The position numbers and the translations under genes are program-made. A DNA stretch of 60,712 bases from an uncultured Winogradskyella sp. GTDB taxonomy: Bacteria; Bacteroidota; Bacteroidia; Flavobacteriales; Flavobacteriaceae. Below the pieces are notes generated by a model. It was not told the origin of the DNA and ran no database searches. It saw only the letters and a list, made by a program, of their open reading frames with translations. The stretch covers positions 1 through 60,712 of the forward strand of contig CAJXVG010000003.1 in the NCBI GenBank assembly GCA_913061495.1, in the 5' to 3' direction. Position 1 is the stretch's first letter; the number at the start of each line of letters is the position of its first letter. Shown here piece by piece: positions 1 to 60,712 of this stretch.

Positions 1-46
1 AGATCAGCCTCGGTCTCGTGGGCTCGGAGATGTGTATAAGAGACAG
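1..46. other. Illumina Nextera i7-side adapter (not genomic)
   Basis: Positions 13-46 match the Nextera transposase read-2 adapter, ending in the 19-base mosaic end (AGATGTGTATAAGAGACAG, 28-46). Positions 5-12 (CAGCCTCG) match the Nextera index N710 as written on the i7 primer, and 1-4 (AGAT) are the end of the P7 sequence. This is library sequence left on the contig. Genomic sequence starts at about 47. Confidence 0.98.
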
Positions 47-624
47 GTATTGTATCTGTATTTTTTATCCTTGTAATCTATCCAAGCCACTGTTTCACCA
101 TCTTTGAGCATAAAAGGTATTACTAAAAAATGCTCCTTAAATAGCATTCCTGGTGTTGCAAATAGTTTATAAAGTGATTCCTTGATTCCCCAAATCACAG
201 TCAATTTTCTCACATAATCATTAGCTTCAACATTGAGGTATTCAAATTCGTATGCTATAAATTTGTTGGCTATTATTCCTATTTTTTCACGTTGCTTTTC
301 TATATCTATTCCAACTTCGGCATCACTTATAATAACTCCGGAAAATATGAACGAGTGCGTGATAGAAATATGTTTCCCATCTTTTAAATGTGGTTTTCCG
401 TTTTCATCATAATATAAATCCTGATCCGTGTATCCAAACTCACGCAGCAAATGGCGCACACTTAAAAACCCACGTTGGTGCAATTGGCTTTTCATACCTA
501 AAACACGATCTAAGCTTTCTTGCTTCAAATCCAAGGGAAACATTAAATCGTTGTAAGATTCTTCAATCTTCCAGATTTTAACAGTAGTTTGTGAGTTTAC
601 GCTAATGGATTTATAAAGTGGCAT
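47..624 (-). CDS. 4'-phosphopantetheinyl transferase superfamily protein, 3' end cut off by the contig edge
   Basis: Transfers the phosphopantetheine arm of coenzyme A to a serine of a carrier protein (acyl or peptidyl carrier). The Sfp-type signatures are visible: a Mg-binding VGIDIE stretch near residue 103 and WGIKESLYK near residue 144, where the KE pair and final Lys are the family hallmark. ATG at 624 is a natural start. About 192 genuine residues are present; the reading frame runs on into adapter, so the last 13 or so apparent residues (CLLYTSPSPRD-type) are artefact. Only a short C-terminal part is likely missing. It is transcribed divergently from ahcY. Which carrier protein it serves cannot be told from this window. 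Confidence 0.9.
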
Positions 625-647
625 TTAATATTTTGAATGTTATTGAT

Positions 648-655
648 TACCTTTG
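648..655 (+). promoter_or_regulatory. -7 promoter element upstream of ahcY (TACCTTTG)
   Basis: This is a perfect match to the Bacteroidota -7 consensus TAnnTTTG. No well-spaced -33 TTG is seen (the nearest is at 633-635, too close). Transcription would begin near 660, giving ahcY a leader of about 100 nt. Confidence 0.5.
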
Positions 656-656
656 C

Positions 657-722
657 ATTGCCTTTGGCGCAATGGATATTTTAGGCAAGCGAATTTAACC
701 AAAATACTATCAATCCCAAAGG
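657..722 (+). promoter_or_regulatory. possible folded 5' leader of ahcY
   Basis: CCTTTGG (661-667) is complementary to CCAAAGG (716-722), and could instead pair locally in an ATTGC/GCAAT hairpin (657-673). The two pairings exclude each other, as in a switch. I cannot match it to a known SAM or SAH riboswitch, so the regulatory role is inference only. Confidence 0.25.
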
Positions 723-759
723 TCTAGTCGGTAATAAAAATTAAGCAATTAAGAACAAG

Positions 760-2076
760 ATGGATACAAAAACAACAACGTACTTACCTTACAAGGTAAA
801 GAATATTGACCTTGCAGAATGGGGACGAAAAGAGATTGAATTGGCCGAAGCAGAAATGCCAGGCTTAATGAGTTTACGTGAAGAATACGGCAAAGATCAA
901 CCTTTAAAAGGGGCAAGAATTGCAGGTTGTTTACACATGACCATTCAAACTGCAGTGTTAATTGAAACCTTACAAGCTCTTGGTGCAGAGGTAACATGGA
1001 GTTCTTGTAATATTTTCTCAACCCAAGATCAAGCTGCAGCTGCAGTTGCGGAAGCAGGCACAGCTGTATATGCATGGAAAGATATGACGGAAGAAGAGTT
1101 TGATTGGTGTATTGAGCAAACCTTATTTTTTGGTGAAGACAGACAACCATTAAACATGATTTTAGATGATGGTGGTGATTTAACCAATATGGTTTTAGAT
1201 AAATACCCAGAATTAGCTGGTAATATTAAAGGGCTTTCTGAAGAAACCACAACTGGTGTGCACAGACTTTATGAACGCATGAAAAAAGGCACATTACCAA
1301 TGCCTGCAATTAATGTTAATGATTCGGTAACCAAATCTAAATTTGATAATAAATACGGCTGTAGAGAATCTGCAGTTGATGCTATCCGTAGAGCAACTGA
1401 CCTAATGCTTGCCGGAAAGCGTGTTACCGTTTGTGGTTATGGCGATGTTGGTAAAGGTACAGCTGCTTCTTTTAAAGGTGCTGGAAGTATCGTTACCGTT
1501 ACGGAGATTGACCCTATTTGTGCGCTACAAGCTGCAATGGACGGTTTTGAAGTAAAGAAATTGGAAACTGTTGTTGGCAATTCTGATATCGTAATCACTA
1601 CAACAGGAAACAAAGATATTGTACGTGCTGAGCATTTTGAGGCGATGAAAGACAAAACAATTGTTTGTAACATTGGTCATTTTGATAATGAAATACAAAT
1701 GGCTTGGTTAAATACCAACCACGGAAACACTAAAAACACCATTAAGCCACAAGTAGATAAATATACTATTGACGGTAAGGACATTATTGTATTGGCAGAA
1801 GGTCGTTTAGTAAACTTAGGTTGTGCCACTGGCCATCCAAGTTTTGTAATGAGTAACTCATTCACTAACCAAACGTTGGCACAAATTGAGCTTTGGAAGA
1901 ATAGTGAAAACTATAAAAATGAAGTGTACATGCTACCAAAACATTTAGATGAAAAAGTAGCGAAACTTCACTTAGAAAAAATTGGTGTTGAACTTACTGA
2001 ACTCAAGAAAGATCAAGCCGAATATATTGGCGTAGAAGTTGAAGGTCCTTATAAGCCTGAGCATTATAGATATTAA
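760..2076 (+). CDS. ahcY: adenosylhomocysteinase (SAH hydrolase)
   Basis: Splits S-adenosylhomocysteine reversibly into adenosine and homocysteine in the cytoplasm, removing the inhibitory product of SAM-dependent methylation. At 438 aa it is a usual bacterial length. The substrate domain has LMSLREEYG and the conserved [15 protein letters not shown] stretch; the NAD-binding fold shows [10 protein letters not shown] at about residues 223-232; the family-typical C-terminus ends in YKPEHYRY. The start is supported by a preceding -7 promoter about 105 nt upstream. It stands alone, followed by a clear terminator, and is divergent from the PPTase. Together with the nearby methionine-type aminotransferase and omega-amidase it belongs to the methyl/methionine cycle. 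Confidence 0.98.
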
Positions 2077-2080
2077 TGTC

Positions 2081-2098
2081 ATTCCTGCGAAAGCAGAA
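2081..2098. repeat. short dispersed palindrome, CTGC-gaaa-GCAG type
   Basis: ATTCCTGC followed by GAAA and GCAGAAAG lies right after the ahcY stop. Related hairpins occur at 10084-10103, 44098-44118 and 16853-16873 in this window. Confidence 0.5.
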
Positions 2099-2123
2099 AG
2101 CTTTTAGTCCAAAAACTAAATAT

Positions 2124-2157
2124 AAAATCCCAAGCAGCAATGTTTGGGATTTTTATT
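2124..2157 (+). terminator. rho-independent terminator of ahcY
   Basis: AAATCCCA (2125-2132) pairs with TGGGATTT (2145-2152) and is followed by a T-rich run. An in-frame ATG at 2140 falls inside the loop, so the next gene most likely starts at 2182. Confidence 0.75.
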
Positions 2158-2181
2158 TATCTTAACCTAAACAATAAATTC

Positions 2182-2646
2182 ATGGCATCAACCAAAAGCT
2201 CAAATAACTACATCAATCAAATTGAACATTTTATTCCAAAATATGAATTTGAAAACCCCAAAGTTTCAAAAGCATCTATCGGTTGGCATTTGGACCATAG
2301 CTTAAAAGTGATTAATAACGTGATTGGTAGTTTGCAAAATTCAGATCCAGCAGAATACCAGAATAATTTTAGCTTTTTAGGAAAAGTGTTTTTTACCCTT
2401 GGTTTCTTTCCAAGAGGAAAAGCCAAAGCACCAACACATGTCTTGCCAGCAGAGCATGTTACAAAAGCCGACTTATTATCCCAATTGGAAAAAGCAAAAA
2501 CAAATATTGAAACCATTAAAAACTTAAACCAGAATGGCTATTTTAAACATCCTATGTTTGGACATGTTAATACCAAAAGAGTTAATCGTTTTTTGATGCT
2601 GCATACCAATCATCATTTAAAAATTATTAGGGATATTTTAAAGTAA
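2182..2646 (+). CDS. DinB / DUF1569-like protein
   Basis: A 154-residue soluble protein. The spaced histidines (GWHLDHSLKVI near the N-terminus, MLHTNHHLKII at the C-terminus) on predicted helices fit the DinB-like four-helix metal-binding fold, DUF1569 branch. The central PRGKAKAPTHVLP segment is also typical of that branch. ATG 2182 is preferred over an in-frame ATG at 2140 because the latter lies in the ahcY terminator loop and would add a stretch unlike the family. Its stop overlaps the vsr start by one base (TAATG), so the two are translationally coupled. The substrate and role are unknown; thiol-S-transferase-type functions known in DinB relatives are only a possibility. Confidence 0.7.
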   Translation: MASTKSSNNYINQIEHFIPKYEFENPKVSKASIGWHLDHSLKVINNVIGSLQNSDPAEYQNNFSFLGKVFFTLGFFPRGKAKAPTHVLPAEHVTKADLLSQLEKAKTNIETIKNLNQNGYFKHPMFGHVNTKRVNRFLMLHTNHHLKIIRDILK

Positions 2647-3116
2647 TGAGTTACGATGAACCTAAAATAAAAGTCCCAAGATTCAATGAAGCCTCTGGTT
2701 TCTACACCACCAAGAAGCGCTCAAAAATAATGAGCAAAATTCGTGGTAAGAATACCAAACCAGAACTAAAATTTAGAAAAGCCCTTTGGAAAAAAGGTGT
2801 GCGTTATCGTGTAGATTCAAGGTCACTACCAGGCAGACCAGATGTAAGTATTAAAAAATATAAACTTGCTATTTTTATTGATGGTGAGTTTTGGCATGGT
2901 TACAACTGGGACGAGCGAAAAAAGACAATTAAAACCAATCGTGAATTTTGGATTCCAAAAATTGAACGCAATATGCAACGTGACCGAGAAGTAAATCGGA
3001 AATTAACCAGTATGGATTTTACCGTGTTTCGCTTTTGGGATCACGAAATTAAAAACAATCTCAAAACCTGTATCAATGATGTGATGATGTTTTTGGATTT
3101 AGCGAAATCCATTTAA
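2646..3116 (+). CDS. Vsr-type very short patch repair endonuclease (zinc site altered)
   Basis: A DNA mismatch endonuclease of the Vsr family, which nicks 5' of T:G mismatches produced by deamination of 5-methylcytosine. At 156 aa it has the usual length. It shows MSKIRGKNTKPE (residues 29-40), the catalytic-core segment GRPDVSI, IFIDGEFWHGYNW around residue 79, and a C-terminal FRFWDHE. In the E. coli enzyme zinc is held by Cys66, His71, Cys73 and Cys117; here the matching places read Glu, Tyr/Asn, Trp and Asp/His, with no cysteines. The catalytic Asp and the FWH histidine are kept. No cytosine methyltransferase gene is in the window. Coupled to the DinB-like gene by a one-base overlap. Confidence 0.88.
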   Translation: MSYDEPKIKVPRFNEASGFYTTKKRSKIMSKIRGKNTKPELKFRKALWKKGVRYRVDSRSLPGRPDVSIKKYKLAIFIDGEFWHGYNWDERKKTIKTNREFWIPKIERNMQRDREVNRKLTSMDFTVFRFWDHEIKNNLKTCINDVMMFLDLAKSI

Positions 3117-3144
3117 AAAATTGCTTTTTCCTCATCGTTTTTAG

Positions 3145-3152
3145 TATCTTTT
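3145..3152 (+). promoter_or_regulatory. near-consensus -7 element (TATCTTTT) 5 nt before the aminotransferase start
   Basis: One mismatch to TAnnTTTG, and TTG at 3121-3123 lies 21 nt upstream of it, within the 17-23 nt spacing reported for flavobacteria. The ATG follows after five bases, so a transcript from here would be almost leaderless. Confidence 0.4.
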
Positions 3153-3157
3153 CAAAT

Positions 3158-4300
3158 ATGCGACACACTTCAAAATTACCCAACGTTGGCACTACAATTT
3201 TTACCGTAATGAGTAATTTGGCAAAAGAGCACAATGCCATAAATCTATCGCAAGGCTTTCCAAATTATCCAAGTTCCCAAAAACTCAAAGATCTTGTTAC
3301 TAAAGCCATGAATAATGGCTACAACCAATACGCTCCCATGGCTGGTAATTTGGATTTAAGACTGGCAATATCTAACAAATACAACTTAATTTATAATTCA
3401 ACTTACCACCCAGAAAAGGAAATTACAGTTACAGCTGGTGCAACTCAAGCTATTTACACCATCATTTCTGCCTTTATTAGAACAAATGATGAAGTAATTA
3501 TTTTTAAACCTGCATACGACTGCTACCAACCTGCAATTGAGATCAATGGAGGCGAAACAATTCCTGTTCAATTATCAGCTCCAAATTATAAAGTTAATTG
3601 GAATGAAGTAGCTTCAAAAGTATCGTCTAAAACCAAAATGATTATTATCAACACACCTCACAATCCAAGCGGAACTATTTGGTCTGAAGATGATATGCTT
3701 CAACTTCAAAAACTGACCAAGGACACCAATATTATTGTATTGAGCGACGAAGTGTATGAACACATGATTTTTGATGGTGAAAAACACCAAAGCGTTTGCT
3801 TGTTAAGCGATTTAAAAGATCGGTCTTTTATAACAGCTTCTTTTGGAAAAACATTCCACAATACAGGTTGGAAAATTGGGTACTGTTGTGCACCTGAAGC
3901 GTTGATGGTAGAATTTAGAAAAGTACACCAATTCAATGTATTCTCCGTGCATCATCCATCGCAAAAAGGTATTGCGGATTATATGCAAGATTCAGAAACG
4001 TATTTAGGATTGAATGATTTTTTTCAACAAAAGCGCGATTTGTTTTTAAATCTTATTTCAGATTCAAAATTTAAGTTTAAACCTTCAGAAGGAACGTATT
4101 TTCAAGTATTGGATTATTCTGAAATTACGGATGAATATGATGTTGATTTTGCCAAAAGACTGACTAAGGGTTATGGTATTGCAGCTATTCCGCTCTCAGT
4201 ATTCAACGAAAAAAACAAAGATGATAAAGTGCTTCGCTTTTGCTTTGCCAAAACTGATGAAACAATTGTTAAAGCTTCTGAAATCTTGCGCAACATTTAA
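3158..4300 (+). CDS. pyridoxal-phosphate aminotransferase, methionine aminotransferase (YbdL) type
   Basis: A fold-type I class I/II aminotransferase of 380 aa. The PLP lysine is K231 in SFGKTFHNTGWKIGY. The phosphate/ring contacts are seen in TAGATQAIY (92-100), NTPHNPSGTIW (165-175) and LSDEVYEHM. N-terminal LPNVGTTIFTVMS and NLSQGFPNYP are typical of the YbdL/kynurenine-aminotransferase branch, which accepts methionine, glutamine and aromatic amino acids. The omega-amidase gene follows 116 nt downstream; the pair makes up a transaminase/omega-amidase route that regenerates methionine from its oxo-acid using glutamine and makes the reaction irreversible. The exact substrate cannot be read from sequence. 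Confidence 0.9.
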   Translation: MRHTSKLPNVGTTIFTVMSNLAKEHNAINLSQGFPNYPSSQKLKDLVTKAMNNGYNQYAPMAGNLDLRLAISNKYNLIYNSTYHPEKEITVTAGATQAIYTIISAFIRTNDEVIIFKPAYDCYQPAIEINGGETIPVQLSAPNYKVNWNEVASKVSSKTKMIIINTPHNPSGTIWSEDDMLQLQKLTKDTNIIVLSDEVYEHMIFDGEKHQSVCLLSDLKDRSFITASFGKTFHNTGWKIGYCCAPEALMVEFRKVHQFNVFSVHHPSQKGIADYMQDSETYLGLNDFFQQKRDLFLNLISDSKFKFKPSEGTYFQVLDYSEITDEYDVDFAKRLTKGYGIAAIPLSVFNEKNKDDKVLRFCFAKTDETIVKASEILRNI

Positions 4301-4416
4301 GCAACTTTTTGTACATTTCTGTATTAGATCAGTGAATACAAATTTTCACCACTAATATAAAAGTAAATTCTTTTTAATCAAAGTAAAGACATCTAAAAAC
4401 ACAAAAGGTATAAATT

Positions 4417-5199
4417 ATGAATAAAGCGCTTAAGGTAGCATTACTCCAAGTAGATTTAATTTGGGAAGATCCAAAAGCAAATCGAGCATTATTCGACGAT
4501 AAAATAAATGCCATAAAAGAGCAGGTTGATCTTATTGTTTTACCAGAAATGTTTACCTCTGGTTTTACAATGAACGCAGCTTCTGTAGCAGAAACAATGG
4601 ATGGTGAAAGTATCTCTTGGCTAAAAACTAAGGCCAAGGAAATAAACGCAGCGCTGATTGGGAGTTTGGTCATTTCAGAAAATAATAACTATTATAATCG
4701 CCTAATTTGTGTGGAGCCTAATGGAAATCTCTTACACTATGATAAGCGCCATACGTTTACACTTGCAGGTGAACACAATATCTACACTGCTGGTAAAGAA
4801 AAAGTAATATTTAATTACAAAGGCTGGAAAATCTGTCCTCTTGTCTGTTACGATCTTCGGTTCCCAGTTTGGGCGAGAAATGTAGAGGATTACGATGTTT
4901 TGATATATGTTGCCAATTGGCCAAAAGTAAGAATCAATGCATGGGATTCGTTATTACAAGCACGTGCTATTGAAAACATGAGTTATTGCATTGGTGTAAA
5001 CCGTGTGGGTTTTGATGGCAATAACTACGAATATTCTGGTCACTCTGCAGTTTATGATGTTTTAGGTTGTAGAATAGATTCCGTTCCGCGAGAAAAAGAA
5101 GCTACTGAAGTTGTGATCCTTGAAAAAGACCACATTAAAAAATATCGTCAAAAATTAAATTTTTTAAAAGACAAGGATCAATTTACTCTAAAAGTGTAA
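4417..5199 (+). CDS. omega-amidase, nitrilase superfamily (YafV type)
   Basis: Hydrolyses the omega-amide of 2-oxoglutaramate or 2-oxosuccinamate, the by-products of glutamine/asparagine transamination. At 260 aa it has the complete nitrilase triad: Glu44 (LPEMFTSGF), Lys110 (YDKRHTF) and Cys144 (PLVCYDLRFP). The FTSGF and RFPVW neighbours are characteristic of the YafV branch rather than of carbamoylputrescine amidases. It is paired with the aminotransferase upstream, which supplies its likely substrate. Its last 17 bases overlap the convergent Ig-like lipoprotein gene (5183-5199). Confidence 0.93.
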   Translation: MNKALKVALLQVDLIWEDPKANRALFDDKINAIKEQVDLIVLPEMFTSGFTMNAASVAETMDGESISWLKTKAKEINAALIGSLVISENNNYYNRLICVEPNGNLLHYDKRHTFTLAGEHNIYTAGKEKVIFNYKGWKICPLVCYDLRFPVWARNVEDYDVLIYVANWPKVRINAWDSLLQARAIENMSYCIGVNRVGFDGNNYEYSGHSAVYDVLGCRIDSVPREKEATEVVILEKDHIKKYRQKLNFLKDKDQFTLKV

Positions 5200-6793
5200 A
5201 TTCTATAATTTGATCAAAATTGGCTCTGACCTCATCCATTTTAGGAGCATAACTCACTCTTTCTGGCTGAATGTCCAAAAGGTAATTTCCGGTATCGTAT
5301 TTACCATTTTCGTTAGCATCAAAAATAGCTCTGAGCCAATATTGCCTAGGCGGAATATTGGTAAAATCTACAACTGGCGAATCTGTTGCATAACGCTCAT
5401 ATTGTACTTCACCATCTTTGTCTACCAATTGTACAATTAACGGAAACTTGGCGTTTCTTATATTTACTCTTATATTTCCGTATTCAGATTTTTGTTTGGT
5501 TCTAAAACCAAAAACTAAAGTATCCTTGTTGGTTCCTTGATAAAAATCTTGAAAAGTACCTGGTAACATTGTGAATTTATACTGCTTTCCTTCTTGTTTT
5601 TCAACAGGAAAGGTATATCGGTTTAAAAGTGAATCGTATTCTACTCTAAATGGTATATTCAACGTGTCTGCATCTACCAGTTTAATTTTTGTAGTATCTA
5701 TATTTACAAAAGGAGTATTGCCTTCTAGAGTGAAATCTTCATCAAAATTTATAGATCCAGATACTATCTTTTTAATCTCTAGTGAGTCTGCCTCTAAATT
5801 CCTGTATCTATGTGTTAATGTATCTACATATTCTTTATTTGTAACCAAGAATAATGCAGAGTCTGCTTCAAAACTAGGTTTATACCAATAATTTAAAGTA
5901 TCGGTTGTTGGATTTTTTACAATGCGAGATTGGTAACCTTCTGGTGTTTCACTCAATATCTTTATTCGCATATTCTCAAAATCTCCTTGATATGGAAAAA
6001 TAATTTTGGTTTCACCCTCTTGTTTAGGTCGTTCGGCTTTAAAATTAACAGTTTCATTAAATAGTTTCAGGGTGTAAATTGTATCTTTTGGTACTGTAAT
6101 AAACCCTTCAAGAAAACCAATTTTATCATTTTTTTGATCAAATGTGTAATTACTATTTTTGTCTTTTAATGCCAGTAATTTATAGGTACCAGCTTTAACA
6201 TTTTCAATACTAAAAGTAGTTAAGCTATCTAGAGTATTGGTTATATATCTTGGCTTTTCTTTGTAAACTATGGAATCTGAGTATGTTGAGTCTGCCTCAT
6301 ATAACATAACAGAAATAAATGTATCTGGCTGTTGTTTTAGCGCATCTAACATCACTCCTTTTACTGATAATGAGTCTATAGTGTCGCCTGTTGAAAAAAC
6401 ATATCTGTAATATGGATAAGGGTTTTCTTCGTTATTATCTACAATGCTTTGTCCAAAATTAAACGCATAGGTGGTATTTTCTTCTAAAGTATCTTTTATT
6501 TTGATTGAAATATATTCGCTCGCACCACCCAAAGGGTAAATAACAGGATTGGTGTCCATTGGCGGAGAGATAATGAGTTGTTTTTGAACATTTTTTATTT
6601 TAATATACTCATTGAAGTATATTCTTATCTCGTCACCTTTAAAATTAGTGGAAAAATTTTCGGGTACAGCCCTCTCAATAATTGGAGGATCGGTATCTAT
6701 ATCGCCTCCGGATGGATTACCACGATTGGCGCAACCTACCAAAACTAAAATGGTGGAAATACAAAACAAAAGCCGAATTGAATGTAAGCGCAT
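5183..6793 (-). CDS. Ig-like domain (Big_5 type) surface lipoprotein
   Basis: A 536-residue exported lipoprotein. The signal peptide ends in a lipobox, LVGC at about residues 18-21, followed by ANRGNPSGG, which suggests lipidation and display on the outer membrane. Residues 35-130 (PPIIERAVPENFSTNFKG...FNEYIKIKNV, then FNFGQSIVDNNE) match the bacterial Ig-like Big_5 (SbsA) module. The rest is beta-rich, with repeated phrases such as GTYKLLALKDKNSNYTFD and PRQYWLRAIFDANENGKYD that look like prealbumin-like modules with acidic calcium-binding-like loops. Its function is unknown. A conserved single-copy flavobacterial gene beside comF is the likely setting. Confidence 0.85.
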   Translation of the reverse strand: MRLHSIRLLFCISTILVLVGCANRGNPSGGDIDTDPPIIERAVPENFSTNFKGDEIRIYFNEYIKIKNVQKQLIISPPMDTNPVIYPLGGASEYISIKIKDTLEENTTYAFNFGQSIVDNNEENPYPYYRYVFSTGDTIDSLSVKGVMLDALKQQPDTFISVMLYEADSTYSDSIVYKEKPRYITNTLDSLTTFSIENVKAGTYKLLALKDKNSNYTFDQKNDKIGFLEGFITVPKDTIYTLKLFNETVNFKAERPKQEGETKIIFPYQGDFENMRIKILSETPEGYQSRIVKNPTTDTLNYWYKPSFEADSALFLVTNKEYVDTLTHRYRNLEADSLEIKKIVSGSINFDEDFTLEGNTPFVNIDTTKIKLVDADTLNIPFRVEYDSLLNRYTFPVEKQEGKQYKFTMLPGTFQDFYQGTNKDTLVFGFRTKQKSEYGNIRVNIRNAKFPLIVQLVDKDGEVQYERYATDSPVVDFTNIPPRQYWLRAIFDANENGKYDTGNYLLDIQPERVSYAPKMDEVRANFDQIIEFTLLE

Positions 6794-6848
6794 CTATTCT
6801 TTACAATTTTTCACAAAGAAACAATTTAATTAATTACTAACGAAAAAA

Positions 6849-7526
6849 TCAATCTGCAATTGCCAAAGTGGCAAGACTTATTTTAATATTATCAATTTTC
6901 ATTAACTCTAAGGCACAAGCCTCTATGGTTGCACCAGTAGTTATAATGTCGTCAACCAATAATATATGTTTGCCTCTCAAAGATTGATTTTCTACAATTG
7001 TAAATACGGGATTATCGTTATATCGCTTTAAGCGTTCTTTAAAAACTTGTGTTTTGGTAGATTTTGTTTTTACTAGAACTTTAGCATTATAATCTGCGTT
7101 AAGAGCTTCAGCAATTTCCTTTCCAAATTTTGCAACTTGGTTGTAGCCTCGTTTTCTTAATTTAGATTTATACAAAGGTACAGGCACTATTACATCAACA
7201 GCTTTGTATGCATTAATTGTATGTAATTCTGCACCGAGCCACTTCCCAAAAAAATCACCAATTTGTTCATGTCCTCTATATTTTAAATTATGTAATAGCT
7301 GTTGTACTATGCCTTTTTTGGAAAAGTGCAAAAGCGAAGTTGCATTTTCTAATTTCACTCTTCCGTAAAGCACTTTTTTAACTGTTTCTGAGTTTTCAAA
7401 ATGAAAATTTGTCACAGGCAAATCGTGTCTGCAAGATGTACAAATCACCAACTCATTATCGTGCAAAACATTAGCACATGCCTCGCAGACTTTTGGAAAA
7501 AATAAGTTTAACAAATTTATTACCAC
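6849..7526 (-). CDS. comF: ComF family phosphoribosyltransferase-like protein
   Basis: A 225-residue ComF/GntX-type protein, involved in DNA uptake in naturally competent bacteria (ComFC). The N-terminal double zinc-binding motif CEACANVLHD...CTSCRHDLP (Cys at about 15, 18, 29 and 32) is complete. The PRTase fold carries VPVPLYKSKLRKRGYNQ and the PRPP-binding loop LLVDDIITTGATIEAC near residues 190-205. Competence as such is not shown by this gene alone. Confidence 0.92.
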   Translation of the reverse strand: MVINLLNLFFPKVCEACANVLHDNELVICTSCRHDLPVTNFHFENSETVKKVLYGRVKLENATSLLHFSKKGIVQQLLHNLKYRGHEQIGDFFGKWLGAELHTINAYKAVDVIVPVPLYKSKLRKRGYNQVAKFGKEIAEALNADYNAKVLVKTKSTKTQVFKERLKRYNDNPVFTIVENQSLRGKHILLVDDIITTGATIEACALELMKIDNIKISLATLAIAD

Positions 7527-7591
7527 TTAATCGAATAAAAACGTATTGAGTTAAAATATAATTTAATTTCGCTCAAATTAAGAAAATTAAT

Positions 7592-8476
7592 ATGATAGTT
7601 AACCCTCAATTATTTAACTATAGATTAATTATAGGTTCTTTATTAGTCGTTTTAACTGTTTTAGGAGTGTATAGTTTCACTAACTATGAATCCATTAAAT
7701 CCTACGAAGAATTTCTAAAACAAGAAAAACATTTGATTGAAACCGAACTCACTCAAATGCTTGAAAGTTATGACGACCTAAGTAACGATTACGATCTTAT
7801 GGCTTCTCAGCTCCAAGAAGCAAAACAAGAAACTAAGATTGCCTTAGAATCTTTGAGATTGTTAAAAAGTGATTTATCCATTATCACTAAGTTTAAGGAG
7901 CAACTTATAATTTTAAAATCTAAGAGTACGGTTTTACTTGGTGCCATTGATTCCCTAAATTTGGCAAATACTAAGTTGAAAGCAGAAAAACGCTACGCAC
8001 TCAACACGATCAAGAAAAACACAGTTGCCATTTCTAATTTAGAAGAAACCAATGATAGTTTAAATAAAACTATTGATGAGGCAGCTATTTTGAAAGCAAG
8101 TAGTATTTCAGCTGAAGCCTTTAAAATTAAAAATGACAGAAAACGATCTACAACACGTGCAAGACGTGCAAATGCTATTGATGTTTGCGTTACACTAGCG
8201 GAAAATCCTTTAACAGAAAAAGGCAAGAAAGAACTTTATATTCAAATTGTGAGCCCTCAAGGCAATGTTATTTCAGATAAAGGAGAAGTGTTTTTTGGCG
8301 AAACCTCTCTTCTGTATAGTGAGGAAAAAGTGATTGATTTCAATAATTCACAATTAGATGTTTGCTCTACAATAATTGCAGAAGACCAAGACAAACCGCT
8401 TGCTAAAGGCTATTACTTTATCAATGTATTTAACCAAAACAGAAAATTAGGAAGCACTAGTATTGAATTAAAGTAA
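7592..8476 (+). CDS. membrane-anchored coiled-coil protein of unknown function
   Basis: A 294-residue protein with one transmembrane helix near the N-terminus (about residues 12-29, LIIGSLLVVLTVLGVYSF) and a long heptad-rich region to about residue 175 that should form a coiled coil. The C-terminal 110 residues (DVCVTLAENPLTEKGKKELYIQIV...) look like a small beta domain facing the periplasm and contain two cysteines. I do not recognise a named family. Related flavobacterial proteins are often annotated only as hypothetical. It is a single gene with its own terminator. Confidence 0.8.
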   Translation: MIVNPQLFNYRLIIGSLLVVLTVLGVYSFTNYESIKSYEEFLKQEKHLIETELTQMLESYDDLSNDYDLMASQLQEAKQETKIALESLRLLKSDLSIITKFKEQLIILKSKSTVLLGAIDSLNLANTKLKAEKRYALNTIKKNTVAISNLEETNDSLNKTIDEAAILKASSISAEAFKIKNDRKRSTTRARRANAIDVCVTLAENPLTEKGKKELYIQIVSPQGNVISDKGEVFFGETSLLYSEEKVIDFNNSQLDVCSTIIAEDQDKPLAKGYYFINVFNQNRKLGSTSIELK

Positions 8477-8496
8477 TTATAACTATATTATTTTTG

Positions 8497-8528
8497 AAAA
8501 ACCGCTCTATTAGTTAGAGCGGTTTTTT
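8497..8528 (+). terminator. terminator after the coiled-coil gene
   Basis: ACCGCTCTA (8501-8509) pairs with TAGAGCGGT (8515-8523) around a 5-base loop, flanked by an A run and a T run. Its T tract runs directly into the glyS -7 element. Confidence 0.9.
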
Positions 8529-8535
8529 ATTTTTG
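8528..8535 (+). promoter_or_regulatory. -7 element of glyS (TATTTTTG), four bases before the ATG
   Basis: A perfect TAnnTTTG match that begins at the tail of the preceding terminator. The start codon lies only four bases downstream, so transcription should begin at or next to the A of ATG, giving a leaderless mRNA. No -33 TTG is seen. Confidence 0.5.
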
Positions 8536-8539
8536 TGCC

Positions 8540-10078
8540 ATGGCAAACGACGATCAATTTAAAAAAGTAATCTCTCACGCAAAGGAGTATGGTTACGTCT
8601 TCCAAAGTAGTGAAATCTACGACGGACTCAGTGCAGTATATGATTATGCTCAAAACGGAGCAGAGCTCAAAAAAAACATTCGTGACTATTGGTGGAAAGC
8701 CATGGTACAAATGCATGATAATATTGTAGGTATTGATGCCGCAATTTTTATGCATCCAACCACTTGGAAAGCCTCTGGCCACGTTGATGCTTTTAGCGAC
8801 CCTTTAATTGATAACAAGGATTCTAAAAAACGATATAGAGCAGATGTTTTAGTTGAAGATTATTGTGCCAAACTCGAAGCAAAAATCAATAAAGAAATCT
8901 CCAAAGCCGAAAAGCGATTTGGTGAGGCTTTTAACAAAGAAGAGTTTGTCTCTACAAATGGAAGAGTACTTGGTTACCAAGAAAAAATTGATACTATTCT
9001 CAAACGGTTAGGAAAATCATTATCAAATGAAGATTTAGCTGATGTAAAAGCACTGATTGAAGAATTGGAAATTGCATGTCCTGTTGCAGGAAGTAGAAAC
9101 TGGACCGACGTTAAGCAATTTAACCTAATGTTCGGTACAAAACTTGGAGCTTCGGCAGAATCTGCAATGGACTTATATTTAAGACCAGAAACAGCCCAAG
9201 GTATTTTTGTAAACTTTTTGAACGTTCAAAAAACAGGACGAATGAAAATTCCGTTTGGAATTGCACAAACAGGAAAAGCATTTAGAAACGAGATTGTTGC
9301 AAGACAATTCATTTTTAGAATGCGTGAGTTTGAACAGATGGAAATGCAATTTTTTATAAAGCCAGGCACACAGAAAGACTGGTTTGACTATTGGAAAGAG
9401 TCTAGAATGAAATGGCATAAATCTCTTGGGTTAGGAGAAGATAACTACCGTTTCCACGATCACGAAAAATTAGCCCATTATGCCGATGCTGCAACAGATA
9501 TTGAATTCAACTTCCCATTTGGATTTAAAGAATTGGAAGGCATTCACTCACGTACCGATTTCGATTTAAAACAACACGAGGAATTCTCTGGTAAAAAACT
9601 TCAATATTTTGACCACGAAGACAAAGAGAGTTATACACCCTACGTTTTAGAAACTTCAATCGGTTTAGATAGAATGTTTTTAGCTGTATTTTCAAATTCT
9701 TTAGTTGAAGAAGAATTAGATAATAATACAACTAGAACAGTTTTAAAATTACCAGCAGTATTAGCACCAACTAAAGCCGCAATTTTACCATTGGTAAAAA
9801 AGGATGGCTTACCAGAAATAGCACAGCAGATTGTTGAAGATTTAAAGTGGGATTTCAATGTCACTTATGACGAAAAAGATGCCGTAGGAAGACGTTACAG
9901 ACGCCAAGACGCCAACGGAACCCCTTTTTGCATTACAGTTGACCATGATACTTTAGAAGATAATACCGTAACAATCCGCCATAGAGATACAATGGACCAA
10001 AAGCGTGTAAAAATTGATGAGTTACGTGACATCATCAAAAAAGAAGTCGACGTTAAGCAGTGGTTGATGAAGATGTAA
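8540..10078 (+). CDS. glyS: glycyl-tRNA synthetase, alpha2 (eukaryote-like) type
   Basis: Charges tRNA-Gly. The single-chain class II form of 512 aa. Motif 2 region reads AFRNEIVARQFIFRMREFEQMEMQFF (in the order expected) and motif 3 reads SIGLDRMFLAVF; the anticodon-binding domain occupies the last ~110 residues. The N-terminus FKKVISHAKEYGYVFQSSEIYDGL is family-typical, so the ATG at 8540 is the real start even though it leaves almost no room for a leader. It is monocistronic between two terminators. Confidence 0.98.
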   Translation: MANDDQFKKVISHAKEYGYVFQSSEIYDGLSAVYDYAQNGAELKKNIRDYWWKAMVQMHDNIVGIDAAIFMHPTTWKASGHVDAFSDPLIDNKDSKKRYRADVLVEDYCAKLEAKINKEISKAEKRFGEAFNKEEFVSTNGRVLGYQEKIDTILKRLGKSLSNEDLADVKALIEELEIACPVAGSRNWTDVKQFNLMFGTKLGASAESAMDLYLRPETAQGIFVNFLNVQKTGRMKIPFGIAQTGKAFRNEIVARQFIFRMREFEQMEMQFFIKPGTQKDWFDYWKESRMKWHKSLGLGEDNYRFHDHEKLAHYADAATDIEFNFPFGFKELEGIHSRTDFDLKQHEEFSGKKLQYFDHEDKESYTPYVLETSIGLDRMFLAVFSNSLVEEELDNNTTRTVLKLPAVLAPTKAAILPLVKKDGLPEIAQQIVEDLKWDFNVTYDEKDAVGRRYRRQDANGTPFCITVDHDTLEDNTVTIRHRDTMDQKRVKIDELRDIIKKEVDVKQWLMKM

Positions 10079-10083
10079 TAAAT

Positions 10084-10103
10084 TTCTGCAAAAGCAGGAA
10101 TCT
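10084..10103. repeat. short dispersed palindrome, CTGC-aaaa-GCAG type
   Basis: TTCTGC, AAAA and GCAGGAATC lie just after the glyS stop. This is the same family as 2081-2098 and 44098-44118. Confidence 0.5.
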
Positions 10104-10112
10104 TGTAATATT

Positions 10113-10148
10113 AACTCTCAAATCATTTAATTTGGGAGTTTTTTGTTT
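10113..10148 (+). terminator. terminator of glyS
   Basis: AACTCTCAAAT (10113-10123) pairs with ATTTGGGAGTT (10130-10140, one wobble) and is followed by TTTTTTG. Confidence 0.85.
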
Positions 10149-10234
10149 TACTCATTGAAAAGAAGGCGTTACTCTTTATTGCTTTTAAGAATTGAATAGT
10201 TTTTTCATATTTGAATAACTAATAACAACCAAAA

Positions 10235-11338
10235 ATGAAACCAATAATAAATCTTGTTGTCTTACTTTTCACGTTGAATTCTTTTGCACAAAAGAATATG
10301 GATACTATTTATGGAAATCCTAAATCCGTGAAAGAGAACGTACAATTTTTAAATAAAGATAAGCAGAATTACAAGTATATGTATTATGATGGAGATTATG
10401 GTCATTCAACAATCTTTCATCCAATCTATATCAAAAATAGATTTTATAGGTTCTGGTATAGAGAAATAAATTGTTTCTATATTAATTATGAAAAAAAGTT
10501 TAAAAAAAATGGCAAGGCTAAAAACGAAGTCTGGTATAATAAAGATGGTTCTATTGAAAGGAAATATGAATATAATTATGAGAAAAGTTCAATTTTAAAA
10601 ACTACAAAAGAATATTATTACGATAATGAATTTTTGTTTCAAAAATATTATTATGATGAAGAAAACAGGTTAATAGCATCAATAAAGAACTATAGTGAAG
10701 ACCCAAATGAATTTTACCACTCGTATTTTGATAGAGATAATAATGGTAATATAATAAAGTCAACAAGCTTTAATGAAAATGGTAGTTCAGTTTCAACTTT
10801 TAGGATATACAACAATAAGGACAAATTGATGAGGACAGTTCGTTCTATTCCAAACAAATGGAGAAACAATGAGCACATTAATGATGAAACTATTTTTGAT
10901 TCATTAGAGATACGGCGAAATATTAAAAAATTTGAATACGACAAAAATGAAAACCTAATACTCGAATCAAGCTACAATGAAGATAATAAAGTCTCAAGAA
11001 AAACCACTTATAAATATAATAATAACAACTTAATCGAAAGAACTAGTTATGGTAACCCAAAAAACACTTCTAGTTATTTTAAGACCATATATAAATACAA
11101 TGAACAGAACCTTAGGATAAAAGAGGATAAAATATATTCCGGCAAAATAGAAAAGTCAACATCTACAATTTATGACGATAAAAATTTTATAGTTCAAATT
11201 AAAATCGAGGAAAAAAACAAAAATTACATAATCGATTACAAATACAAATTCGATGAAAAAGGGAATTGGGTGAAGATTACCAAAATAGTCAACAGTGAGC
11301 CTCTGTTTGAGTGGACTAGAAAAATCAAATATTATTAA
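10235..11338 (+). CDS. secreted YD/RHS-repeat-like protein of unknown function
   Basis: A 367-residue exported protein with a signal peptide (MKPIINLVVLLFTLNSFAQ). It consists of loose tandem repeats of the YD type: YDKNENLILESSYN, YKYNNNNLIERTSYG, YKYNEQNLRIKEDK, YDDKNFIVQIKI and YKFDEKGNWVKI, the same pattern of Tyr/Phe, Asp/Asn-Gly/Glu-Asn and a hydrophobic strand seen in Rhs and wall-associated proteins. There is no toxin tip and no T9SS sorting domain. The gene is clearly more A-rich (Lys, Asn, Tyr) than its neighbours and may be accessory. Its stop overlaps the convergent barrel gene by four bases. Confidence 0.75.
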   Translation: MKPIINLVVLLFTLNSFAQKNMDTIYGNPKSVKENVQFLNKDKQNYKYMYYDGDYGHSTIFHPIYIKNRFYRFWYREINCFYINYEKKFKKNGKAKNEVWYNKDGSIERKYEYNYEKSSILKTTKEYYYDNEFLFQKYYYDEENRLIASIKNYSEDPNEFYHSYFDRDNNGNIIKSTSFNENGSSVSTFRIYNNKDKLMRTVRSIPNKWRNNEHINDETIFDSLEIRRNIKKFEYDKNENLILESSYNEDNKVSRKTTYKYNNNNLIERTSYGNPKNTSSYFKTIYKYNEQNLRIKEDKIYSGKIEKSTSTIYDDKNFIVQIKIEEKNKNYIIDYKYKFDEKGNWVKITKIVNSEPLFEWTRKIKYY

Positions 11339-14300
11339 AAATAAGCCTTCAACTGAATAGTACCAGTATGAATAGTTTTAGACGTCTCCGTTTTTCTTCC
11401 AAAGTAATTCAGGTTCAAATCTAAAAACTTGGTCAATTTTTTTTGTGCCAACAAACTCCAAGTAAAGTTTTTACCTGGCTGTAAACCTTCTAACATTTGG
11501 TATGCTACTGGTGTATTGGTATTACCTTCAAATTCATTCTGAAAGTAATTAAACTCACCTGTCAGTGCAATTTTTTGAGCATTATTATACGTAAATGAAA
11601 GTCCATAATTATTCTGTACCAAGGTCTCGGAGCCACCAATGGTATTGTTTTTGGAAGTGTATTGGTAAAACACATCAAACTGCGCATTTTCACTAAATAG
11701 GTAGCTTAGTTTGGGCAATAATCGGTCTTCATCAATCTCATGGTTTCGGTTTGCAAAATTTTCACTAAAACTTTCGTCTTTTCCCAAACTTGCTGTTAAA
11801 TCTGCCAACCAATTAGTAGCAAATTTGTGGTTAAAATTTAATTGATGGTTTATCAATTTATTTTCCTGAAACCCTGTGGACAATAGATTACGGCTTGTGT
11901 TGGTCAAAAAAGTATAAGACGTTGTGTAACGCTGCTTGCCTCTATTAAAAAATAATACATTGCGTATGCTGTTGTTTAATGCTAACTGATTATCCTCATC
12001 ATCCTCAAAAGGGTTGAGGTTAAAATTATTGCCTTCACGCCTAATTTTTCTGTCTATTAAATAAGAGGTTTGATTGTAAAAGTGAGAAAAGAATTTTCTT
12101 GTTTTATTTTCAGAAGTACTCCATTGTTGCGGATTAAAAGTCAATGTTTGACTTAGCCTATTTTGATGCGTCCGTATAAAAATCTGATTGGGCAAAAGCA
12201 CTCGAATGTAATTTCCCTGGTCTGCAAATTGTGCAATTTCAAATTCATTGAGTTCCTGTATGCCATTTTCGTTATAATCAATCCATGTGTAAGCTCCTTG
12301 TCCAGCTTCAACTTCAACATACGTAAAATCTTGCTGAGGCAAAGTACCGGAATTGGTTTCAAAACTGGTATTTGAAATAATAAGATTATTGAATAATTTC
12401 TGATTGAGATTTAATCTGCTATTTAAACTTTGCTCATTTTCAATAGATTCATCTTCAGATTTTAAATCTCTATAATTGACGAACAATTGAAGACTTGTTT
12501 GTTGATTTTGAATCAGTCGTGATTTTAAATAATAAGTGTCACTACTGTTAACACGTTCTAAACTATTGTTTCTTAAACTATCGTTATATCGTTTAACATA
12601 ACCTACTTCAGCAAAAACTTTTGTACTATCTCCAATGCCTACAAAAGCTTCGTAAGCCGTAAATTTTTGACTTAAAGGAGTCAAAGAATCTGTTGCGATT
12701 GTACGTTGCTCATTATCTTCCGTTGAAAATTTAACACCAGCCCATTTCTTGTTTTTGCCATAAACCAAACGGTTATAAGATCTTACAAATGTCGATTGAT
12801 TTATAGTGCTTTCACTATTTAAAAAGCTTGAGTTTGAAAATATCCTGAAATTACCAAGCCTTAAATTAGCAGTTATATTGTGTCTATTTCCATTAAAATT
12901 TTCAGAATAATTAAGATGTTCAAAATTATAAGTAGCAATGCCTTTTTTTAAATGCGATAGTTGCAAACCAGAAGTAAACAACAATTGATTTCCAAAATCT
13001 AAACTAGCATTATTAGGTTGTTGCGTGTCTAAATTCCAATCACGATTAAATTCTGCGCGATATAAACGCTGTATGGTTTGAAAGTCTTCTTGAATAAAAT
13101 CGGCATCTACCAAAGCAGATAAATTCCAAAGGCTATCTGTTTTAATTAATTTCTGATTCACACGGAGTTTTCCTGCAAACCCATCATTGTCATCATCATC
13201 TAAACCCGAGAACAAGTTTTGATCATTTTTACTTCCCGCCAATTCAAAATAAACATCTGTTTTATCTGTTGGTTGGTAATCTCCATTTACTACCGCAACC
13301 TGCAAACGTTCTGGCGCAATTAATTGTACAATAGGCTCATAATTTCCTTGAGGTACTCCACCAATAGGTGTAACATATTCAAATATGTTGCTCACCGCAT
13401 TGTCATTACTCAATACGTAATTTCCCTGATTTGCACCAACCAAAGTAAAGCGAACGCTGAATAATTCATCTTCCGGATTTTGGGAAAAGACAAAAATTTC
13501 TTCTGTACCCACAAATTCCTTTCGGTATAAAATTCGGTTTTCTGAAAATGATTCTGGTGTAGCAGAAGGTGCTACCATTAAACTCACATCATCACCAGCA
13601 TCTGCTAAAATTTGGGTCTGCTCAGTAGAAAGATTTTGTTGCAAGGGTTGATTTTTAGCATCACTTTCAGAATACACAGAAACGTTTAATTTTAGTTTTT
13701 CAGTGGAATAATTTCCACCTCCAAACACTGTAAACCGTGAATAGTTTCGATCACTGAATTGATAATCGACTGTAATTCGCATTTCGGAAGTAATGGGAAA
13801 CGTGGAATTAAAAATAATTTCACCAGCATTATAATCTATAATATAATCGTTGTTTTCACCGCGTTCTAACGGTACACCATTAACATAAACGGTTTCACTT
13901 CCTGAAACAATAAGAATGAATAATTCATTATTAGGGCCTGTGAGCTTGTATGGACCTTGGTTACCTTCTTGGGCTGTAAATTGCGTTGTGGTAAACTGCC
14001 CTCTCACCAAAGCTCCAGAAGCAAAAACAGATGTGTTTTCACTCAAGTTGGCATTTACCAACAAACCTTGTACACGTTTTGTAAAATTGGCAAAATAACT
14101 GTTGTTGTTTACTAAATCAATATCACCTGCTCTAATGTTCCAATTGTCGCTAAATAATTCAATAAAAACTTGGTCAAATTCATCTAAACGTTGGGAATAA
14201 CCGCTTTCTTGAAGTGGAATATTAGCATCCTGTATAGAAGCTCTAAGTGAAACTTTATCACTCAGTTTTCCAGAAATCTGCAAATCGAGTTCACTGTTCA

Positions 14301-14760
14301 ATACAGAGTTTTGATTGTTGCCAATTGTAACACCTCTAGAGATACTTCCTGAAGTGGTTAAGCCATCAAAAGGAGTGAATAAATTACGCTTATTGGTGTT
14401 TTCTAATCTGTATAATTGCTGTAATCCTGTTGTGTTTTCCACAACAACATCATCATCTAACTGTTTGTAAACCTTAGTTAAAAAATTTGGGTAACGTAGA
14501 TATTCAATTTGAATGGTATCGGTCTCAATAGGTTGTTTAAACCGAAGTATTGCCTTTGAAAAATCAATGGTATATAAAGTAGAATCCAAAACCTTATTAT
14601 CATTTGTTTTTATAACAAATTTTGAAGGATTAATACTTATGGAATCAATTTTAATCGAATCCTTAACCGCTACTTTTTTTATTCTATAATTACTACTCTG
14701 CTCTTGGGAAAAACCCACAAAAGAACAACAGAGCATAAGAAAAGAAATAGCAATTTTCAT
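11335..14760 (-). CDS. large outer-membrane beta-barrel protein of unknown function
   Basis: A 1141-residue exported protein with a signal peptide (ending GFSQ) and a C-terminal aromatic residue (QLKAYF), as expected of a barrel inserted by Bam. Residues 120-260 (GSISRGVTIGNNQNSVLNSELDLQISG..., QRLDEFDQVFIELFSDNWNIRAGDIDL) and the phrase DYNAGEIIFNSTFPITSEMRITVDYQ resemble segments of very large flavobacterial surface barrels such as SprA, but the length is half of SprA and I do not claim that identity. An acidic loop, DYNENGIQELNEFE near residue 815, is EF-hand-like. No plug or TonB box is visible. Its role may be transport or surface assembly. Confidence 0.75.
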   Translation of the reverse strand: MKIAISFLMLCCSFVGFSQEQSSNYRIKKVAVKDSIKIDSISINPSKFVIKTNDNKVLDSTLYTIDFSKAILRFKQPIETDTIQIEYLRYPNFLTKVYKQLDDDVVVENTTGLQQLYRLENTNKRNLFTPFDGLTTSGSISRGVTIGNNQNSVLNSELDLQISGKLSDKVSLRASIQDANIPLQESGYSQRLDEFDQVFIELFSDNWNIRAGDIDLVNNNSYFANFTKRVQGLLVNANLSENTSVFASGALVRGQFTTTQFTAQEGNQGPYKLTGPNNELFILIVSGSETVYVNGVPLERGENNDYIIDYNAGEIIFNSTFPITSEMRITVDYQFSDRNYSRFTVFGGGNYSTEKLKLNVSVYSESDAKNQPLQQNLSTEQTQILADAGDDVSLMVAPSATPESFSENRILYRKEFVGTEEIFVFSQNPEDELFSVRFTLVGANQGNYVLSNDNAVSNIFEYVTPIGGVPQGNYEPIVQLIAPERLQVAVVNGDYQPTDKTDVYFELAGSKNDQNLFSGLDDDDNDGFAGKLRVNQKLIKTDSLWNLSALVDADFIQEDFQTIQRLYRAEFNRDWNLDTQQPNNASLDFGNQLLFTSGLQLSHLKKGIATYNFEHLNYSENFNGNRHNITANLRLGNFRIFSNSSFLNSESTINQSTFVRSYNRLVYGKNKKWAGVKFSTEDNEQRTIATDSLTPLSQKFTAYEAFVGIGDSTKVFAEVGYVKRYNDSLRNNSLERVNSSDTYYLKSRLIQNQQTSLQLFVNYRDLKSEDESIENEQSLNSRLNLNQKLFNNLIISNTSFETNSGTLPQQDFTYVEVEAGQGAYTWIDYNENGIQELNEFEIAQFADQGNYIRVLLPNQIFIRTHQNRLSQTLTFNPQQWSTSENKTRKFFSHFYNQTSYLIDRKIRREGNNFNLNPFEDDEDNQLALNNSIRNVLFFNRGKQRYTTSYTFLTNTSRNLLSTGFQENKLINHQLNFNHKFATNWLADLTASLGKDESFSENFANRNHEIDEDRLLPKLSYLFSENAQFDVFYQYTSKNNTIGGSETLVQNNYGLSFTYNNAQKIALTGEFNYFQNEFEGNTNTPVAYQMLEGLQPGKNFTWSLLAQKKLTKFLDLNLNYFGRKTETSKTIHTGTIQLKAYF

Positions 14761-14896
14761 GTAACGTTATAACTACTTAAAGCGCAAAATATTTTATCGT
14801 TAAAAGCGGCTTAAAATAATGGTGTAAAAGTAGGGTATTATTTAATTTAGCAGTCCATAATGAGGATTTGGCTTAAAAGACACTTAAATTCAACGC

Positions 14897-15658
14897 ATGA
14901 AAATAGCATCATATAACGTAAATGGCATCAGAGCTGCAGTAAACAAAGGCTTTATAGATTGGTTAAAAGCTACAGATCCTGATGTTATTTGCTTACAGGA
15001 AATTAAAGCGATGGAAGAACAATTAAATCTAGATCTCTTTGCCGAAGCTGGTTACGAATACAATTATTGGTTCAGTGCAAATAAAAAAGGTTATAGTGGA
15101 GTTGCTATTTTATGCAAAACGAAACCAAACCACATAGAATTCGGAACAGGAATAGAATCCATGGATTTTGAAGGTAGAAATCTAAGAGTGGATTACGATA
15201 ATGTTTCCGTGATGAGCATGTATCTACCATCTGGCACTAACGATGCAAGGTTAGCCCATAAGTTTGAATACATGAATCTTATTCGAGAATACTTACTTAA
15301 TCTTCAAAAAGAATATCCAAATATGGTTGTTTGTGGCGACTACAACATTTGTCACGAAGAAATTGATATCCACAACCCTAAAATGAAAGGGGTTTCAGGC
15401 TTTTTACCTGAAGAACGGGAATGGCTTGGATATTTTATTGACAGTGGGTTTGTTGACAGTTACAGATATCTTCACCCTGAAAAACAAGAATTTTCTTGGT
15501 GGAGCTATAGAGCAAATGCCAGAGCCAACAACAAAGGTTGGCGATTAGACTATGCCATGGTAAGCAAACCGTTGCAAGAAAAAATAAAACGCAGCGTTAT
15601 CCTTACAGAAGCAGTACATAGTGATCACTGCCCAATACTATTAGAACTTGATCTATAA
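14897..15658 (+). CDS. xth: exodeoxyribonuclease III (AP endonuclease, EEP family)
   Basis: Cleaves at abasic sites and degrades duplex DNA 3' to 5' in base-excision repair. At 253 aa it is the normal length. The catalytic motifs of the endonuclease/exonuclease/phosphatase fold are all visible: YNVNGIRA (5-12), CLQEIKA with the metal-binding Glu (~36), GDYNICHEEID (~149-159), and the C-terminal SDHCPILLEL with the catalytic Asp-His. A near-consensus -7 element (TAATTTAG) sits about 50 nt upstream. Confidence 0.97.
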   Translation: MKIASYNVNGIRAAVNKGFIDWLKATDPDVICLQEIKAMEEQLNLDLFAEAGYEYNYWFSANKKGYSGVAILCKTKPNHIEFGTGIESMDFEGRNLRVDYDNVSVMSMYLPSGTNDARLAHKFEYMNLIREYLLNLQKEYPNMVVCGDYNICHEEIDIHNPKMKGVSGFLPEEREWLGYFIDSGFVDSYRYLHPEKQEFSWWSYRANARANNKGWRLDYAMVSKPLQEKIKRSVILTEAVHSDHCPILLELDL

Positions 15659-15697
15659 ACAAATAAATGCCTCAAAAACTAAAAAATCAACAACAGC

Positions 15698-16657
15698 ATG
15701 ATTAAAAAAATTTCAACATTAGCATTAGCATTGACCTTATTGACCTCTTGTGTTTCAAAAAAATTATATACAGAGCTTGAAGACAAATATGCTGGCTTAA
15801 AAATGGAAAACCGTAGTCAGTCCGAGGAACTAGAGAAACTTTCAAAATCGAACAATAGACTTAATAACGACTTAGAACAGCTTCAATCTGCTTATGATAA
15901 AGCTTTAGCAGAACGTGATAAATTAAATGTCGATTACAAAGCTGCTGAAGCAAATCTCAATAACTTAAAAGCATCTTACAATGCGCTTGAAGAAAACAGT
16001 TCTGCTGCAATTGCTGCAAATTCACAAAAAAACCGTGAACTTTTGGCTCAACTCGAAGCTAAAGAACAAGCTTTAGCTGCAGAAAGCGAGCGTTTAAACA
16101 CTTTAAAACAAGAATTAGAAAATCGTTCGCAACGTGTTGCAGAACTTGAGAGTGTCATTGCCGCAAAAGATGCCAATATGCGCAAATTAAAAGATGCCAT
16201 TTCAAAAGCACTTACAAATTTTGAAGGCAAAGGTTTAACAGTTGAGCAGCGCAATGGAAAAGTTTATGTATCCATGGAAAATAAATTATTATTTGAATCT
16301 GGAAGCTGGTACGTTGGAGCACAAGGCAAGCAAGCCGTAAAACAATTGGGAAGTGTATTGGCAGAAAACCCAGATATTGCCATATTAATTGAAGGCCATA
16401 CAGACAATGTTCCTTACAAAGGAAATAATCAACTTAGTGGTAACTGGGATTTAAGTACTAAAAGAGCAACCGCAATTGTGAATATTCTTAGGGAAAACCC
16501 TTCAATCAGTCCTGAAAATTTAACAGCTGCAGGTCGTGGAGAGTTCGCACCAATTGCAACCAACGCTACAGCAGAAGGCAAAGCTAAAAACAGGCGTATT
16601 GAAGTTATTTTAACACCTAAATTAGATGAGATTTCCAAGTTGTTGAATGAGATTTAA
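15698..16657 (+). CDS. OmpA-family peptidoglycan-binding lipoprotein
   Basis: A 319-residue lipoprotein (lipobox LLTSC, Cys at about 18). Residues 25-165 are a long Ala/Leu/Glu-rich coiled coil (EELEKLSKSNNRLNNDLEQL and on). The C-terminal OmpA/MotB domain runs from about residue 185 and carries the peptidoglycan contacts ILIEGHTDNVPYKG, LSTKRATAIVNIL and the closing KNRRIEVILTP. It probably spans from a membrane to the cell wall. It is 40 nt after xth, perhaps in the same transcript. Confidence 0.92.
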   Translation: MIKKISTLALALTLLTSCVSKKLYTELEDKYAGLKMENRSQSEELEKLSKSNNRLNNDLEQLQSAYDKALAERDKLNVDYKAAEANLNNLKASYNALEENSSAAIAANSQKNRELLAQLEAKEQALAAESERLNTLKQELENRSQRVAELESVIAAKDANMRKLKDAISKALTNFEGKGLTVEQRNGKVYVSMENKLLFESGSWYVGAQGKQAVKQLGSVLAENPDIAILIEGHTDNVPYKGNNQLSGNWDLSTKRATAIVNILRENPSISPENLTAAGRGEFAPIATNATAEGKAKNRRIEVILTPKLDEISKLLNEI

Positions 16658-16682
16658 GTTGAAATAAACCTTACTTATATTT

Positions 16683-16712
16683 AGACCTCACAGGTTTTAA
16701 ATCTGTGAGGTC
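16683..16712. repeat. 10-bp palindrome, GACCTCACAG...CTGTGAGGTC
   Basis: GACCTCACAG (16684-16693) pairs perfectly with CTGTGAGGTC (16702-16711) over an 8-base loop. It may act as a terminator for ompA-like 15698-16657, although the T run is short. It resembles dispersed palindromes common in flavobacterial spacers. Confidence 0.6.
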
Positions 16713-16809
16713 TCCTTCTCTTTATACATTCAATACTGCTATAACTGAGTGCATATTTACTATTGCTGAAGCTTGAACGTAAGAAAATTTGAAACCCAAA
16801 AATTGTGAG

Positions 16810-16830
16810 ATCCTGAAACAAGTTCAGGAT
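16810..16830. repeat. palindrome ATCCTGAA...TTCAGGAT
   Basis: An 8-bp perfect inverted repeat with the loop ACAAG, followed by GACA. This phrase recurs in many bacterial genomes as a dispersed element; only one copy is visible here. Confidence 0.6.
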
Positions 16831-16852
16831 GACAAAAAAATTAATTAAAAAG

Positions 16853-16873
16853 ACTCCTGTTTTCACAGGAATT
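16853..16873. repeat. palindrome TCCTG...CAGGA just before the aldo/keto reductase
   Basis: CTCCTG and CAGGAA flank TTTTCA. It lies a few bases from the start codon at 16878, so its hairpin could also affect translation. It is distantly similar to the CTGC/GCAG repeat family elsewhere in the window. Confidence 0.45.
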
Positions 16874-16877
16874 AAAG

Positions 16878-17915
16878 ATGAAATACACAACATTATCAAA
16901 CACAGATATAAAAGTCAGCAAAATATGCCTTGGCACTATGACTTGGGGCAACCAAAACACACAAAACGAAGGGTTTGCACAAATGGATTTAGCCTTAGAT
17001 AAAGGCATTAATTTTTTTGATACTGCAGAGCTTTATCCTGTACCTGCAGAAGCCAAAACCTATGCCGAAACCGAACGTATTATTGGTAACTGGTTTAAAA
17101 AAACTGGTCATAGAGATAAAATAATTTTAGCAAGTAAAATTACTGGTCCAGGTGATTACACGGCTCATATAAGAACCAATGGTTTTAGTAAAGATGCACT
17201 TAATGAAGCTGTAAATAATAGTCTTAAAAGATTGCAAACGGACTATTTAGATCTGTATCAATTGCACTGGCCAGAGCGCCAAACAAATTCATTTGACACA
17301 AGAGATTATAAACATAATCCAAATGATCAATGGGAAGATAATTTTAATGAAGTGCTTCATAACTTGGATGAGATTATTAAATCTGGTAAAATAAGACAAG
17401 TTGGTATATCTAATGAAGGTGCTTGGGGAACGATGCGCTATTTACAAGAATCCAAAGTAAACAATTTACCCAAAATGATCACCATACAAAATGCATATTC
17501 TTTATTATGCAGAGGGTTTGAAGGTGAATTAGCAGAAGTTGCCCATAGAGAAAACATTGGGCTTTTAGCGTATTCACCAATGGCATTTGGCGTGTTATCT
17601 GGTAAATATATAAAAAGAAGTGCAGATGATAATTCGCGTTTAAAATTATTTCCAAGATTTAAACGTTATAGCAGTGATGCTTGCACACAAGCTACAAAGC
17701 GTTACTTAAAAATAGCTGAAGACAATAGTATGTCTTTAGCACAAATGGCATTAGCTTTTGTAAACGAAAGACCTTTTGTAACAAGCAATATTATTGGCGC
17801 AACTAATATTGAGCAATTAGAAGAAAACATTGACAGTATTAATATTTCATTATCGGATGACGTAATGAAAGCTATCAATGAAGTTCATGCTGATATTCCT
17901 AATCCTGCTACTTAG
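16878..17915 (+). CDS. aldo/keto reductase (Tas-like)
   Basis: An NADP(H)-dependent oxidoreductase with a TIM-barrel fold, 345 aa. The catalytic Asp and Tyr are in FFDTAELYPVP (about 46-56), the Lys in KIILASKITG, the His in YQLHWPE, and the cofactor end in the C-terminal NIIGATNIEQLEENI. The length and the YPVPAEAKTYAETE stretch match the Tas branch, which acts on small aldehydes or ketones; the physiological substrate is unknown. It is preceded by a spacer of 220 nt filled with palindromes and followed by a strong shared terminator. Confidence 0.94.
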   Translation: MKYTTLSNTDIKVSKICLGTMTWGNQNTQNEGFAQMDLALDKGINFFDTAELYPVPAEAKTYAETERIIGNWFKKTGHRDKIILASKITGPGDYTAHIRTNGFSKDALNEAVNNSLKRLQTDYLDLYQLHWPERQTNSFDTRDYKHNPNDQWEDNFNEVLHNLDEIIKSGKIRQVGISNEGAWGTMRYLQESKVNNLPKMITIQNAYSLLCRGFEGELAEVAHRENIGLLAYSPMAFGVLSGKYIKRSADDNSRLKLFPRFKRYSSDACTQATKRYLKIAEDNSMSLAQMALAFVNERPFVTSNIIGATNIEQLEENIDSINISLSDDVMKAINEVHADIPNPAT

Positions 17916-17936
17916 ATCTCAAAATAATAGATAAAC

Positions 17937-17971
17937 AAAAAGCCCCTTTCAAAATTGAAAGGGGCTTTTTC
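17937..17971. terminator. bidirectional terminator between the aldo/keto reductase and rng
   Basis: AGCCCCTTTCAA (17941-17952) and TTGAAAGGGGCT (17955-17966) form a long perfect hairpin with an A run before and a T run after, serving both convergent genes. Confidence 0.93.
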
Positions 17972-17980
17972 TAATAGATA

Positions 17981-19525
17981 TTATTTGATTTTGTTACCAT
18001 CTTTATCATAAAAATGGTATTCAAGATAAGTGTAAGCATCTCTAGGTAAAACTTTTACCCATTTTTTGTGTTCAAAGAACCACTTTGTACGTACTGATGG
18101 ATACCCTTTGGTTAAAAAGGCTGCTATAAAAGGATGTGCGTTTAGCGTTAACTTTTTATAGTCTTTCTTTAAAATCCTTTCAAGGTCTTGCTTAATACGA
18201 GCCACCACTTTAATTGGCGCTTCAATTTCTGCTCCTCCTATGGAGTTAGGATTTTCTTCTTTTGTTTTAATGTTGTGCTCTGGCCTAACGCGCTGTCTGG
18301 TAATTTGCACTAAACCAAACTTACTCGGCGGTAATATTTTGTGTTTTGCTTTGTCGTCCTTCATCTCATCCCTGAGATAATTGTAAAGCTTTCTTCTGTT
18401 CTCTGCACGTCCCATATCGATAAAATCGATAACAATAATGCCTCCCATATCACGTAAACGCAATTGTCTGGCAATTTCTTGAGCTGAGATCATATTAACC
18501 TCTAAAGCAGTGTCTTCCTGGTTTTTTTCCTTATTGGATCGGTTACCACTGTTAACATCTATAACATGCATGGCTTCGGTATGTTCTATTACCAAATAAG
18601 CGCCTCTTGCCATAGATACAGTGCGTCCAAAGGAGGTTTTAATCTGGCGTTCAATGCCATACTTTTCAAAAACAGGAACTCCGTTTTTATAAAACTTTAC
18701 TATAGACTCTTTTTTCGGTGCAATTTGATGCACGTAATCTTTTACTTGTATGTACAATTCTTCTTCATCTACTATTATACCTGAGAATGAATCATTAAAA
18801 ATATCCCTCAAAATTGAGGATGCTTTGTTCATTTCTCCCAATACTTTAGTTGGGTGATGGGCTTTGTACAATTTTTTACACATTGCTGTCCATCGATCCA
18901 GCAAATTATGTAAATCACTATCTAGCTCGGCAACTTTTTTGCCTTCTGCTACAGTACGGATAATAACTCCAAATCCTTTAGGTGTAATACTTTTTACCAG
19001 TCTTTTTAAACGGTCTTTTTCTTCTTGTGATTCAATTTTTTGAGAAATTGAAATACGGTTAGAAAAAGGCACCAAGACAATGTACCTACCAGCAATAGAC
19101 AATTCTGAACTAATGCGTGGTCCTTTTGTGGAAATGGGTTCTTTTACTACTTGTACTAAAATAGATTGGTTGGATTTTAAAGCGTTAGCAATGCTACCGT
19201 TTTTGTCCAAATCCTTTTCAAAAGGAAAGTCTTTGAGATTGTAATCTCTTAATTTCCCTGTGCTTACACGTTTAATGAATTTTAAAAGTGAAGGTAACTT
19301 TGGCCCAAGATCATGATAGTGTAAAAAACCATCTTTCTCGTACCCTACGTTAACAAACGCAGCGTTTAAACCTGGAATAACCTTGCGTATTTTGGCAATA
19401 AAAATATCACCTACTGCAAAATTATTGTCCTCTTCATCTTTATGTAATTCAATAAGTTTTCCATCTTTTAATAAGGCAAAATCAACAATATCTGAACTCG
19501 ATCTTACGATTAATTCCTTGTTCAT
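17981..19525 (-). CDS. rng: ribonuclease E/G family endoribonuclease
   Basis: A single-strand RNA endonuclease of the RNase G type, used in rRNA maturation and mRNA decay. 514 aa, without the long disordered tail of RNase E. The S1 domain (GDIFIAKIRKVIPGLNAAFVNVG, ~40-62) is followed by the catalytic DNase I-like domain with HVIDVNSGNRSN (Mg-binding Asp) and IVIDFIDM. The zinc-link cysteines of E. coli RNase E (CPxCxG) are not present; the corresponding part here reads TRQRVRPEHN. It sits upstream of the rng leader hairpin and downstream of the ribosomal/HU genes. Confidence 0.95.
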   Translation of the reverse strand: MNKELIVRSSSDIVDFALLKDGKLIELHKDEEDNNFAVGDIFIAKIRKVIPGLNAAFVNVGYEKDGFLHYHDLGPKLPSLLKFIKRVSTGKLRDYNLKDFPFEKDLDKNGSIANALKSNQSILVQVVKEPISTKGPRISSELSIAGRYIVLVPFSNRISISQKIESQEEKDRLKRLVKSITPKGFGVIIRTVAEGKKVAELDSDLHNLLDRWTAMCKKLYKAHHPTKVLGEMNKASSILRDIFNDSFSGIIVDEEELYIQVKDYVHQIAPKKESIVKFYKNGVPVFEKYGIERQIKTSFGRTVSMARGAYLVIEHTEAMHVIDVNSGNRSNKEKNQEDTALEVNMISAQEIARQLRLRDMGGIIVIDFIDMGRAENRRKLYNYLRDEMKDDKAKHKILPPSKFGLVQITRQRVRPEHNIKTKEENPNSIGGAEIEAPIKVVARIKQDLERILKKDYKKLTLNAHPFIAAFLTKGYPSVRTKWFFEHKKWVKVLPRDAYTYLEYHFYDKDGNKIK

Positions 19526-19538
19526 AATGTTAATTTAA

Positions 19539-19562
19539 ATCTAGCTCTTCATTGAGTTAGAT
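19539..19562 (-). promoter_or_regulatory. hairpin in the 5' leader of rng
   Basis: ATCTAGCTC (19539-19547) and GAGTTAGAT (19554-19562) form a 9-bp stem (one G-T pair) 14 nt upstream of the rng start. Enteric RNase E controls its own mRNA through leader hairpins; a similar role here is only a suggestion. Confidence 0.35.
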
Positions 19563-19589
19563 GGATTTTACTAAATTTTTTGACACAGG

Positions 19590-19607
19590 AATCCCGAATT
19601 TTTTCGG
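19590..19607. repeat. palindrome CCCGAA...TTCGGG
   Basis: TCCCGAA and TTCGGGA pair over a T-rich loop in the rng upstream spacer. Likely another dispersed palindrome rather than a terminator, since no T run follows on the plus side. Confidence 0.5.
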
Positions 19608-19685
19608 GAATGTCCAACAAATTCAGGAACACTCTATTAAATGCTACCTAAATTCTATATCAAAGAACGTCTCTTTAAAACTGAA

Positions 19686-19709
19686 AAAAGTAGTCGCAAA
19701 ACTACTTTT
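19686..19709 (-). terminator. terminator of the 29-codon basic protein gene
   Basis: AAAAGTAGT (19686-19694) pairs with ACTACTTTT (19701-19709). On the minus strand the stem ends in TTTT and lies six bases beyond the stop codon. Confidence 0.8.
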
Positions 19710-19715
19710 AACAAT

Positions 19716-19805
19716 TTATTTCTTTTTGTGACGATTAGCGCGTCTACGTTTCTTACGCTTATGCGTCGCTACCTTGTGTCTTTTTCTTTTCTTACCACTT
19801 GGCAT
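19716..19805 (-). CDS. 29-residue basic protein, AURKAIP1/COX24-like, probably ribosomal
   Basis: A tiny gene below the usual ORF cut-off. It encodes 29 residues beginning MPSGKKRKRHKVATHKRKK and ending RANRHKKK; over half are Lys or Arg. The pattern KKRKRHKVATHKRKKRRR is that of the AURKAIP1/COX24 C-terminal domain (the mitochondrial mS38 family; mycobacterial bS22 is related), and near-identical peptides are annotated across Bacteroidota. It therefore probably binds the small ribosomal subunit. It has its own terminator and lies between HU and rng. Confidence in the coding call is high, in the ribosome location moderate. Confidence 0.88.
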   Translation of the reverse strand: MPSGKKRKRHKVATHKRKKRRRANRHKKK

Positions 19806-19839
19806 AATAAATAATGCTTTTAATTAATATTTCGTTTGT

Positions 19840-20130
19840 TTAATTTACTTCTACGTTGGTTTTTACACCTTCTAAAAATACTTTAGCAGGTTTAAAAGCA
19901 GGAATATTATGAGCAGGTATTTTAATCGTTGTGTTTTTTGAAATGTTACGACCAGTTTTCTCAGCTCTCGTTTTTATGATGAAACTTCCGAATCCTCTTA
20001 AATATACGTTATCACCACCTTCTAATGATGTTTTTACTTCTTCCATAAAGGTTTCAACTGTAGCTTGTACATCACCTTTTTCCATACCTAATTTGTCAGA
20101 TATTTTAGCTACTAAATCAGCTTTTGTCAT
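19840..20130 (-). CDS. hup: HU family DNA-binding protein
   Basis: A 96-residue nucleoid protein that bends DNA as a dimer. It opens with MTKADLVAKISDKLG, has the DNA-arm region GFGSFIIKTRAEKTGRNISKNTTIKIPA and the conserved HNIPAFKPAK. ATG at 20130 is preferred: the frame is open further upstream (to 20193) but that part overlaps the promoter and does not look like HU. A good promoter lies 40 nt upstream. Confidence 0.97.
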   Translation of the reverse strand: MTKADLVAKISDKLGMEKGDVQATVETFMEEVKTSLEGGDNVYLRGFGSFIIKTRAEKTGRNISKNTTIKIPAHNIPAFKPAKVFLEGVKTNVEVN

Positions 20131-20169
20131 AGTTATTATTTTTAGGGTTACTATAATTTCTAAGGGTTG

Positions 20170-20201
20170 CAAATATAGGCAATTTAATTTCAATATTTCA
20201 A
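20170..20201 (-). promoter_or_regulatory. promoter of the HU gene (TTG - 21 nt - TATATTTG)
   Basis: On the minus strand, TATATTTG (20177-20170) is a perfect -7 element, and TTG (20201-20199) is 21 nt upstream, within the flavobacterial 17-23 nt range. This is the best complete promoter in the window. Leader about 35 nt. Confidence 0.7.
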
Positions 20202-20235
20202 ACGTAATTAATTAAAATTTAACGTTCTAAACATT

Positions 20236-20243
20236 TAATTTTG
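20236..20243 (+). promoter_or_regulatory. -7 element of mutY (TAATTTTG)
   Basis: A perfect TAnnTTTG match 21 nt before the mutY start; no -33 TTG at the expected spacing. It probably drives mutY and perhaps ssb-gldE-gldD. Confidence 0.5.
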
Positions 20244-20264
20244 TCAATTTACCAAATACAATAA

Positions 20265-21314
20265 ATGAATTTTTCCAAAGAACTAATAGATTGGTACTCA
20301 AATAATAAGCGAGATCTTCCATGGCGAACCACCCAAAATCCGTATTATATTTGGCTCTCAGAAATTATTTTACAGCAAACACAAGTTAAGCAAGGGTTAC
20401 CTTATTATGAGGCTTTTGTTAGCAAATACCCAACTGTTTTTGATTTGGCAAATGCAACAGAAGAAGAGGTATTAAAACTTTGGCAAGGTCTCGGTTACTA
20501 CTCACGAGCAAGAAATTTACACTTTACCGCAAAACATATCGCTCTTAATTTAAACGGTATTTTTCCTAACGACTATAAAAACTTGCTGAAATTGAAAGGT
20601 GTTGGAGATTATACCGCAAGCGCCATTGCATCCATTGCTTTTAATGAGGTTGCTGCTGTGGTTGACGGTAATGTGTATCGTGTACTTTCGCGTTACTTCG
20701 GCATTGTAACTCCTATAAACTCAACAGCCGGAATTAAAGAATTTAAAACCTTAGCATCATCTTTAATTGATGAAACGCAACCTGCCACTTTCAACCAAGC
20801 TATTATGGAGTTTGGTGCCAGGCAATGCAAACCAAAAAACCCGGATTGTAAAAACTGCCCTTTACAAAACGGATGTATTGCACTTCAAAAAAACAAGGTT
20901 GATGAACTACCTATTAAGTTGAAAAAAACCAAAGTAACCCTTAAATATTTTAACTTTTTGGTATGCATCGATAAAAACAAAAACATTCTTTTTGAAAAAC
21001 GAAGCAAAAAAGGAATTTGGCAAAATATGTATCAGTTTCCGCTGATTGAATCTGATAGAAGTTTGAATTCAGAAGAATTTCACCTTTTAAACTTCAATAA
21101 AAAGTTTCCTGAAATATCAACTTTTGAGTATTCACTATATAATGAGGTTGATATTGTTCATAAATTATCACATCAGCACTTACATACAAAATTTTGGATT
21201 GTGGAAGTTAACGAATTGCTTAAAAAGTCTATACGAATTGAAGATTTAGACAAATATCCCTCTCCAGTCTTAATCAGTGATTTTATTGACACTTTCAACT
21301 TTGACAGTTTATAA
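20265..21314 (+). CDS. mutY: A/G-specific adenine DNA glycosylase
   Basis: Removes adenine paired with 8-oxoguanine. 349 aa. The catalytic Glu is in WLSEIILQQTQV (near residue 34), the catalytic Asp in AAVVDGNVYRVLSR, the helix-hairpin-helix in LKGVGDYTASAIAS, and the [4Fe-4S] cluster in C-x6-C-x2-C-x5-C (CKPKNPDCKNCPLQNGC, ~190-206). A NUDIX-like 8-oxoG recognition domain fills the C-terminus. First gene of the mutY-ssb-gldE-gldD run. Confidence 0.98.
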   Translation: MNFSKELIDWYSNNKRDLPWRTTQNPYYIWLSEIILQQTQVKQGLPYYEAFVSKYPTVFDLANATEEEVLKLWQGLGYYSRARNLHFTAKHIALNLNGIFPNDYKNLLKLKGVGDYTASAIASIAFNEVAAVVDGNVYRVLSRYFGIVTPINSTAGIKEFKTLASSLIDETQPATFNQAIMEFGARQCKPKNPDCKNCPLQNGCIALQKNKVDELPIKLKKTKVTLKYFNFLVCIDKNKNILFEKRSKKGIWQNMYQFPLIESDRSLNSEEFHLLNFNKKFPEISTFEYSLYNEVDIVHKLSHQHLHTKFWIVEVNELLKKSIRIEDLDKYPSPVLISDFIDTFNFDSL

Positions 21315-21385
21315 TACCCGATTTTTTTCATACTTTTAAAGTAGTGAATACAAAAACTGTAACTTTACAGTCTAAAATAAAAATT

Positions 21386-21835
21386 ATGTCAGGAACATTG
21401 AATAAAGTGATGCTAATTGGGCATTTGGGAGATGAAGTAAAAATGCATTATTTCGATGATAAAAACTGCGTTGGCCGTTTCCCTTTGGCAACCAATGAAA
21501 CATATACCAATAAGCAAACAAACGAGCGTGTGTCTAATACTGAATGGCACAATATTGTAGTTAGAAACAAAGCTGCTGAAATTTGTGAAAAATACCTCAC
21601 TAAAGGTGACAAAGTATATATTGAAGGAAGAATAAAAACCCGAAAATGGACAGATGACAAAGGCATGGAACGCTATTCTACCGAAATACAATGTAGCGAA
21701 TTTACGTTTTTGAGCAATAAGAATGATCAACAACAATCCAATTCATCTAGTTCAAATTCAAGTAACTCAAATCAACCACAACAACAAAACCAGAATACGG
21801 CTGTACCTGATGGTGATGACGATTTACCATTTTAA
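21386..21835 (+). CDS. ssb: single-stranded DNA-binding protein
   Basis: 149 aa. OB-fold N-terminus (MSGTLNKVMLIGHLGDEVKMHYF, then TEWHNIVVRNKAAEICEKYL and KVYIEGRIKTRKW), a Ser/Asn/Gln-rich linker, and the protein-docking tail DDDLPF. The ATG at 21386 is chosen because the family starts at this residue; an upstream in-frame GTG (21344) would add 14 residues unlike SSB. It is 71 nt after mutY and 24 nt before gldE. Confidence 0.97.
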   Translation: MSGTLNKVMLIGHLGDEVKMHYFDDKNCVGRFPLATNETYTNKQTNERVSNTEWHNIVVRNKAAEICEKYLTKGDKVYIEGRIKTRKWTDDKGMERYSTEIQCSEFTFLSNKNDQQQSNSSSSNSSNSNQPQQQNQNTAVPDGDDDLPF

Positions 21836-21859
21836 TTCTTTTAATTAATCTATTTTATA

Positions 21860-23176
21860 TTGGATCCTGAACCCACGGTTTTAATTTCATATCTTTTGGT
21901 TTTTAACACCTCATTTGTGTTGAGTGTTGTTTTGCTTTTTGTGCTTCTTGCTTGTTCTGCACTTATTTCTGGTGCAGAAGTAGCCGTTTTTTCTTTAACC
22001 AAATCTAATATAAGTGAAGGTTTGGAAAATAAATCTGTTGCTATGCAGATTATAGCTAAGCTGTTAGAACGCCCTAAAAAGTTGTTGGCAACTATATTAG
22101 TAGCAAATAATTTTATAAACATAGCGGTCGTTTTACTCTTTGCATTTATTGGTGAAACATTGTTTGAAAGTGTCACCAACACACTATTTAGATTTTTGTT
22201 AGAAGTAGTTTCTGCAACCTTTTTAATCTTATTATTTGGTGAAATTATACCCAAAATATATGCCAGTAGAAACAGCGTAAAGTTTTCTTCTTTTATGGCA
22301 AGACCATTAAAAGTTTTAGACGTGGTATTTTCACCATTAAGTTTACCTATGCGCTTTGTGACTTTACAATTACATAAAAAATTAGGAAAACAACGCTCTA
22401 ACCTCAGTGTTGACCAACTATCCCAAGCTTTGGAATTAACTACCCATGAAGATACTACCCAAGAAGAGCAAAAACTTTTAAAAGGCATTGTATCGTTTGG
22501 TAATACCGATACTAAACAAGTAATGCGACCGCGAATGGATCTTTTTGCATTAAAAGTTGACACTCCTTTTGAAACTATAATCAATGATATTGTTGAAAAC
22601 GGCTATTCCCGAATCCCAGTTTATGAAGAAAGTATAGATACCATAACAGGAGTGCTTTATGTTAAAGACCTTTTGCCACACTTAAATAAGAGGATCTTTA
22701 ACTGGACATCTTTATTACGAGAACCATTCTTTGTACCCGAGAACAAGAAGCTCGATGACTTAATGGTTGAGTTTCAAACCAAAAAAGTACATTTAGCCGT
22801 TGTAGTAGATGAATATGGTGGCACATCTGGCTTGGTTTCACTTGAAGATATTATTGAAGAAATTGTTGGTGATATTAGTGATGAATATGATGACGAAGAT
22901 TTAGTTTACACCAAACTAGACGACAGCAATTATAGTTTTGAAGGAAAAACACCGCTAAAAGATGTTTATAAAATAGTTGGAATTACTGAAGATGCCGAAG
23001 CCTTTGAAGCCCGAAAAGGTGAAGCAGAAACGTTAGCTGGCTTTGTTCTTGAAATTTCTGGTGGTTTTCCTAGAATAGGAAGTAAAATAAATTTTAAAAA
23101 TTACGTTTTTACTGTAGAAGCTTTAGAACGTAAGCGAATTAAGCAAGTTAAACTTACTCTTATAGAAACTGAATGA
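21860..23176 (+). CDS. gldE: gliding motility-associated protein GldE (CNNM/CorC-like)
   Basis: An inner-membrane protein of 438 aa related to CorC/haemolysin transporters: a DUF21/CNNM membrane domain with three or four helices (residues 10-160), a CBS pair (MRPRMDLFALKVD to GGTSGLVSLEDIIEEIVGDISDEYDDED, about 215-350) and a CorC_HlyC C-terminal domain. Its association with GldD is known from Flavobacterium johnsoniae, where both support gliding/T9SS. The start is a TTG at 21860: an in-frame stop lies 18 nt upstream and no ATG or GTG occurs before the first membrane helix. It overlaps gldD by four bases (ATGA). Confidence 0.93.
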   Translation: MDPEPTVLISYLLVFNTSFVLSVVLLFVLLACSALISGAEVAVFSLTKSNISEGLENKSVAMQIIAKLLERPKKLLATILVANNFINIAVVLLFAFIGETLFESVTNTLFRFLLEVVSATFLILLFGEIIPKIYASRNSVKFSSFMARPLKVLDVVFSPLSLPMRFVTLQLHKKLGKQRSNLSVDQLSQALELTTHEDTTQEEQKLLKGIVSFGNTDTKQVMRPRMDLFALKVDTPFETIINDIVENGYSRIPVYEESIDTITGVLYVKDLLPHLNKRIFNWTSLLREPFFVPENKKLDDLMVEFQTKKVHLAVVVDEYGGTSGLVSLEDIIEEIVGDISDEYDDEDLVYTKLDDSNYSFEGKTPLKDVYKIVGITEDAEAFEARKGEAETLAGFVLEISGGFPRIGSKINFKNYVFTVEALERKRIKQVKLTLIETE

Positions 23177-23739
23177 AACGATTAGCAATTCCTTTTTTTA
23201 GCGCCATATTCTTATTAAGTTGTGGTGATGATCCGTTACCAAAACCAAAAGGGTATTTACGTTTGGAATTTCCTGATGCGACTTATCAAAAAACAAACAC
23301 TCCGCTTCCTTTTTCATTTGACAAAAACGAATTAGCCAAACCAATATCCTCAATTAAAAGTAATGAAAAGGCGTATGGTGTAGATGTAGAATACCCTACT
23401 TTAAAAGGTACCATTTATTTAACTTATAAAAAAGTAAACAACAATTTAGACAGTCTTTTAAGGGATGCACAAAACTTAACGCAAAAACATACTATTAAAG
23501 CAGATGAGATTAAACCAAAAGAGTATTTAAATGATGAGCGTAAAGTTTATGGCATGTTATATGAAATAGGCGGAGATGCTGCTTCACAATCTCAATTCTA
23601 TGTCACGGATAGTATTAATCATTTTTTAAGTGGCTCATTATATTTTTATGCTAAACCAAACTACGACTCTATATATCCTGCTGCAGAATACTTAAAAAAA
23701 GACATTAAGCGCATTATGGAAACTGTGCGTTGGAAATAA
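23173..23739 (+). CDS. gldD: gliding motility lipoprotein GldD
   Basis: A 188-residue lipoprotein required for gliding and T9SS function in F. johnsoniae. Signal peptide and lipobox MKRLAIPFFSAIFLLSCGDD (Cys 17), then the hallmark PKPKGYLRLEFPDATYQKTN, FSFDKNELAKPI and a C-terminal KDIKRIMETVRWK. It is translationally coupled to gldE by an ATGA overlap, matching the arrangement in other Flavobacteriia. It ends in a strong terminator. Confidence 0.95.
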   Translation: MKRLAIPFFSAIFLLSCGDDPLPKPKGYLRLEFPDATYQKTNTPLPFSFDKNELAKPISSIKSNEKAYGVDVEYPTLKGTIYLTYKKVNNNLDSLLRDAQNLTQKHTIKADEIKPKEYLNDERKVYGMLYEIGGDAASQSQFYVTDSINHFLSGSLYFYAKPNYDSIYPAAEYLKKDIKRIMETVRWK

Positions 23740-23758
23740 TTTTTTTAATTCTAGAGCA

Positions 23759-23793
23759 TAAAAAAGCAGCCAATACAATCGGCTGCTTTTTTT
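23759..23793. terminator. bidirectional terminator between gldD and the TonB receptor
   Basis: AAAAAGCAGCC (23761-23771) pairs with GGCTGCTTTTT (23781-23791); A run and T run on the two sides serve both convergent genes. Confidence 0.93.
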
Positions 23794-23811
23794 ATATTGC
23801 TTTAACTAGTT

Positions 23812-26800
23812 TTAGAAACTATATCTTAAACCAACCTGCATTTGCCATCTAGAAGACTGTAAGCCTGAGTCATCAATAATATTATCTGTCTCAGTAGCTC
23901 TTTCATCAAATGTAAACTGTGGCGTAGTACCATCTGCTGCAAATCCTTCAAAATTAAGTAACTGAACTTGGTTAAAGTTAGTGAATGTTCTAACTCCCCA
24001 TTCTTTATTTAAAAGGTTTGTAAAGTTGAAAATATCTGCAGTTAACTCTAACTTATGAACTTTGTTACCAAATTTAACACCAAATTCTTGAGCGAATTTT
24101 AAATCTATAATGTGACTCCAATCAGAACGATCAGCGTTTCTTTCTGCAAACTGACCTCTTCTTGTGCTTAAATAATCATTACTATCTATATAAGCATCTA
24201 AAGCAGCCCATTGTTGTGCAGCGGTTACATCTCCGTTATCAATTAATTGTGCTTCTGCCATATCTCTTGGTACATAGATCAATGCTGAATTAGACCCTGT
24301 ATCTGATAATAAACCACTTCCGTTATATACATAACTAAATGGAGAGCCTTCAGCACCTTCATAGAATAAACCAATTCTCGTTTTAATAGTTTCAGACCAT
24401 TTAAACTCAATAGTAGAATTAGCTAAAATTCTGTGACCTGGTGAGAAATCTGAAATGGATAAATCTGGTCTATTAGATCCGTTTACTGTCTCTAGATTTC
24501 TAAATTGAGAACTATTCTGTGAATTTGTTCCATCTAGGATTCCATCAGAATCACCATAAGAATAAGTTAAAGCAGATCTTATATCAAAACGATCAGAAAT
24601 ATAATTTTTGGATAATGTGCCGCTGATGTTATAAGAGCTACCCTCACCTGTATTAGATCCTAAATAAATATCACTGTAAGTGTTATCTACGGACTGGAAG
24701 CCATAGTTAGGTCTAGAACCTGCGCCAGTTGTTTGAAACTGTGGTCCTTCTAAATTTAAGTTTTCGTATAAAACAGCTGTAATATTATCATTCCAGATAA
24801 AATCAGCAGAGAAAGTGAAACCAGCACCCAATTTCTGATCAAAAGCAATATTTGTTTTAAATACCTGTGGCAATTTAAAGTCATTAGCAAATAAATCTAC
24901 CTGCCCACCAATTGATCCGCTACCAGGAGCAGGATCTGCAAATTGTCCGTTGGGATTTGGATTAAAGTCAGGCGTGTTGTCTCCAGTTAACTGAATATAA
25001 CCTGCTGTAACACCGTTATTGTTATATGTTCCGCCAGGCCAAACTAATGGTACTCTAGATGTGAATATCCCTAAACCACCACGTATTTGTGTTGATTTAT
25101 TACCATTAACATCCCAGTTAAATCCTACTCTTGGTGAAATATGAACGTTAGCATCTATACCTTGTCCAACTTTTGCTCCTTGAAGATCCTTACCTGCTTG
25201 TTCTAACAATGGAATTGTACGATTATTAAAATCATCATTCTCTAAACCATCTTCCCAATAAGGAATATCTATTCTTAAACCAGCTGTAAGTTTAAAATTA
25301 TCAGACATATTAACTTCGTCTTGTACGTACAAACCAAACTGAAATAAATCGAACTCCGCTGCACCATTAGAGTTGTCTCCAAAACCTCCTAATAAAGAGT
25401 AACCATAGCGGTATCTATTTGGGTCACCTGCATAAAAAGCATCAAGGTCATCAAATCTATAATCTCCAAAATTTTGTCTGAAGAATACGTTCTTTGCAGA
25501 AGAAAATTCATTGTTAGTACCAATTGTAACTGTATGCTTACCTGAATAGATTTCAAAGTTATCAGTGATAGTCAATACTTTCTGCTCTAATAAATTTGCT
25601 GTAGAAAATGGCTCTGACCCAAAGAAAATAGAAGTCCCTGCAGCATCAAAAATCTGAACAGAAGGGAATGGATTTCCTTGTGGATCTCTATTATCATCTA
25701 CTGTTGTATAACCTATTACCAGATTATTAGCAAACTTATTGCCAAACTTTGAGTTTAACTCTAATGCCGTAGAATTTGTAATTGACTCAAAGTTTATAGC
25801 TCTGTTAAAAAAGTTAATACTCCCTGTGTTAGATGAAGGAGCGTCTAATTGAACAGCTTTAACATAACTATGTTTCAAAGACAATGTGTTATTATCATTA
25901 ATATTCCAGTCTATCTTAGCAATCAATTTATCACTTTCTAAAGAAGAGGTATTATTGGCATATCCACCAGCATCATAACCATAATTATCTGATAAGAAAT
26001 TTGAAAGTTGAGTTAAATCAGCTGCTGTTGCATCTCCTCTATAAGTATCAATATTAAAAGGCTGTGGTGTTTCACGATTTTCTCTTTCATAATTAACAAA
26101 GAAAAATAATTTATTTTCAATAATCGGACCGCCTAAACGCAAACCATAAATGTTTGAAGAGAATTCATCTAATTTTTCTCTCTCACCATCATCACCTACT
26201 AAATCAACAGGTGTTTTTCCGGCTAAACTTTCATTTCTTAAAAATGTATAAGCAGATCCTGTAAAGGTATTTGTTCCAGATTTTGTAATAGCACTTATGC
26301 TACCTCCAGAAAACCCTGATTGTCTAACATCAAATGGAGCAACATTAATTTGAAAAGACTCTATTGCATCTAAAGAAATTGGACTCACACCTGTTTGCCC
26401 ACCATTAGTACCGTTTGATGCTAGGCCAAATACATCATTATTAACAGCACCATCAATATATATAGCATTATATCGGTTATTCTGGCCAGCAATAGAGATT
26501 ACATCATCCCCTGTAATTTTAGCTTGTGGTGTAAGCCTTGCAAAATCAGCAATATTTCTAGATATAGATGGCAAAGTATTTACCTGTGTTCTGCTCACCT
26601 TTGTTTCTGCACCTGTTTTACCGGAGTCAAAAATGCCATTAGTTTGTGCATTAATAACTACCTCTTCTAACGCGTTTGCGTCTTCAGACATAGATACATT
26701 GATACTTTTAGACTCTCCTAAATTAAGGTAAACTTCATTGTTTGTGTACTCTTGGTAACCTACATATGAAATAGAAATCTTATAAGGACCTCCTGTTCTC

Positions 26801-27018
26801 ATATTAGATATTCTAAAGTATCCGTCAAAATCAGTTGCAACTCCATACTTAGTACCAGAAGGAGTGTGAACTGCTACAATATTGGCTCCTGGTAAAGGAT
26901 CACCATTAGATTCTGTTATTTGCCCATTTATAGATGAAGTTGTTACACCTTGAGCAAAACCGACCGCTGAAAACAGTGTTAAAGCGGTAATGATTAAAAA
27001 TTGATTAAATTTTTTCAT
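23812..27018 (-). CDS. TonB-dependent receptor, Oar-like, with carboxypeptidase-regulatory N-terminus
   Basis: A 1068-residue outer-membrane receptor. The signal peptide (ending VGFAQ) is followed by a carboxypeptidase-regulatory-like beta domain (SINGQITESNGDPLPGANIVAV... FDGYFRISN, ~25-110), a plug domain with NTLPSISRNIADFARLTPQAK and a long barrel ending in a terminal Phe (QMQVGLRYSF). The many aromatic/NG turns and the plug text fit Oar-type receptors, which often handle large substrates such as proteins or glycans, but the ligand is unknown. ATG 27018 begins the signal peptide; the open frame to 27084 lies upstream of it and includes the promoter. It has no SusD partner here. Confidence 0.95.
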   Translation of the reverse strand: MKKFNQFLIITALTLFSAVGFAQGVTTSSINGQITESNGDPLPGANIVAVHTPSGTKYGVATDFDGYFRISNMRTGGPYKISISYVGYQEYTNNEVYLNLGESKSINVSMSEDANALEEVVINAQTNGIFDSGKTGAETKVSRTQVNTLPSISRNIADFARLTPQAKITGDDVISIAGQNNRYNAIYIDGAVNNDVFGLASNGTNGGQTGVSPISLDAIESFQINVAPFDVRQSGFSGGSISAITKSGTNTFTGSAYTFLRNESLAGKTPVDLVGDDGEREKLDEFSSNIYGLRLGGPIIENKLFFFVNYERENRETPQPFNIDTYRGDATAADLTQLSNFLSDNYGYDAGGYANNTSSLESDKLIAKIDWNINDNNTLSLKHSYVKAVQLDAPSSNTGSINFFNRAINFESITNSTALELNSKFGNKFANNLVIGYTTVDDNRDPQGNPFPSVQIFDAAGTSIFFGSEPFSTANLLEQKVLTITDNFEIYSGKHTVTIGTNNEFSSAKNVFFRQNFGDYRFDDLDAFYAGDPNRYRYGYSLLGGFGDNSNGAAEFDLFQFGLYVQDEVNMSDNFKLTAGLRIDIPYWEDGLENDDFNNRTIPLLEQAGKDLQGAKVGQGIDANVHISPRVGFNWDVNGNKSTQIRGGLGIFTSRVPLVWPGGTYNNNGVTAGYIQLTGDNTPDFNPNPNGQFADPAPGSGSIGGQVDLFANDFKLPQVFKTNIAFDQKLGAGFTFSADFIWNDNITAVLYENLNLEGPQFQTTGAGSRPNYGFQSVDNTYSDIYLGSNTGEGSSYNISGTLSKNYISDRFDIRSALTYSYGDSDGILDGTNSQNSSQFRNLETVNGSNRPDLSISDFSPGHRILANSTIEFKWSETIKTRIGLFYEGAEGSPFSYVYNGSGLLSDTGSNSALIYVPRDMAEAQLIDNGDVTAAQQWAALDAYIDSNDYLSTRRGQFAERNADRSDWSHIIDLKFAQEFGVKFGNKVHKLELTADIFNFTNLLNKEWGVRTFTNFNQVQLLNFEGFAADGTTPQFTFDERATETDNIIDDSGLQSSRWQMQVGLRYSF

Positions 27019-27054
27019 ATAAAAACTTAAGTTTATTGGTTTTATTTTACGAAG

Positions 27055-27062
27055 CAAAATTA
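27055..27062 (-). promoter_or_regulatory. -7 element of the TonB receptor (TAATTTTG)
   Basis: Perfect -7 match on the minus strand, ending 36 nt before the start codon; no clear -33 TTG. It supports the start at 27018. Confidence 0.5.
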
Positions 27063-27181
27063 CGTAATGAACCAGCTGAAACATTAAGTGAATGTTAAGA
27101 AAAACACAACCATTAGTTAATTATGAAATTGGCAATTATTATGCTTGCATAGTTAATTTTAAGAAGATCTATTAACAGATT

Positions 27182-28828
27182 TTAACTATTATTCTTATAA
27201 AAAGAAAGCAAATCTTGAGTTGAAGTATCGTGAATTAGATTTGAGTTGTTATTTTCTAACTCTTTTAGTATGGACTTTGCAAGTTGTTTCCCTAATTCAA
27301 CCCCAAATTGATCATAACTATAGATATTCCAAATAATACCTTGCACAAAAATCTTGTGCTCATACATAGCTATTAATTTTCCGAGGTTTTCTGGTGTTAA
27401 TTTTTGAATCAACAAAGATGTTGTGGGCTTATTACCTTCAAATATTTTAAATTGAAGCAATTTTTGAATTTCTTCCTCAGAAAGGGATTGCTTTTTTAAT
27501 TCAGATAAAACCTCATCTTCTGTTTTTCCGTTCATTAACGCTTCGGTCTGCGCAAAGTAATTTGACATCAGTTTATTGTGATGATCTTTATTACCATGAA
27601 GCGATTTAACAAAACCGATAAAATCCGTAGGAATTAGTTTTGTGCCTTGATGTATCAACTGAAAAAAGGCATGTTGTGAATTGGTGCCAGGTTCTCCCCA
27701 AATTATGGTTCCGGTTTGGTAATTTATCTTGTTACCGTCCCTATCTACACTTTTTCCATTGCTCTCCATAATTCCCTGTTGAAGGTATGTTGCAAACTGA
27801 TTTAAATATTGTGTGTAAGGAATTATAGCTTCACTTTCAGCCTTAAAAAAATTATTGTACCAAACAGTTAACAAAGCAGCCGTAACGGGAATATTATTTT
27901 CAAATTCTGAAGTTCTAAAATGCTCATCCATTTTGTGCGCTCCTGCTAATAAGCTTTCAAAGTTCTTATAACTTACTGCCAAACTTATGGATAAACCAAC
28001 TGCACTCCATAGTGAAAAACGCCCACCAACCCAATCTTTCATAGGGAAAATATTGGTTTCTGCAATACCAAATTCTTTTACACTTTCAATATTTGTTGAT
28101 ACAGCTACAAAATGTTTAGAAACCGCTTCTTTAGGCTGGGACTTTAAAAACCAGTCTCTGATAGAATTAGCATTAGATAAGGTTTCTTGGGTTGTAAATG
28201 TCTTAGAAACAATAACAAAAAGTGTCGTTTCTGGATTTAGATTTTTAACAGTTTCTGCATAATGGTCGCCATCTATATTACTTACAAAATGCGTTGTTAA
28301 ATGATTTTTGTAGTATTGAAGTGAATCCACAACCATAGCTGGTCCTAAATCAGACCCTCCAATACCAATATTCACTACATCAGTAATTGGCTTACCTGAA
28401 TAACCTTTATGATTTCCACTTACAACAGATTCAGTGAAGTTTTTTATTTTTTCTTTTACAGTGTGAACTTCAGGAATGACATTTTCTCCATTAACAAAAA
28501 CCTCAGCTGATTTTGGTGCTCTTAAAGCGGTATGCAATACTGCTCGTCCTTCTGTGGCATTTATAACATCACCTTCAAAATATTTTGAAATAGCATCTTT
28601 TAAATTGACTTCATTTGCCAATTCAAAAAGTAAATCCAAAGTTTCTTTTGTAATTCTATTTTTTGAAAAATCAGCGTAAAAATCATCCCATTCAATAGTT
28701 AATTCTTTTGCTCTGTTTGCATTAGAATTAAAAAACTCTTTAAGGTGTTTAGACTTTACTTCTTGGAAATGGGATTTTAGTTTTTCCCATGACTTAGTTT
28801 TAGTGGGATTGCTTGTTTTCAGTGCCAT
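27182..28828 (-). CDS. pgi: glucose-6-phosphate isomerase
   Basis: Interconverts glucose 6-phosphate and fructose 6-phosphate. 548 aa, the long Pgi form. Signatures: IGIGGSDLGPAMV (~152-164), the conserved WVGGRFSLWSAVGLSI, the catalytic EPGTNSQHAFFQLIHQG around residues 376-392 and a C-terminal DQFGVELGKQLAKSI. It begins in a TAATG overlap with the M23 peptidase gene, as the last gene of the DUF3108-TDO-M23-pgi operon. Confidence 0.98.
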   Translation of the reverse strand: MALKTSNPTKTKSWEKLKSHFQEVKSKHLKEFFNSNANRAKELTIEWDDFYADFSKNRITKETLDLLFELANEVNLKDAISKYFEGDVINATEGRAVLHTALRAPKSAEVFVNGENVIPEVHTVKEKIKNFTESVVSGNHKGYSGKPITDVVNIGIGGSDLGPAMVVDSLQYYKNHLTTHFVSNIDGDHYAETVKNLNPETTLFVIVSKTFTTQETLSNANSIRDWFLKSQPKEAVSKHFVAVSTNIESVKEFGIAETNIFPMKDWVGGRFSLWSAVGLSISLAVSYKNFESLLAGAHKMDEHFRTSEFENNIPVTAALLTVWYNNFFKAESEAIIPYTQYLNQFATYLQQGIMESNGKSVDRDGNKINYQTGTIIWGEPGTNSQHAFFQLIHQGTKLIPTDFIGFVKSLHGNKDHHNKLMSNYFAQTEALMNGKTEDEVLSELKKQSLSEEEIQKLLQFKIFEGNKPTTSLLIQKLTPENLGKLIAMYEHKIFVQGIIWNIYSYDQFGVELGKQLAKSILKELENNNSNLIHDTSTQDLLSFYKNNS

Positions 28829-30144
28829 TATTGTATATCTGCGTTTGGGTCTGGAGTTATTGTAAGTCCTTCTTGCTCAATATCCCTTTCAAAAAAGAAA
28901 ATGTTATCAAGACGTTGTTTTATTGGTGCAATATAGTCTAGGTATGTTATTTTAAGACTATCTGAAATTGGTTTAGCTTCAGGTAATTTTTGCCTAAAAG
29001 GATCTACTTGTTGTCCATTTTTCCAGAAACGATAACACACATGATTACCAGATGAGCTCCCTGTATTTCCTACAAAACCAATGATATCTCCTTGTTTCAC
29101 AAACTCACCAACCTTAACATTTCTGCGCGACATGTGTAAATATTGTGTTTCATAAGTTACATTGTGCCTAATCTTTACATATTTGCCATTACCTCTACTA
29201 TAGCTAGATTTTGTTACAGTTCCGTTTGCAGTAGCCATAATTGGAGTGCCGTTTGCCGCAGCAAAATCTGTTCCTCTATGGGCTTTTATTCTGTAACCAT
29301 AATGTGCAATTCGCCTTTTTAAATTATACCTTGACGATATTCTACTAAACTTAACAGGTGCTTTTAAAAAAGCACGCCTTAAGTTTTTGGCGTTTTCATT
29401 AAAATAATCTCTTATGCCTTTAACTGAATCGGTTTCAAATTGAAATGCATATAATGAATCTCCATTGTGCTCAAAATATGCTGCTTTTACATTGTGAACA
29501 CCAGCATATATGGTATCGTCAATATATTTATCTGTATAAATAACCTTGAATCTATCACCTTTTTGAAGTCGTCTAAAATCTATAGTCCAAGCATAGATTT
29601 CATCTGCCATTTTATAGGCTAATCTTTGGCTCAAACCTTTTTCTTCTAGCGTTTGGGAAATGTTATTTTCAATGACTCCTGTAGCAGTTTTCTCAACATA
29701 AGTTATTGGTTTTTTACTTTTATAGGCATGAATTGAATCGTTCATGTTTATAACCACATAATCTTCTGCATTAGGTTGATATATAAACGTATTTGGACTT
29801 TGAATACTGTCGCTTATTCTAGCTTTTGGGAAAAGCAAAGTATAGGGTTTACCTACTTGAAGTCTTCTGATATCAAAAGTATCACGTGCTTTTTCAGCTA
29901 TTTGAAAAATCTTTGGGTAGCCAATATGATTACGCTCTAAAATTTCGCCGAAACTATCTCCTTTTTTAATAGTATCTCGCTTAATAATGTATTGCTCTAC
30001 ATCAAAGCCAAATTCTAGTATTTTTTCTTTTTCAACAACTTCTGCAATTTCTTTTTTGATTGCTTCTTTTGCTGAATTATCATTCTTACAGGAATAAATC
30101 CCTATTGCAATTACGGTTATTGCTATTAATCGTTTTAACTGCAT
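28828..30144 (-). CDS. M23 family peptidoglycan endopeptidase lipoprotein with HVC active-site motif
   Basis: A 438-residue lipoprotein (lipobox ending GIYSC, Cys 19). A LysM/OapA-like part follows (KKGDSFGEILERNHIGYPKIFQIAEKA), and the M23 domain starts with HRGTDFAAANGTPIMA (about 291-306). LytM-type enzymes carry H-x-H near the end; here the text is SSGNHVCYRFW (H368-V-C370), so the second histidine, normally a zinc ligand, is Cys. The upstream YLHMS histidine is kept. Cys can bind zinc, so the enzyme may be active. It cuts peptide bridges in the cell wall and overlaps pgi by one base. Confidence 0.92.
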   Translation of the reverse strand: MQLKRLIAITVIAIGIYSCKNDNSAKEAIKKEIAEVVEKEKILEFGFDVEQYIIKRDTIKKGDSFGEILERNHIGYPKIFQIAEKARDTFDIRRLQVGKPYTLLFPKARISDSIQSPNTFIYQPNAEDYVVINMNDSIHAYKSKKPITYVEKTATGVIENNISQTLEEKGLSQRLAYKMADEIYAWTIDFRRLQKGDRFKVIYTDKYIDDTIYAGVHNVKAAYFEHNGDSLYAFQFETDSVKGIRDYFNENAKNLRRAFLKAPVKFSRISSRYNLKRRIAHYGYRIKAHRGTDFAAANGTPIMATANGTVTKSSYSRGNGKYVKIRHNVTYETQYLHMSRRNVKVGEFVKQGDIIGFVGNTGSSSGNHVCYRFWKNGQQVDPFRQKLPEAKPISDSLKITYLDYIAPIKQRLDNIFFFERDIEQEGLTITPDPNADIQ

Positions 30145-30156
30145 TAATTAGTTTAA

Positions 30157-31089
30157 TTATAAGTTATTTCCCCAATTTTTTAATTCTTCGTCCGTCCATA
30201 AATCTGGAAAGAAAATACGTTTTTGGTATTTGGGATGCATGTATTTTTTCCAGTCACTTCCTCCTGTAGCTTCGCCATCTCCTATACCACTTTCAATATA
30301 ATGCTTTGCAGCATTATAATGTGCCATTACCCATGTAACGTTTACGGTATAATCGTAATGTCGCATGGCCTTTACCAAACTTTCGTCTTTTTGGTCTTTT
30401 AACGGTAGCTCTTTAAAGCGTGTCCATAGGTTTTTGGTATTATACTTTTCCATAAACCTTAAAAACTCGTCTTTATAACGTTTTTCAAAATTAACTAAAA
30501 GTGTAGATTTTTTACCTGTTTTATGGTCTTTTCCTGCGGCTTGCCAATATAGATGCTCAAAAGCGTGTGTATATGGTGTGTCGCGGTCAATATCCTTTCT
30601 AAATCTATAGTCAATTAGGTTAATTAATTCTGTTGATGCAAATTCTATAAGCCTGTATTGTGCACTTTGAAAACCACTTGCTGGAGTTAAAGTGTACCTA
30701 AACTTCATGTATTGTTCTACCTCCATACCTTCTCTCATTATGTTAAAGGAGGTGGTTAACATATCGAAATAACGACTTATTCGCATTATCTTACTTTCAA
30801 AATATGTAACATCGATATTTTCTTTTTCTGCTACCTGAGACATTTCCCAAAGTATCATTTTAAAGATAAGTTCGTTGATTTGATGATAGGCGATAAACAC
30901 CATTTCATCTGGCAACGTAGTGCGCTGAATTTGAAGGTTTAACAGCGCATCGGTTTGTATGTAGTCCCAATAAGTAATCGGCTTGCTGTAAAGCAAGCCG
31001 TATAAATGGTCATCAGTATCTTGGTCTATCGCAATGTACTTCTTTTGAAGTTCTTTAACGACATTATCAAATTTATGTAAATCGTGCAT
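30157..31089 (-). CDS. kynA: tryptophan 2,3-dioxygenase
   Basis: Haem enzyme opening the indole ring of tryptophan to N-formylkynurenine, the first step of the kynurenine route. About 310 aa. Family elements in order: ITYWDYIQTDALLNLQ (38-53), the haem-ligand region FIAYHQINELIFKMIL, FRYTLTPASGFQSAQYRLIEF and the C-terminal GSDWKKYMHPKYQKRIFFPDLW. ATG 31089 is preferred to an upstream TTG at 31104; either way the gene is pressed against the DUF3108 gene (8-nt overlap with the TTG start, 7-nt gap with the ATG). Kynureninase and later genes are not in the window. Confidence 0.95.
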   Translation of the reverse strand: MHDLHKFDNVVKELQKKYIAIDQDTDDHLYGLLYSKPITYWDYIQTDALLNLQIQRTTLPDEMVFIAYHQINELIFKMILWEMSQVAEKENIDVTYFESKIMRISRYFDMLTTSFNIMREGMEVEQYMKFRYTLTPASGFQSAQYRLIEFASTELINLIDYRFRKDIDRDTPYTHAFEHLYWQAAGKDHKTGKKSTLLVNFEKRYKDEFLRFMEKYNTKNLWTRFKELPLKDQKDESLVKAMRHYDYTVNVTWVMAHYNAAKHYIESGIGDGEATGGSDWKKYMHPKYQKRIFFPDLWTDEELKNWGNNL

Positions 31090-31096
31090 ATTTTTT

Positions 31097-31888
31097 TTAA
31101 TCAAATACTATTTTGAAGGAATGTTTTAAGCCTTTAAATGCTACTAGGTCTGCGCGAAGCGAACCTACTGCTAAATCTGCTTTAATTTTTAACGGTATTT
31201 TATTTTTATCTGCGCTTACCCAAAGGGTTAAGCTTTCTTCTTCTTTAAACACACGGCCAGCCATTACATAGGGTCTAAATTTCAGGGTTTTTACTTTAAC
31301 ATCTGAACCGTTCACATCTACTTTAATGGTTTCCTCACCTAGATATTTAAGTTTGAAGCCATAGTTTTCTTCATCAAAAAACATATTGGTTTTTATTTCA
31401 TCCCCTTTTTTTAGAGATTCTGCATCTATACTGTTTCTTAAATAGTAATACATTGAAACCATATCTTGAACATCTTGTTCGGTTGCAACTGTTTTTACTT
31501 GTTTATATTTTTTGTTAAAGACCTCAGCTTTTCTGTTTTTGTGATCAAAATCTATTTCAATGTCTTTAGTATGACCGCCTTCATCTATTTTCCTAATAAA
31601 TTTATATGGTGCGCCTGTTTCTTTATCGAAATAGCTTTCGTAGCGATCTCTTACTTTAAAAAAGGCATTAGCTAAACCTGTTGTTTTTCCTTTTCCAACC
31701 ACATGGTATACTGTTTTACCATTTAATTCTTTTTCATCTACTTTTAAAGTAGCTTCACCAGCTTTAAACCAGCCGCTGTAACTCATTCTAAACTCAAACC
31801 ACTCACCTTCCTTAAAAGCAGACTCTTTTTTTACATCAGAGGATTGAAATCCTACCAACAATACTATTATGGTAAATATATGTTTCAT
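31097..31888 (-). CDS. DUF3108 domain exported protein
   Basis: 263 aa. Signal peptide at the N-terminus, then the DUF3108 pattern: AFKEGEWFEFRMSYSGWFKAGEATLKV, VVGKGKTTGLANAFFKVRDRYESYFDKETGAPYKF and TLWVSADKNKIPLKIKADLAVGSLRADLVAFKG. The domain is a lipid- or envelope-associated beta fold of unknown activity. It is the first gene of the four-gene minus-strand operon that continues with kynA, M23 and pgi. Confidence 0.9.
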   Translation of the reverse strand: MKHIFTIIVLLVGFQSSDVKKESAFKEGEWFEFRMSYSGWFKAGEATLKVDEKELNGKTVYHVVGKGKTTGLANAFFKVRDRYESYFDKETGAPYKFIRKIDEGGHTKDIEIDFDHKNRKAEVFNKKYKQVKTVATEQDVQDMVSMYYYLRNSIDAESLKKGDEIKTNMFFDEENYGFKLKYLGEETIKVDVNGSDVKVKTLKFRPYVMAGRVFKEEESLTLWVSADKNKIPLKIKADLAVGSLRADLVAFKGLKHSFKIVFD

Positions 31889-32090
31889 AACTAATTAGGC
31901 TGTAAAAGTAATTAATGTAACTTATTTATTGTGTTACAATTGTCTTAAATACAATTACTATTCCAAATGTAGCAAAACATTGAAATACAATCCAAAAACC
32001 TTGGCTGATATTATTAATTTTTCGGTTAATGCTCACATTTTCAAGTTTTCACGATGAGCTAATATAATTAACCAAATAAATATAACAATT

Positions 32091-32615
32091 ATGGAAAAAC
32101 ACAAATTTTGTTTATGTCTTCTTTTAATTACAACAGCTTTAAATCTATCTGCGCAAGACTTTAACCTTTCTGCTGTTGGAGGCTATCTTAATCTCGATAT
32201 TAATTTTAAAGTTAATGGGGAAGAATTTGATTTGGGAAACAAGAGTAGTGGTTTTTATATAGGCGCACTAACTAATATTACTCTTACCGAAAAAATTGAT
32301 TTACAACCAGAATTATTGTTTGGGGCTATTGAAGACAACAATTCGCTTTACCTAGGTGCTTTAGGGAAGTACAATGTCTCAGATGAGTTTAGCTTACTAC
32401 TTGGGCCTGCGTTTAACTACTTGCTTGAGGATATAGTTGATGACTACAGCAAACTAGGAATATTTGCCGTAATTGGACCAAGCTATGATATTACTGACAA
32501 ATTCTTTGCACAAGCAAAGTACAGTTTTCAATTAAATAATTTCTATACAGGTGATAGTGATATTACCTCTAGAGCCAATTTTTTATTGGTTGGCGTAGGA
32601 TATAAAATCTTGTAG
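32091..32615 (+). CDS. small outer-membrane beta-barrel protein
   Basis: 174 aa with a signal peptide (ending LNLSAQD). The rest alternates hydrophobic and polar strands with turns (GGYLNLDINFKVNGEE, KYNVSDEFSLLLGPAFNYL, QAKYSFQLNNFY) and ends in FLLVGVGYKIL, as in the small eight-stranded barrels (OmpW/OmpX-like, DUF6089-type). No specific ligand is suggested. It stands alone and ends in a strong terminator. Confidence 0.82.
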   Translation: MEKHKFCLCLLLITTALNLSAQDFNLSAVGGYLNLDINFKVNGEEFDLGNKSSGFYIGALTNITLTEKIDLQPELLFGAIEDNNSLYLGALGKYNVSDEFSLLLGPAFNYLLEDIVDDYSKLGIFAVIGPSYDITDKFFAQAKYSFQLNNFYTGDSDITSRANFLLVGVGYKIL

Positions 32616-32638
32616 ATTTTAGAGTTGGTTTTTTTATT

Positions 32639-32676
32639 AGCGCGTTTAACATTTAGGGTTGTTAAACGCGCTTTTC
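32639..32676. terminator. bidirectional terminator between the barrel protein and hppD
   Basis: AGCGCGTTTAAC (32639-32650) pairs perfectly with GTTAAACGCGCT (32661-32672) followed by TTTTC; an upstream T run gives the convergent gene its own signal. Confidence 0.93.
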
Positions 32677-32678
32677 TT

Positions 32679-33839
32679 TTAGAGTGTTCCTCTTTTTTCT
32701 TGTTCTCTTTCTATAGATTCAAATAACGCTTTGAAATTACCAGCTCCAAAACCTCGTGCTCCCATACGTTGAATGATTTCAAAAAACAAAGTTGGCCTGT
32801 CTTCTACAGGTTTTGTGAAAATTTGAAGCAAGTAGCCTTCTTCATCTGCATCTATCATTATCCCTAAACCCTTTAAGGTTTCAATATCTTCTATTAGCTC
32901 ATGGCTAAACTCATCTAATCTACCTGGAACAGCTCTGTAGTATTCTTCTGGAGGAGTTGATAGAAACTCTACACCTCTTGATTTTAATTTAGCAACGGTT
33001 GAAATGATATCATCTGTTGCAACTGCAATATGTTGTACACCAGAACCTTCGTAGAAATCTAAGTATTCTTCTATTTGCGAGCGTTTTTTGCCTTCAGCTG
33101 GCTCGTTAATCGGGAATTTTATTCTGCCATTTCCATTACTCATCACTTTACTCATTAATGCAGAGTATTCGGTATGGATTTGCTTGTCATCAAAAGACAA
33201 AAAGTTAACAAAACCCATTACATCTTCATACCATTTTACCCAAGTATTCATTTCTCCCCAACCTACATTACCCACCATGTGGTCTATGTATTTTAAGCCT
33301 GTTGGTTCAGGATTGTAATCGCTTTTCCATGCTTTAAAACCTGGCATAAATTTACCTTTATAGTTTTTGCGCTCAACAAACATGTGCACGGTTTCTCCAT
33401 AAGTGTAAATTCCTGCTCTTACGACTTCACCAAATTCGTCTTTTTCCACAACAGGTTCCATAAAAGACTTTGCACCACGTTTTGTTGTTTCTTCATAAGA
33501 TTTGCGAGCATCATCTACCCAAAGTGCCACCACTTTTACACCGTCTCCATGTTTAACGATGTGTTTATTGATTTCTGATTTACTGTTTAGAGGAGTTGTA
33601 AGTACCAACCTAATTTTATCCTGTTTCAACACATAGCTTACTGAATCTTTTGAACCGGTTTCTAAACCTCTATAAGCATAAGATTGAAACCCAAAAGCTG
33701 TTTTATAAAAATGAGCAGCTTGCTTAGCATTGCCAACATAAAATTCAACATAATCCGTACCTAAAAGTGGAAGAAAATCTTGTGCTCCTTCAAATATTTT
33801 TTCTAGTCCGTAATCGACATTTTTTATTTCTTTTGCCAT
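32679..33839 (-). CDS. hppD: 4-hydroxyphenylpyruvate dioxygenase
   Basis: Non-haem iron enzyme turning 4-hydroxyphenylpyruvate into homogentisate. 386 aa with two vicinal-oxygen-chelate domains. The C-terminal domain carries the iron triad: His in GLKYIDHMVGNV, His in GVQHIAVATDDI and Glu in LFFEIIQRMGARGFGAGNFKALFESIE. It lies upstream on the same strand as hmgA's next gene; together HppD and HmgA are successive steps of tyrosine breakdown. Confidence 0.98.
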   Translation of the reverse strand: MAKEIKNVDYGLEKIFEGAQDFLPLLGTDYVEFYVGNAKQAAHFYKTAFGFQSYAYRGLETGSKDSVSYVLKQDKIRLVLTTPLNSKSEINKHIVKHGDGVKVVALWVDDARKSYEETTKRGAKSFMEPVVEKDEFGEVVRAGIYTYGETVHMFVERKNYKGKFMPGFKAWKSDYNPEPTGLKYIDHMVGNVGWGEMNTWVKWYEDVMGFVNFLSFDDKQIHTEYSALMSKVMSNGNGRIKFPINEPAEGKKRSQIEEYLDFYEGSGVQHIAVATDDIISTVAKLKSRGVEFLSTPPEEYYRAVPGRLDEFSHELIEDIETLKGLGIMIDADEEGYLLQIFTKPVEDRPTLFFEIIQRMGARGFGAGNFKALFESIEREQEKRGTL

Positions 33840-33906
33840 AATATTAAAAATTTATAAATCTCTTATTTTCAAAAAACAAAATCCAAAATGGTTTTAGTTT
33901 TCCTGT

Positions 33907-34380
33907 TTAATTTAATTCCAAACTATCAATGTTAGTGGAATCTATTGTTTCTTCTATTATATAATCTTCTTCTTCCCAATCGTTAATGGTATCATTTTCC
34001 CATTGATACTCTTCGTAGTTGGTGTCTTCATATTCAAAATCTCCATCTCTAATACCTTCTAAAACTGCTGTGGACATTAATGTACCATATAGTATAAAGA
34101 TTATGAGGACAACACCAACAATAATTCCGTTAAAAACTATAGCGATAATATTGATGATTTTTGCTGTATTTACATTGTTGTAACTATGTGGCGGAAACGC
34201 ATCAGGATTACTTTTATATTCCCTTATACTTTTATCAGCCAACACCAATCCTATAATTGCCAGAACTAATGTTATAACGGCCGGAATACCATAACAACAG
34301 CATCCCGTTATACCCAAAACTAATGAGATGATTCCCAATATTAACGATACTGGATCTGCAGGTAATTTATTTTGATTCAT
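33907..34380 (-). CDS. CCC-motif membrane protein (DUF4190-like)
   Basis: 157 aa. Residues 8-50 contain two membrane helices around GITGCCCYGIPAV, the three-cysteine motif that names this group; a third helix is at about 75-100; the last 45 residues are strongly acidic (EDTNYEEYQWENDTINDWEEEDYIIEETID, shown only in outline). Function is unknown. Its place between two tyrosine-catabolic genes may be by chance. Confidence 0.85.
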   Translation of the reverse strand: MNQNKLPADPVSLILGIISLVLGITGCCCYGIPAVITLVLAIIGLVLADKSIREYKSNPDAFPPHSYNNVNTAKIINIIAIVFNGIIVGVVLIIFILYGTLMSTAVLEGIRDGDFEYEDTNYEEYQWENDTINDWEEEDYIIEETIDSTNIDSLELN

Positions 34381-34426
34381 GAAATAATGGTATGTTTTCA
34401 GTTAATTAGTTTGTTGATATAATCAA

Positions 34427-35584
34427 TTATTCCAGCCAAGATTTATAGTAACTACCATCAGCAATTTTTAATGCTTCCTCAGTAACTTTTAAGGGTTTGA
34501 ATGTATCTACCATCACAGCTAATTCATCTGTTTTAACCTTACCAATACTGCGCTCCATTGCTCCTGGATGTGGACCGTGAGGAATACCTGCTGGATGCAG
34601 TGAAATATGACCTGCATCTATATCATTTCTACTCATAAAATCCCCATCTACGTAATACAATACTTCATCACTATCAATATTACTGTGATTATAAGGAGCT
34701 GGCACACTTAATGGATGATAATCGTATAATCGTGGCACAAAACTACAAACTACAAAAGCATCGGTTTCAAAGGTTTGATGTACTGGTGGTGGCTGGTGGA
34801 TTCTTCCTGTTATAGGTTCAAAATCATGAATTGAAAATGCATAAGGATAATTGTAACCATCGTAACCCACTACATCAAAAGGATGTGAAGCATAGACCAT
34901 ATCAAAAATTTCGTCTTGTTTTTTAATTTTAATTAGAAACTCACCAGATTCGTTATTGGTTTCTAATTCTTGTGGTTGGCGTAAATCGCGCTCACAAAAT
35001 GGTGAATGTTCTAGCAGTTGCCCAAACCAATTGCGGTAGCGTTTTGGCGTGTAAATTGGTCGTCTAGATTCTACTATAAACAGTCTGTTGTCTTCGGTAT
35101 CAAAATCGAGTTTATAAATTATACCTCTAGGAACAACCAAATAGTCTCCGTATTTAAAATCTAAATTTCCTAGGTGAGTTCTAAGTTTTCCTGTTCCTTT
35201 ATGTATAAAAATTAACTCATCCGCATCCGTATTTTTATAAAAGTAATCCTTAGTGGAACTTTTTGGCGCTGCTAAAATAATACTGCAGTCGCTATTGGTC
35301 AGAACTGTTTTTCTACTATCTAAATAGTCATTTTCTGGTTTTACTTGAAAGCCTTTAAAACGGTAAGATTGCATATTGTTTTCTTTTGCAATCTTTGGTG
35401 CAACGCTGTATTGTCTTTTAATTTCTTTAACCTGCGTTGGTCGTTGCTCGTGATAACTGTTGGTTGACATACCATCAAAACCAATGGTACCAAATAGCTG
35501 CTCGTAGTAGAAATCACCATTTGGTTTTTTGAACTGTGTGTGGCGTTTTGGTGGAATCTTTCCTAATTTATGATAAAATGGCAT
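34427..35584 (-). CDS. hmgA: homogentisate 1,2-dioxygenase
   Basis: Cleaves the ring of homogentisate to maleylacetoacetate. 385 aa; cupin-like beta fold. The iron-binding and proton-transfer part reads HPAGIPHGPHPGAMERSIG (about residues 330-348), with VVGYDGYNYPYAFSIHDFEPITGRIHQPPPVHQTF in the middle (given as a landmark, split by the family's core strands). N-terminal MPFYHKLGKIPPKRH is the usual flavobacterial start. The maleylacetoacetate isomerase and hydrolase genes are not in this window. Confidence 0.97.
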   Translation of the reverse strand: MPFYHKLGKIPPKRHTQFKKPNGDFYYEQLFGTIGFDGMSTNSYHEQRPTQVKEIKRQYSVAPKIAKENNMQSYRFKGFQVKPENDYLDSRKTVLTNSDCSIILAAPKSSTKDYFYKNTDADELIFIHKGTGKLRTHLGNLDFKYGDYLVVPRGIIYKLDFDTEDNRLFIVESRRPIYTPKRYRNWFGQLLEHSPFCERDLRQPQELETNNESGEFLIKIKKQDEIFDMVYASHPFDVVGYDGYNYPYAFSIHDFEPITGRIHQPPPVHQTFETDAFVVCSFVPRLYDYHPLSVPAPYNHSNIDSDEVLYYVDGDFMSRNDIDAGHISLHPAGIPHGPHPGAMERSIGKVKTDELAVMVDTFKPLKVTEEALKIADGSYYKSWLE

Positions 35585-35762
35585 TTTGTTGAAATGTTTA
35601 AAGGTTGATTTGTTTATACGTTTATCTGTATAAAACTAACTTCTTTTTAAAGGTACAAAAAATGCAGGTTTATTCTGGGTTTCTCTTCATGAGAAAGTGT
35701 AAGTGAAGTTTTATGTTGGGCCAGAATTGAATCATTATTACACAAAGTTGGGGATTTTTAAC

Positions 35763-38006
35763 TTAAAACCAAAACCCAAGATTAAAAAACCAATAATCCT
35801 CTCCTGTTTCTGGCGAGTAGGTATATTTTGCTTCTAAAGGTCCTAAAAAGGTTTCTAAAGAATAGCCCAAGGCATAGCCACTAAAATCTGGTGAAGAAAA
35901 AAACTGACCTGTTTCAAAAAGCCCATCGTCTATGTTGGCATAATTTGCCGCCAGCATTATATGATGCTTATTGAAAATCTCATAATCTAAAGTAAAAGTT
36001 GCTTTCACAAAACTATCTCCCGTAAGTTCTAAATAATCGTAACCATAAAACGAGTAAAAGTTATTTATAAAATTTGCACCATAACCTCCAATTCCAAACC
36101 CTAAGGTATTGGTAGATTTATCACCAATTTTAAAACCTCCATTACCTTCTGTTTTAAGTGTCAATTTATCACTAAAACTAAATGCATGGCCAATGTCTGC
36201 TTTTGCTATTGAGAATTCATCAAAACTTTTATTAAAACCTGAAGCATTAAAATAAAGATGAAAAGTGCCATTAAAGTAAAATCCGCTTTTAGGAAAATAA
36301 GGATCTGTATAATCATCAAACTTTAGATTTCCGAAAAAACTAAAATAATCCGTGTTCTCAAAAGTAAATTCGTCTTCTTGATTTTCATTTATCAAAGTTT
36401 CAGAAGTTATTTTTAAATGTTTATGCTCTACACCTGCTCGTAACGCAAAGTCTTGTCTAAAAATAGTTTGTAAATAAGCTTGGTTTGTAAAATCTGAAAT
36501 TTGTGCGTCAATTTTGTTTAAGTCTGATATAAGTGGTGAATCTTGTTCTAGTGCCAACTGTGGGTTTACATTTTTATTGAATTGGTTAAAACGCGACTTT
36601 AAACCAATACTAATATAATACCCTTTATCAATAAAATAATTAAAATTATATCTTGAATTATCTCCAAGAATCAAGTCTAAAGACGCAATGTCATTATCAA
36701 AAAGTAAGCGTTTTTTTGTAAGGTTTGCAAGCAATGCACTTTTATATAAATCGTCATAATGTATGCCTAGTCTCAAAAAAGTTGTTGTTTCTGCCTCCCT
36801 AATTTCTCCTCTTAAATTATAAGTGAATTTTTCTTCTGTTTGCTCTAAACAATACCTAAAGGTGTCAAAATTATTTGTGGCTATAAGATTATTGATACCT
36901 TTTCTGAAACTCTCAAAACTAATTTTATTTTCACCTTTAAGTTTTAACTTTCCTATAAGATAAGACCTCGTATATCTATCCTTACCATCTATCCAAACAG
37001 AGTTGATTTTTATGCTATCTATTGGTTTTAGCATTGGACGTTCGAAATCCGAGGTTTGACTGGACTTAATTTTTGAAAGTTCAGAAATATTTCTTCGTGC
37101 AGCTGCTTCACCATTCGCAATAATGTCACCGCCTTCATTAAAAGATACTACTGAAAAATTGGTGATGTCTGGTTTTATATAAACATCCGTAAGTGCTGCT
37201 TTGTTTTTCATTGCATTGATGGTGCGGAAATTATTGATTTGTAATAAAATTTCGGGAGCAGACTTCAAAGCTTCACGATCTTTTAAAGCATCTTGTACAT
37301 CTACACCAATAATGATATCCATTCCTTTTGCCCTCAATTCTTCTACTGGAAAATTATTGGTCACACCACCATCAATTAAAATTTTATCTTCAAAAACAAC
37401 TGGTTGAAATAAAGAGGGTAATGCACCACTTGCCGATACGGCTTGGGCTAAATTTCCATGCTCCATTATTATAGGCTCACCTGTTTCAATATTTGTAGCA
37501 ACGCAAAAAAATGGAGTTGGCAACTTAGTAAAGTCATTGATATCATTAACCGGAAGCATTAATTGATATAATAGATTATAAACATTCTGACCTCGTGATA
37601 AAGCTGAAGGGAGATTTACCTTAAACCCATCAAAGGGAAGACTTATTGCGTATTTTTCAGCATTCTCTCGTTCATAAAACGACTTTGTGGCTCTCGGAAA
37701 TCTATCATTTATCAATACATCAAAATCTTGACTCTTAAACATTTCTTCCAATTGCTTGCCAGAGTATCCTGTAGCATAGAGCGAGCCAATAATTGCTCCC
37801 ATACTGGTACCTGAAATATAATCGATTTTTATGCCCAAGCTATCAATAACCTTTAATACTCCTATATGTGCAAAACCTTTGGCTCCACCTCCACTTAAAA
37901 CCAATCCTACTTTAGGATCTGACTTAGAGTTTGAAACGCTTTCTTGTGCATTTAAAGGAAAAAGCACAATGAAAAGCAATATTGTAATAAGGTTGTTTAC
38001 TTTCAT
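35763..38006 (-). CDS. patatin-like phospholipase fused to an Omp85-type barrel
   Basis: 747 aa. Signal peptide (residues 1-20); patatin domain with oxyanion loop GGGAKG (39-44), nucleophile Ser68 in GTSMG and catalytic Asp212 in DGG, so the dyad is intact; a POTRA-like link at about 335-400; and a beta barrel to the C-terminal Phe, as in the type V-d secretion proteins (PlpD) and in many Bacteroidota surface patatins. It probably hydrolyses phospholipids at or beyond the outer membrane. No release site is obvious, so it may stay attached. Confidence 0.93.
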   Translation of the reverse strand: MKVNNLITILLFIVLFPLNAQESVSNSKSDPKVGLVLSGGGAKGFAHIGVLKVIDSLGIKIDYISGTSMGAIIGSLYATGYSGKQLEEMFKSQDFDVLINDRFPRATKSFYERENAEKYAISLPFDGFKVNLPSALSRGQNVYNLLYQLMLPVNDINDFTKLPTPFFCVATNIETGEPIIMEHGNLAQAVSASGALPSLFQPVVFEDKILIDGGVTNNFPVEELRAKGMDIIIGVDVQDALKDREALKSAPEILLQINNFRTINAMKNKAALTDVYIKPDITNFSVVSFNEGGDIIANGEAAARRNISELSKIKSSQTSDFERPMLKPIDSIKINSVWIDGKDRYTRSYLIGKLKLKGENKISFESFRKGINNLIATNNFDTFRYCLEQTEEKFTYNLRGEIREAETTTFLRLGIHYDDLYKSALLANLTKKRLLFDNDIASLDLILGDNSRYNFNYFIDKGYYISIGLKSRFNQFNKNVNPQLALEQDSPLISDLNKIDAQISDFTNQAYLQTIFRQDFALRAGVEHKHLKITSETLINENQEDEFTFENTDYFSFFGNLKFDDYTDPYFPKSGFYFNGTFHLYFNASGFNKSFDEFSIAKADIGHAFSFSDKLTLKTEGNGGFKIGDKSTNTLGFGIGGYGANFINNFYSFYGYDYLELTGDSFVKATFTLDYEIFNKHHIMLAANYANIDDGLFETGQFFSSPDFSGYALGYSLETFLGPLEAKYTYSPETGEDYWFFNLGFWF

Positions 38007-38049
38007 ATTAAATCCTGTAGGTTTTTAAGAACCATACAGCAACAGTTTT

Positions 38050-39849
38050 TTATATTTCTTCTTTATGGTAATAATTATATACTTTGTTTGCACGTGATAC
38101 TCCAACAACAGCCTCTAATTCATCTAACTTGGCATTGGCAATACGTTTTACGGACTTAAATTGTTTCATTAAATCTATAATTGTTTGCTCTCCAACTCCT
38201 TTAATATTTTCCAGTTCTGTCTTTAAAGCACCTTTACTTCTTCGGTTTCTATGATGCTCAATCCCGAAACGGTGCGCTTCATTTCTTAACTGCTGGATAA
38301 TTTTTAGTGTTTCACTTTTTTTGTCTAAATATAAAGGAATTGGATCATCTGGATAGAATAATTCTTCTAAACGTTTTGCAATACCGATAATCGCAATTTT
38401 TCCTCGTAAACCTAAAATTTCTAAACTTTTTAAAGCAGAAGATAATTGACCTTTTCCTCCATCTATAATTATTAATTGTGGTAAGGGTTGGTCTTCATCC
38501 AATAACCTTTTATAACGTCTGTAAACCACTTCTTCCATTGATGCAAAATCATCTGGACCCTCTACAGTTTTTATATTAAAATGTCTGTAATCTTTTTTAC
38601 TGGGTTTGCCGTTCTTAAACACTACACAGGCTGCAACCGGATTTGTTCCTTGTATGTTGGAATTATCAAAGCATTCAATATGTCGTGGCTCTTCTGTTAA
38701 CCGTAAATCCGCTTTCATTTGTGCCATTATTCGGTTGGCATGGCGATCTGGATCTACTAATTTTACTTGCTTCAGTTTATCCATTCGGTAGTACTTAGCA
38801 TTTCGTTCAGATAAATCTAAAATGCTTTTTTTATCTCCGAGTTTAGGGATCGTTACCTTTATTTCATCTCCCAAATTCACTTTAAATGGAACATAAATTT
38901 CCTTTGAATTTGAATTGAAGCGTTGCCTGATTTCTATAATTGCCAACTCTAATAATTCTTCATCGGTTTCTTGGAGTTTCTTTTTCAATTCCAAGGTATG
39001 AGACCTAATGATTGACCCATAACTTAATTGCAAAAAATTGACATAAGCGTACGTTTCATCACTTACAATTGAAAACACATCTACATTACTAATCTTAGGG
39101 TTCACAATGGTTGACTTGGCTTGATAATTTTCAAGTATTTCTAGCTTTTCTTTTATTTTTTGAGCATCTTCAAACTGCATATTTTCAGCGTAGCGTTTCA
39201 TTTGCATTCTAAATTGCTGTAGAGAATCTTTAAAGTTTCCTTTTAAAATTTCGCGAATTGCAGTTATTTTTTCGTAATATTCTTCTTCTGTTTCCAAGCC
39301 TTCACACGGTCCTTTACAGTTTCCTAAATGATACTCTAAACAAACTTTGTATTTACCAGCTTCTATTTTTTCTTCAGCTAAATCGTAATTACACGTTCGT
39401 AATTGATACAATCCTTTTATTAAACCCAAAAGTGTTTTTACGGTTTTCATGCTTGTGTATGGTCCAAAATACTCAGAGCCATCCTTAATTATCCGTCGGG
39501 TAGGAAAAATTCTTGGAAAACGTTCTTTCTTTATACAAATCCAAGGGTAGGATTTATCGTCCTTTAGCAATACATTGTACTTGGGCTTGTATTTTTTTAT
39601 AAGATTATTTTCCAGCAACAACGCATCGTTCTCAGTTTCTACAACAATGTGTTTTACGGAAACAATGTTCTTAACTAAAACCCGAGTTTTACCATAATCG
39701 TGATGCTTTGTGAAATAACTGCTTACTCGCTTTTTTATATCTTTTGCTTTTCCGACATATATTAAATTCTCATCCGTATCAAAATATTGGTACACACCAG
39801 GTTGGTGAGGAAGCGTTTTTATCTGTATGTCTAAGGTAGTTTCTGGCAT
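38050..39849 (-). CDS. uvrC: excinuclease ABC subunit C
   Basis: Makes the two incisions in nucleotide-excision repair. 599 aa. GIY-YIG nuclease at the N-terminus (HQPGVYQYFDTDENLIYVGKAKDIKKRVSSYF, residues 15-46 in outline), a UVR domain around residue 205, the RNase H-like second nuclease with ECFDNSNIQGTNPVAACVVF, and two helix-hairpin-helix repeats at the end. Start supported by the family N-terminus. A perfect -7 element sits only five bases upstream. Confidence 0.98.
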   Translation of the reverse strand: MPETTLDIQIKTLPHQPGVYQYFDTDENLIYVGKAKDIKKRVSSYFTKHHDYGKTRVLVKNIVSVKHIVVETENDALLLENNLIKKYKPKYNVLLKDDKSYPWICIKKERFPRIFPTRRIIKDGSEYFGPYTSMKTVKTLLGLIKGLYQLRTCNYDLAEEKIEAGKYKVCLEYHLGNCKGPCEGLETEEEYYEKITAIREILKGNFKDSLQQFRMQMKRYAENMQFEDAQKIKEKLEILENYQAKSTIVNPKISNVDVFSIVSDETYAYVNFLQLSYGSIIRSHTLELKKKLQETDEELLELAIIEIRQRFNSNSKEIYVPFKVNLGDEIKVTIPKLGDKKSILDLSERNAKYYRMDKLKQVKLVDPDRHANRIMAQMKADLRLTEEPRHIECFDNSNIQGTNPVAACVVFKNGKPSKKDYRHFNIKTVEGPDDFASMEEVVYRRYKRLLDEDQPLPQLIIIDGGKGQLSSALKSLEILGLRGKIAIIGIAKRLEELFYPDDPIPLYLDKKSETLKIIQQLRNEAHRFGIEHHRNRRSKGALKTELENIKGVGEQTIIDLMKQFKSVKRIANAKLDELEAVVGVSRANKVYNYYHKEEI

Positions 39850-39854
39850 CTATT

Positions 39855-39862
39855 CAAAGGTA
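39855..39862 (-). promoter_or_regulatory. -7 element of uvrC (TACCTTTG), five bases before the ATG
   Basis: Perfect match on the minus strand. With the usual distance to the transcription start the uvrC mRNA would be leaderless or nearly so. No -33 TTG at the right spacing. Confidence 0.5.
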
Positions 39863-39936
39863 AGAATATATCGTAAATCTGTAATGGCACACTAAACTTT
39901 ATGCTTACCTTTCATCTCTTTTTTAAATAAAAATTT

Positions 39937-40362
39937 ATGAGTAAAAAAATTTTGGGACGTATTGACCGTGTTGATTTTCCGAGTTTGAATCTATTTGAAA
40001 TCGACGTAAAAATTGATACTGGTGCATATACATCTGCAATACACTGTTCGAAAATTATAGAAGAAAACAATACACTTCGCTGTACCTTTGAAAGTAAAGG
40101 TCACCCTAATTTTAAAAGTGAAGATATTATATTTGAAAACTACACTTACACGGATGTAAAAAGTAGCAACGGCCACAAGGAAAATCGTTATAAAATAAAA
40201 ACAGACGTTGTATTCTTTGGTAAAACATACAAGATTAACTTAACTTTAAGCACAAGAGCAGACATGAGGTTTCCTGTACTTATTGGAAGACAATTTTTAA
40301 AAAAGAAATTCATTGTCGATGTAGACTTAGAAAAACAGTCATTTAACACTAAAAACAAATAA
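39937..40362 (+). CDS. retropepsin-like aspartic protease of the RimK-associated family (PF05618)
   Basis: 141 aa. Although such proteins are often named ATP-dependent zinc protease, there is no HExxH or other zinc motif. Instead residues 24-36 ([13 protein letters not shown]) show the D27-T28-G29-A30 hallmark of retropepsins, and VLIGRQFL near residue 116 matches the second hydrophobic-Gly motif of the fold. One DTGA per chain implies a dimeric active site. Its stop overlaps rimK by one base (TAATG), and the two then run into an M14 hydrolase: the three form a translationally coupled unit. The substrate is not known; a RimK-modified protein or peptide is the obvious candidate. Confidence 0.87.
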
Positions 40363-41237
40363 TGAACATTGTAATACTTTCGCGCAATCCGCATTTATAT
40401 TCAACTCAACGTCTTGTTGAAGAGGCTGAAAAACGAAATCATGAGGTAGAGATAATTGACCCTCTAAAATGCGAAATAATAATAGAAAAAGAAAAGCCAA
40501 CTATCTATTACAGAGATCGTTATTTAGATTACGTTGATGCAATTATACCAAGAATTGGCGCATCTGTTACATTTTATGGATGTGCTGTTGTTAGACAGTT
40601 TGAAGAAATGGGAGTATTTACCATTGCCTCATCTGATGCCATAATACGTTCTCGCGACAAGTTGAGAAGTCTGCAACGTTTGAGCAAAGCAGGAATAGGG
40701 ATGCCCAAAACTGTTTTTACCAATTACTCTAGAGACGTTGAGGAAGTAATTAAATCTGTCGGAGGCACACCTGTAATCATTAAGCTACTAGAAGGAACCC
40801 AAGGTCTTGGAGTGGTTTTGGCTGAAACCAAAAATGCAGCTGAATCTGTATTGGAAGCTTTTAATGGATTACAAGCTAGAGTTATAGTACAAGAATATAT
40901 TAAAGAAGCCAAAGGCGCTGACTTAAGAGCATTAGTTGTAGATGGCCAAGTAGTTGGTGCAATGAAACGACAAGGTAAAGAGGGTGAATTTAGATCTAAC
41001 TTACATCGTGGTGGCTCTGCGAATATCATTAAATTAGATACAGACGAATTAAAATTAGCAATGAATGCTGCCAAAGCATTAAAACTACCTGTTTGTGGTG
41101 TAGACATGCTACAATCTGCACGCGGACCTTTATTATTGGAGGTAAATTCTACACCTGGACTTGAAGGTATTGAAAACGCCACCAGCAAAAATATTGCGCG
41201 TGCTATTATCACCTTTATTGAACGAAATAGAACGTAA
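40362..41237 (+). CDS. rimK: RimK-type ATP-grasp glutamate ligase
   Basis: 291 aa, an ATP-grasp enzyme closely matching E. coli RimK, which adds glutamates to the C-terminus of ribosomal protein bS6 and can also make poly-glutamate. Visible: N-terminal [33 protein letters not shown], the ATP loop [28 protein letters not shown] and the Mg-binding [15 protein letters not shown]. The target in this organism is not given by sequence. Second gene of the protease-rimK-hydrolase-fthfc operon. The C-terminal 40 residues of E. coli RimK beyond WIERH are absent. Confidence 0.95.
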
Positions 41238-41238
41238 A

Positions 41239-42207
41239 ATGAGTGATAAAAAAGTTTTGGAAATTTTAGGTGAATCCATTCCGCTTGGTAAAAGTGCAAC
41301 GGTAAATTTTGAAGTTGCCAAACTCCACACCCAAAACTCAATACAAGTTCCTATAATAATTGAACGTTCTAAGAAACCTGGCCCAACTGTTTTAATGACT
41401 GCTGGTATTCATGGTGATGAAGTTAATGGTGTTGAAATTGTTCGGCAGATTATTGCCAAAGGAATCAATAAGCCCAGGAAAGGAACTATTATTTGTTTGC
41501 CAGTTATTAATGTTTTTGGCTTTATCCATATGGATCGAGAATTTCCGGATGGTAGAGACCTCAACCGTGTTTTTCCTGGTATCCAAGGCGGATCGTTAGC
41601 TAGTAGAGTAGCATTTAAACTAGTGACCGAAGTTTTACCACACGCAGATTTGGTTTTGGATTTCCACACAGGTGGATCTGGGCGTTTTAATTCAGCTCAA
41701 ATTCGAATTGTACAAAATGACAATGCATTAAAAGAACTTGCAGAATTATTTGGAGCTCCATTTATTTACTATTCACAAAACCTTAAAAAATCCTTTAGAA
41801 ATACTTGTCACAAACTGAAAATCCCAATTCTTTTATTTGAAGGAGGAAAATCATTTCATATTGACAATACAATAACAAATACTGGTGTTAACGGCACAAA
41901 GCGAATCCTAAGTCATTTAGGCATGCTTAGCTCTAAATTTAAGGTTTCCCAACCTAAAAAACCTTGCATCTATGTTTCAGAAAGTAAGTGGATACGCGCT
42001 AAATTTTCTGGTATGTTTAAGTCAACGGTATTAATAAATTCTGAAGTAAAAAAAGGAGACATCCTTGGAAATATAACCGATCCATATGGTAGTTTTAACC
42101 ATTTTGTAAAAGCTCCAAATGATGGATATATTTTTAATGTGAATGAATCTCCTATTATCTATCAAGGAGATGCTATTTTCCATATTTCTACTAAGATTGA
42201 AGAATAA
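41239..42207 (+). CDS. M14-type succinylglutamate desuccinylase/aspartoacylase family hydrolase
   Basis: 322 aa. Zinc-dependent amide hydrolase of the AstE/AspA branch: zinc ligands His58 and Glu61 (GIHGDEVNG) and His142 (LVLDFHTGGSG), and the catalytic Glu200 in ILLFEGGK. It starts with ATG 41239, one base after the rimK stop; an earlier in-frame start inside rimK (41161) would only duplicate rimK sequence. Aspartoacylase and AstE free an acyl group from aspartate or glutamate; here the partner genes suggest a peptide or a glutamate tail instead, but this is inference. The C-terminal 100 residues look like a small beta-barrel lid. Confidence 0.92.
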   Translation: MSDKKVLEILGESIPLGKSATVNFEVAKLHTQNSIQVPIIIERSKKPGPTVLMTAGIHGDEVNGVEIVRQIIAKGINKPRKGTIICLPVINVFGFIHMDREFPDGRDLNRVFPGIQGGSLASRVAFKLVTEVLPHADLVLDFHTGGSGRFNSAQIRIVQNDNALKELAELFGAPFIYYSQNLKKSFRNTCHKLKIPILLFEGGKSFHIDNTITNTGVNGTKRILSHLGMLSSKFKVSQPKKPCIYVSESKWIRAKFSGMFKSTVLINSEVKKGDILGNITDPYGSFNHFVKAPNDGYIFNVNESPIIYQGDAIFHISTKIEE

Positions 42208-42770
42208 TGCCAAAGCACGATCTACGAATAAAATACAAAAAGCTTAGACAAAGTTTATCTTTTGAAAAAATAGAAGACTACAGTTTATCCATTTCCAACC
42301 AACTCTTAAAATTGGAGATTTGGGAGAAATCGCTCTACCATATTTTTTTAAATATTGAAGAGCAAAAAGAAATAAACACAGATTATATTTTAAATATTCT
42401 ATCTGGAAAAGATAAAAATATAGTCGTTTCTAAAAGTAATTTTGAAGATTACTCAATGACGCACTATTTACTTACTGACAACACAAAAATCCAAAAAAAT
42501 AATTATAATATTCCAGAACCTGTTGATGGTATTGAGATTACTCCAGAACAAATAGAAGTCGTTTTTATTCCCTTATTAGCATTCGATTTAAAAGGAAACC
42601 GAATTGGTTACGGCAAAGGTTTTTACGATCGCTTTTTAGCTAATTGTAAACCTGAAACCATTAAAATTGGCTTGTCCTTTTTTGATGAAGAAACTGATAT
42701 TTTTGAAGTTTCAACAAATGATATTAGATTGGATTATTGTGTGACTCCAAATCGAGTGTTTCAGTTTTAG
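42207..42770 (+). CDS. 5-formyltetrahydrofolate cyclo-ligase
   Basis: 187 aa. Converts 5-formyl-THF to 5,10-methenyl-THF with ATP. Motifs: KHDLRIKYKKLRQSLS at the N-terminus and the nucleotide/substrate loop VFIPLLAFDLKGNRIGYGKGFYDRFL at about 134-158. Overlaps the preceding stop by one base, so it is coupled to the RimK operon. Its last 47 bases overlap the end of the convergent lspA. Its link with the RimK unit may be only through shared transcription. Confidence 0.95.
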   Translation: MPKHDLRIKYKKLRQSLSFEKIEDYSLSISNQLLKLEIWEKSLYHIFLNIEEQKEINTDYILNILSGKDKNIVVSKSNFEDYSMTHYLLTDNTKIQKNNYNIPEPVDGIEITPEQIEVVFIPLLAFDLKGNRIGYGKGFYDRFLANCKPETIKIGLSFFDEETDIFEVSTNDIRLDYCVTPNRVFQF

Positions 42771-43389
42771 GGTATTCCTTAAAAGCTTTCTTATTAAACA
42801 CAATTAAAATTCCAATACCTGTACTAATAGCAACGTCTGCCACATTAAACACCGGATCGAAAAAAGAAAAATAGCTCCCTCCAAAAAACGGCAACCATTC
42901 TGGCAAAACACCACTATAAATAGGAAAGTGCAACATATCTACCACCTTACCATGAAAAACACCTGCATAACCACCTTCTTCTGGCAAAAACTGTGCAATT
43001 TCAAATGCACTATCACTAAATAACACACCGTAAAACACAGAATCAATGATATTTCCCAAAGCACCAGCAAAAATAATGGCTATGGCAAAAACGAGAATTT
43101 TAGGTCTCTTCTGTTTGGCAACATTTACCAACCAATAAGCAATGCCTGTAACAGCTACAATTCTGAATAAAGTTAAAATGAGCTTCGCTGATCTATCTGA
43201 AATAAACGAAAATACATCACTCAGTTTTGTGCCCCAAGCCATACCATCGTTTTCTACAAAGGCTATTTTAAACCACGAAAAAACAGCTAAATCCTCATTG
43301 AGTACAAAGTTGGTTTTAATATAGATTTTACTAATTTGATCTATCAGTAAAATGACAACAATGAGAAGTATTGCTTTTTTTAGGGACAT
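42724..43389 (-). CDS. lspA: lipoprotein signal peptidase (signal peptidase II)
   Basis: 221 aa integral membrane aspartyl protease that trims lipidated prolipoproteins, of which this window encodes at least four. Four helices; catalytic Asp residues in GNIIDSVFYG and in FNVADVAISTGIG. It is longer than the ~160 aa E. coli enzyme by an insertion between these two motifs (FSDSAFEIAQFLPEEGG...YSGVLPEW), which is usual in Bacteroidota. Last gene of the ileS-traR-DUF4097-lspA run; the 3' end overlaps the cyclo-ligase gene. Confidence 0.96.
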   Translation of the reverse strand: MSLKKAILLIVVILLIDQISKIYIKTNFVLNEDLAVFSWFKIAFVENDGMAWGTKLSDVFSFISDRSAKLILTLFRIVAVTGIAYWLVNVAKQKRPKILVFAIAIIFAGALGNIIDSVFYGVLFSDSAFEIAQFLPEEGGYAGVFHGKVVDMLHFPIYSGVLPEWLPFFGGSYFSFFDPVFNVADVAISTGIGILIVFNKKAFKEYPKTETLDLESHNNPI

Positions 43390-43416
43390 AATTAAAATTT
43401 GCTCAAAAGTAAGTGA

Positions 43417-44076
43417 TTAATGTTGGTTTATAACTGTTATGTCTCCGTTAATGGACTGTAGTTTCCAATAGGAATCTATAGCCATAAATTTATCAATTTC
43501 AACCTTACCATTATTAGAATTTGCCTTCACCTCGGCGTTTTTGGTTTTAACATAAATGTAACCAACCAATGTGTTAACGGTTGCATTATTTACAAACCCA
43601 GTAATTTCTGCATGGCCTTGTAATAACTCAACAGAAAGCATGTTAAAATTTCCATTTAATTTTACAGAACCAATATCACTTAAAATATTTAGGTTAAGAC
43701 CTTCAGGAATTTCTATGTGTAATGTTGCAGCCACAAGCTTATGCGCATTCCGCTTGTCATCCGGTTTAGTTGTAAACGGCAATCTTTTGAGACTAAGATT
43801 TAAAGAATCGTTCTGCTGTTTTGTGACCAATTGAAACTGGTCTTGGTATTCCCCATCAAGTTTTGAATAGATGAAAATTTGATCTTTTTTTGAGGTCGAA
43901 ACCAAAATATTAAAAATCTGATTTCCGTTAATGGCAATGGTTTGAATGTTTTCAGCAAAGAGCTGCTTTTCAAGTTTGTTTTGGGCTGATAATATAAATG
44001 CCAAAAAAGAAAATACAAAAACTAAAAAAGCCCTGAATTTTATAAAACAGGGCTGAGTATTTTTTTTGTTGTTCAA
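43417..44076 (-). CDS. exported DUF4097-like adhesin-type protein
   Basis: 219 aa. Hydrophobic signal segment at about residues 14-31, then a repetitive beta-helix-like stretch (IPEGLNLNILSDIGSVKLNG, LQGHAEITGFVNNATVNTLVGYIYVKTKNAEVKANSNNGKVEI) of the DUF4097/GIN type. No known activity. The start at 44076 gives an odd polar leader of 13 residues (NNKKNTQPCFIK), but no other ATG or GTG lies before the signal segment. A terminator-like hairpin overlaps codons 8-17, see 44024-44068. Confidence 0.75.
   Translation of the reverse strand: MNNKKNTQPCFIKFRAFLVFVFSFLAFILSAQNKLEKQLFAENIQTIAINGNQIFNILVSTSKKDQIFIYSKLDGEYQDQFQLVTKQQNDSLNLSLKRLPFTTKPDDKRNAHKLVAATLHIEIPEGLNLNILSDIGSVKLNGNFNMLSVELLQGHAEITGFVNNATVNTLVGYIYVKTKNAEVKANSNNGKVEIDKFMAIDSYWKLQSINGDITVINQH
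44024..44068. terminator. terminator-like hairpin inside the 5' end of the DUF4097-like gene
   Basis: AGCCCTG (44029-44035) pairs with CAGGGCT (44048-44054), extended by TTTT/AAAA in the loop (38-41 with 44-47). It is followed on the minus strand by a T run (A24-A29 on plus) and on the plus strand by TATTTTTTTT. It therefore has the features of a terminator in both directions while lying inside a coding sequence. Confidence 0.5.
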
Positions 44077-44097
44077 AATGAAATCTCAATTTATGAG

Positions 44098-44118
44098 ATT
44101 CCTGCTTTTTGCAGGAAT
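44098..44118. repeat. dispersed palindrome ATTCCTGC...GCAGGAAT
   Basis: A perfect 8-bp inverted repeat with loop TTTTT in the spacer between the DksA-type gene and the DUF4097-like gene, next to a second hairpin AATCTCA/TGAGATT (44082-44100). The same repeat type occurs at 2081-2098 and 10084-10103. Confidence 0.6.
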
Positions 44119-44123
44119 ATATA

Positions 44124-44507
44124 TTACTTCTGCATGTTTTTGGCTTCGATACTTAGTGTAGCATGAGGCACTAATTTTAATCGCTCTTTAGCAATTAATT
44201 TTCCCGTTACACGACAGACACCATAGGTTTTGTTTTCAATACGGATAATTGCATTTTTTAAATCACGAATGAATTTTTCTTGTCTAATGGCCAAAGCAGA
44301 ATTCGCTTCTTTGCTCATGGTCTCACTACCTTCTTCAAAAGCTTTGAAGGTTGGTGACGTATCGTCTGTACCGTTATTATGATCATTCATGTAAGCACTT
44401 TTAATTAATTCTAAATCGTGCTCAGCTTTGTCAATCTTATCTTGGATCAACGTTTTGAATTCTTCTAAATCTTTATCAGAGTATCTGTTTTTTGTATCTG
44501 TTGCCAT
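44124..44507 (-). CDS. TraR/DksA family protein with degenerate zinc finger
   Basis: 127 aa. N-terminal coiled-coil part (KDLEEFKTLIQDKIDKAEHDLELIKSAYMND), acidic tip region with DDTSPTFK, then the finger region YGVCRVTGKLIAKERLKLVPHATLSIEAKNMQK. Where DksA has four cysteines (YGYCESCG...LCIDCK), only the first Cys is kept; the others are Thr, Ser and Ala. DksA binds the secondary channel of RNA polymerase and mediates ppGpp effects; the zinc-less form occurs in Bacteroidota. It is seven bases downstream of ileS, in one operon. Confidence 0.93.
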   Translation of the reverse strand: MATDTKNRYSDKDLEEFKTLIQDKIDKAEHDLELIKSAYMNDHNNGTDDTSPTFKAFEEGSETMSKEANSALAIRQEKFIRDLKNAIIRIENKTYGVCRVTGKLIAKERLKLVPHATLSIEAKNMQK

Positions 44508-44514
44508 AATTTTT

Positions 44515-47500
44515 TTAATGTTTTTGAATAAACAATTTGGTGCTTACATCGTCAAATGCAATTTCTATTCCATCGTTTACTTTATCAATAATTTTTAACG
44601 TTTCGGTTAATGTTTCAGATTTAATATATGCTTCATTTAAAGATACAGCTTCAACAATTTGCTCATCTTTTTGAATTTGTACATCAATTCTGTCTGTAAC
44701 TTCAAATCCTGAATCTTTTCGTAAATTTTGAATACGATTTACAAGCTCACGAGCAATCCCTTCATTACGCAATTCTTCAGTTATAGTTACATCTAGAGCT
44801 ACTGTTAACGAACCTTGACTCGCAACAAGCCACCCTTCAATATCTTGGGACGTAATCTCTACATCTTCCAATCCTAAAGTAACATTTTTTCCGTTAATTT
44901 CAACATCTAAACTACTGTTTTGCTCAATTTTTTTGATATCATCTGAATCTAAGGCATTTATAGCATTAGCAATCAGTTTCATATCTTTTCCAAACCTTGG
45001 TCCAAGTACCTTAAAATTAGGTTTAATCTGCTTTACCAATATGTCTGAAGCGTCTTCCAGCAATTCTACTTGCTTTATATTTACTTCATGTTTTATTAAA
45101 TCGGCAACCGCATTAATTTCATTCTTTTGTTGCTCATTATCAACCGGAATCATAATCTTTTGCAACGGCTGGCGCACTTTAATTTTCTCCTTAGCTCTCA
45201 ACGATAAAACCAGAGATGAAATTGTTTGGGCATTTTCCATTTTACGCTCCAAAACTTTATCTATAGCATTTTCATCTACTTTAGGAAACTCTGCTAAATG
45301 TACACTTTCAAAAGCTTCTTTTTGAGATATTGCATTTAGATCTAAATACAAACGATCCATAAAAAATGGTGCTATTGGTGCTCCTAGTTTAGCGATTGTT
45401 ACCATACAGGTATAAAGTGTTTGGTAAGCAGAAATTTTATCGGTTTGATAATCGCCTTTCCAAAAACGCCTTCTACTTAAGCGCACATACCAATTACTTA
45501 AATAATCTTGTGTGAAATCTGAAATTACACGTGCAGCTTTTGTTGGCTCATATTCTTCATAGAATTTATCAACTTTTCCTATTAACGTATTTAATTCAGA
45601 CAGAATCCAACGGTCTATTTCTGGACGTTCGTTTAATGGAATATCAGCCTCCTCATACTTAAATCCATCAATATTGGTATAAAGTGTAAAAAATGAATAG
45701 GTATTATATAATGTGCCGAAGAATTTTCGGCTTACCTCAGCAATTCCTTCTATATCAAACTTTAAGTTGTCCCATGGATTGGCATTACTTATCATATACC
45801 AACGCGTGGCATCTGCTCCGTATTTTGAAAGTGTTTCAAAAGGATCTGTAGCATTACCTAAACGCTTAGACATCTTTTGACCGTTTTTATCTAAAACCAA
45901 ACCATTAGAAACTACATTCTTGTAGGCTACATCATCAAAAATCATAGTTGCAATAGCATGAAGCGTATAAAACCATCCTCTAGTTTGATCTACACCTTCA
46001 GCAATAAAGTCTGCTTTTCTCCAAGTCTCATCTACCTTTTCTTTATTTTCAAATGGGTAATGCCACTGGGCATAAGGCATAGAACCAGAATCGAACCACA
46101 CATCAATCAAGTCGCTTTCGCGTTTCATAGGTTTGCCTGAAGCTGAAACTAACGTAATATTGTCTACTACATTTTTATGAAGATCTACCATTTCATAATT
46201 TTCATCAGACATATTACCAACTTCAAAACCTTGGAAAATATCTTCTTTCATTAAGCCTGCTTCAACCGCCTTTTTCATTTCAGATTTTAATTCTGAAATA
46301 GAACCAATACAGATTTGTTCTTTTCCGTCTTCAGTCCTCCAAATTGGTAAAGGAATTCCCCAAAAACGTGAACGCGACAAATTCCAATCGTTTGCATTGG
46401 CTAACCAGTTTCCAAAACGTCCTTCACCTGTTGATTTTGGTTTCCAATTAATATTAGTATTTAACTCATGCATTCTTCCTTTTACATCTGTAATTTTTAT
46501 AAACCACGAGTCTAATGGATAGTATAAAATTGGTTTGTCCGTTCTCCAGCAGTTTGGGTAACTGTGCTTATATTTTTCAACCTTAAAGGCTCTGTTTTCT
46601 GTTTTTAATTTTATGGCAAGTTCTACATCAACAGATTTCTCGGGTGCTTCGCCATCGCTATAATACTCGTTTTTTACGTATTTACCAGCGAACTCTCCCA
46701 TTTCTGGCCTAAACTTCCCTTGTAAATTTACTAGCGGCACTAAATTGCCGTTTTTGTCTTTTACTAAAAGTGGTGGTATTTCTGGTGAGGCTTGTTTAGC
46801 TACCAAAGCATCGTCTGCTCCAAAAGTTGGCGCAGTGTGTACAATACCTGTACCATCTTCAATCGTTACGAAATCCCCAGAAATGACTCTGAATGCATTT
46901 TCAGGATTATCGTTTGGCAAGGCGTATGGTAATAATTGCTCGTAAGTTATTCCTACTAAATCTTTACCTAGAAATTCTTTAACAATGTAAAAAGGAATCT
47001 TTTTATCTCCTTCTTTGTATTCAATTAATCCCGGTTTGGTTTCAACCTGTTTGTATTTACCATCAAATTGTTTAGCTACTAAATTTTTAGCTAAAACAAC
47101 GTTCATTGGTTTAAACGTGTATTGGTTGTAAGTTTCAACTAAAACATATTCAATTTTAGGACCAACCGTCAATGCTGTGTTACTTGGTAATGTCCAAGGT
47201 GTTGTTGTCCATGCCAAAAAATAAATATCTCCTTCATTCTGAAGAAAATCTGGCAAAGATTCTGGTTTTGCTTTAAATTGGGCAACTACCGTTGTGTCGG
47301 TTACATCTTGGTAAGTGCCAGGTTGGTTTAGCTCATGAGAACTTAAACCAGTTCCTGCTTTTGGTGAATAAGGCTGAATCGTATAGCCTTTGTAAATTAA
47401 GTCTTTGTCATAAATCTGTTTGAGCAACCACCAAACGGTTTCCATGTATTTTGACTTGTAGGTAATGTACGGTTTGTCCATATCTACCCAATAGCCCATT

Positions 47501-47925
47501 TTTTTGGTAAGGTCATTCCAAACATCAGTATAGCGCATTACGGCTTTTTTACACGCTTCGTTGTAGTCTTCAACCGTAATTTTTGTCCCTATATCCTCTT
47601 TGGTTATTCCCAGTTCTTTTTCAACACCAAGCTCAATTGGTAAACCGTGTGTATCCCAACCTGCTTTTCGTTTTACCTGAAAGCCTTTCATGGTTTTATA
47701 ACGTGGAAAAATATCCTTGATGGCACGTGCCAATACGTGATGCACACCTGGCAATCCGTTGGCTGAAGGAGGCCCTTCAAAAAACACATAAGGTGGTTTT
47801 CCTTCTCTGGTTGTTACACTTTTATCGAAGATATTATTCGCTTCCCAATAGCTGCTAATTTCATCAGCAACTTTTGACAAGTTAAGTCCTTTATATTCAG
47901 AAAATTTTGTACTCATTACATCCAT
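44515..47925 (-). CDS. ileS: isoleucyl-tRNA synthetase, type 2, with GVHH in place of HIGH
   Basis: 1136 aa, class I enzyme charging tRNA-Ile. The first signature motif sits in NGLPGVHHVLARAIKD: where type 1 enzymes have HIGH, this reads G60-V61-H62-H63. The second is KMSKR (684-688). There is a large editing (CP1) domain, with FFHTTDTTW-like AWTTTPWTLPSNTALTVGP near residue 225-243, and the long C-terminal part typical of type 2 (eukaryote-like) IleRS, without the bacterial zinc ribbon. ATG 47925 or the ATG nine bases downstream (47916) may be used. First gene of the ileS-traR/dksA-DUF4097-lspA operon. Confidence 0.97.
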   Translation of the reverse strand: MDVMSTKFSEYKGLNLSKVADEISSYWEANNIFDKSVTTREGKPPYVFFEGPPSANGLPGVHHVLARAIKDIFPRYKTMKGFQVKRKAGWDTHGLPIELGVEKELGITKEDIGTKITVEDYNEACKKAVMRYTDVWNDLTKKMGYWVDMDKPYITYKSKYMETVWWLLKQIYDKDLIYKGYTIQPYSPKAGTGLSSHELNQPGTYQDVTDTTVVAQFKAKPESLPDFLQNEGDIYFLAWTTTPWTLPSNTALTVGPKIEYVLVETYNQYTFKPMNVVLAKNLVAKQFDGKYKQVETKPGLIEYKEGDKKIPFYIVKEFLGKDLVGITYEQLLPYALPNDNPENAFRVISGDFVTIEDGTGIVHTAPTFGADDALVAKQASPEIPPLLVKDKNGNLVPLVNLQGKFRPEMGEFAGKYVKNEYYSDGEAPEKSVDVELAIKLKTENRAFKVEKYKHSYPNCWRTDKPILYYPLDSWFIKITDVKGRMHELNTNINWKPKSTGEGRFGNWLANANDWNLSRSRFWGIPLPIWRTEDGKEQICIGSISELKSEMKKAVEAGLMKEDIFQGFEVGNMSDENYEMVDLHKNVVDNITLVSASGKPMKRESDLIDVWFDSGSMPYAQWHYPFENKEKVDETWRKADFIAEGVDQTRGWFYTLHAIATMIFDDVAYKNVVSNGLVLDKNGQKMSKRLGNATDPFETLSKYGADATRWYMISNANPWDNLKFDIEGIAEVSRKFFGTLYNTYSFFTLYTNIDGFKYEEADIPLNERPEIDRWILSELNTLIGKVDKFYEEYEPTKAARVISDFTQDYLSNWYVRLSRRRFWKGDYQTDKISAYQTLYTCMVTIAKLGAPIAPFFMDRLYLDLNAISQKEAFESVHLAEFPKVDENAIDKVLERKMENAQTISSLVLSLRAKEKIKVRQPLQKIMIPVDNEQQKNEINAVADLIKHEVNIKQVELLEDASDILVKQIKPNFKVLGPRFGKDMKLIANAINALDSDDIKKIEQNSSLDVEINGKNVTLGLEDVEITSQDIEGWLVASQGSLTVALDVTITEELRNEGIARELVNRIQNLRKDSGFEVTDRIDVQIQKDEQIVEAVSLNEAYIKSETLTETLKIIDKVNDGIEIAFDDVSTKLFIQKH

Positions 47926-47982
47926 AGTCTTATCGAGTCGCGAAATTAAGAATTTATGATTAAAGGATTAATTATTAGTGTA

Positions 47983-48019
47983 AAAAAAGCTACTCAAAAT
48001 AATTTGAATAGCCTTTTTA
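47983..48019 (-). terminator. terminator after the T9SS cargo operon
   Basis: On the minus strand AAAAAGGCTATTCAAAT pairs with ATTTTGAGTAGCTTTTTTT, with one bulge. It closes the two-gene T9SS operon before ileS. Confidence 0.8.
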
Positions 48020-48051
48020 AAATATTAACCAGATGATAGTTATTAATTTAT

Positions 48052-51000
48052 TTATTCAATAATTACTTTTTTGGTGAAAGTATTTGTATTGTTTGATAAT
48101 TGAACTAAATAAACTCCACGCTCTAAGGTTTCTGTACCAAAACTAAATTGTTGTGTGTTAGCTTCAATACTATAGGTTGAAATTGATCTCCCTTGAATAT
48201 CGTATAGTGTTAATTGAGTTTCGAAATTTATGTGTCCTTTAACAATAACCTGTTTCAGACTATTGTTATTATAAATTTGAATATGATCTAATTTAGATTC
48301 ATTAATAGAAAGTACACTAGTTTCAAACCTTAAATAGAAACGGCCTGTTCCATTTAATTCTATATTTGGCTGAAACGTATAATTTGAATTGTTTAATAAT
48401 GTAAATGTATTTGTGGTTACATCTTGCAAATAAATATCAAAAGGAAGGTTTGTTGCATTTAAACTAATGGTCAGTTGCTCTCCTGGTGCTGCATTTAATC
48501 CTAGTGGTATTATTGTATTATTTGTAATATCATTAAAATTGATTGCTTGTATTGCCATATCATTTCCTTGATTGTCTTCAACCAATTCCGAATATATAGC
48601 AAAATCATTTGATACTTCACCAAAATGACCTGCATCGTAGCCAACATCTAAACCTCTACTTGCATTGTTGGTAACATATAAATCTGTATAAAATTCCTTA
48701 GAATCAGAATTTAACTTTATTACAGCATGGCTTATGGTATTTTCGGTTCTTCCTGCTATAAAATCATCAGAAGAGTTATTAGTTCTCATTGCTCTTGTAA
48801 AGACTATATTTCCATTAGATTCTGATGACACAAAGAAACCTTGGCCAGGCACAATGGTAGCATCAGGATTGTATAGTGCGTAAGCCATATTCCAAATTTG
48901 CCAATTGCTACCGTCAGAGTCATCTGCATCATAACCATACACACCTGCTGTTTGGGTTTCAAACTGATCCATGTTAGCTGATAAAAAATCTGACAACTTT
49001 ATATAAGAAGTGTATGGGTTCCCTATAAGATTCCATTGTTGAAATATTGAACCTGAATTGGCAACAGGAATATTAAGGTTATTAGTTGTAACCGTACCCG
49101 TAAATGTAAACGGTTGGTTGTTTGTTGAGGCAGTTCTATAACCTTTTCCTGCAACAAGATTTGCTGTTTCTGTAGATGAATAAGTTAAGTAATCTCCCGA
49201 AGACTTATCAAAAGGACCAAAAAGATATAGCGTTTCTTCTGGGTTAGTAACAATATTATCATTTACTGAAATAAAGTCCACGAAGCTTTCACCAGTAGTA
49301 GGTGGAGCTATTAAGTCATTATCATTTGAATTGGAGTTTACAAAACGATGATATTTTAAATTACCTAAAACGTTACCTTCTACCAATAAACTAGCAAATT
49401 CATTTGAATCTGAGTTTAATATAAACTCTCCATTATTTACAATATTACCGTTAACGGATATGGCATTAGCTTTATTTACGTTAATTGTTGCACCAGATTC
49501 AACTCTCACGTTATTCACATTGATATTTGAAACTACATTATACGTACCGTCAAAAACAAAAATATCATCAGCGGAAGTTAAGGCACTCGGTGCATTTGGC
49601 GACCAAACATTACCACTGTACAATAAGCCACTAAAGATATTAACGGTATAATCTTCTACTTCAGAAGATTGATTGTCTTCAACTATTGTTCCACATGATC
49701 CAGAAGGAGTCCAATATTGCCTAGAAGCTATTCTCATTCTTGTTTTACCTGCTAATGCACCAGTAGGTATAGTAAATGAATTGGTTCTGGGACTATTAGA
49801 AGTAGTACCTCCCTCATCGTTCCAAACTTTTTCTCCTGAATCTTCAAAATCACCATCTTGATTAAAATCAATCCATGCTGCAACACCAGAACTATTATAA
49901 TTGGTTTCTACGGTAAGTGTATAGTTTGTAATACCGTCACTCCTTAATAAAACAGGAGTGATTGATGTGAAATCCGTATAAGCCCTATTATTATCTGAAT
50001 CGTTATTTATTACCGTGGCTCCTTCACCACTTAGAGTTATATTACTAATTCGTCCAACTGTAACTCCCTGAGAGGCACAATACGTGATATTGGTTGTAGC
50101 AAAATTCACCAATGAGCTATAAGCAGATTGAGAACTGCCACAATCAGAATTTATTTGTAATTCATAATTGGTAGATAAATTTAAGCCCGTAAGCGTTATT
50201 GTATTTGTAAATGATGCCTCAGAAACCCATGAAATGTTTCCTTGTTCTCTATACCTTACGTTATAGGTAACACTTTCTAAATTATCCCAGCTAACCTCTG
50301 CCGTGGTAGCACTTGGTGTAACATCAATATTGGTTGGTACGGGTAACGCATTAACCGTTACATTTTGTGTGGTTGTATCAGTGTTTGTTCCATCATCAAA
50401 AGTCCATGTAATAGTGCCAGATTCTCCTGATGCATAGGTGACAGGATCTGAAGTTGTTGCAGTAATTTCGCTACAGGCATTACTTATAAGCGTTGGTGCT
50501 TCAACAGTAATCCCACAATTACTTACTACATCATCTAAAGCTGGTGCAGTAAATGGTGAGGGTGATGCATTTGGCTGAACTGTTACCGTTGCTGTACATC
50601 TACTCTCATTACCATCATTATCGGTCACTACTAAAGTCACTTCTGTTGAATTTCCTATATCTAAACAGCTAAACGTATCATTACTTATTTCTAAGGATGC
50701 TAAGCCTGCTGAGCCTCCAGTAGAATTGTTATCAATATCAGCCGCAACAATTGTTCCCGTACCGTCAGGATCTAAAGTTACTGTAATATCTTGACAAATA
50801 GCTACTGGCGGATTACTTACTTGAGGGCCAACATATTCAATTTTTACAATTAAACCAGGATTGGAAATCGAAACTCCACCGCCTGAAGATGGTCCTGAGG
50901 TTCCTCCAGAATTATCTGTTACTGCGTAAATTGTTAAACCATCTGGTGAGATGGCTATATCTCTATATCTATCATTAGAAGAATGAAATTCCTCATAAGC

Positions 51001-52245
51001 ATCACCTACTACATCATCTCCATTTGGTGTTAATTTTGCTCTGTAAATTGTTCCTCTTTTTAAAGTTGGAACTAACAAAGATCTTCCCCATCCTGGAATA
51101 TTTCCGGTTTCGTGAATATCTATGCTAGAAGGTGCCACAGTAGGCCAGCTTAAATAACCGCCTGGTGGATCTGTAGCTGCTGTACTTCCATACGTTCCTA
51201 TTGGTTCTTGAAAATTTAAAGGTAAGTCGTTTGCTGTTGGGTAAGATTCATATTCAGTAGCTGTTTCTGCACCAGAAGGACAGTTGTGGTCACTAAAATC
51301 CCCTGCGTTACAGGAGCCTTCTAAAGAAGACCAATTGCAATAGTTATATGATAAATTATCGTAATAACCTGCAATTTGTGGCCAACCATAATTTTTTCCA
51401 TGAGTTACTATATTAATTTCATCATCTACTTTAGCTCCATGCTCTGAGTTGTACAATACTCCATTATTAGAGAAAACAATACCTTGGGCATTTCTGTGGC
51501 CATAAGAATATACGTGACTTTTAACCCCATTTAATGTTGGGTTATCAGAAGGAATGCTACCATCTGTATTAATTCTCAATGTTTTTCCTGGATAATTATC
51601 ATAGTCTGTCGGAGATAATGGCAAGACCTGAGAGAGTATAGGGTTACAAGAATAAGTAAATTGATTTGCGCCTTGATCTCCTATGGTATAGTACAACTTT
51701 TGATCTGGTCCAAAAGTCATTCTCCCAGAATTATGGTCTTCACTACCTGGAAGTCCTTCTAATAAAGTTCCGTTGGCATTTAATGATGTATCTTCTATCA
51801 ATGAATTTGTATCATTGTCGTAGATTAGTCTGGCAATTCTCAGTTTTAAACCACCACCATCATTATAAGTATAAGCAACAAATACATAATTATTGGTAGT
51901 GGTTGTAATATCTGCGTACAAAGCCGGATGAATTGCCATACCCATCAACCCTCCTTGTTTAGAATATGTGATTTTAGCAGAAAGATTAATCATTGTTTCT
52001 GGAGAAGTCGTAAATGCATTTGGGTCTACTCTTACTATTTTTTCTCCAGCCCTTTCTGTTAGCCATAAAAAATTATCTGGCCCATATGTGATCTCCCAAG
52101 GAAAATCTAGAGCTTCATCAGATGTTATCTTAGTTGTATTCCAATCTGATCCCGCTGTTACAGCAGAAAGACTGGGTGTCATTGGCGTTTGTGAAACTGC
52201 CGAGTATGTGCACATTACTATTAATACGAGTAGAATTTTTTTCAT
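48052..52245 (-). CDS. T9SS cargo: PQQ-type sugar dehydrogenase with HYR, Fn3 and GEVED modules
   Basis: 1397 aa, exported (signal peptide to about residue 18) and sorted by the T9SS: the last ~80 residues (SINESKLDHIQIYNNNSLKQVIVKG... GVYLVQLSNNTNTFTKKVIIE) form a type A sorting domain. Residues ~25-470 are a glucose/sorbosone (PQQ-dependent) dehydrogenase beta-propeller: PWEITYGPDNFLWLTERAG, HNSGRMTFGPDQKLYYTIGDQG, SYGHRNAQGIVFS and the HGAKVDDEINIVTHGKNYGW block. Then an HYR-like region with paired Cys (~485-560), a fibronectin III domain (~640-715) and a GEVED domain (~720-870). The product is likely a secreted or surface sugar oxidase. It forms an operon with the 2090-aa protein upstream (27 nt apart). 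Confidence 0.92.
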   Translation of the reverse strand: MKKILLVLIVMCTYSAVSQTPMTPSLSAVTAGSDWNTTKITSDEALDFPWEITYGPDNFLWLTERAGEKIVRVDPNAFTTSPETMINLSAKITYSKQGGLMGMAIHPALYADITTTTNNYVFVAYTYNDGGGLKLRIARLIYDNDTNSLIEDTSLNANGTLLEGLPGSEDHNSGRMTFGPDQKLYYTIGDQGANQFTYSCNPILSQVLPLSPTDYDNYPGKTLRINTDGSIPSDNPTLNGVKSHVYSYGHRNAQGIVFSNNGVLYNSEHGAKVDDEINIVTHGKNYGWPQIAGYYDNLSYNYCNWSSLEGSCNAGDFSDHNCPSGAETATEYESYPTANDLPLNFQEPIGTYGSTAATDPPGGYLSWPTVAPSSIDIHETGNIPGWGRSLLVPTLKRGTIYRAKLTPNGDDVVGDAYEEFHSSNDRYRDIAISPDGLTIYAVTDNSGGTSGPSSGGGVSISNPGLIVKIEYVGPQVSNPPVAICQDITVTLDPDGTGTIVAADIDNNSTGGSAGLASLEISNDTFSCLDIGNSTEVTLVVTDNDGNESRCTATVTVQPNASPSPFTAPALDDVVSNCGITVEAPTLISNACSEITATTSDPVTYASGESGTITWTFDDGTNTDTTTQNVTVNALPVPTNIDVTPSATTAEVSWDNLESVTYNVRYREQGNISWVSEASFTNTITLTGLNLSTNYELQINSDCGSSQSAYSSLVNFATTNITYCASQGVTVGRISNITLSGEGATVINNDSDNNRAYTDFTSITPVLLRSDGITNYTLTVETNYNSSGVAAWIDFNQDGDFEDSGEKVWNDEGGTTSNSPRTNSFTIPTGALAGKTRMRIASRQYWTPSGSCGTIVEDNQSSEVEDYTVNIFSGLLYSGNVWSPNAPSALTSADDIFVFDGTYNVVSNINVNNVRVESGATINVNKANAISVNGNIVNNGEFILNSDSNEFASLLVEGNVLGNLKYHRFVNSNSNDNDLIAPPTTGESFVDFISVNDNIVTNPEETLYLFGPFDKSSGDYLTYSSTETANLVAGKGYRTASTNNQPFTFTGTVTTNNLNIPVANSGSIFQQWNLIGNPYTSYIKLSDFLSANMDQFETQTAGVYGYDADDSDGSNWQIWNMAYALYNPDATIVPGQGFFVSSESNGNIVFTRAMRTNNSSDDFIAGRTENTISHAVIKLNSDSKEFYTDLYVTNNASRGLDVGYDAGHFGEVSNDFAIYSELVEDNQGNDMAIQAINFNDITNNTIIPLGLNAAPGEQLTISLNATNLPFDIYLQDVTTNTFTLLNNSNYTFQPNIELNGTGRFYLRFETSVLSINESKLDHIQIYNNNSLKQVIVKGHINFETQLTLYDIQGRSISTYSIEANTQQFSFGTETLERGVYLVQLSNNTNTFTKKVIIE

Positions 52246-52272
52246 TTACTAACGGGTTTAAAAAGCTGGGTA

Positions 52273-55200
52273 TTAATTTACTATAATTTTTTTAGTAAGG
52301 CTACTATTATTCCCTGTGCTCAATTTAATAATATAGGTACCTGCACTTAAATTTTTAACTTCGTATTCATTATAGCTTCCCTCATAAGCACTAGTGGTGT
52401 AAACCGACTGACCCACAACATTATATAATTCTATATTTTTTATTTTTTCATTTTTTGGGTTAAGGATTACTATTGTATTTCTATTAAATGCATAATAAAA
52501 TTTAAGACTTGTAATTGTTTCTTCTATTTGAGACAATGTCTGTGATTGATCTTGAAAAACCACTTCTAACCTATTATTAAATTCACCTTCTTCCGAAGAA
52601 AATTCAAAAGGTTGGTCATTTCTTAAATCAAAGTATTCGCCTGTTAAATTATCTTTTATGTAAATTTCTTGATCTTCGGTAATGTTTTCGGTTTCTGTTA
52701 ATTTTAGGGTGTAGTTGTAATTACCTGAGGTTTTTAATACCAATGGCACAACTTTATCTTCGGTAATGTCACTGTAAGCCTGAATCGTCATTAACTCATT
52801 TTCAAAAGCTAGGTTTAGATCATCACTGTATCCTTCACCATTTTTTGCTTCGTAACCATAATCAAAATCATCTGATGTACTTTCACTAAAACCAAGTAGC
52901 AATTCTCTTCGGGTAGATGGACCATTGACTGAATTAAATTCTAGACGCATTCTCTTCATTAAACTTTCCTCGGATGTTGAGCTGTCTCTACTACTTGTTT
53001 TTTGAGAGTTGTTTGCACTTCTAAAGAAAACTGATCCATTATCATAAGTTCCGTTTGCCTCTGTTTCTTTAACAAAGACACGTTGGCTGTTTTGAAAAAC
53101 AATATTTCCGCTAGCAACGATTTCTGTTACGAATCCCTGTCCAACAGGTAAATATCTTGTAGGTATTTTAGTACCATCTTGATTGCCATTTGTTTCTCCT
53201 TCAATTCCAACAAATTGGTACGCTCTTACAGAACCTGTTTTATTTACTTGAGCATAGCCTCCATTATATTCACTTAAATTATGGGATGCTCCACTCCATT
53301 GCTGCCATAAATGTATTGTTCCTTCTATGATATTTTCATTATCGTCTATAAACTTGTGCAAATCAATTGCTGATGCATAAGGGTTTCCTAATAAATAATC
53401 TGTTTTTGAAACCGCTGGCACAGATCCATCTCCGCCTGTGTCTGTAACATTTACTATTATTGTACCGTTGTTTGGCTTTCCTTCAAATAAATATTGTTGA
53501 TGTGCTTCTGGAACACCTGTTCCTTTTTGTGTATATCCAACTCCTGGTTGGATAGGCGTGCTTGGGCTTAAGGATTCATAATCATAATAAGTTACTCCAT
53601 TTTTATAAGTATATAGCCAGTAAGTACTTATTTTACCCGTTTCTCCATATCCATTGGTGAACTCAAAATTATTAGCCTCATCCTTTTTTAGCATGTTTAA
53701 GCTATAGGATGAATTATTACTATTATTACTTGTGGTATTATTATCTGTGAAAGAGGTAGCACCCAACCCACCTATTGGTGATGCCCAATAGTTATACCAA
53801 TATTTACTAGAAGTTCCTTCTTGCCTTCTTAATATTTTTCCGGTGGAAGATGTTACTAAATCACTATTCTCATCTTGAATTAACTGAGAGTCATCTTTTA
53901 AGTCTAACGTTCCGTTTAATTCTAAATACCATTTATTGAAAACTGCATTATCATTATTAACAGTAAGTTTTTTACCTGAACCTATGTGAAGCCCTAAATT
54001 AATAAGGGATTTATCTATTGTTATATTATTATTTATTTTAATAATAGACCAAGCTTTAGTATTATCAAGATTATCTATATCCCATACATCACCATGCAAC
54101 CAGGTGGACTCATCTGCCCAATTTCCATCTTGTTTTGTTATATATGGTAAAGGTGCTGTTTGATAATAAATGTTTTTAATGTTATAAAGTTTTGCTCCTG
54201 TTACCTCATCTGTGAGCACAGTGACCTTGTCATCTATAACATCATCCTTATAAGTATCCATTTTGAAATACCTTATTAAGTTTCCACCAATAGCATTTAA
54301 CGAAACAGCTTTAGGTATAATTTTCCCTTGATTAAAACTTACGGCTTCATTTAATTCTTGATATACAATTTTCTGTAGTTCTTCGGTAGATAGATTTGTA
54401 TTGAACACCCTCACTTCATCTATTTCTCCTTTAAAATAATTTTGAGAACCAGTGTTATAAGGTTTTCTCCCTATTCTATATTTTAAATTTTCGGGTGTAC
54501 TGTGTATGCTCCCAGAATTTGTGTTTCCTGACGCTACCTCTTTACCATTTATATAGATTTTCAATCTGTTTTCAGAGGCAGAACCATTATAAACAGCAGT
54601 AATGTGAGCCCATTCATTTGAGTTTAATGTAGCTGTTGTCGTTAAGGATGTACCTCCATTCATATAAACTTTTATACGCTTGTTTGACAGGACAGATATC
54701 CAAAAATTTGATTGTCCGGCAACAGCTCCTTCAGAATTAAAAGTTGGATCTAATTTTACCCAAGCCATTTGAGTTACTTGTGATAAACCCTGTACTACAT
54801 TAGATAAATCTTCGACATAATCATTCCGTCCATCAAAATACAAACTGTAGGAATCGTTAAGATCTCTCGGTGAGCCAAAATAATTATTATTGGTATCAAA
54901 CCCATCCAACAGACCATCGTTGTCAGAATCTTCATTCCCGTCTATAATACCATCGTTATTTGTGTCTAGACCAGCATAAATAGTTGTATCAATATCGCTG
55001 CCATTAGATATGTCATTTGCTGCATCATTGCTATCTATATCTAAATAGTCTGGAATAGCGTCTCCGTCTGTATCTATAGGATTGGGATAGCTAAAGGTAC
55101 CATGGTCTGTAGTAAGTTCTGTGTCAGAATCTGAATCATTATCATCCATAAGTGATAGTATCCCATCACCATCTGGATCATCTGTTTTATCATTTGTAGA

Positions 55201-58200
55201 AGTATCTTGATAATCTGAGCCATTTCCTAAGCCATTACCATTGACATCTATATCTCCAAAACCGTCATATTCAACATTATCAAATATACCATCATTATCA
55301 CTATCTAAATCTAAATAATCTGGTGTCCCATCATTATCTGAGTCTCTTGGTATTACATTTTCATAAGAATCATGCACTCCGTTACCGTTTGCATCTGTCC
55401 ATGGGTTTGTAGAATCGTTGTTTACCGTGGCATCATAGTTGTCATCTATTAATCCTAACTCTACTACATTTGGTATTCCATCATTATCATTATCTAAATC
55501 TATAGAATCTGCAACACCATCGTTATCTAAATCACATAACGTTTGTTTTACATAAATGTCATCAATTGCTAAGTCATTTCCTAAGCCACCTAAATTTGCA
55601 TTGCTTAATTCTACGGTAAATTGACTATAGCTTGATGAAAAACTTGCAGACACCTCTACCCAATCACCTGCTGGGCTGGTTGCGCTTATTAGTCCGGATG
55701 TGGCAGAAGCTATCTCTACACCGTTTGGATCATATATCTTAATTATGACTTCTGGTTTTTCTCTAGAAGCCAACTCTGTAGTATCAATATCATCTCTATC
55801 AATATTAATCGCATAAAACCCAAACTCTATGGGTACATTAGGAGTGGCACCCGTTACAGATTGACTATAAAAAACTCCTGTCTCTTCCGTTGCGTTAAAT
55901 ATTGCCATCCTACCATTGGTATCTCCTGGTGTATGGTCCTCACCTGCATACCAATAATCTTCTGCCCAAGCTGATATATCTACATTTATATCTTCAGTAA
56001 TATCATTATCATTAGTTATGGTATAATGAACTGTATAATCGCCATCGTTAACACTCTCTGGATTGTATGTTGCAGGACATGTACCCGTACCGTCTTCAAA
56101 ACAATAAGATGTTGTTGCATCTGAGTAATTTCCATTAATTTGAATTCTATTTAAACCCGCTCCAAAAGTTTCATTTAAAAAAACTAAATCTGTGGTTGAA
56201 GCGTACGGATAGGATGCACATGATAAAGATTCTTCTATGTCTTTAATCCCATCATTATCATCATCCTCATCTATATTGTCTGGTACTCCATCACCATCAG
56301 TATCTGGAAATGTTTGAGCTCCCTCTCCTTCTATTTTAAATGTAAATGGATTTTCATCTGGGTCATCTGATAAAACTGAAATATTACTAGAGAAAGAACC
56401 TGTGAAGGATGGATCAAAAGAAACAGAAAAGGTGGTAGAAGCCCCTGGTGGCAAAACTGTATTGCTTGGCTGGCTTACAATTGTAAATGCAGTAGAACCA
56501 GATAAGGAAACATAAGGGGATGTTAAACCTAAATTTGATGAGCCGCTATTCTCAATTACAAAACTTCTAGTGAGTGCACCAGAGTTTATATCATATATAC
56601 CAAAATTTGTAAAGTTGTCTATAGATGTTGTAGTTGTACCAGATGTTATTTCATTGTTATCACCTAGAACCACTATATTCTGTAAATCTCCTGAATTCTC
56701 TCCAATACTTACTGTGTAATCCTCAAACTCTTCTGGCTGAGAAGTTTGCCCACAGGCATTAGAAGAATACCAATACCTTCTTGTTCCGATACGCATAACG
56801 GTTGTTCCGTCTAAGGCTGATGCTGGAATAGTGATTGTGCCTGGATTAAAAGTGTTATCGGAAGAAGACAAAGATGAATCTTCTCCATTATCTAAGGGCA
56901 CCACATTATAGGTATCCCATAATCTTTCTGCTCCACTGAAAACTCCATTCTGATCTAAATCTACATAGACAGCCCATCCAGACCTATTTTCTGAAGCCAT
57001 AGTTTGTGATACCGAAAGCTCTACACTATAAGTATTTTCTTTATGAAAATCCACTATAGGGCTTACATCTAAATAAAAACCATACCCACCATCATTTCCC
57101 GATGCGTTATCCAAAGTTACTGTTTCTCCTACAACTTTAACATTCGATATATAGTGCGTTCCATTGGAATTACTTGTTGGTACACATGCACCTAAATCAA
57201 CCTCAACATTTACCGTTGCCATATTGCAATCTCCATCTACATCACAAATATTGTATGTAAAGCTATCTGTACCCAAAAATTCAGAATTGGGTACATACTC
57301 AAATATGCCATCTGAAACTTCTGTAATAGATCCATTTGTTGGCAGAGTATTTAAAGCGTAATCATCTCCATCTCCTCCATCTGTACCGATACTGTCATTA
57401 GAAGAAACATCTATTTGGTTAGGAGCACCTCCTGTACTATTTTTAAGTACGGTCATTTCATCATTAGAGGCTGTAGGTCCTGATGCTTGCACCATATTTA
57501 CCCTATAATCTTCTACTTCACCTGCACGATAATTAAAGTTACATGATGTAAAATTTGTATCAGAACCATCAATAAAACCAACCCTAATTACTGATAATGC
57601 TGCATCTACTGAACCTGATACAGGGATAGTAATAGGTACTTCAACTACTTTATTTCCACCAATATTATTAGTGTCTCGAAAAGTAAACAAAAAACGTTCT
57701 TCATTATCCTCAAAATCATCATCAGAATTTTCGTTCTTATTAATCCATATTGCTACAGTATTTGTTTCAGTATTCCACCCATTTAGCGTTACACTTACTA
57801 CACCATTAATAGTCTCACCTAAAGTGATATCTGTAAACGATGTAGAATTGTAATAGGTATAACCACCTGTTAATTCTGAACTAGAGTTGTTAAGATTTCC
57901 TATCGAGACGTTAGAGATATAATAGGTGTTATAGGAACCGATGTTTATCGGTGTACAGAAAACTGGTTCATTTTCTGATGGATTTGAACTATTTTCAGAA
58001 GCAATAGCAATACTATAATCTTCAATTTCGCCTGCATCATACCCATAATTACATGGTGTAAAGTCTGTATTAGTACCTGTTTTGTATCCTACTCGCATTC
58101 TTGCATTTCCAGCTTGTGCTGTACTTGGTATTGGGATGCTAACAGGGACATTTACGATTTTATTTCCCCCTGAATTGTTTGTATCCTGAAAAGTAAACAA

Positions 58201-58545
58201 AAAACGTTCTCCATTATCCTCTAAATCATCATCAGAATTTTCGTTAAAATTTATCCAAACAACCACTGTGTTTATATTTGTATTCCAGCCATTTACTGTA
58301 ACACTTACCATACCATTTAGTGCTTCACCTGCAACAGCACCAGTAAATAAAACCGAGTCATAAAACGTATAACTTCCTGTTGCACCAGAGCTAGAGTTAC
58401 TAACATCACCAAAAGAGACATTAGATATGTAATTAGTGTTATATGTTCCTATATTAGAAGGCGGACAATATTGTGCACTTGCCTTAAATGAAACTAAAAT
58501 AAAGATTGTTAGAAATAATATTCTAAAAGTGTTTTTGTTTTTCAT
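52273..58545 (-). CDS. giant T9SS cargo protein with GEVED, thrombospondin type 3 and LamG modules
   Basis: 2090 aa, signal peptide ending KASAQ. In order: two near-identical GEVED units (~25-185 and ~190-350), a cadherin/Ig-like unit (~355-450), a third GEVED unit (~460-610), a choice-of-anchor D domain (~640-735), a first calcium-binding thrombospondin type 3 run (~745-769), a second long TSP3 run (~1005-1215, DNDNDG / DSDNDG steps), a LamG/concanavalin-like domain (~1228-1400), a C-terminal beta region and a T9SS sorting domain (GQSVYTTSAYEGSYNEYEV to SLTKKIIVN). It should be exported through the T9SS and bound to the cell surface, perhaps as an adhesin or polysaccharide binder. The same operon carries the sugar-dehydrogenase protein. 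Confidence 0.92.
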   Translation of the reverse strand: MKNKNTFRILFLTIFILVSFKASAQYCPPSNIGTYNTNYISNVSFGDVSNSSSGATGSYTFYDSVLFTGAVAGEALNGMVSVTVNGWNTNINTVVVWINFNENSDDDLEDNGERFLFTFQDTNNSGGNKIVNVPVSIPIPSTAQAGNARMRVGYKTGTNTDFTPCNYGYDAGEIEDYSIAIASENSSNPSENEPVFCTPINIGSYNTYYISNVSIGNLNNSSSELTGGYTYYNSTSFTDITLGETINGVVSVTLNGWNTETNTVAIWINKNENSDDDFEDNEERFLFTFRDTNNIGGNKVVEVPITIPVSGSVDAALSVIRVGFIDGSDTNFTSCNFNYRAGEVEDYRVNMVQASGPTASNDEMTVLKNSTGGAPNQIDVSSNDSIGTDGGDGDDYALNTLPTNGSITEVSDGIFEYVPNSEFLGTDSFTYNICDVDGDCNMATVNVEVDLGACVPTSNSNGTHYISNVKVVGETVTLDNASGNDGGYGFYLDVSPIVDFHKENTYSVELSVSQTMASENRSGWAVYVDLDQNGVFSGAERLWDTYNVVPLDNGEDSSLSSSDNTFNPGTITIPASALDGTTVMRIGTRRYWYSSNACGQTSQPEEFEDYTVSIGENSGDLQNIVVLGDNNEITSGTTTTSIDNFTNFGIYDINSGALTRSFVIENSGSSNLGLTSPYVSLSGSTAFTIVSQPSNTVLPPGASTTFSVSFDPSFTGSFSSNISVLSDDPDENPFTFKIEGEGAQTFPDTDGDGVPDNIDEDDDNDGIKDIEESLSCASYPYASTTDLVFLNETFGAGLNRIQINGNYSDATTSYCFEDGTGTCPATYNPESVNDGDYTVHYTITNDNDITEDINVDISAWAEDYWYAGEDHTPGDTNGRMAIFNATEETGVFYSQSVTGATPNVPIEFGFYAINIDRDDIDTTELASREKPEVIIKIYDPNGVEIASATSGLISATSPAGDWVEVSASFSSSYSQFTVELSNANLGGLGNDLAIDDIYVKQTLCDLDNDGVADSIDLDNDNDGIPNVVELGLIDDNYDATVNNDSTNPWTDANGNGVHDSYENVIPRDSDNDGTPDYLDLDSDNDGIFDNVEYDGFGDIDVNGNGLGNGSDYQDTSTNDKTDDPDGDGILSLMDDNDSDSDTELTTDHGTFSYPNPIDTDGDAIPDYLDIDSNDAANDISNGSDIDTTIYAGLDTNNDGIIDGNEDSDNDGLLDGFDTNNNYFGSPRDLNDSYSLYFDGRNDYVEDLSNVVQGLSQVTQMAWVKLDPTFNSEGAVAGQSNFWISVLSNKRIKVYMNGGTSLTTTATLNSNEWAHITAVYNGSASENRLKIYINGKEVASGNTNSGSIHSTPENLKYRIGRKPYNTGSQNYFKGEIDEVRVFNTNLSTEELQKIVYQELNEAVSFNQGKIIPKAVSLNAIGGNLIRYFKMDTYKDDVIDDKVTVLTDEVTGAKLYNIKNIYYQTAPLPYITKQDGNWADESTWLHGDVWDIDNLDNTKAWSIIKINNNITIDKSLINLGLHIGSGKKLTVNNDNAVFNKWYLELNGTLDLKDDSQLIQDENSDLVTSSTGKILRRQEGTSSKYWYNYWASPIGGLGATSFTDNNTTSNNSNNSSYSLNMLKKDEANNFEFTNGYGETGKISTYWLYTYKNGVTYYDYESLSPSTPIQPGVGYTQKGTGVPEAHQQYLFEGKPNNGTIIVNVTDTGGDGSVPAVSKTDYLLGNPYASAIDLHKFIDDNENIIEGTIHLWQQWSGASHNLSEYNGGYAQVNKTGSVRAYQFVGIEGETNGNQDGTKIPTRYLPVGQGFVTEIVASGNIVFQNSQRVFVKETEANGTYDNGSVFFRSANNSQKTSSRDSSTSEESLMKRMRLEFNSVNGPSTRRELLLGFSESTSDDFDYGYEAKNGEGYSDDLNLAFENELMTIQAYSDITEDKVVPLVLKTSGNYNYTLKLTETENITEDQEIYIKDNLTGEYFDLRNDQPFEFSSEEGEFNNRLEVVFQDQSQTLSQIEETITSLKFYYAFNRNTIVILNPKNEKIKNIELYNVVGQSVYTTSAYEGSYNEYEVKNLSAGTYIIKLSTGNNSSLTKKIIVN
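57531..58470 (-). repeat. tandem duplication of a ~509-bp GEVED-coding unit
   Basis: The two N-terminal GEVED units are near-repeats at DNA level: for instance, AAGTAAACAAAAAACGTTCT occurs at 57681-57700 and again at 58190-58209, an offset of 509 bp. Coordinates of the unit edges are approximate. Confidence 0.8.
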
Positions 58546-58939
58546 GACTAAGCAAGATTAAGTTTAGCTTTGCTTAATATTAAAGCAGAACCAGGTTGGG
58601 TTTTTAATTGATTGGCTTGAGAACATATGGCTTTGATCCTTAAAAAGAAGACGGTTGAGGGTAGCGTTTCACACATAAATTAATATAGTTTAATATATGT
58701 ACTTCAATCAAATTTTAAGTCAAATGGATCTTTACAACAGAGGGAAGTTGCTTAACATATGGCAAAACTTATTAAGCGGTTTTACCATAATCAAGGCAAT
58801 AGTAGTGATTTGCAACAAAACATGCAAGAAAAAAAGAATTTTTATTCGTTAAAGTGTTTAATTAATTCGACGAAACGCATATTTTTAGATTGTCAAACCT
58901 ATAATTATACTTATTTTTTATTAATTAATTTACAGTTAG
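58546..58939. other. 394-nt spacer between the T9SS cargo gene and radA
   Basis: No gene I can support. On the minus strand TAGGTTTG (58901-58894) is a perfect -7 element and could give the T9SS operon a leader of about 340 nt; on the plus strand TAGCTTTG (58565-58572) is also perfect but leads to no recognisable gene. A 65-codon open frame at 58759-58956 has no homology I can see. Confidence 0.4.
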
Positions 58940-60298
58940 TTAAACAACAAAATTAACTAAATCCTCTACTTTAGAAATCAACTGAATTTTTATGGCAGTA
59001 TTTTTTAGGGCTATCTTATTATACTTAGAAACAAAAATAGTTGAGAAACCTAATTTTTCTGCTTCCAAAATACGTTGTTCTACGCGTTGTACTGGTCTAA
59101 TTTCACCAGATAGACCTACCTCTGCAGCAAAACAATAATCACTTTGCAAAGCTACATCTTCATTAGAGGATAAAATTGAAGCTACTACTGCCAAATCTAT
59201 AGCAGGATCATCTACTGTTATTCCGCCTGTAATATTCAAAAAAACATCTTTTGCTCCCAGTCTAAAACCTGCTCTTTTTTCTAAAACAGCTAAGAGCATA
59301 TTTAAACGCTTAGCATTAAACCCAGTAGCTGAACGTTGTGGTGTACCATAAACAGCTGTGCTAACAAGTGCTTGCACTTCAATCATCAATGGTCTTAAAC
59401 CTTCTAAAGTTGCTGCAACTGCATTACCAGATAATTCTCCGTCTTTTTCTGAAATTAAAATTTCGGAGGGGTTGGAGACTTCTCGCAATCCGGAGCCTTG
59501 CATTTCATAAATGCCCAGCTCATTGGTGGAGCCAAATCGGTTTTTGTTAGCTCTTAAAATTCTGAATACATGGTTACGATCTCCTTCAAACTGTAAAACC
59601 GTATCTACCATATGTTCCAAAATTTTTGGTCCAGCAATATGACCGTCTTTTGTGATATGACCAATCAATAAAACAGGTGTAGATGTTTCCTTGGCAAATT
59701 TTATGAATTCAGTGGTACATTCTTTTATTTGTGAAATACTACCTGCTGAAGACTCAATATAATCACTGTGCAAAGTTTGAATGGAGTCAATAACCACAAT
59801 ATCTGGCTCTAGCTCTTCAATTTGCTTAAAGATATTCTGAGTTTTGGTTTCGGTTAGAATATAGCAATTACTACTGCTTGAATTGATACGCTCTGCACGC
59901 ATCTTAATCTGTTTCTGACTTTCTTCGCCTGAAACATAAAGCGTTTTATATTGTAGTTTCAACGCAATTTGAAGCAAAAGTGTACTCTTGCCAATACCTG
60001 GTTCACCACCCAAAAGTGTTAATGAGCCATGTACCATTCCGCCACCCAAAACCCGATTCAACTCAGCATCTTGCATGTTAAGTCGCGCCTCTTTCGACGT
60101 ATCAATTTCATTAATTTTTAACGGTTTTGATACTCTTTTTTTATTTGAAGTCGGAGTTTTCCAATCGCTCTTTTCAGGATTTTGAATCACCTCTTCCGTT
60201 ATGGTATTCCATGCTTTACATGAGCTGCATTGTCCTTGCCATTTAGAATATTGACTACCACAATTCTGACAAAAAAACGTTGTTTTTACTTTAGCCAT
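58940..60298 (-). CDS. radA: DNA repair protein RadA
   Basis: 452 aa. RecA-like branch-migration helicase for recombination. N-terminal zinc finger C-x2-C...C-x2-C (FFCQNCGSQYSKWQGQCSSC, 8-27), Walker A LLGGEPGIGKSTLLLQ at about 96-111, the RadA motif KNRFGSTNELG near residue 258 and a Lon-like C-terminal domain ending in a short basic tail. Start ATG 60298 begins directly at the finger. Single gene, next to the contig end. Confidence 0.98.
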   Translation of the reverse strand: MAKVKTTFFCQNCGSQYSKWQGQCSSCKAWNTITEEVIQNPEKSDWKTPTSNKKRVSKPLKINEIDTSKEARLNMQDAELNRVLGGGMVHGSLTLLGGEPGIGKSTLLLQIALKLQYKTLYVSGEESQKQIKMRAERINSSSSNCYILTETKTQNIFKQIEELEPDIVVIDSIQTLHSDYIESSAGSISQIKECTTEFIKFAKETSTPVLLIGHITKDGHIAGPKILEHMVDTVLQFEGDRNHVFRILRANKNRFGSTNELGIYEMQGSGLREVSNPSEILISEKDGELSGNAVAATLEGLRPLMIEVQALVSTAVYGTPQRSATGFNAKRLNMLLAVLEKRAGFRLGAKDVFLNITGGITVDDPAIDLAVVASILSSNEDVALQSDYCFAAEVGLSGEIRPVQRVEQRILEAEKLGFSTIFVSKYNKIALKNTAIKIQLISKVEDLVNFVV

Positions 60299-60680
60299 AC
60301 TTATTTTTCCAATAAACGGGAACCTTATAATTTATATAATAGCTAAAATATATTAATTCAAAAAAAGGTGCAATCATTTTCAATCTATTTCCATAAAACA
60401 ATTAGACAAGTGCAACATTAAGTTTTATTGCCTAAAGTTTTGGTTAACAACTTTGATGTATATAGTATAATACATTGACTGACGCAACAAGCAGTTATAA
60501 AGTATCAATTCAACTTAAAAACATTAACAGACCAAGCATCTTTTAAAAAAAAATTACTGCAAACAGATTCAACTAGTTTCCTTATTTAGTTATTAAATAC
60601 AAAATTGATTGTAACTAATAGATTTAATACTTAATCGCAGGTGTAGCCTACCATCGGATGATTTTAGAATATCTTTAAAG
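60299..60680. other. 382-nt spacer upstream of radA
   Basis: AT-rich sequence with no open frame of note, no tRNA and no clear -7 element facing radA. Any radA promoter here is not visible to me. The contig ends before the next gene. Confidence 0.4.
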
Positions 60681-60712
60681 CTGTCTCTTATACACATCTG
60701 ACGCTGCCGACG
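60681..60712. other. Illumina Nextera i5-side adapter (not genomic)
   Basis: The last 32 bases are the reverse complement of the Nextera read-1 transposase adapter, starting with the mosaic end CTGTCTCTTATACACATCT and continuing GACGCTGCCGACG; only the final base of the 33-base adapter is missing. Confidence 0.98.

Follow-up and report, generated by a model that had tools for sequence, protein, structure and literature searches.

RimK genes carry the annotation of a ribosomal protein S6 modifier, and in the lineage studied here S6 seems to be without the acceptor residue. The question raised by this locus is what a RimK ligase would make in such a lineage, and what the retropepsin and the zinc hydrolase encoded beside it would do with the product. 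In the window, the whole stretch of 60,712 nucleotides that was analyzed, four plus-strand genes follow one another without gaps between a divergent uvrC and a convergent lspA. The best named hits place the window close to Psychroserpens and Winogradskyella, in the Flavobacteriaceae. The first (39937-40362) encodes a RimB-like retropepsin of 141 aa, assigned from the directly read ORF and the Pfam profile PF05618. It is followed by a RimK-family ATP-grasp glutamate ligase of 291 aa (40362-41237; ORF, profiles and PDB match) and by an AstE/AspA-type M14 zinc hydrolase (41239-42207; ORF, profile and predicted fold), which has 322 aa from its ATG start, or 348 aa from an alternative in-frame TTG at 41161. 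The fourth gene (42207-42770; ORF and profiles) encodes a 5-formyltetrahydrofolate cyclo-ligase (MTHFS). The rimB-like stop overlaps the rimK start in a TAATG (40360-40364), a single base (41238) separates the end of rimK from the M14 start codon, and the M14 stop overlaps the MTHFS start in another TAATG (42205-42209), all on the plus strand. The RimB-like, RimK and M14 genes were thereby confirmed to lie in one tightly coupled operon, with the overlap and the one-base spacing just as the first-pass annotation had described them; the extent of three genes that it had given was too short, because MTHFS as the fourth coupled gene had been left out. Unlike Pseudomonas RimABK, the window has no RimA gene among the ORFs beside the operon, and has the M14 hydrolase and MTHFS.

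The RimK passed the equivalog model for S6-glutamate ligases (NF007764) with 372.9 bits against a cut-off of 331, and scored 214.5 bits for PF08443 and 145.4 bits for Rimk_N. Its best PDB match was 7qyr (1.6e-107), a "probable alpha-L-glutamate ligase", and 7qys was matched as well; both are presumably Pseudomonas enzymes. The cyanophycin synthetase model CphA, with a cut-off of 850 bits, gave 60.2 bits, which distinguishes this ligase from CphA. According to published accounts, Pseudomonas RimK ligates Glu to RpsF and also makes free poly-alpha-Glu (PMC7343187, PMC11957791), the synthesis of the free polymer being stimulated by RimB (PMC11957791). RimB cuts the poly-glutamate tails so that 4-5 Glu remain on RpsF (PMC7343187), and as its target it requires an unbroken run of Glu about five or more residues long (PMC11957791). 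The window resembles the Pseudomonas RimABK and RimBK systems in that the genes for the RimK ligase and the RimB retropepsin lie side by side. The RimK/RimB half of the operon is not new, because this pair is already known in Pseudomonas, and a writer with one eraser, as part of the writer and two erasers proposed earlier, can be taken as established there. What is new is the M14 hydrolase as a partner, the way it is tied to RimK, and bS6 tails that lack Glu. No paper linking RimK with this M14 hydrolase was found in the open-access collection searched; the work of Iyer et al. 2009 on amidoligases may mention such neighbourhoods, so that priority is provisional. The word "desuccinylase" was absent from PMC11957791, PMC10092738 and PMC12239564, and "carboxypeptidase" from PMC7343187 and PMC11957791.

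The retropepsin gave 61.3 bits for PF05618 (cut-off 27) and 58 bits for the NCBIfam RimB equivalog; since this score is far under the 200-bit cut-off, in which the protein differs from Pseudomonas RimB, it is named RimB-like. The aspartic protease site D27-T28-G29 claimed for it was verified by reading the sequence (40015-40023, plus strand), and the model (mean pLDDT 90.7) showed a retropepsin fold with the D-T-G present. The closest folds were 2pma (Z 17.0) and two RloA structures (Z 15.5-16.8, with RloA2 at 16.8), while retroviral proteases reached about 9. RloA belongs to the RloABC system of P. aeruginosa, which, like the window, pairs a retropepsin of this fold with an ATP-grasp partner; PMC12239564 describes it as cutting poly-Glu, with K46, R114 and R137 as poly-Glu contacts, and as inactive on six or fewer Glu. 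In the alignment to RloA2 (9g59) these contacts correspond to K25, R84 and R107 of the RimB-like protein, and the spacing is equal in both, with two residues from the Lys to the catalytic Asp and 23 from Arg to Arg. Among the relatives of the RimB-like protein (n=18), R84 and R107 were invariant and K25 was present in at least 90% of rows, and these basic residues are also a likeness to the Pseudomonas systems. Unlike the window, the Rlo proteins are secreted or membrane-bound and occur with an inactive transglutaminase (PMC12239564), and no such gene is in the operon. The fold and the kept basic contacts support the prediction that the RimB-like protein cuts poly-glutamate.

The M14 protein scored 116.1 bits for PF24827 (AstE_AspA_cat; cut-off 25) and stayed under the NCBIfam equivalog cut-offs for AstE (21 against 305.65 bits), AspA (19.1 against 180) and DoeB (77.6 against 402.7). 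The catalytic set H, E, H, E was present. H58 (41410-41412) and E61 (41419-41421) were where the first-pass annotation had placed them, whereas its H142 and E200 are in fact H143 (41665-41667) and E201 (41839-41841), all on the plus strand; H58, E61 and H143 are the zinc ligands of this set and E201 its catalytic Glu. The model (mean pLDDT 86.1) matched the N-acetyl-diaminobutyrate deacetylase DoeB/EutE (6twm) and 3cdx along its full length (Z about 31), with the zinc ligands and the catalytic Glu aligned. CphZ (Z 25), AspA (Z 16-17) and other M14 carboxypeptidases (Z about 14-15) were further matches. Eukaryotic CCP deglutamylases were absent among the 50 fold-match rows listed, an absence that excludes nothing. 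The residues H58, E61, N109, R110, H143 and E201 were kept in 35/35 RimK-associated M14 rows, of which 27 adjoin RimK and eight come from RimK genomes but lie elsewhere. R253 was likewise present in all 35, compared with 3/13 outgroup rows, a long outgroup row (L334) having been removed before the count; R253, R156 and R187 were considered as candidate carboxylate binders. In a tree of 49 rows, the M14 rows apart from RimK fell inside the RimK-associated ones, and a single clade for these 35 was not rejected (AU p 0.179), nor was it established.

With a probability of roughly 45%, we read the operon as a make-and-break module for poly-alpha-glutamate, in which RimK builds, the RimB-like protein cuts inside and M14 finishes. 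With ATP as its energy source, RimK would join glutamates by alpha links into chains that are free or attached to a C-terminus, which in this family is probably not that of bS6. The RimB-like retropepsin would cleave long chains internally, and M14, acting as a zinc carboxypeptidase or dipeptidase, would strip glutamates from the chain end, also clear the 4-5-residue stubs and short oligomers left by RimB, and return glutamate to the pool. Because RimB leaves 4-5 Glu and needs about five or more, and RloA is inactive on chains of up to six, short oligomers or stubs would persist if RimK and RimB acted alone, and an end-trimmer would have a clear job. By analogy with CphZ, which splits the cyanophycin dipeptide in the last breakdown step, an M14 enzyme removing the terminal amino acid would be the obvious complement to RimB. 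The cyanophycin system CphA-CphB-CphZ is like the window in having an ATP-grasp enzyme for polymer synthesis, a protease that cuts the polymer and a finisher with the AstE/AspA fold, and unlike it in that the polymer is another one and CphB is an exopeptidase of another protease type (PMC12661447). The M14 enzyme probably trims the ends of glutamate chains; from linkage, co-occurrence and family chemistry we infer its part as the second eraser, a glutamate remover, as we do its substrate, the acceptor and the purpose of the module. The operon, the intact catalytic sites and the occurrence of the M14 type only with RimK in our sample were counted for the module, and against it that the nearest solved M14 relatives are named deacylases and dipeptidases. 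If M14 finishes what RimB starts, the three proteins make up a complete poly-glutamate cycle, and the role of RimK where S6 cannot serve as target becomes testable.

The same operon and co-occurrence would also be seen if RimK glutamylated another protein whose tail was shortened and removed by RimB and M14, giving a modification switch and not a free polymer. Such a role agrees with PMC11957791, in which other functions are considered possible for RimK in cases where RpsF has no terminal Glu. We regard it as rather unlikely, since the module has no acceptor gene as a constant companion: ORFs of at least 90 aa other than M14, RimK and RimB recurred in at most 4/20 neighbourhoods. Genome-encoded poly-Glu C-termini were also rejected as acceptors, as five Glu codons followed by TAA or TGA occurred at 0 places in the window's own genome, though RimK would not need such an end.

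Gene co-occurrence, named as a check in the first-pass annotation, was determined in 296 Bacteroidota genomes searched with M14, RimK (E up to 1e-40) and PF05618, and the M14 type was defined by a threshold of at least 200 bits, placed in the score gap between 208 and 156 bits. The M14 type was found in 83 genomes, RimK was present in 83/83 of these, and among the genomes without RimK the M14 type occurred in 0/204 (Fisher p 9e-64, kinship ignored). A kinship-aware test on the bS6 tree found four independent pairs on supported branches, of which a mean of 3.0 changed the same way and 0 the opposite way, and with only four such pairs this test cannot reach significance. RimB-like genes were found in 83 genomes, every one with RimK, and lay beside it in 82. 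Both M14 and RimB adjoined a RimK gene in 54/296 genomes, so that the grouping of the three genes exceeds chance; in two of the 54 (G177 and G201) they adjoined different RimK copies. Seven genomes had M14 and RimK without RimB, the two lying side by side in six. All three genes were present in 34/35 genomes of one group (f30), and the remaining one (G194) had none of them. M14 is not obligatory for RimK, because 9/92 RimK genomes were without the M14 type (seven with RimB and two without). The broader AstE/AspA family was found in 131/296 genomes, and since 46 of these were RimK-less, the tie to RimK is a property of this M14 type and not of the family.

These counts bear on the view that M14 hydrolyzes N-acyl amino acids or dipeptides in a metabolic task of its own and is merely co-regulated with RimK. 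The closest characterized folds, DoeB, CphZ and AspA-type enzymes, speak for such a task; the absence of the M14 type from all 204 RimK-less genomes speaks against it. Moreover, M14 lay beside RimK in 60 genomes and apart from it in 23, and because it was kept in these 23, shared regulation alone is insufficient. We therefore consider a separate task unlikely, and return to the poly-glutamate module for the rearranged loci, in which the zinc hydrolase still accompanies RimK although the two genes are no longer neighbours or RimB and RimK are fused.

Among 80 loci examined, RimK was beside M14 in 61. In 16 of the 19 loci without RimK, UvrC lay directly 5' of M14, which is also where the M14 gene of the window is found. 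In another group (g10), RimB and RimK formed one open frame of 456-490 aa in 17/17 genomes; M14 was present in 15/17, never beside the RimBK-length frame, and was missing in G076 and G275. In one member of this group (G161), M14 sits at the uvrC-lspA locus with MTHFS. Triads were also found outside Bacteroidota, in the order RimK-M14-RimB in Vibrio europaeus and V. nigripulchritudo, and in the order RimB-RimK-M14 in three Salinivibrio, Photobacterium DA100, the roseobacter Phaeobacter and the cyanobacterium Acaryochloris. Photobacterium GJ3 had a RimK-M14 pair, with no RimB match in its stretch. Of the best 12 M14 plasmid records, RimK adjoined M14 by coordinates in 11; the exception was a 31.8-kb V. 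parahaemolyticus record, in which the M14 match fell in two frames and which was not among the 40 RimK rows listed. M14 is not always beside RimK, because Vibrio THAF190c and V. campbellii replicons carried RimK-RimB without M14 within 11-13 kb, and rimBK-length frames were also present in Aureibacter and Thioclava.

The claim of a ribosomal target was not supported by the bS6 tails, which were read in 90 genomes (30 best-scoring loci and 60 chosen among the matches listed, with 290 genomes matched). According to that claim, bS6 or the ribosome would be reversibly glutamylated in the Pseudomonas manner, and M14 would be the second enzyme to trim the tail. It is in line with the score of RimK for the S6-ligase model, with the action of RimK and RimB on RpsF in Pseudomonas (PMC7343187, PMC11957791) and with the acidic bS6 tails of RimK-bearing genomes in group f30. 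The last bS6 residue with RimK (n=54) was A in 19, D in 17, K in 6, N in 5, E in 4 and Q in 3, and without RimK (n=36) it was E in 12, A in 9, D in 6 and others in 9; terminal Glu was thus rarer with RimK (4/54) than without (12/36). Acidic tails, with at least five D/E in the last ten residues, were found in 24/54 genomes with RimK and 9/36 without. On the bS6 tree, in which 83 of the 90 rows were counted, neither tail acidity nor terminal Glu tracked RimK in the four independent pairs. All 16 proteins read from the window's family had A, K or N as the final residue and no more than one acidic residue among the last ten, and the eight from its genus had an Ala end after a basic stretch, e.g. 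KMKVKAKAKA, so that terminal Glu was found in 0/24 and terminal Asp likewise in none, in which they differ from the bS6 of Pseudomonas RimBK. The window genome's own bS6 was searched for in the draft assembly and not found. Based on tail sequence, basic and without terminal Glu, bS6 was rejected as a substrate candidate for this family, in which it is an unlikely RimK target, and the ribosomal scheme as a whole is quite improbable. Because these tails lack terminal Glu, "S6-L-glutamate ligase" is probably a functional misannotation in this lineage.

MTHFS adjoined M14 in 68 of the 80 loci, nearly all from Flavobacteriales, but in only 2/20 of another locus set, and was rejected as a core member; its linkage to M14 was almost confined to Flavobacteriaceae. 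A remodelling of the folate side chain, in which RimK would add alpha-glutamates to folylpolyglutamate and M14 would trim them beside an MTHFS acting on 5-formyl-THF, could draw on this coupling, which extends to loci without RimK, and on RimK relatives named for cofactor glutamylation (MptN, CofF), but it is very improbable given the 2/20 loci, the absence of MTHFS among the genes listed for seven annotated non-Bacteroidota triads (gene tables incomplete) and the poor fit to folate of RimB, which acts on long poly-Glu.

A wider extension of the poly-glutamate module is that poly-alpha-glutamate is kept as an intracellular reserve by many bacteria, marine species among them, with RimK as polymerase, RimB as endo-cutter and M14 as exo-cutter, a store of glutamate and counter-ions parallel to cyanophycin and unrelated to the ribosome; this is tentative and, taken as a whole, doubtful. 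In 7/9 non-Bacteroidota M14-RimK loci, a gene for MscS and/or a Mg2+/Zn2+ transporter (CorA, MgtE, ZntB) was present in the 5-6 kb flanks, and these loci are not independent because 7/9 are from Vibrionaceae. The Acaryochloris locus had a cation:proton antiporter in place of MscS or the Mg2+ transporter, no MscS or Mg2+/Zn2+ transporter was seen in the five flanking ORFs scanned in Photobacterium DA100, and one Vibrionaceae module adjoins an ectoine cluster. In Bacteroidota, such transporters were 0/6 of the proteins scanned from three loci. At most, these neighbours hint that the module serves osmotic or ion balance. One universal stress protein and one glutamate dehydrogenase were among the six Bacteroidota proteins.

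The same genome holds a second neighbourhood, on contig C63, with a MATCAP-family peptidase, a GshB-like ATP-grasp protein and an AspA-like M14 protein. It is a separate system of the same plan, a ligase with two unrelated hydrolases. PF08014 was found in 16/296 genomes, with an AstE/AspA match within 3 kb in at least three of them (G000, G072 and G291).

The MTHFS (5-formyltetrahydrofolate cyclo-ligase) gene of the window (42207-42770) was joined to the M14 hydrolase gene through TAATG, and the order M14 then MTHFS was found in 68 of 80 related loci, including loci that lacked RimK. At the uvrC locus, M14-MTHFS was kept and RimK was absent from that place in L214 (genome G161) and L215 (G173), as well as in the Flavobacterium loci L272, L276, L277 and L278. 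A frame long enough for fused RimB and RimK was located on a separate contig of G161.

Regarding bS6, the protein usually named as RimK target, at least six encoded glutamates closed the sequences of L115, L116 and L121 (genomes G023, G028 and G174). No RimK match was detected in these three genomes at E values up to 1e-40, and the poly-glutamate tail was genome-encoded where the RimK search found none.

Another cluster of one ligase and two hydrolases was observed on contig C63 of the own genome (L352, 1350-5267), consisting of a MATCAP-family peptidase (PF08014), a GshB-like ATP-grasp protein (PRK12458, 406.8 bits against a cut-off of 408) and an AspA-like M14 protein. Eukaryotic relatives of the MATCAP-family peptidase process tubulin tails. 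An AstE/AspA match was located within 3 kb of the MATCAP gene in at least 3 of the 16 MATCAP-bearing genomes of the sample.

On the Vibrionaceae replicons L311, L315, L316, L322, L345 and L346, MscS adjoined the triads of RimB, RimK and M14 or the pairs of RimK and M14, most of which were also adjoined by Mg2+ transporter genes and some by universal stress or GGDEF genes. In V. nigripulchritudo an ectoine synthase gene adjoined the module.

Two misleading labels, "RimK/LysX family protein" and "ATP-dependent zinc protease", were seen on RimB-like proteases in public records (L311, 6025-6486; L312, 3614-4060; L313, 3569-4027; L315, 3633-4073; L316, 6993-7436).
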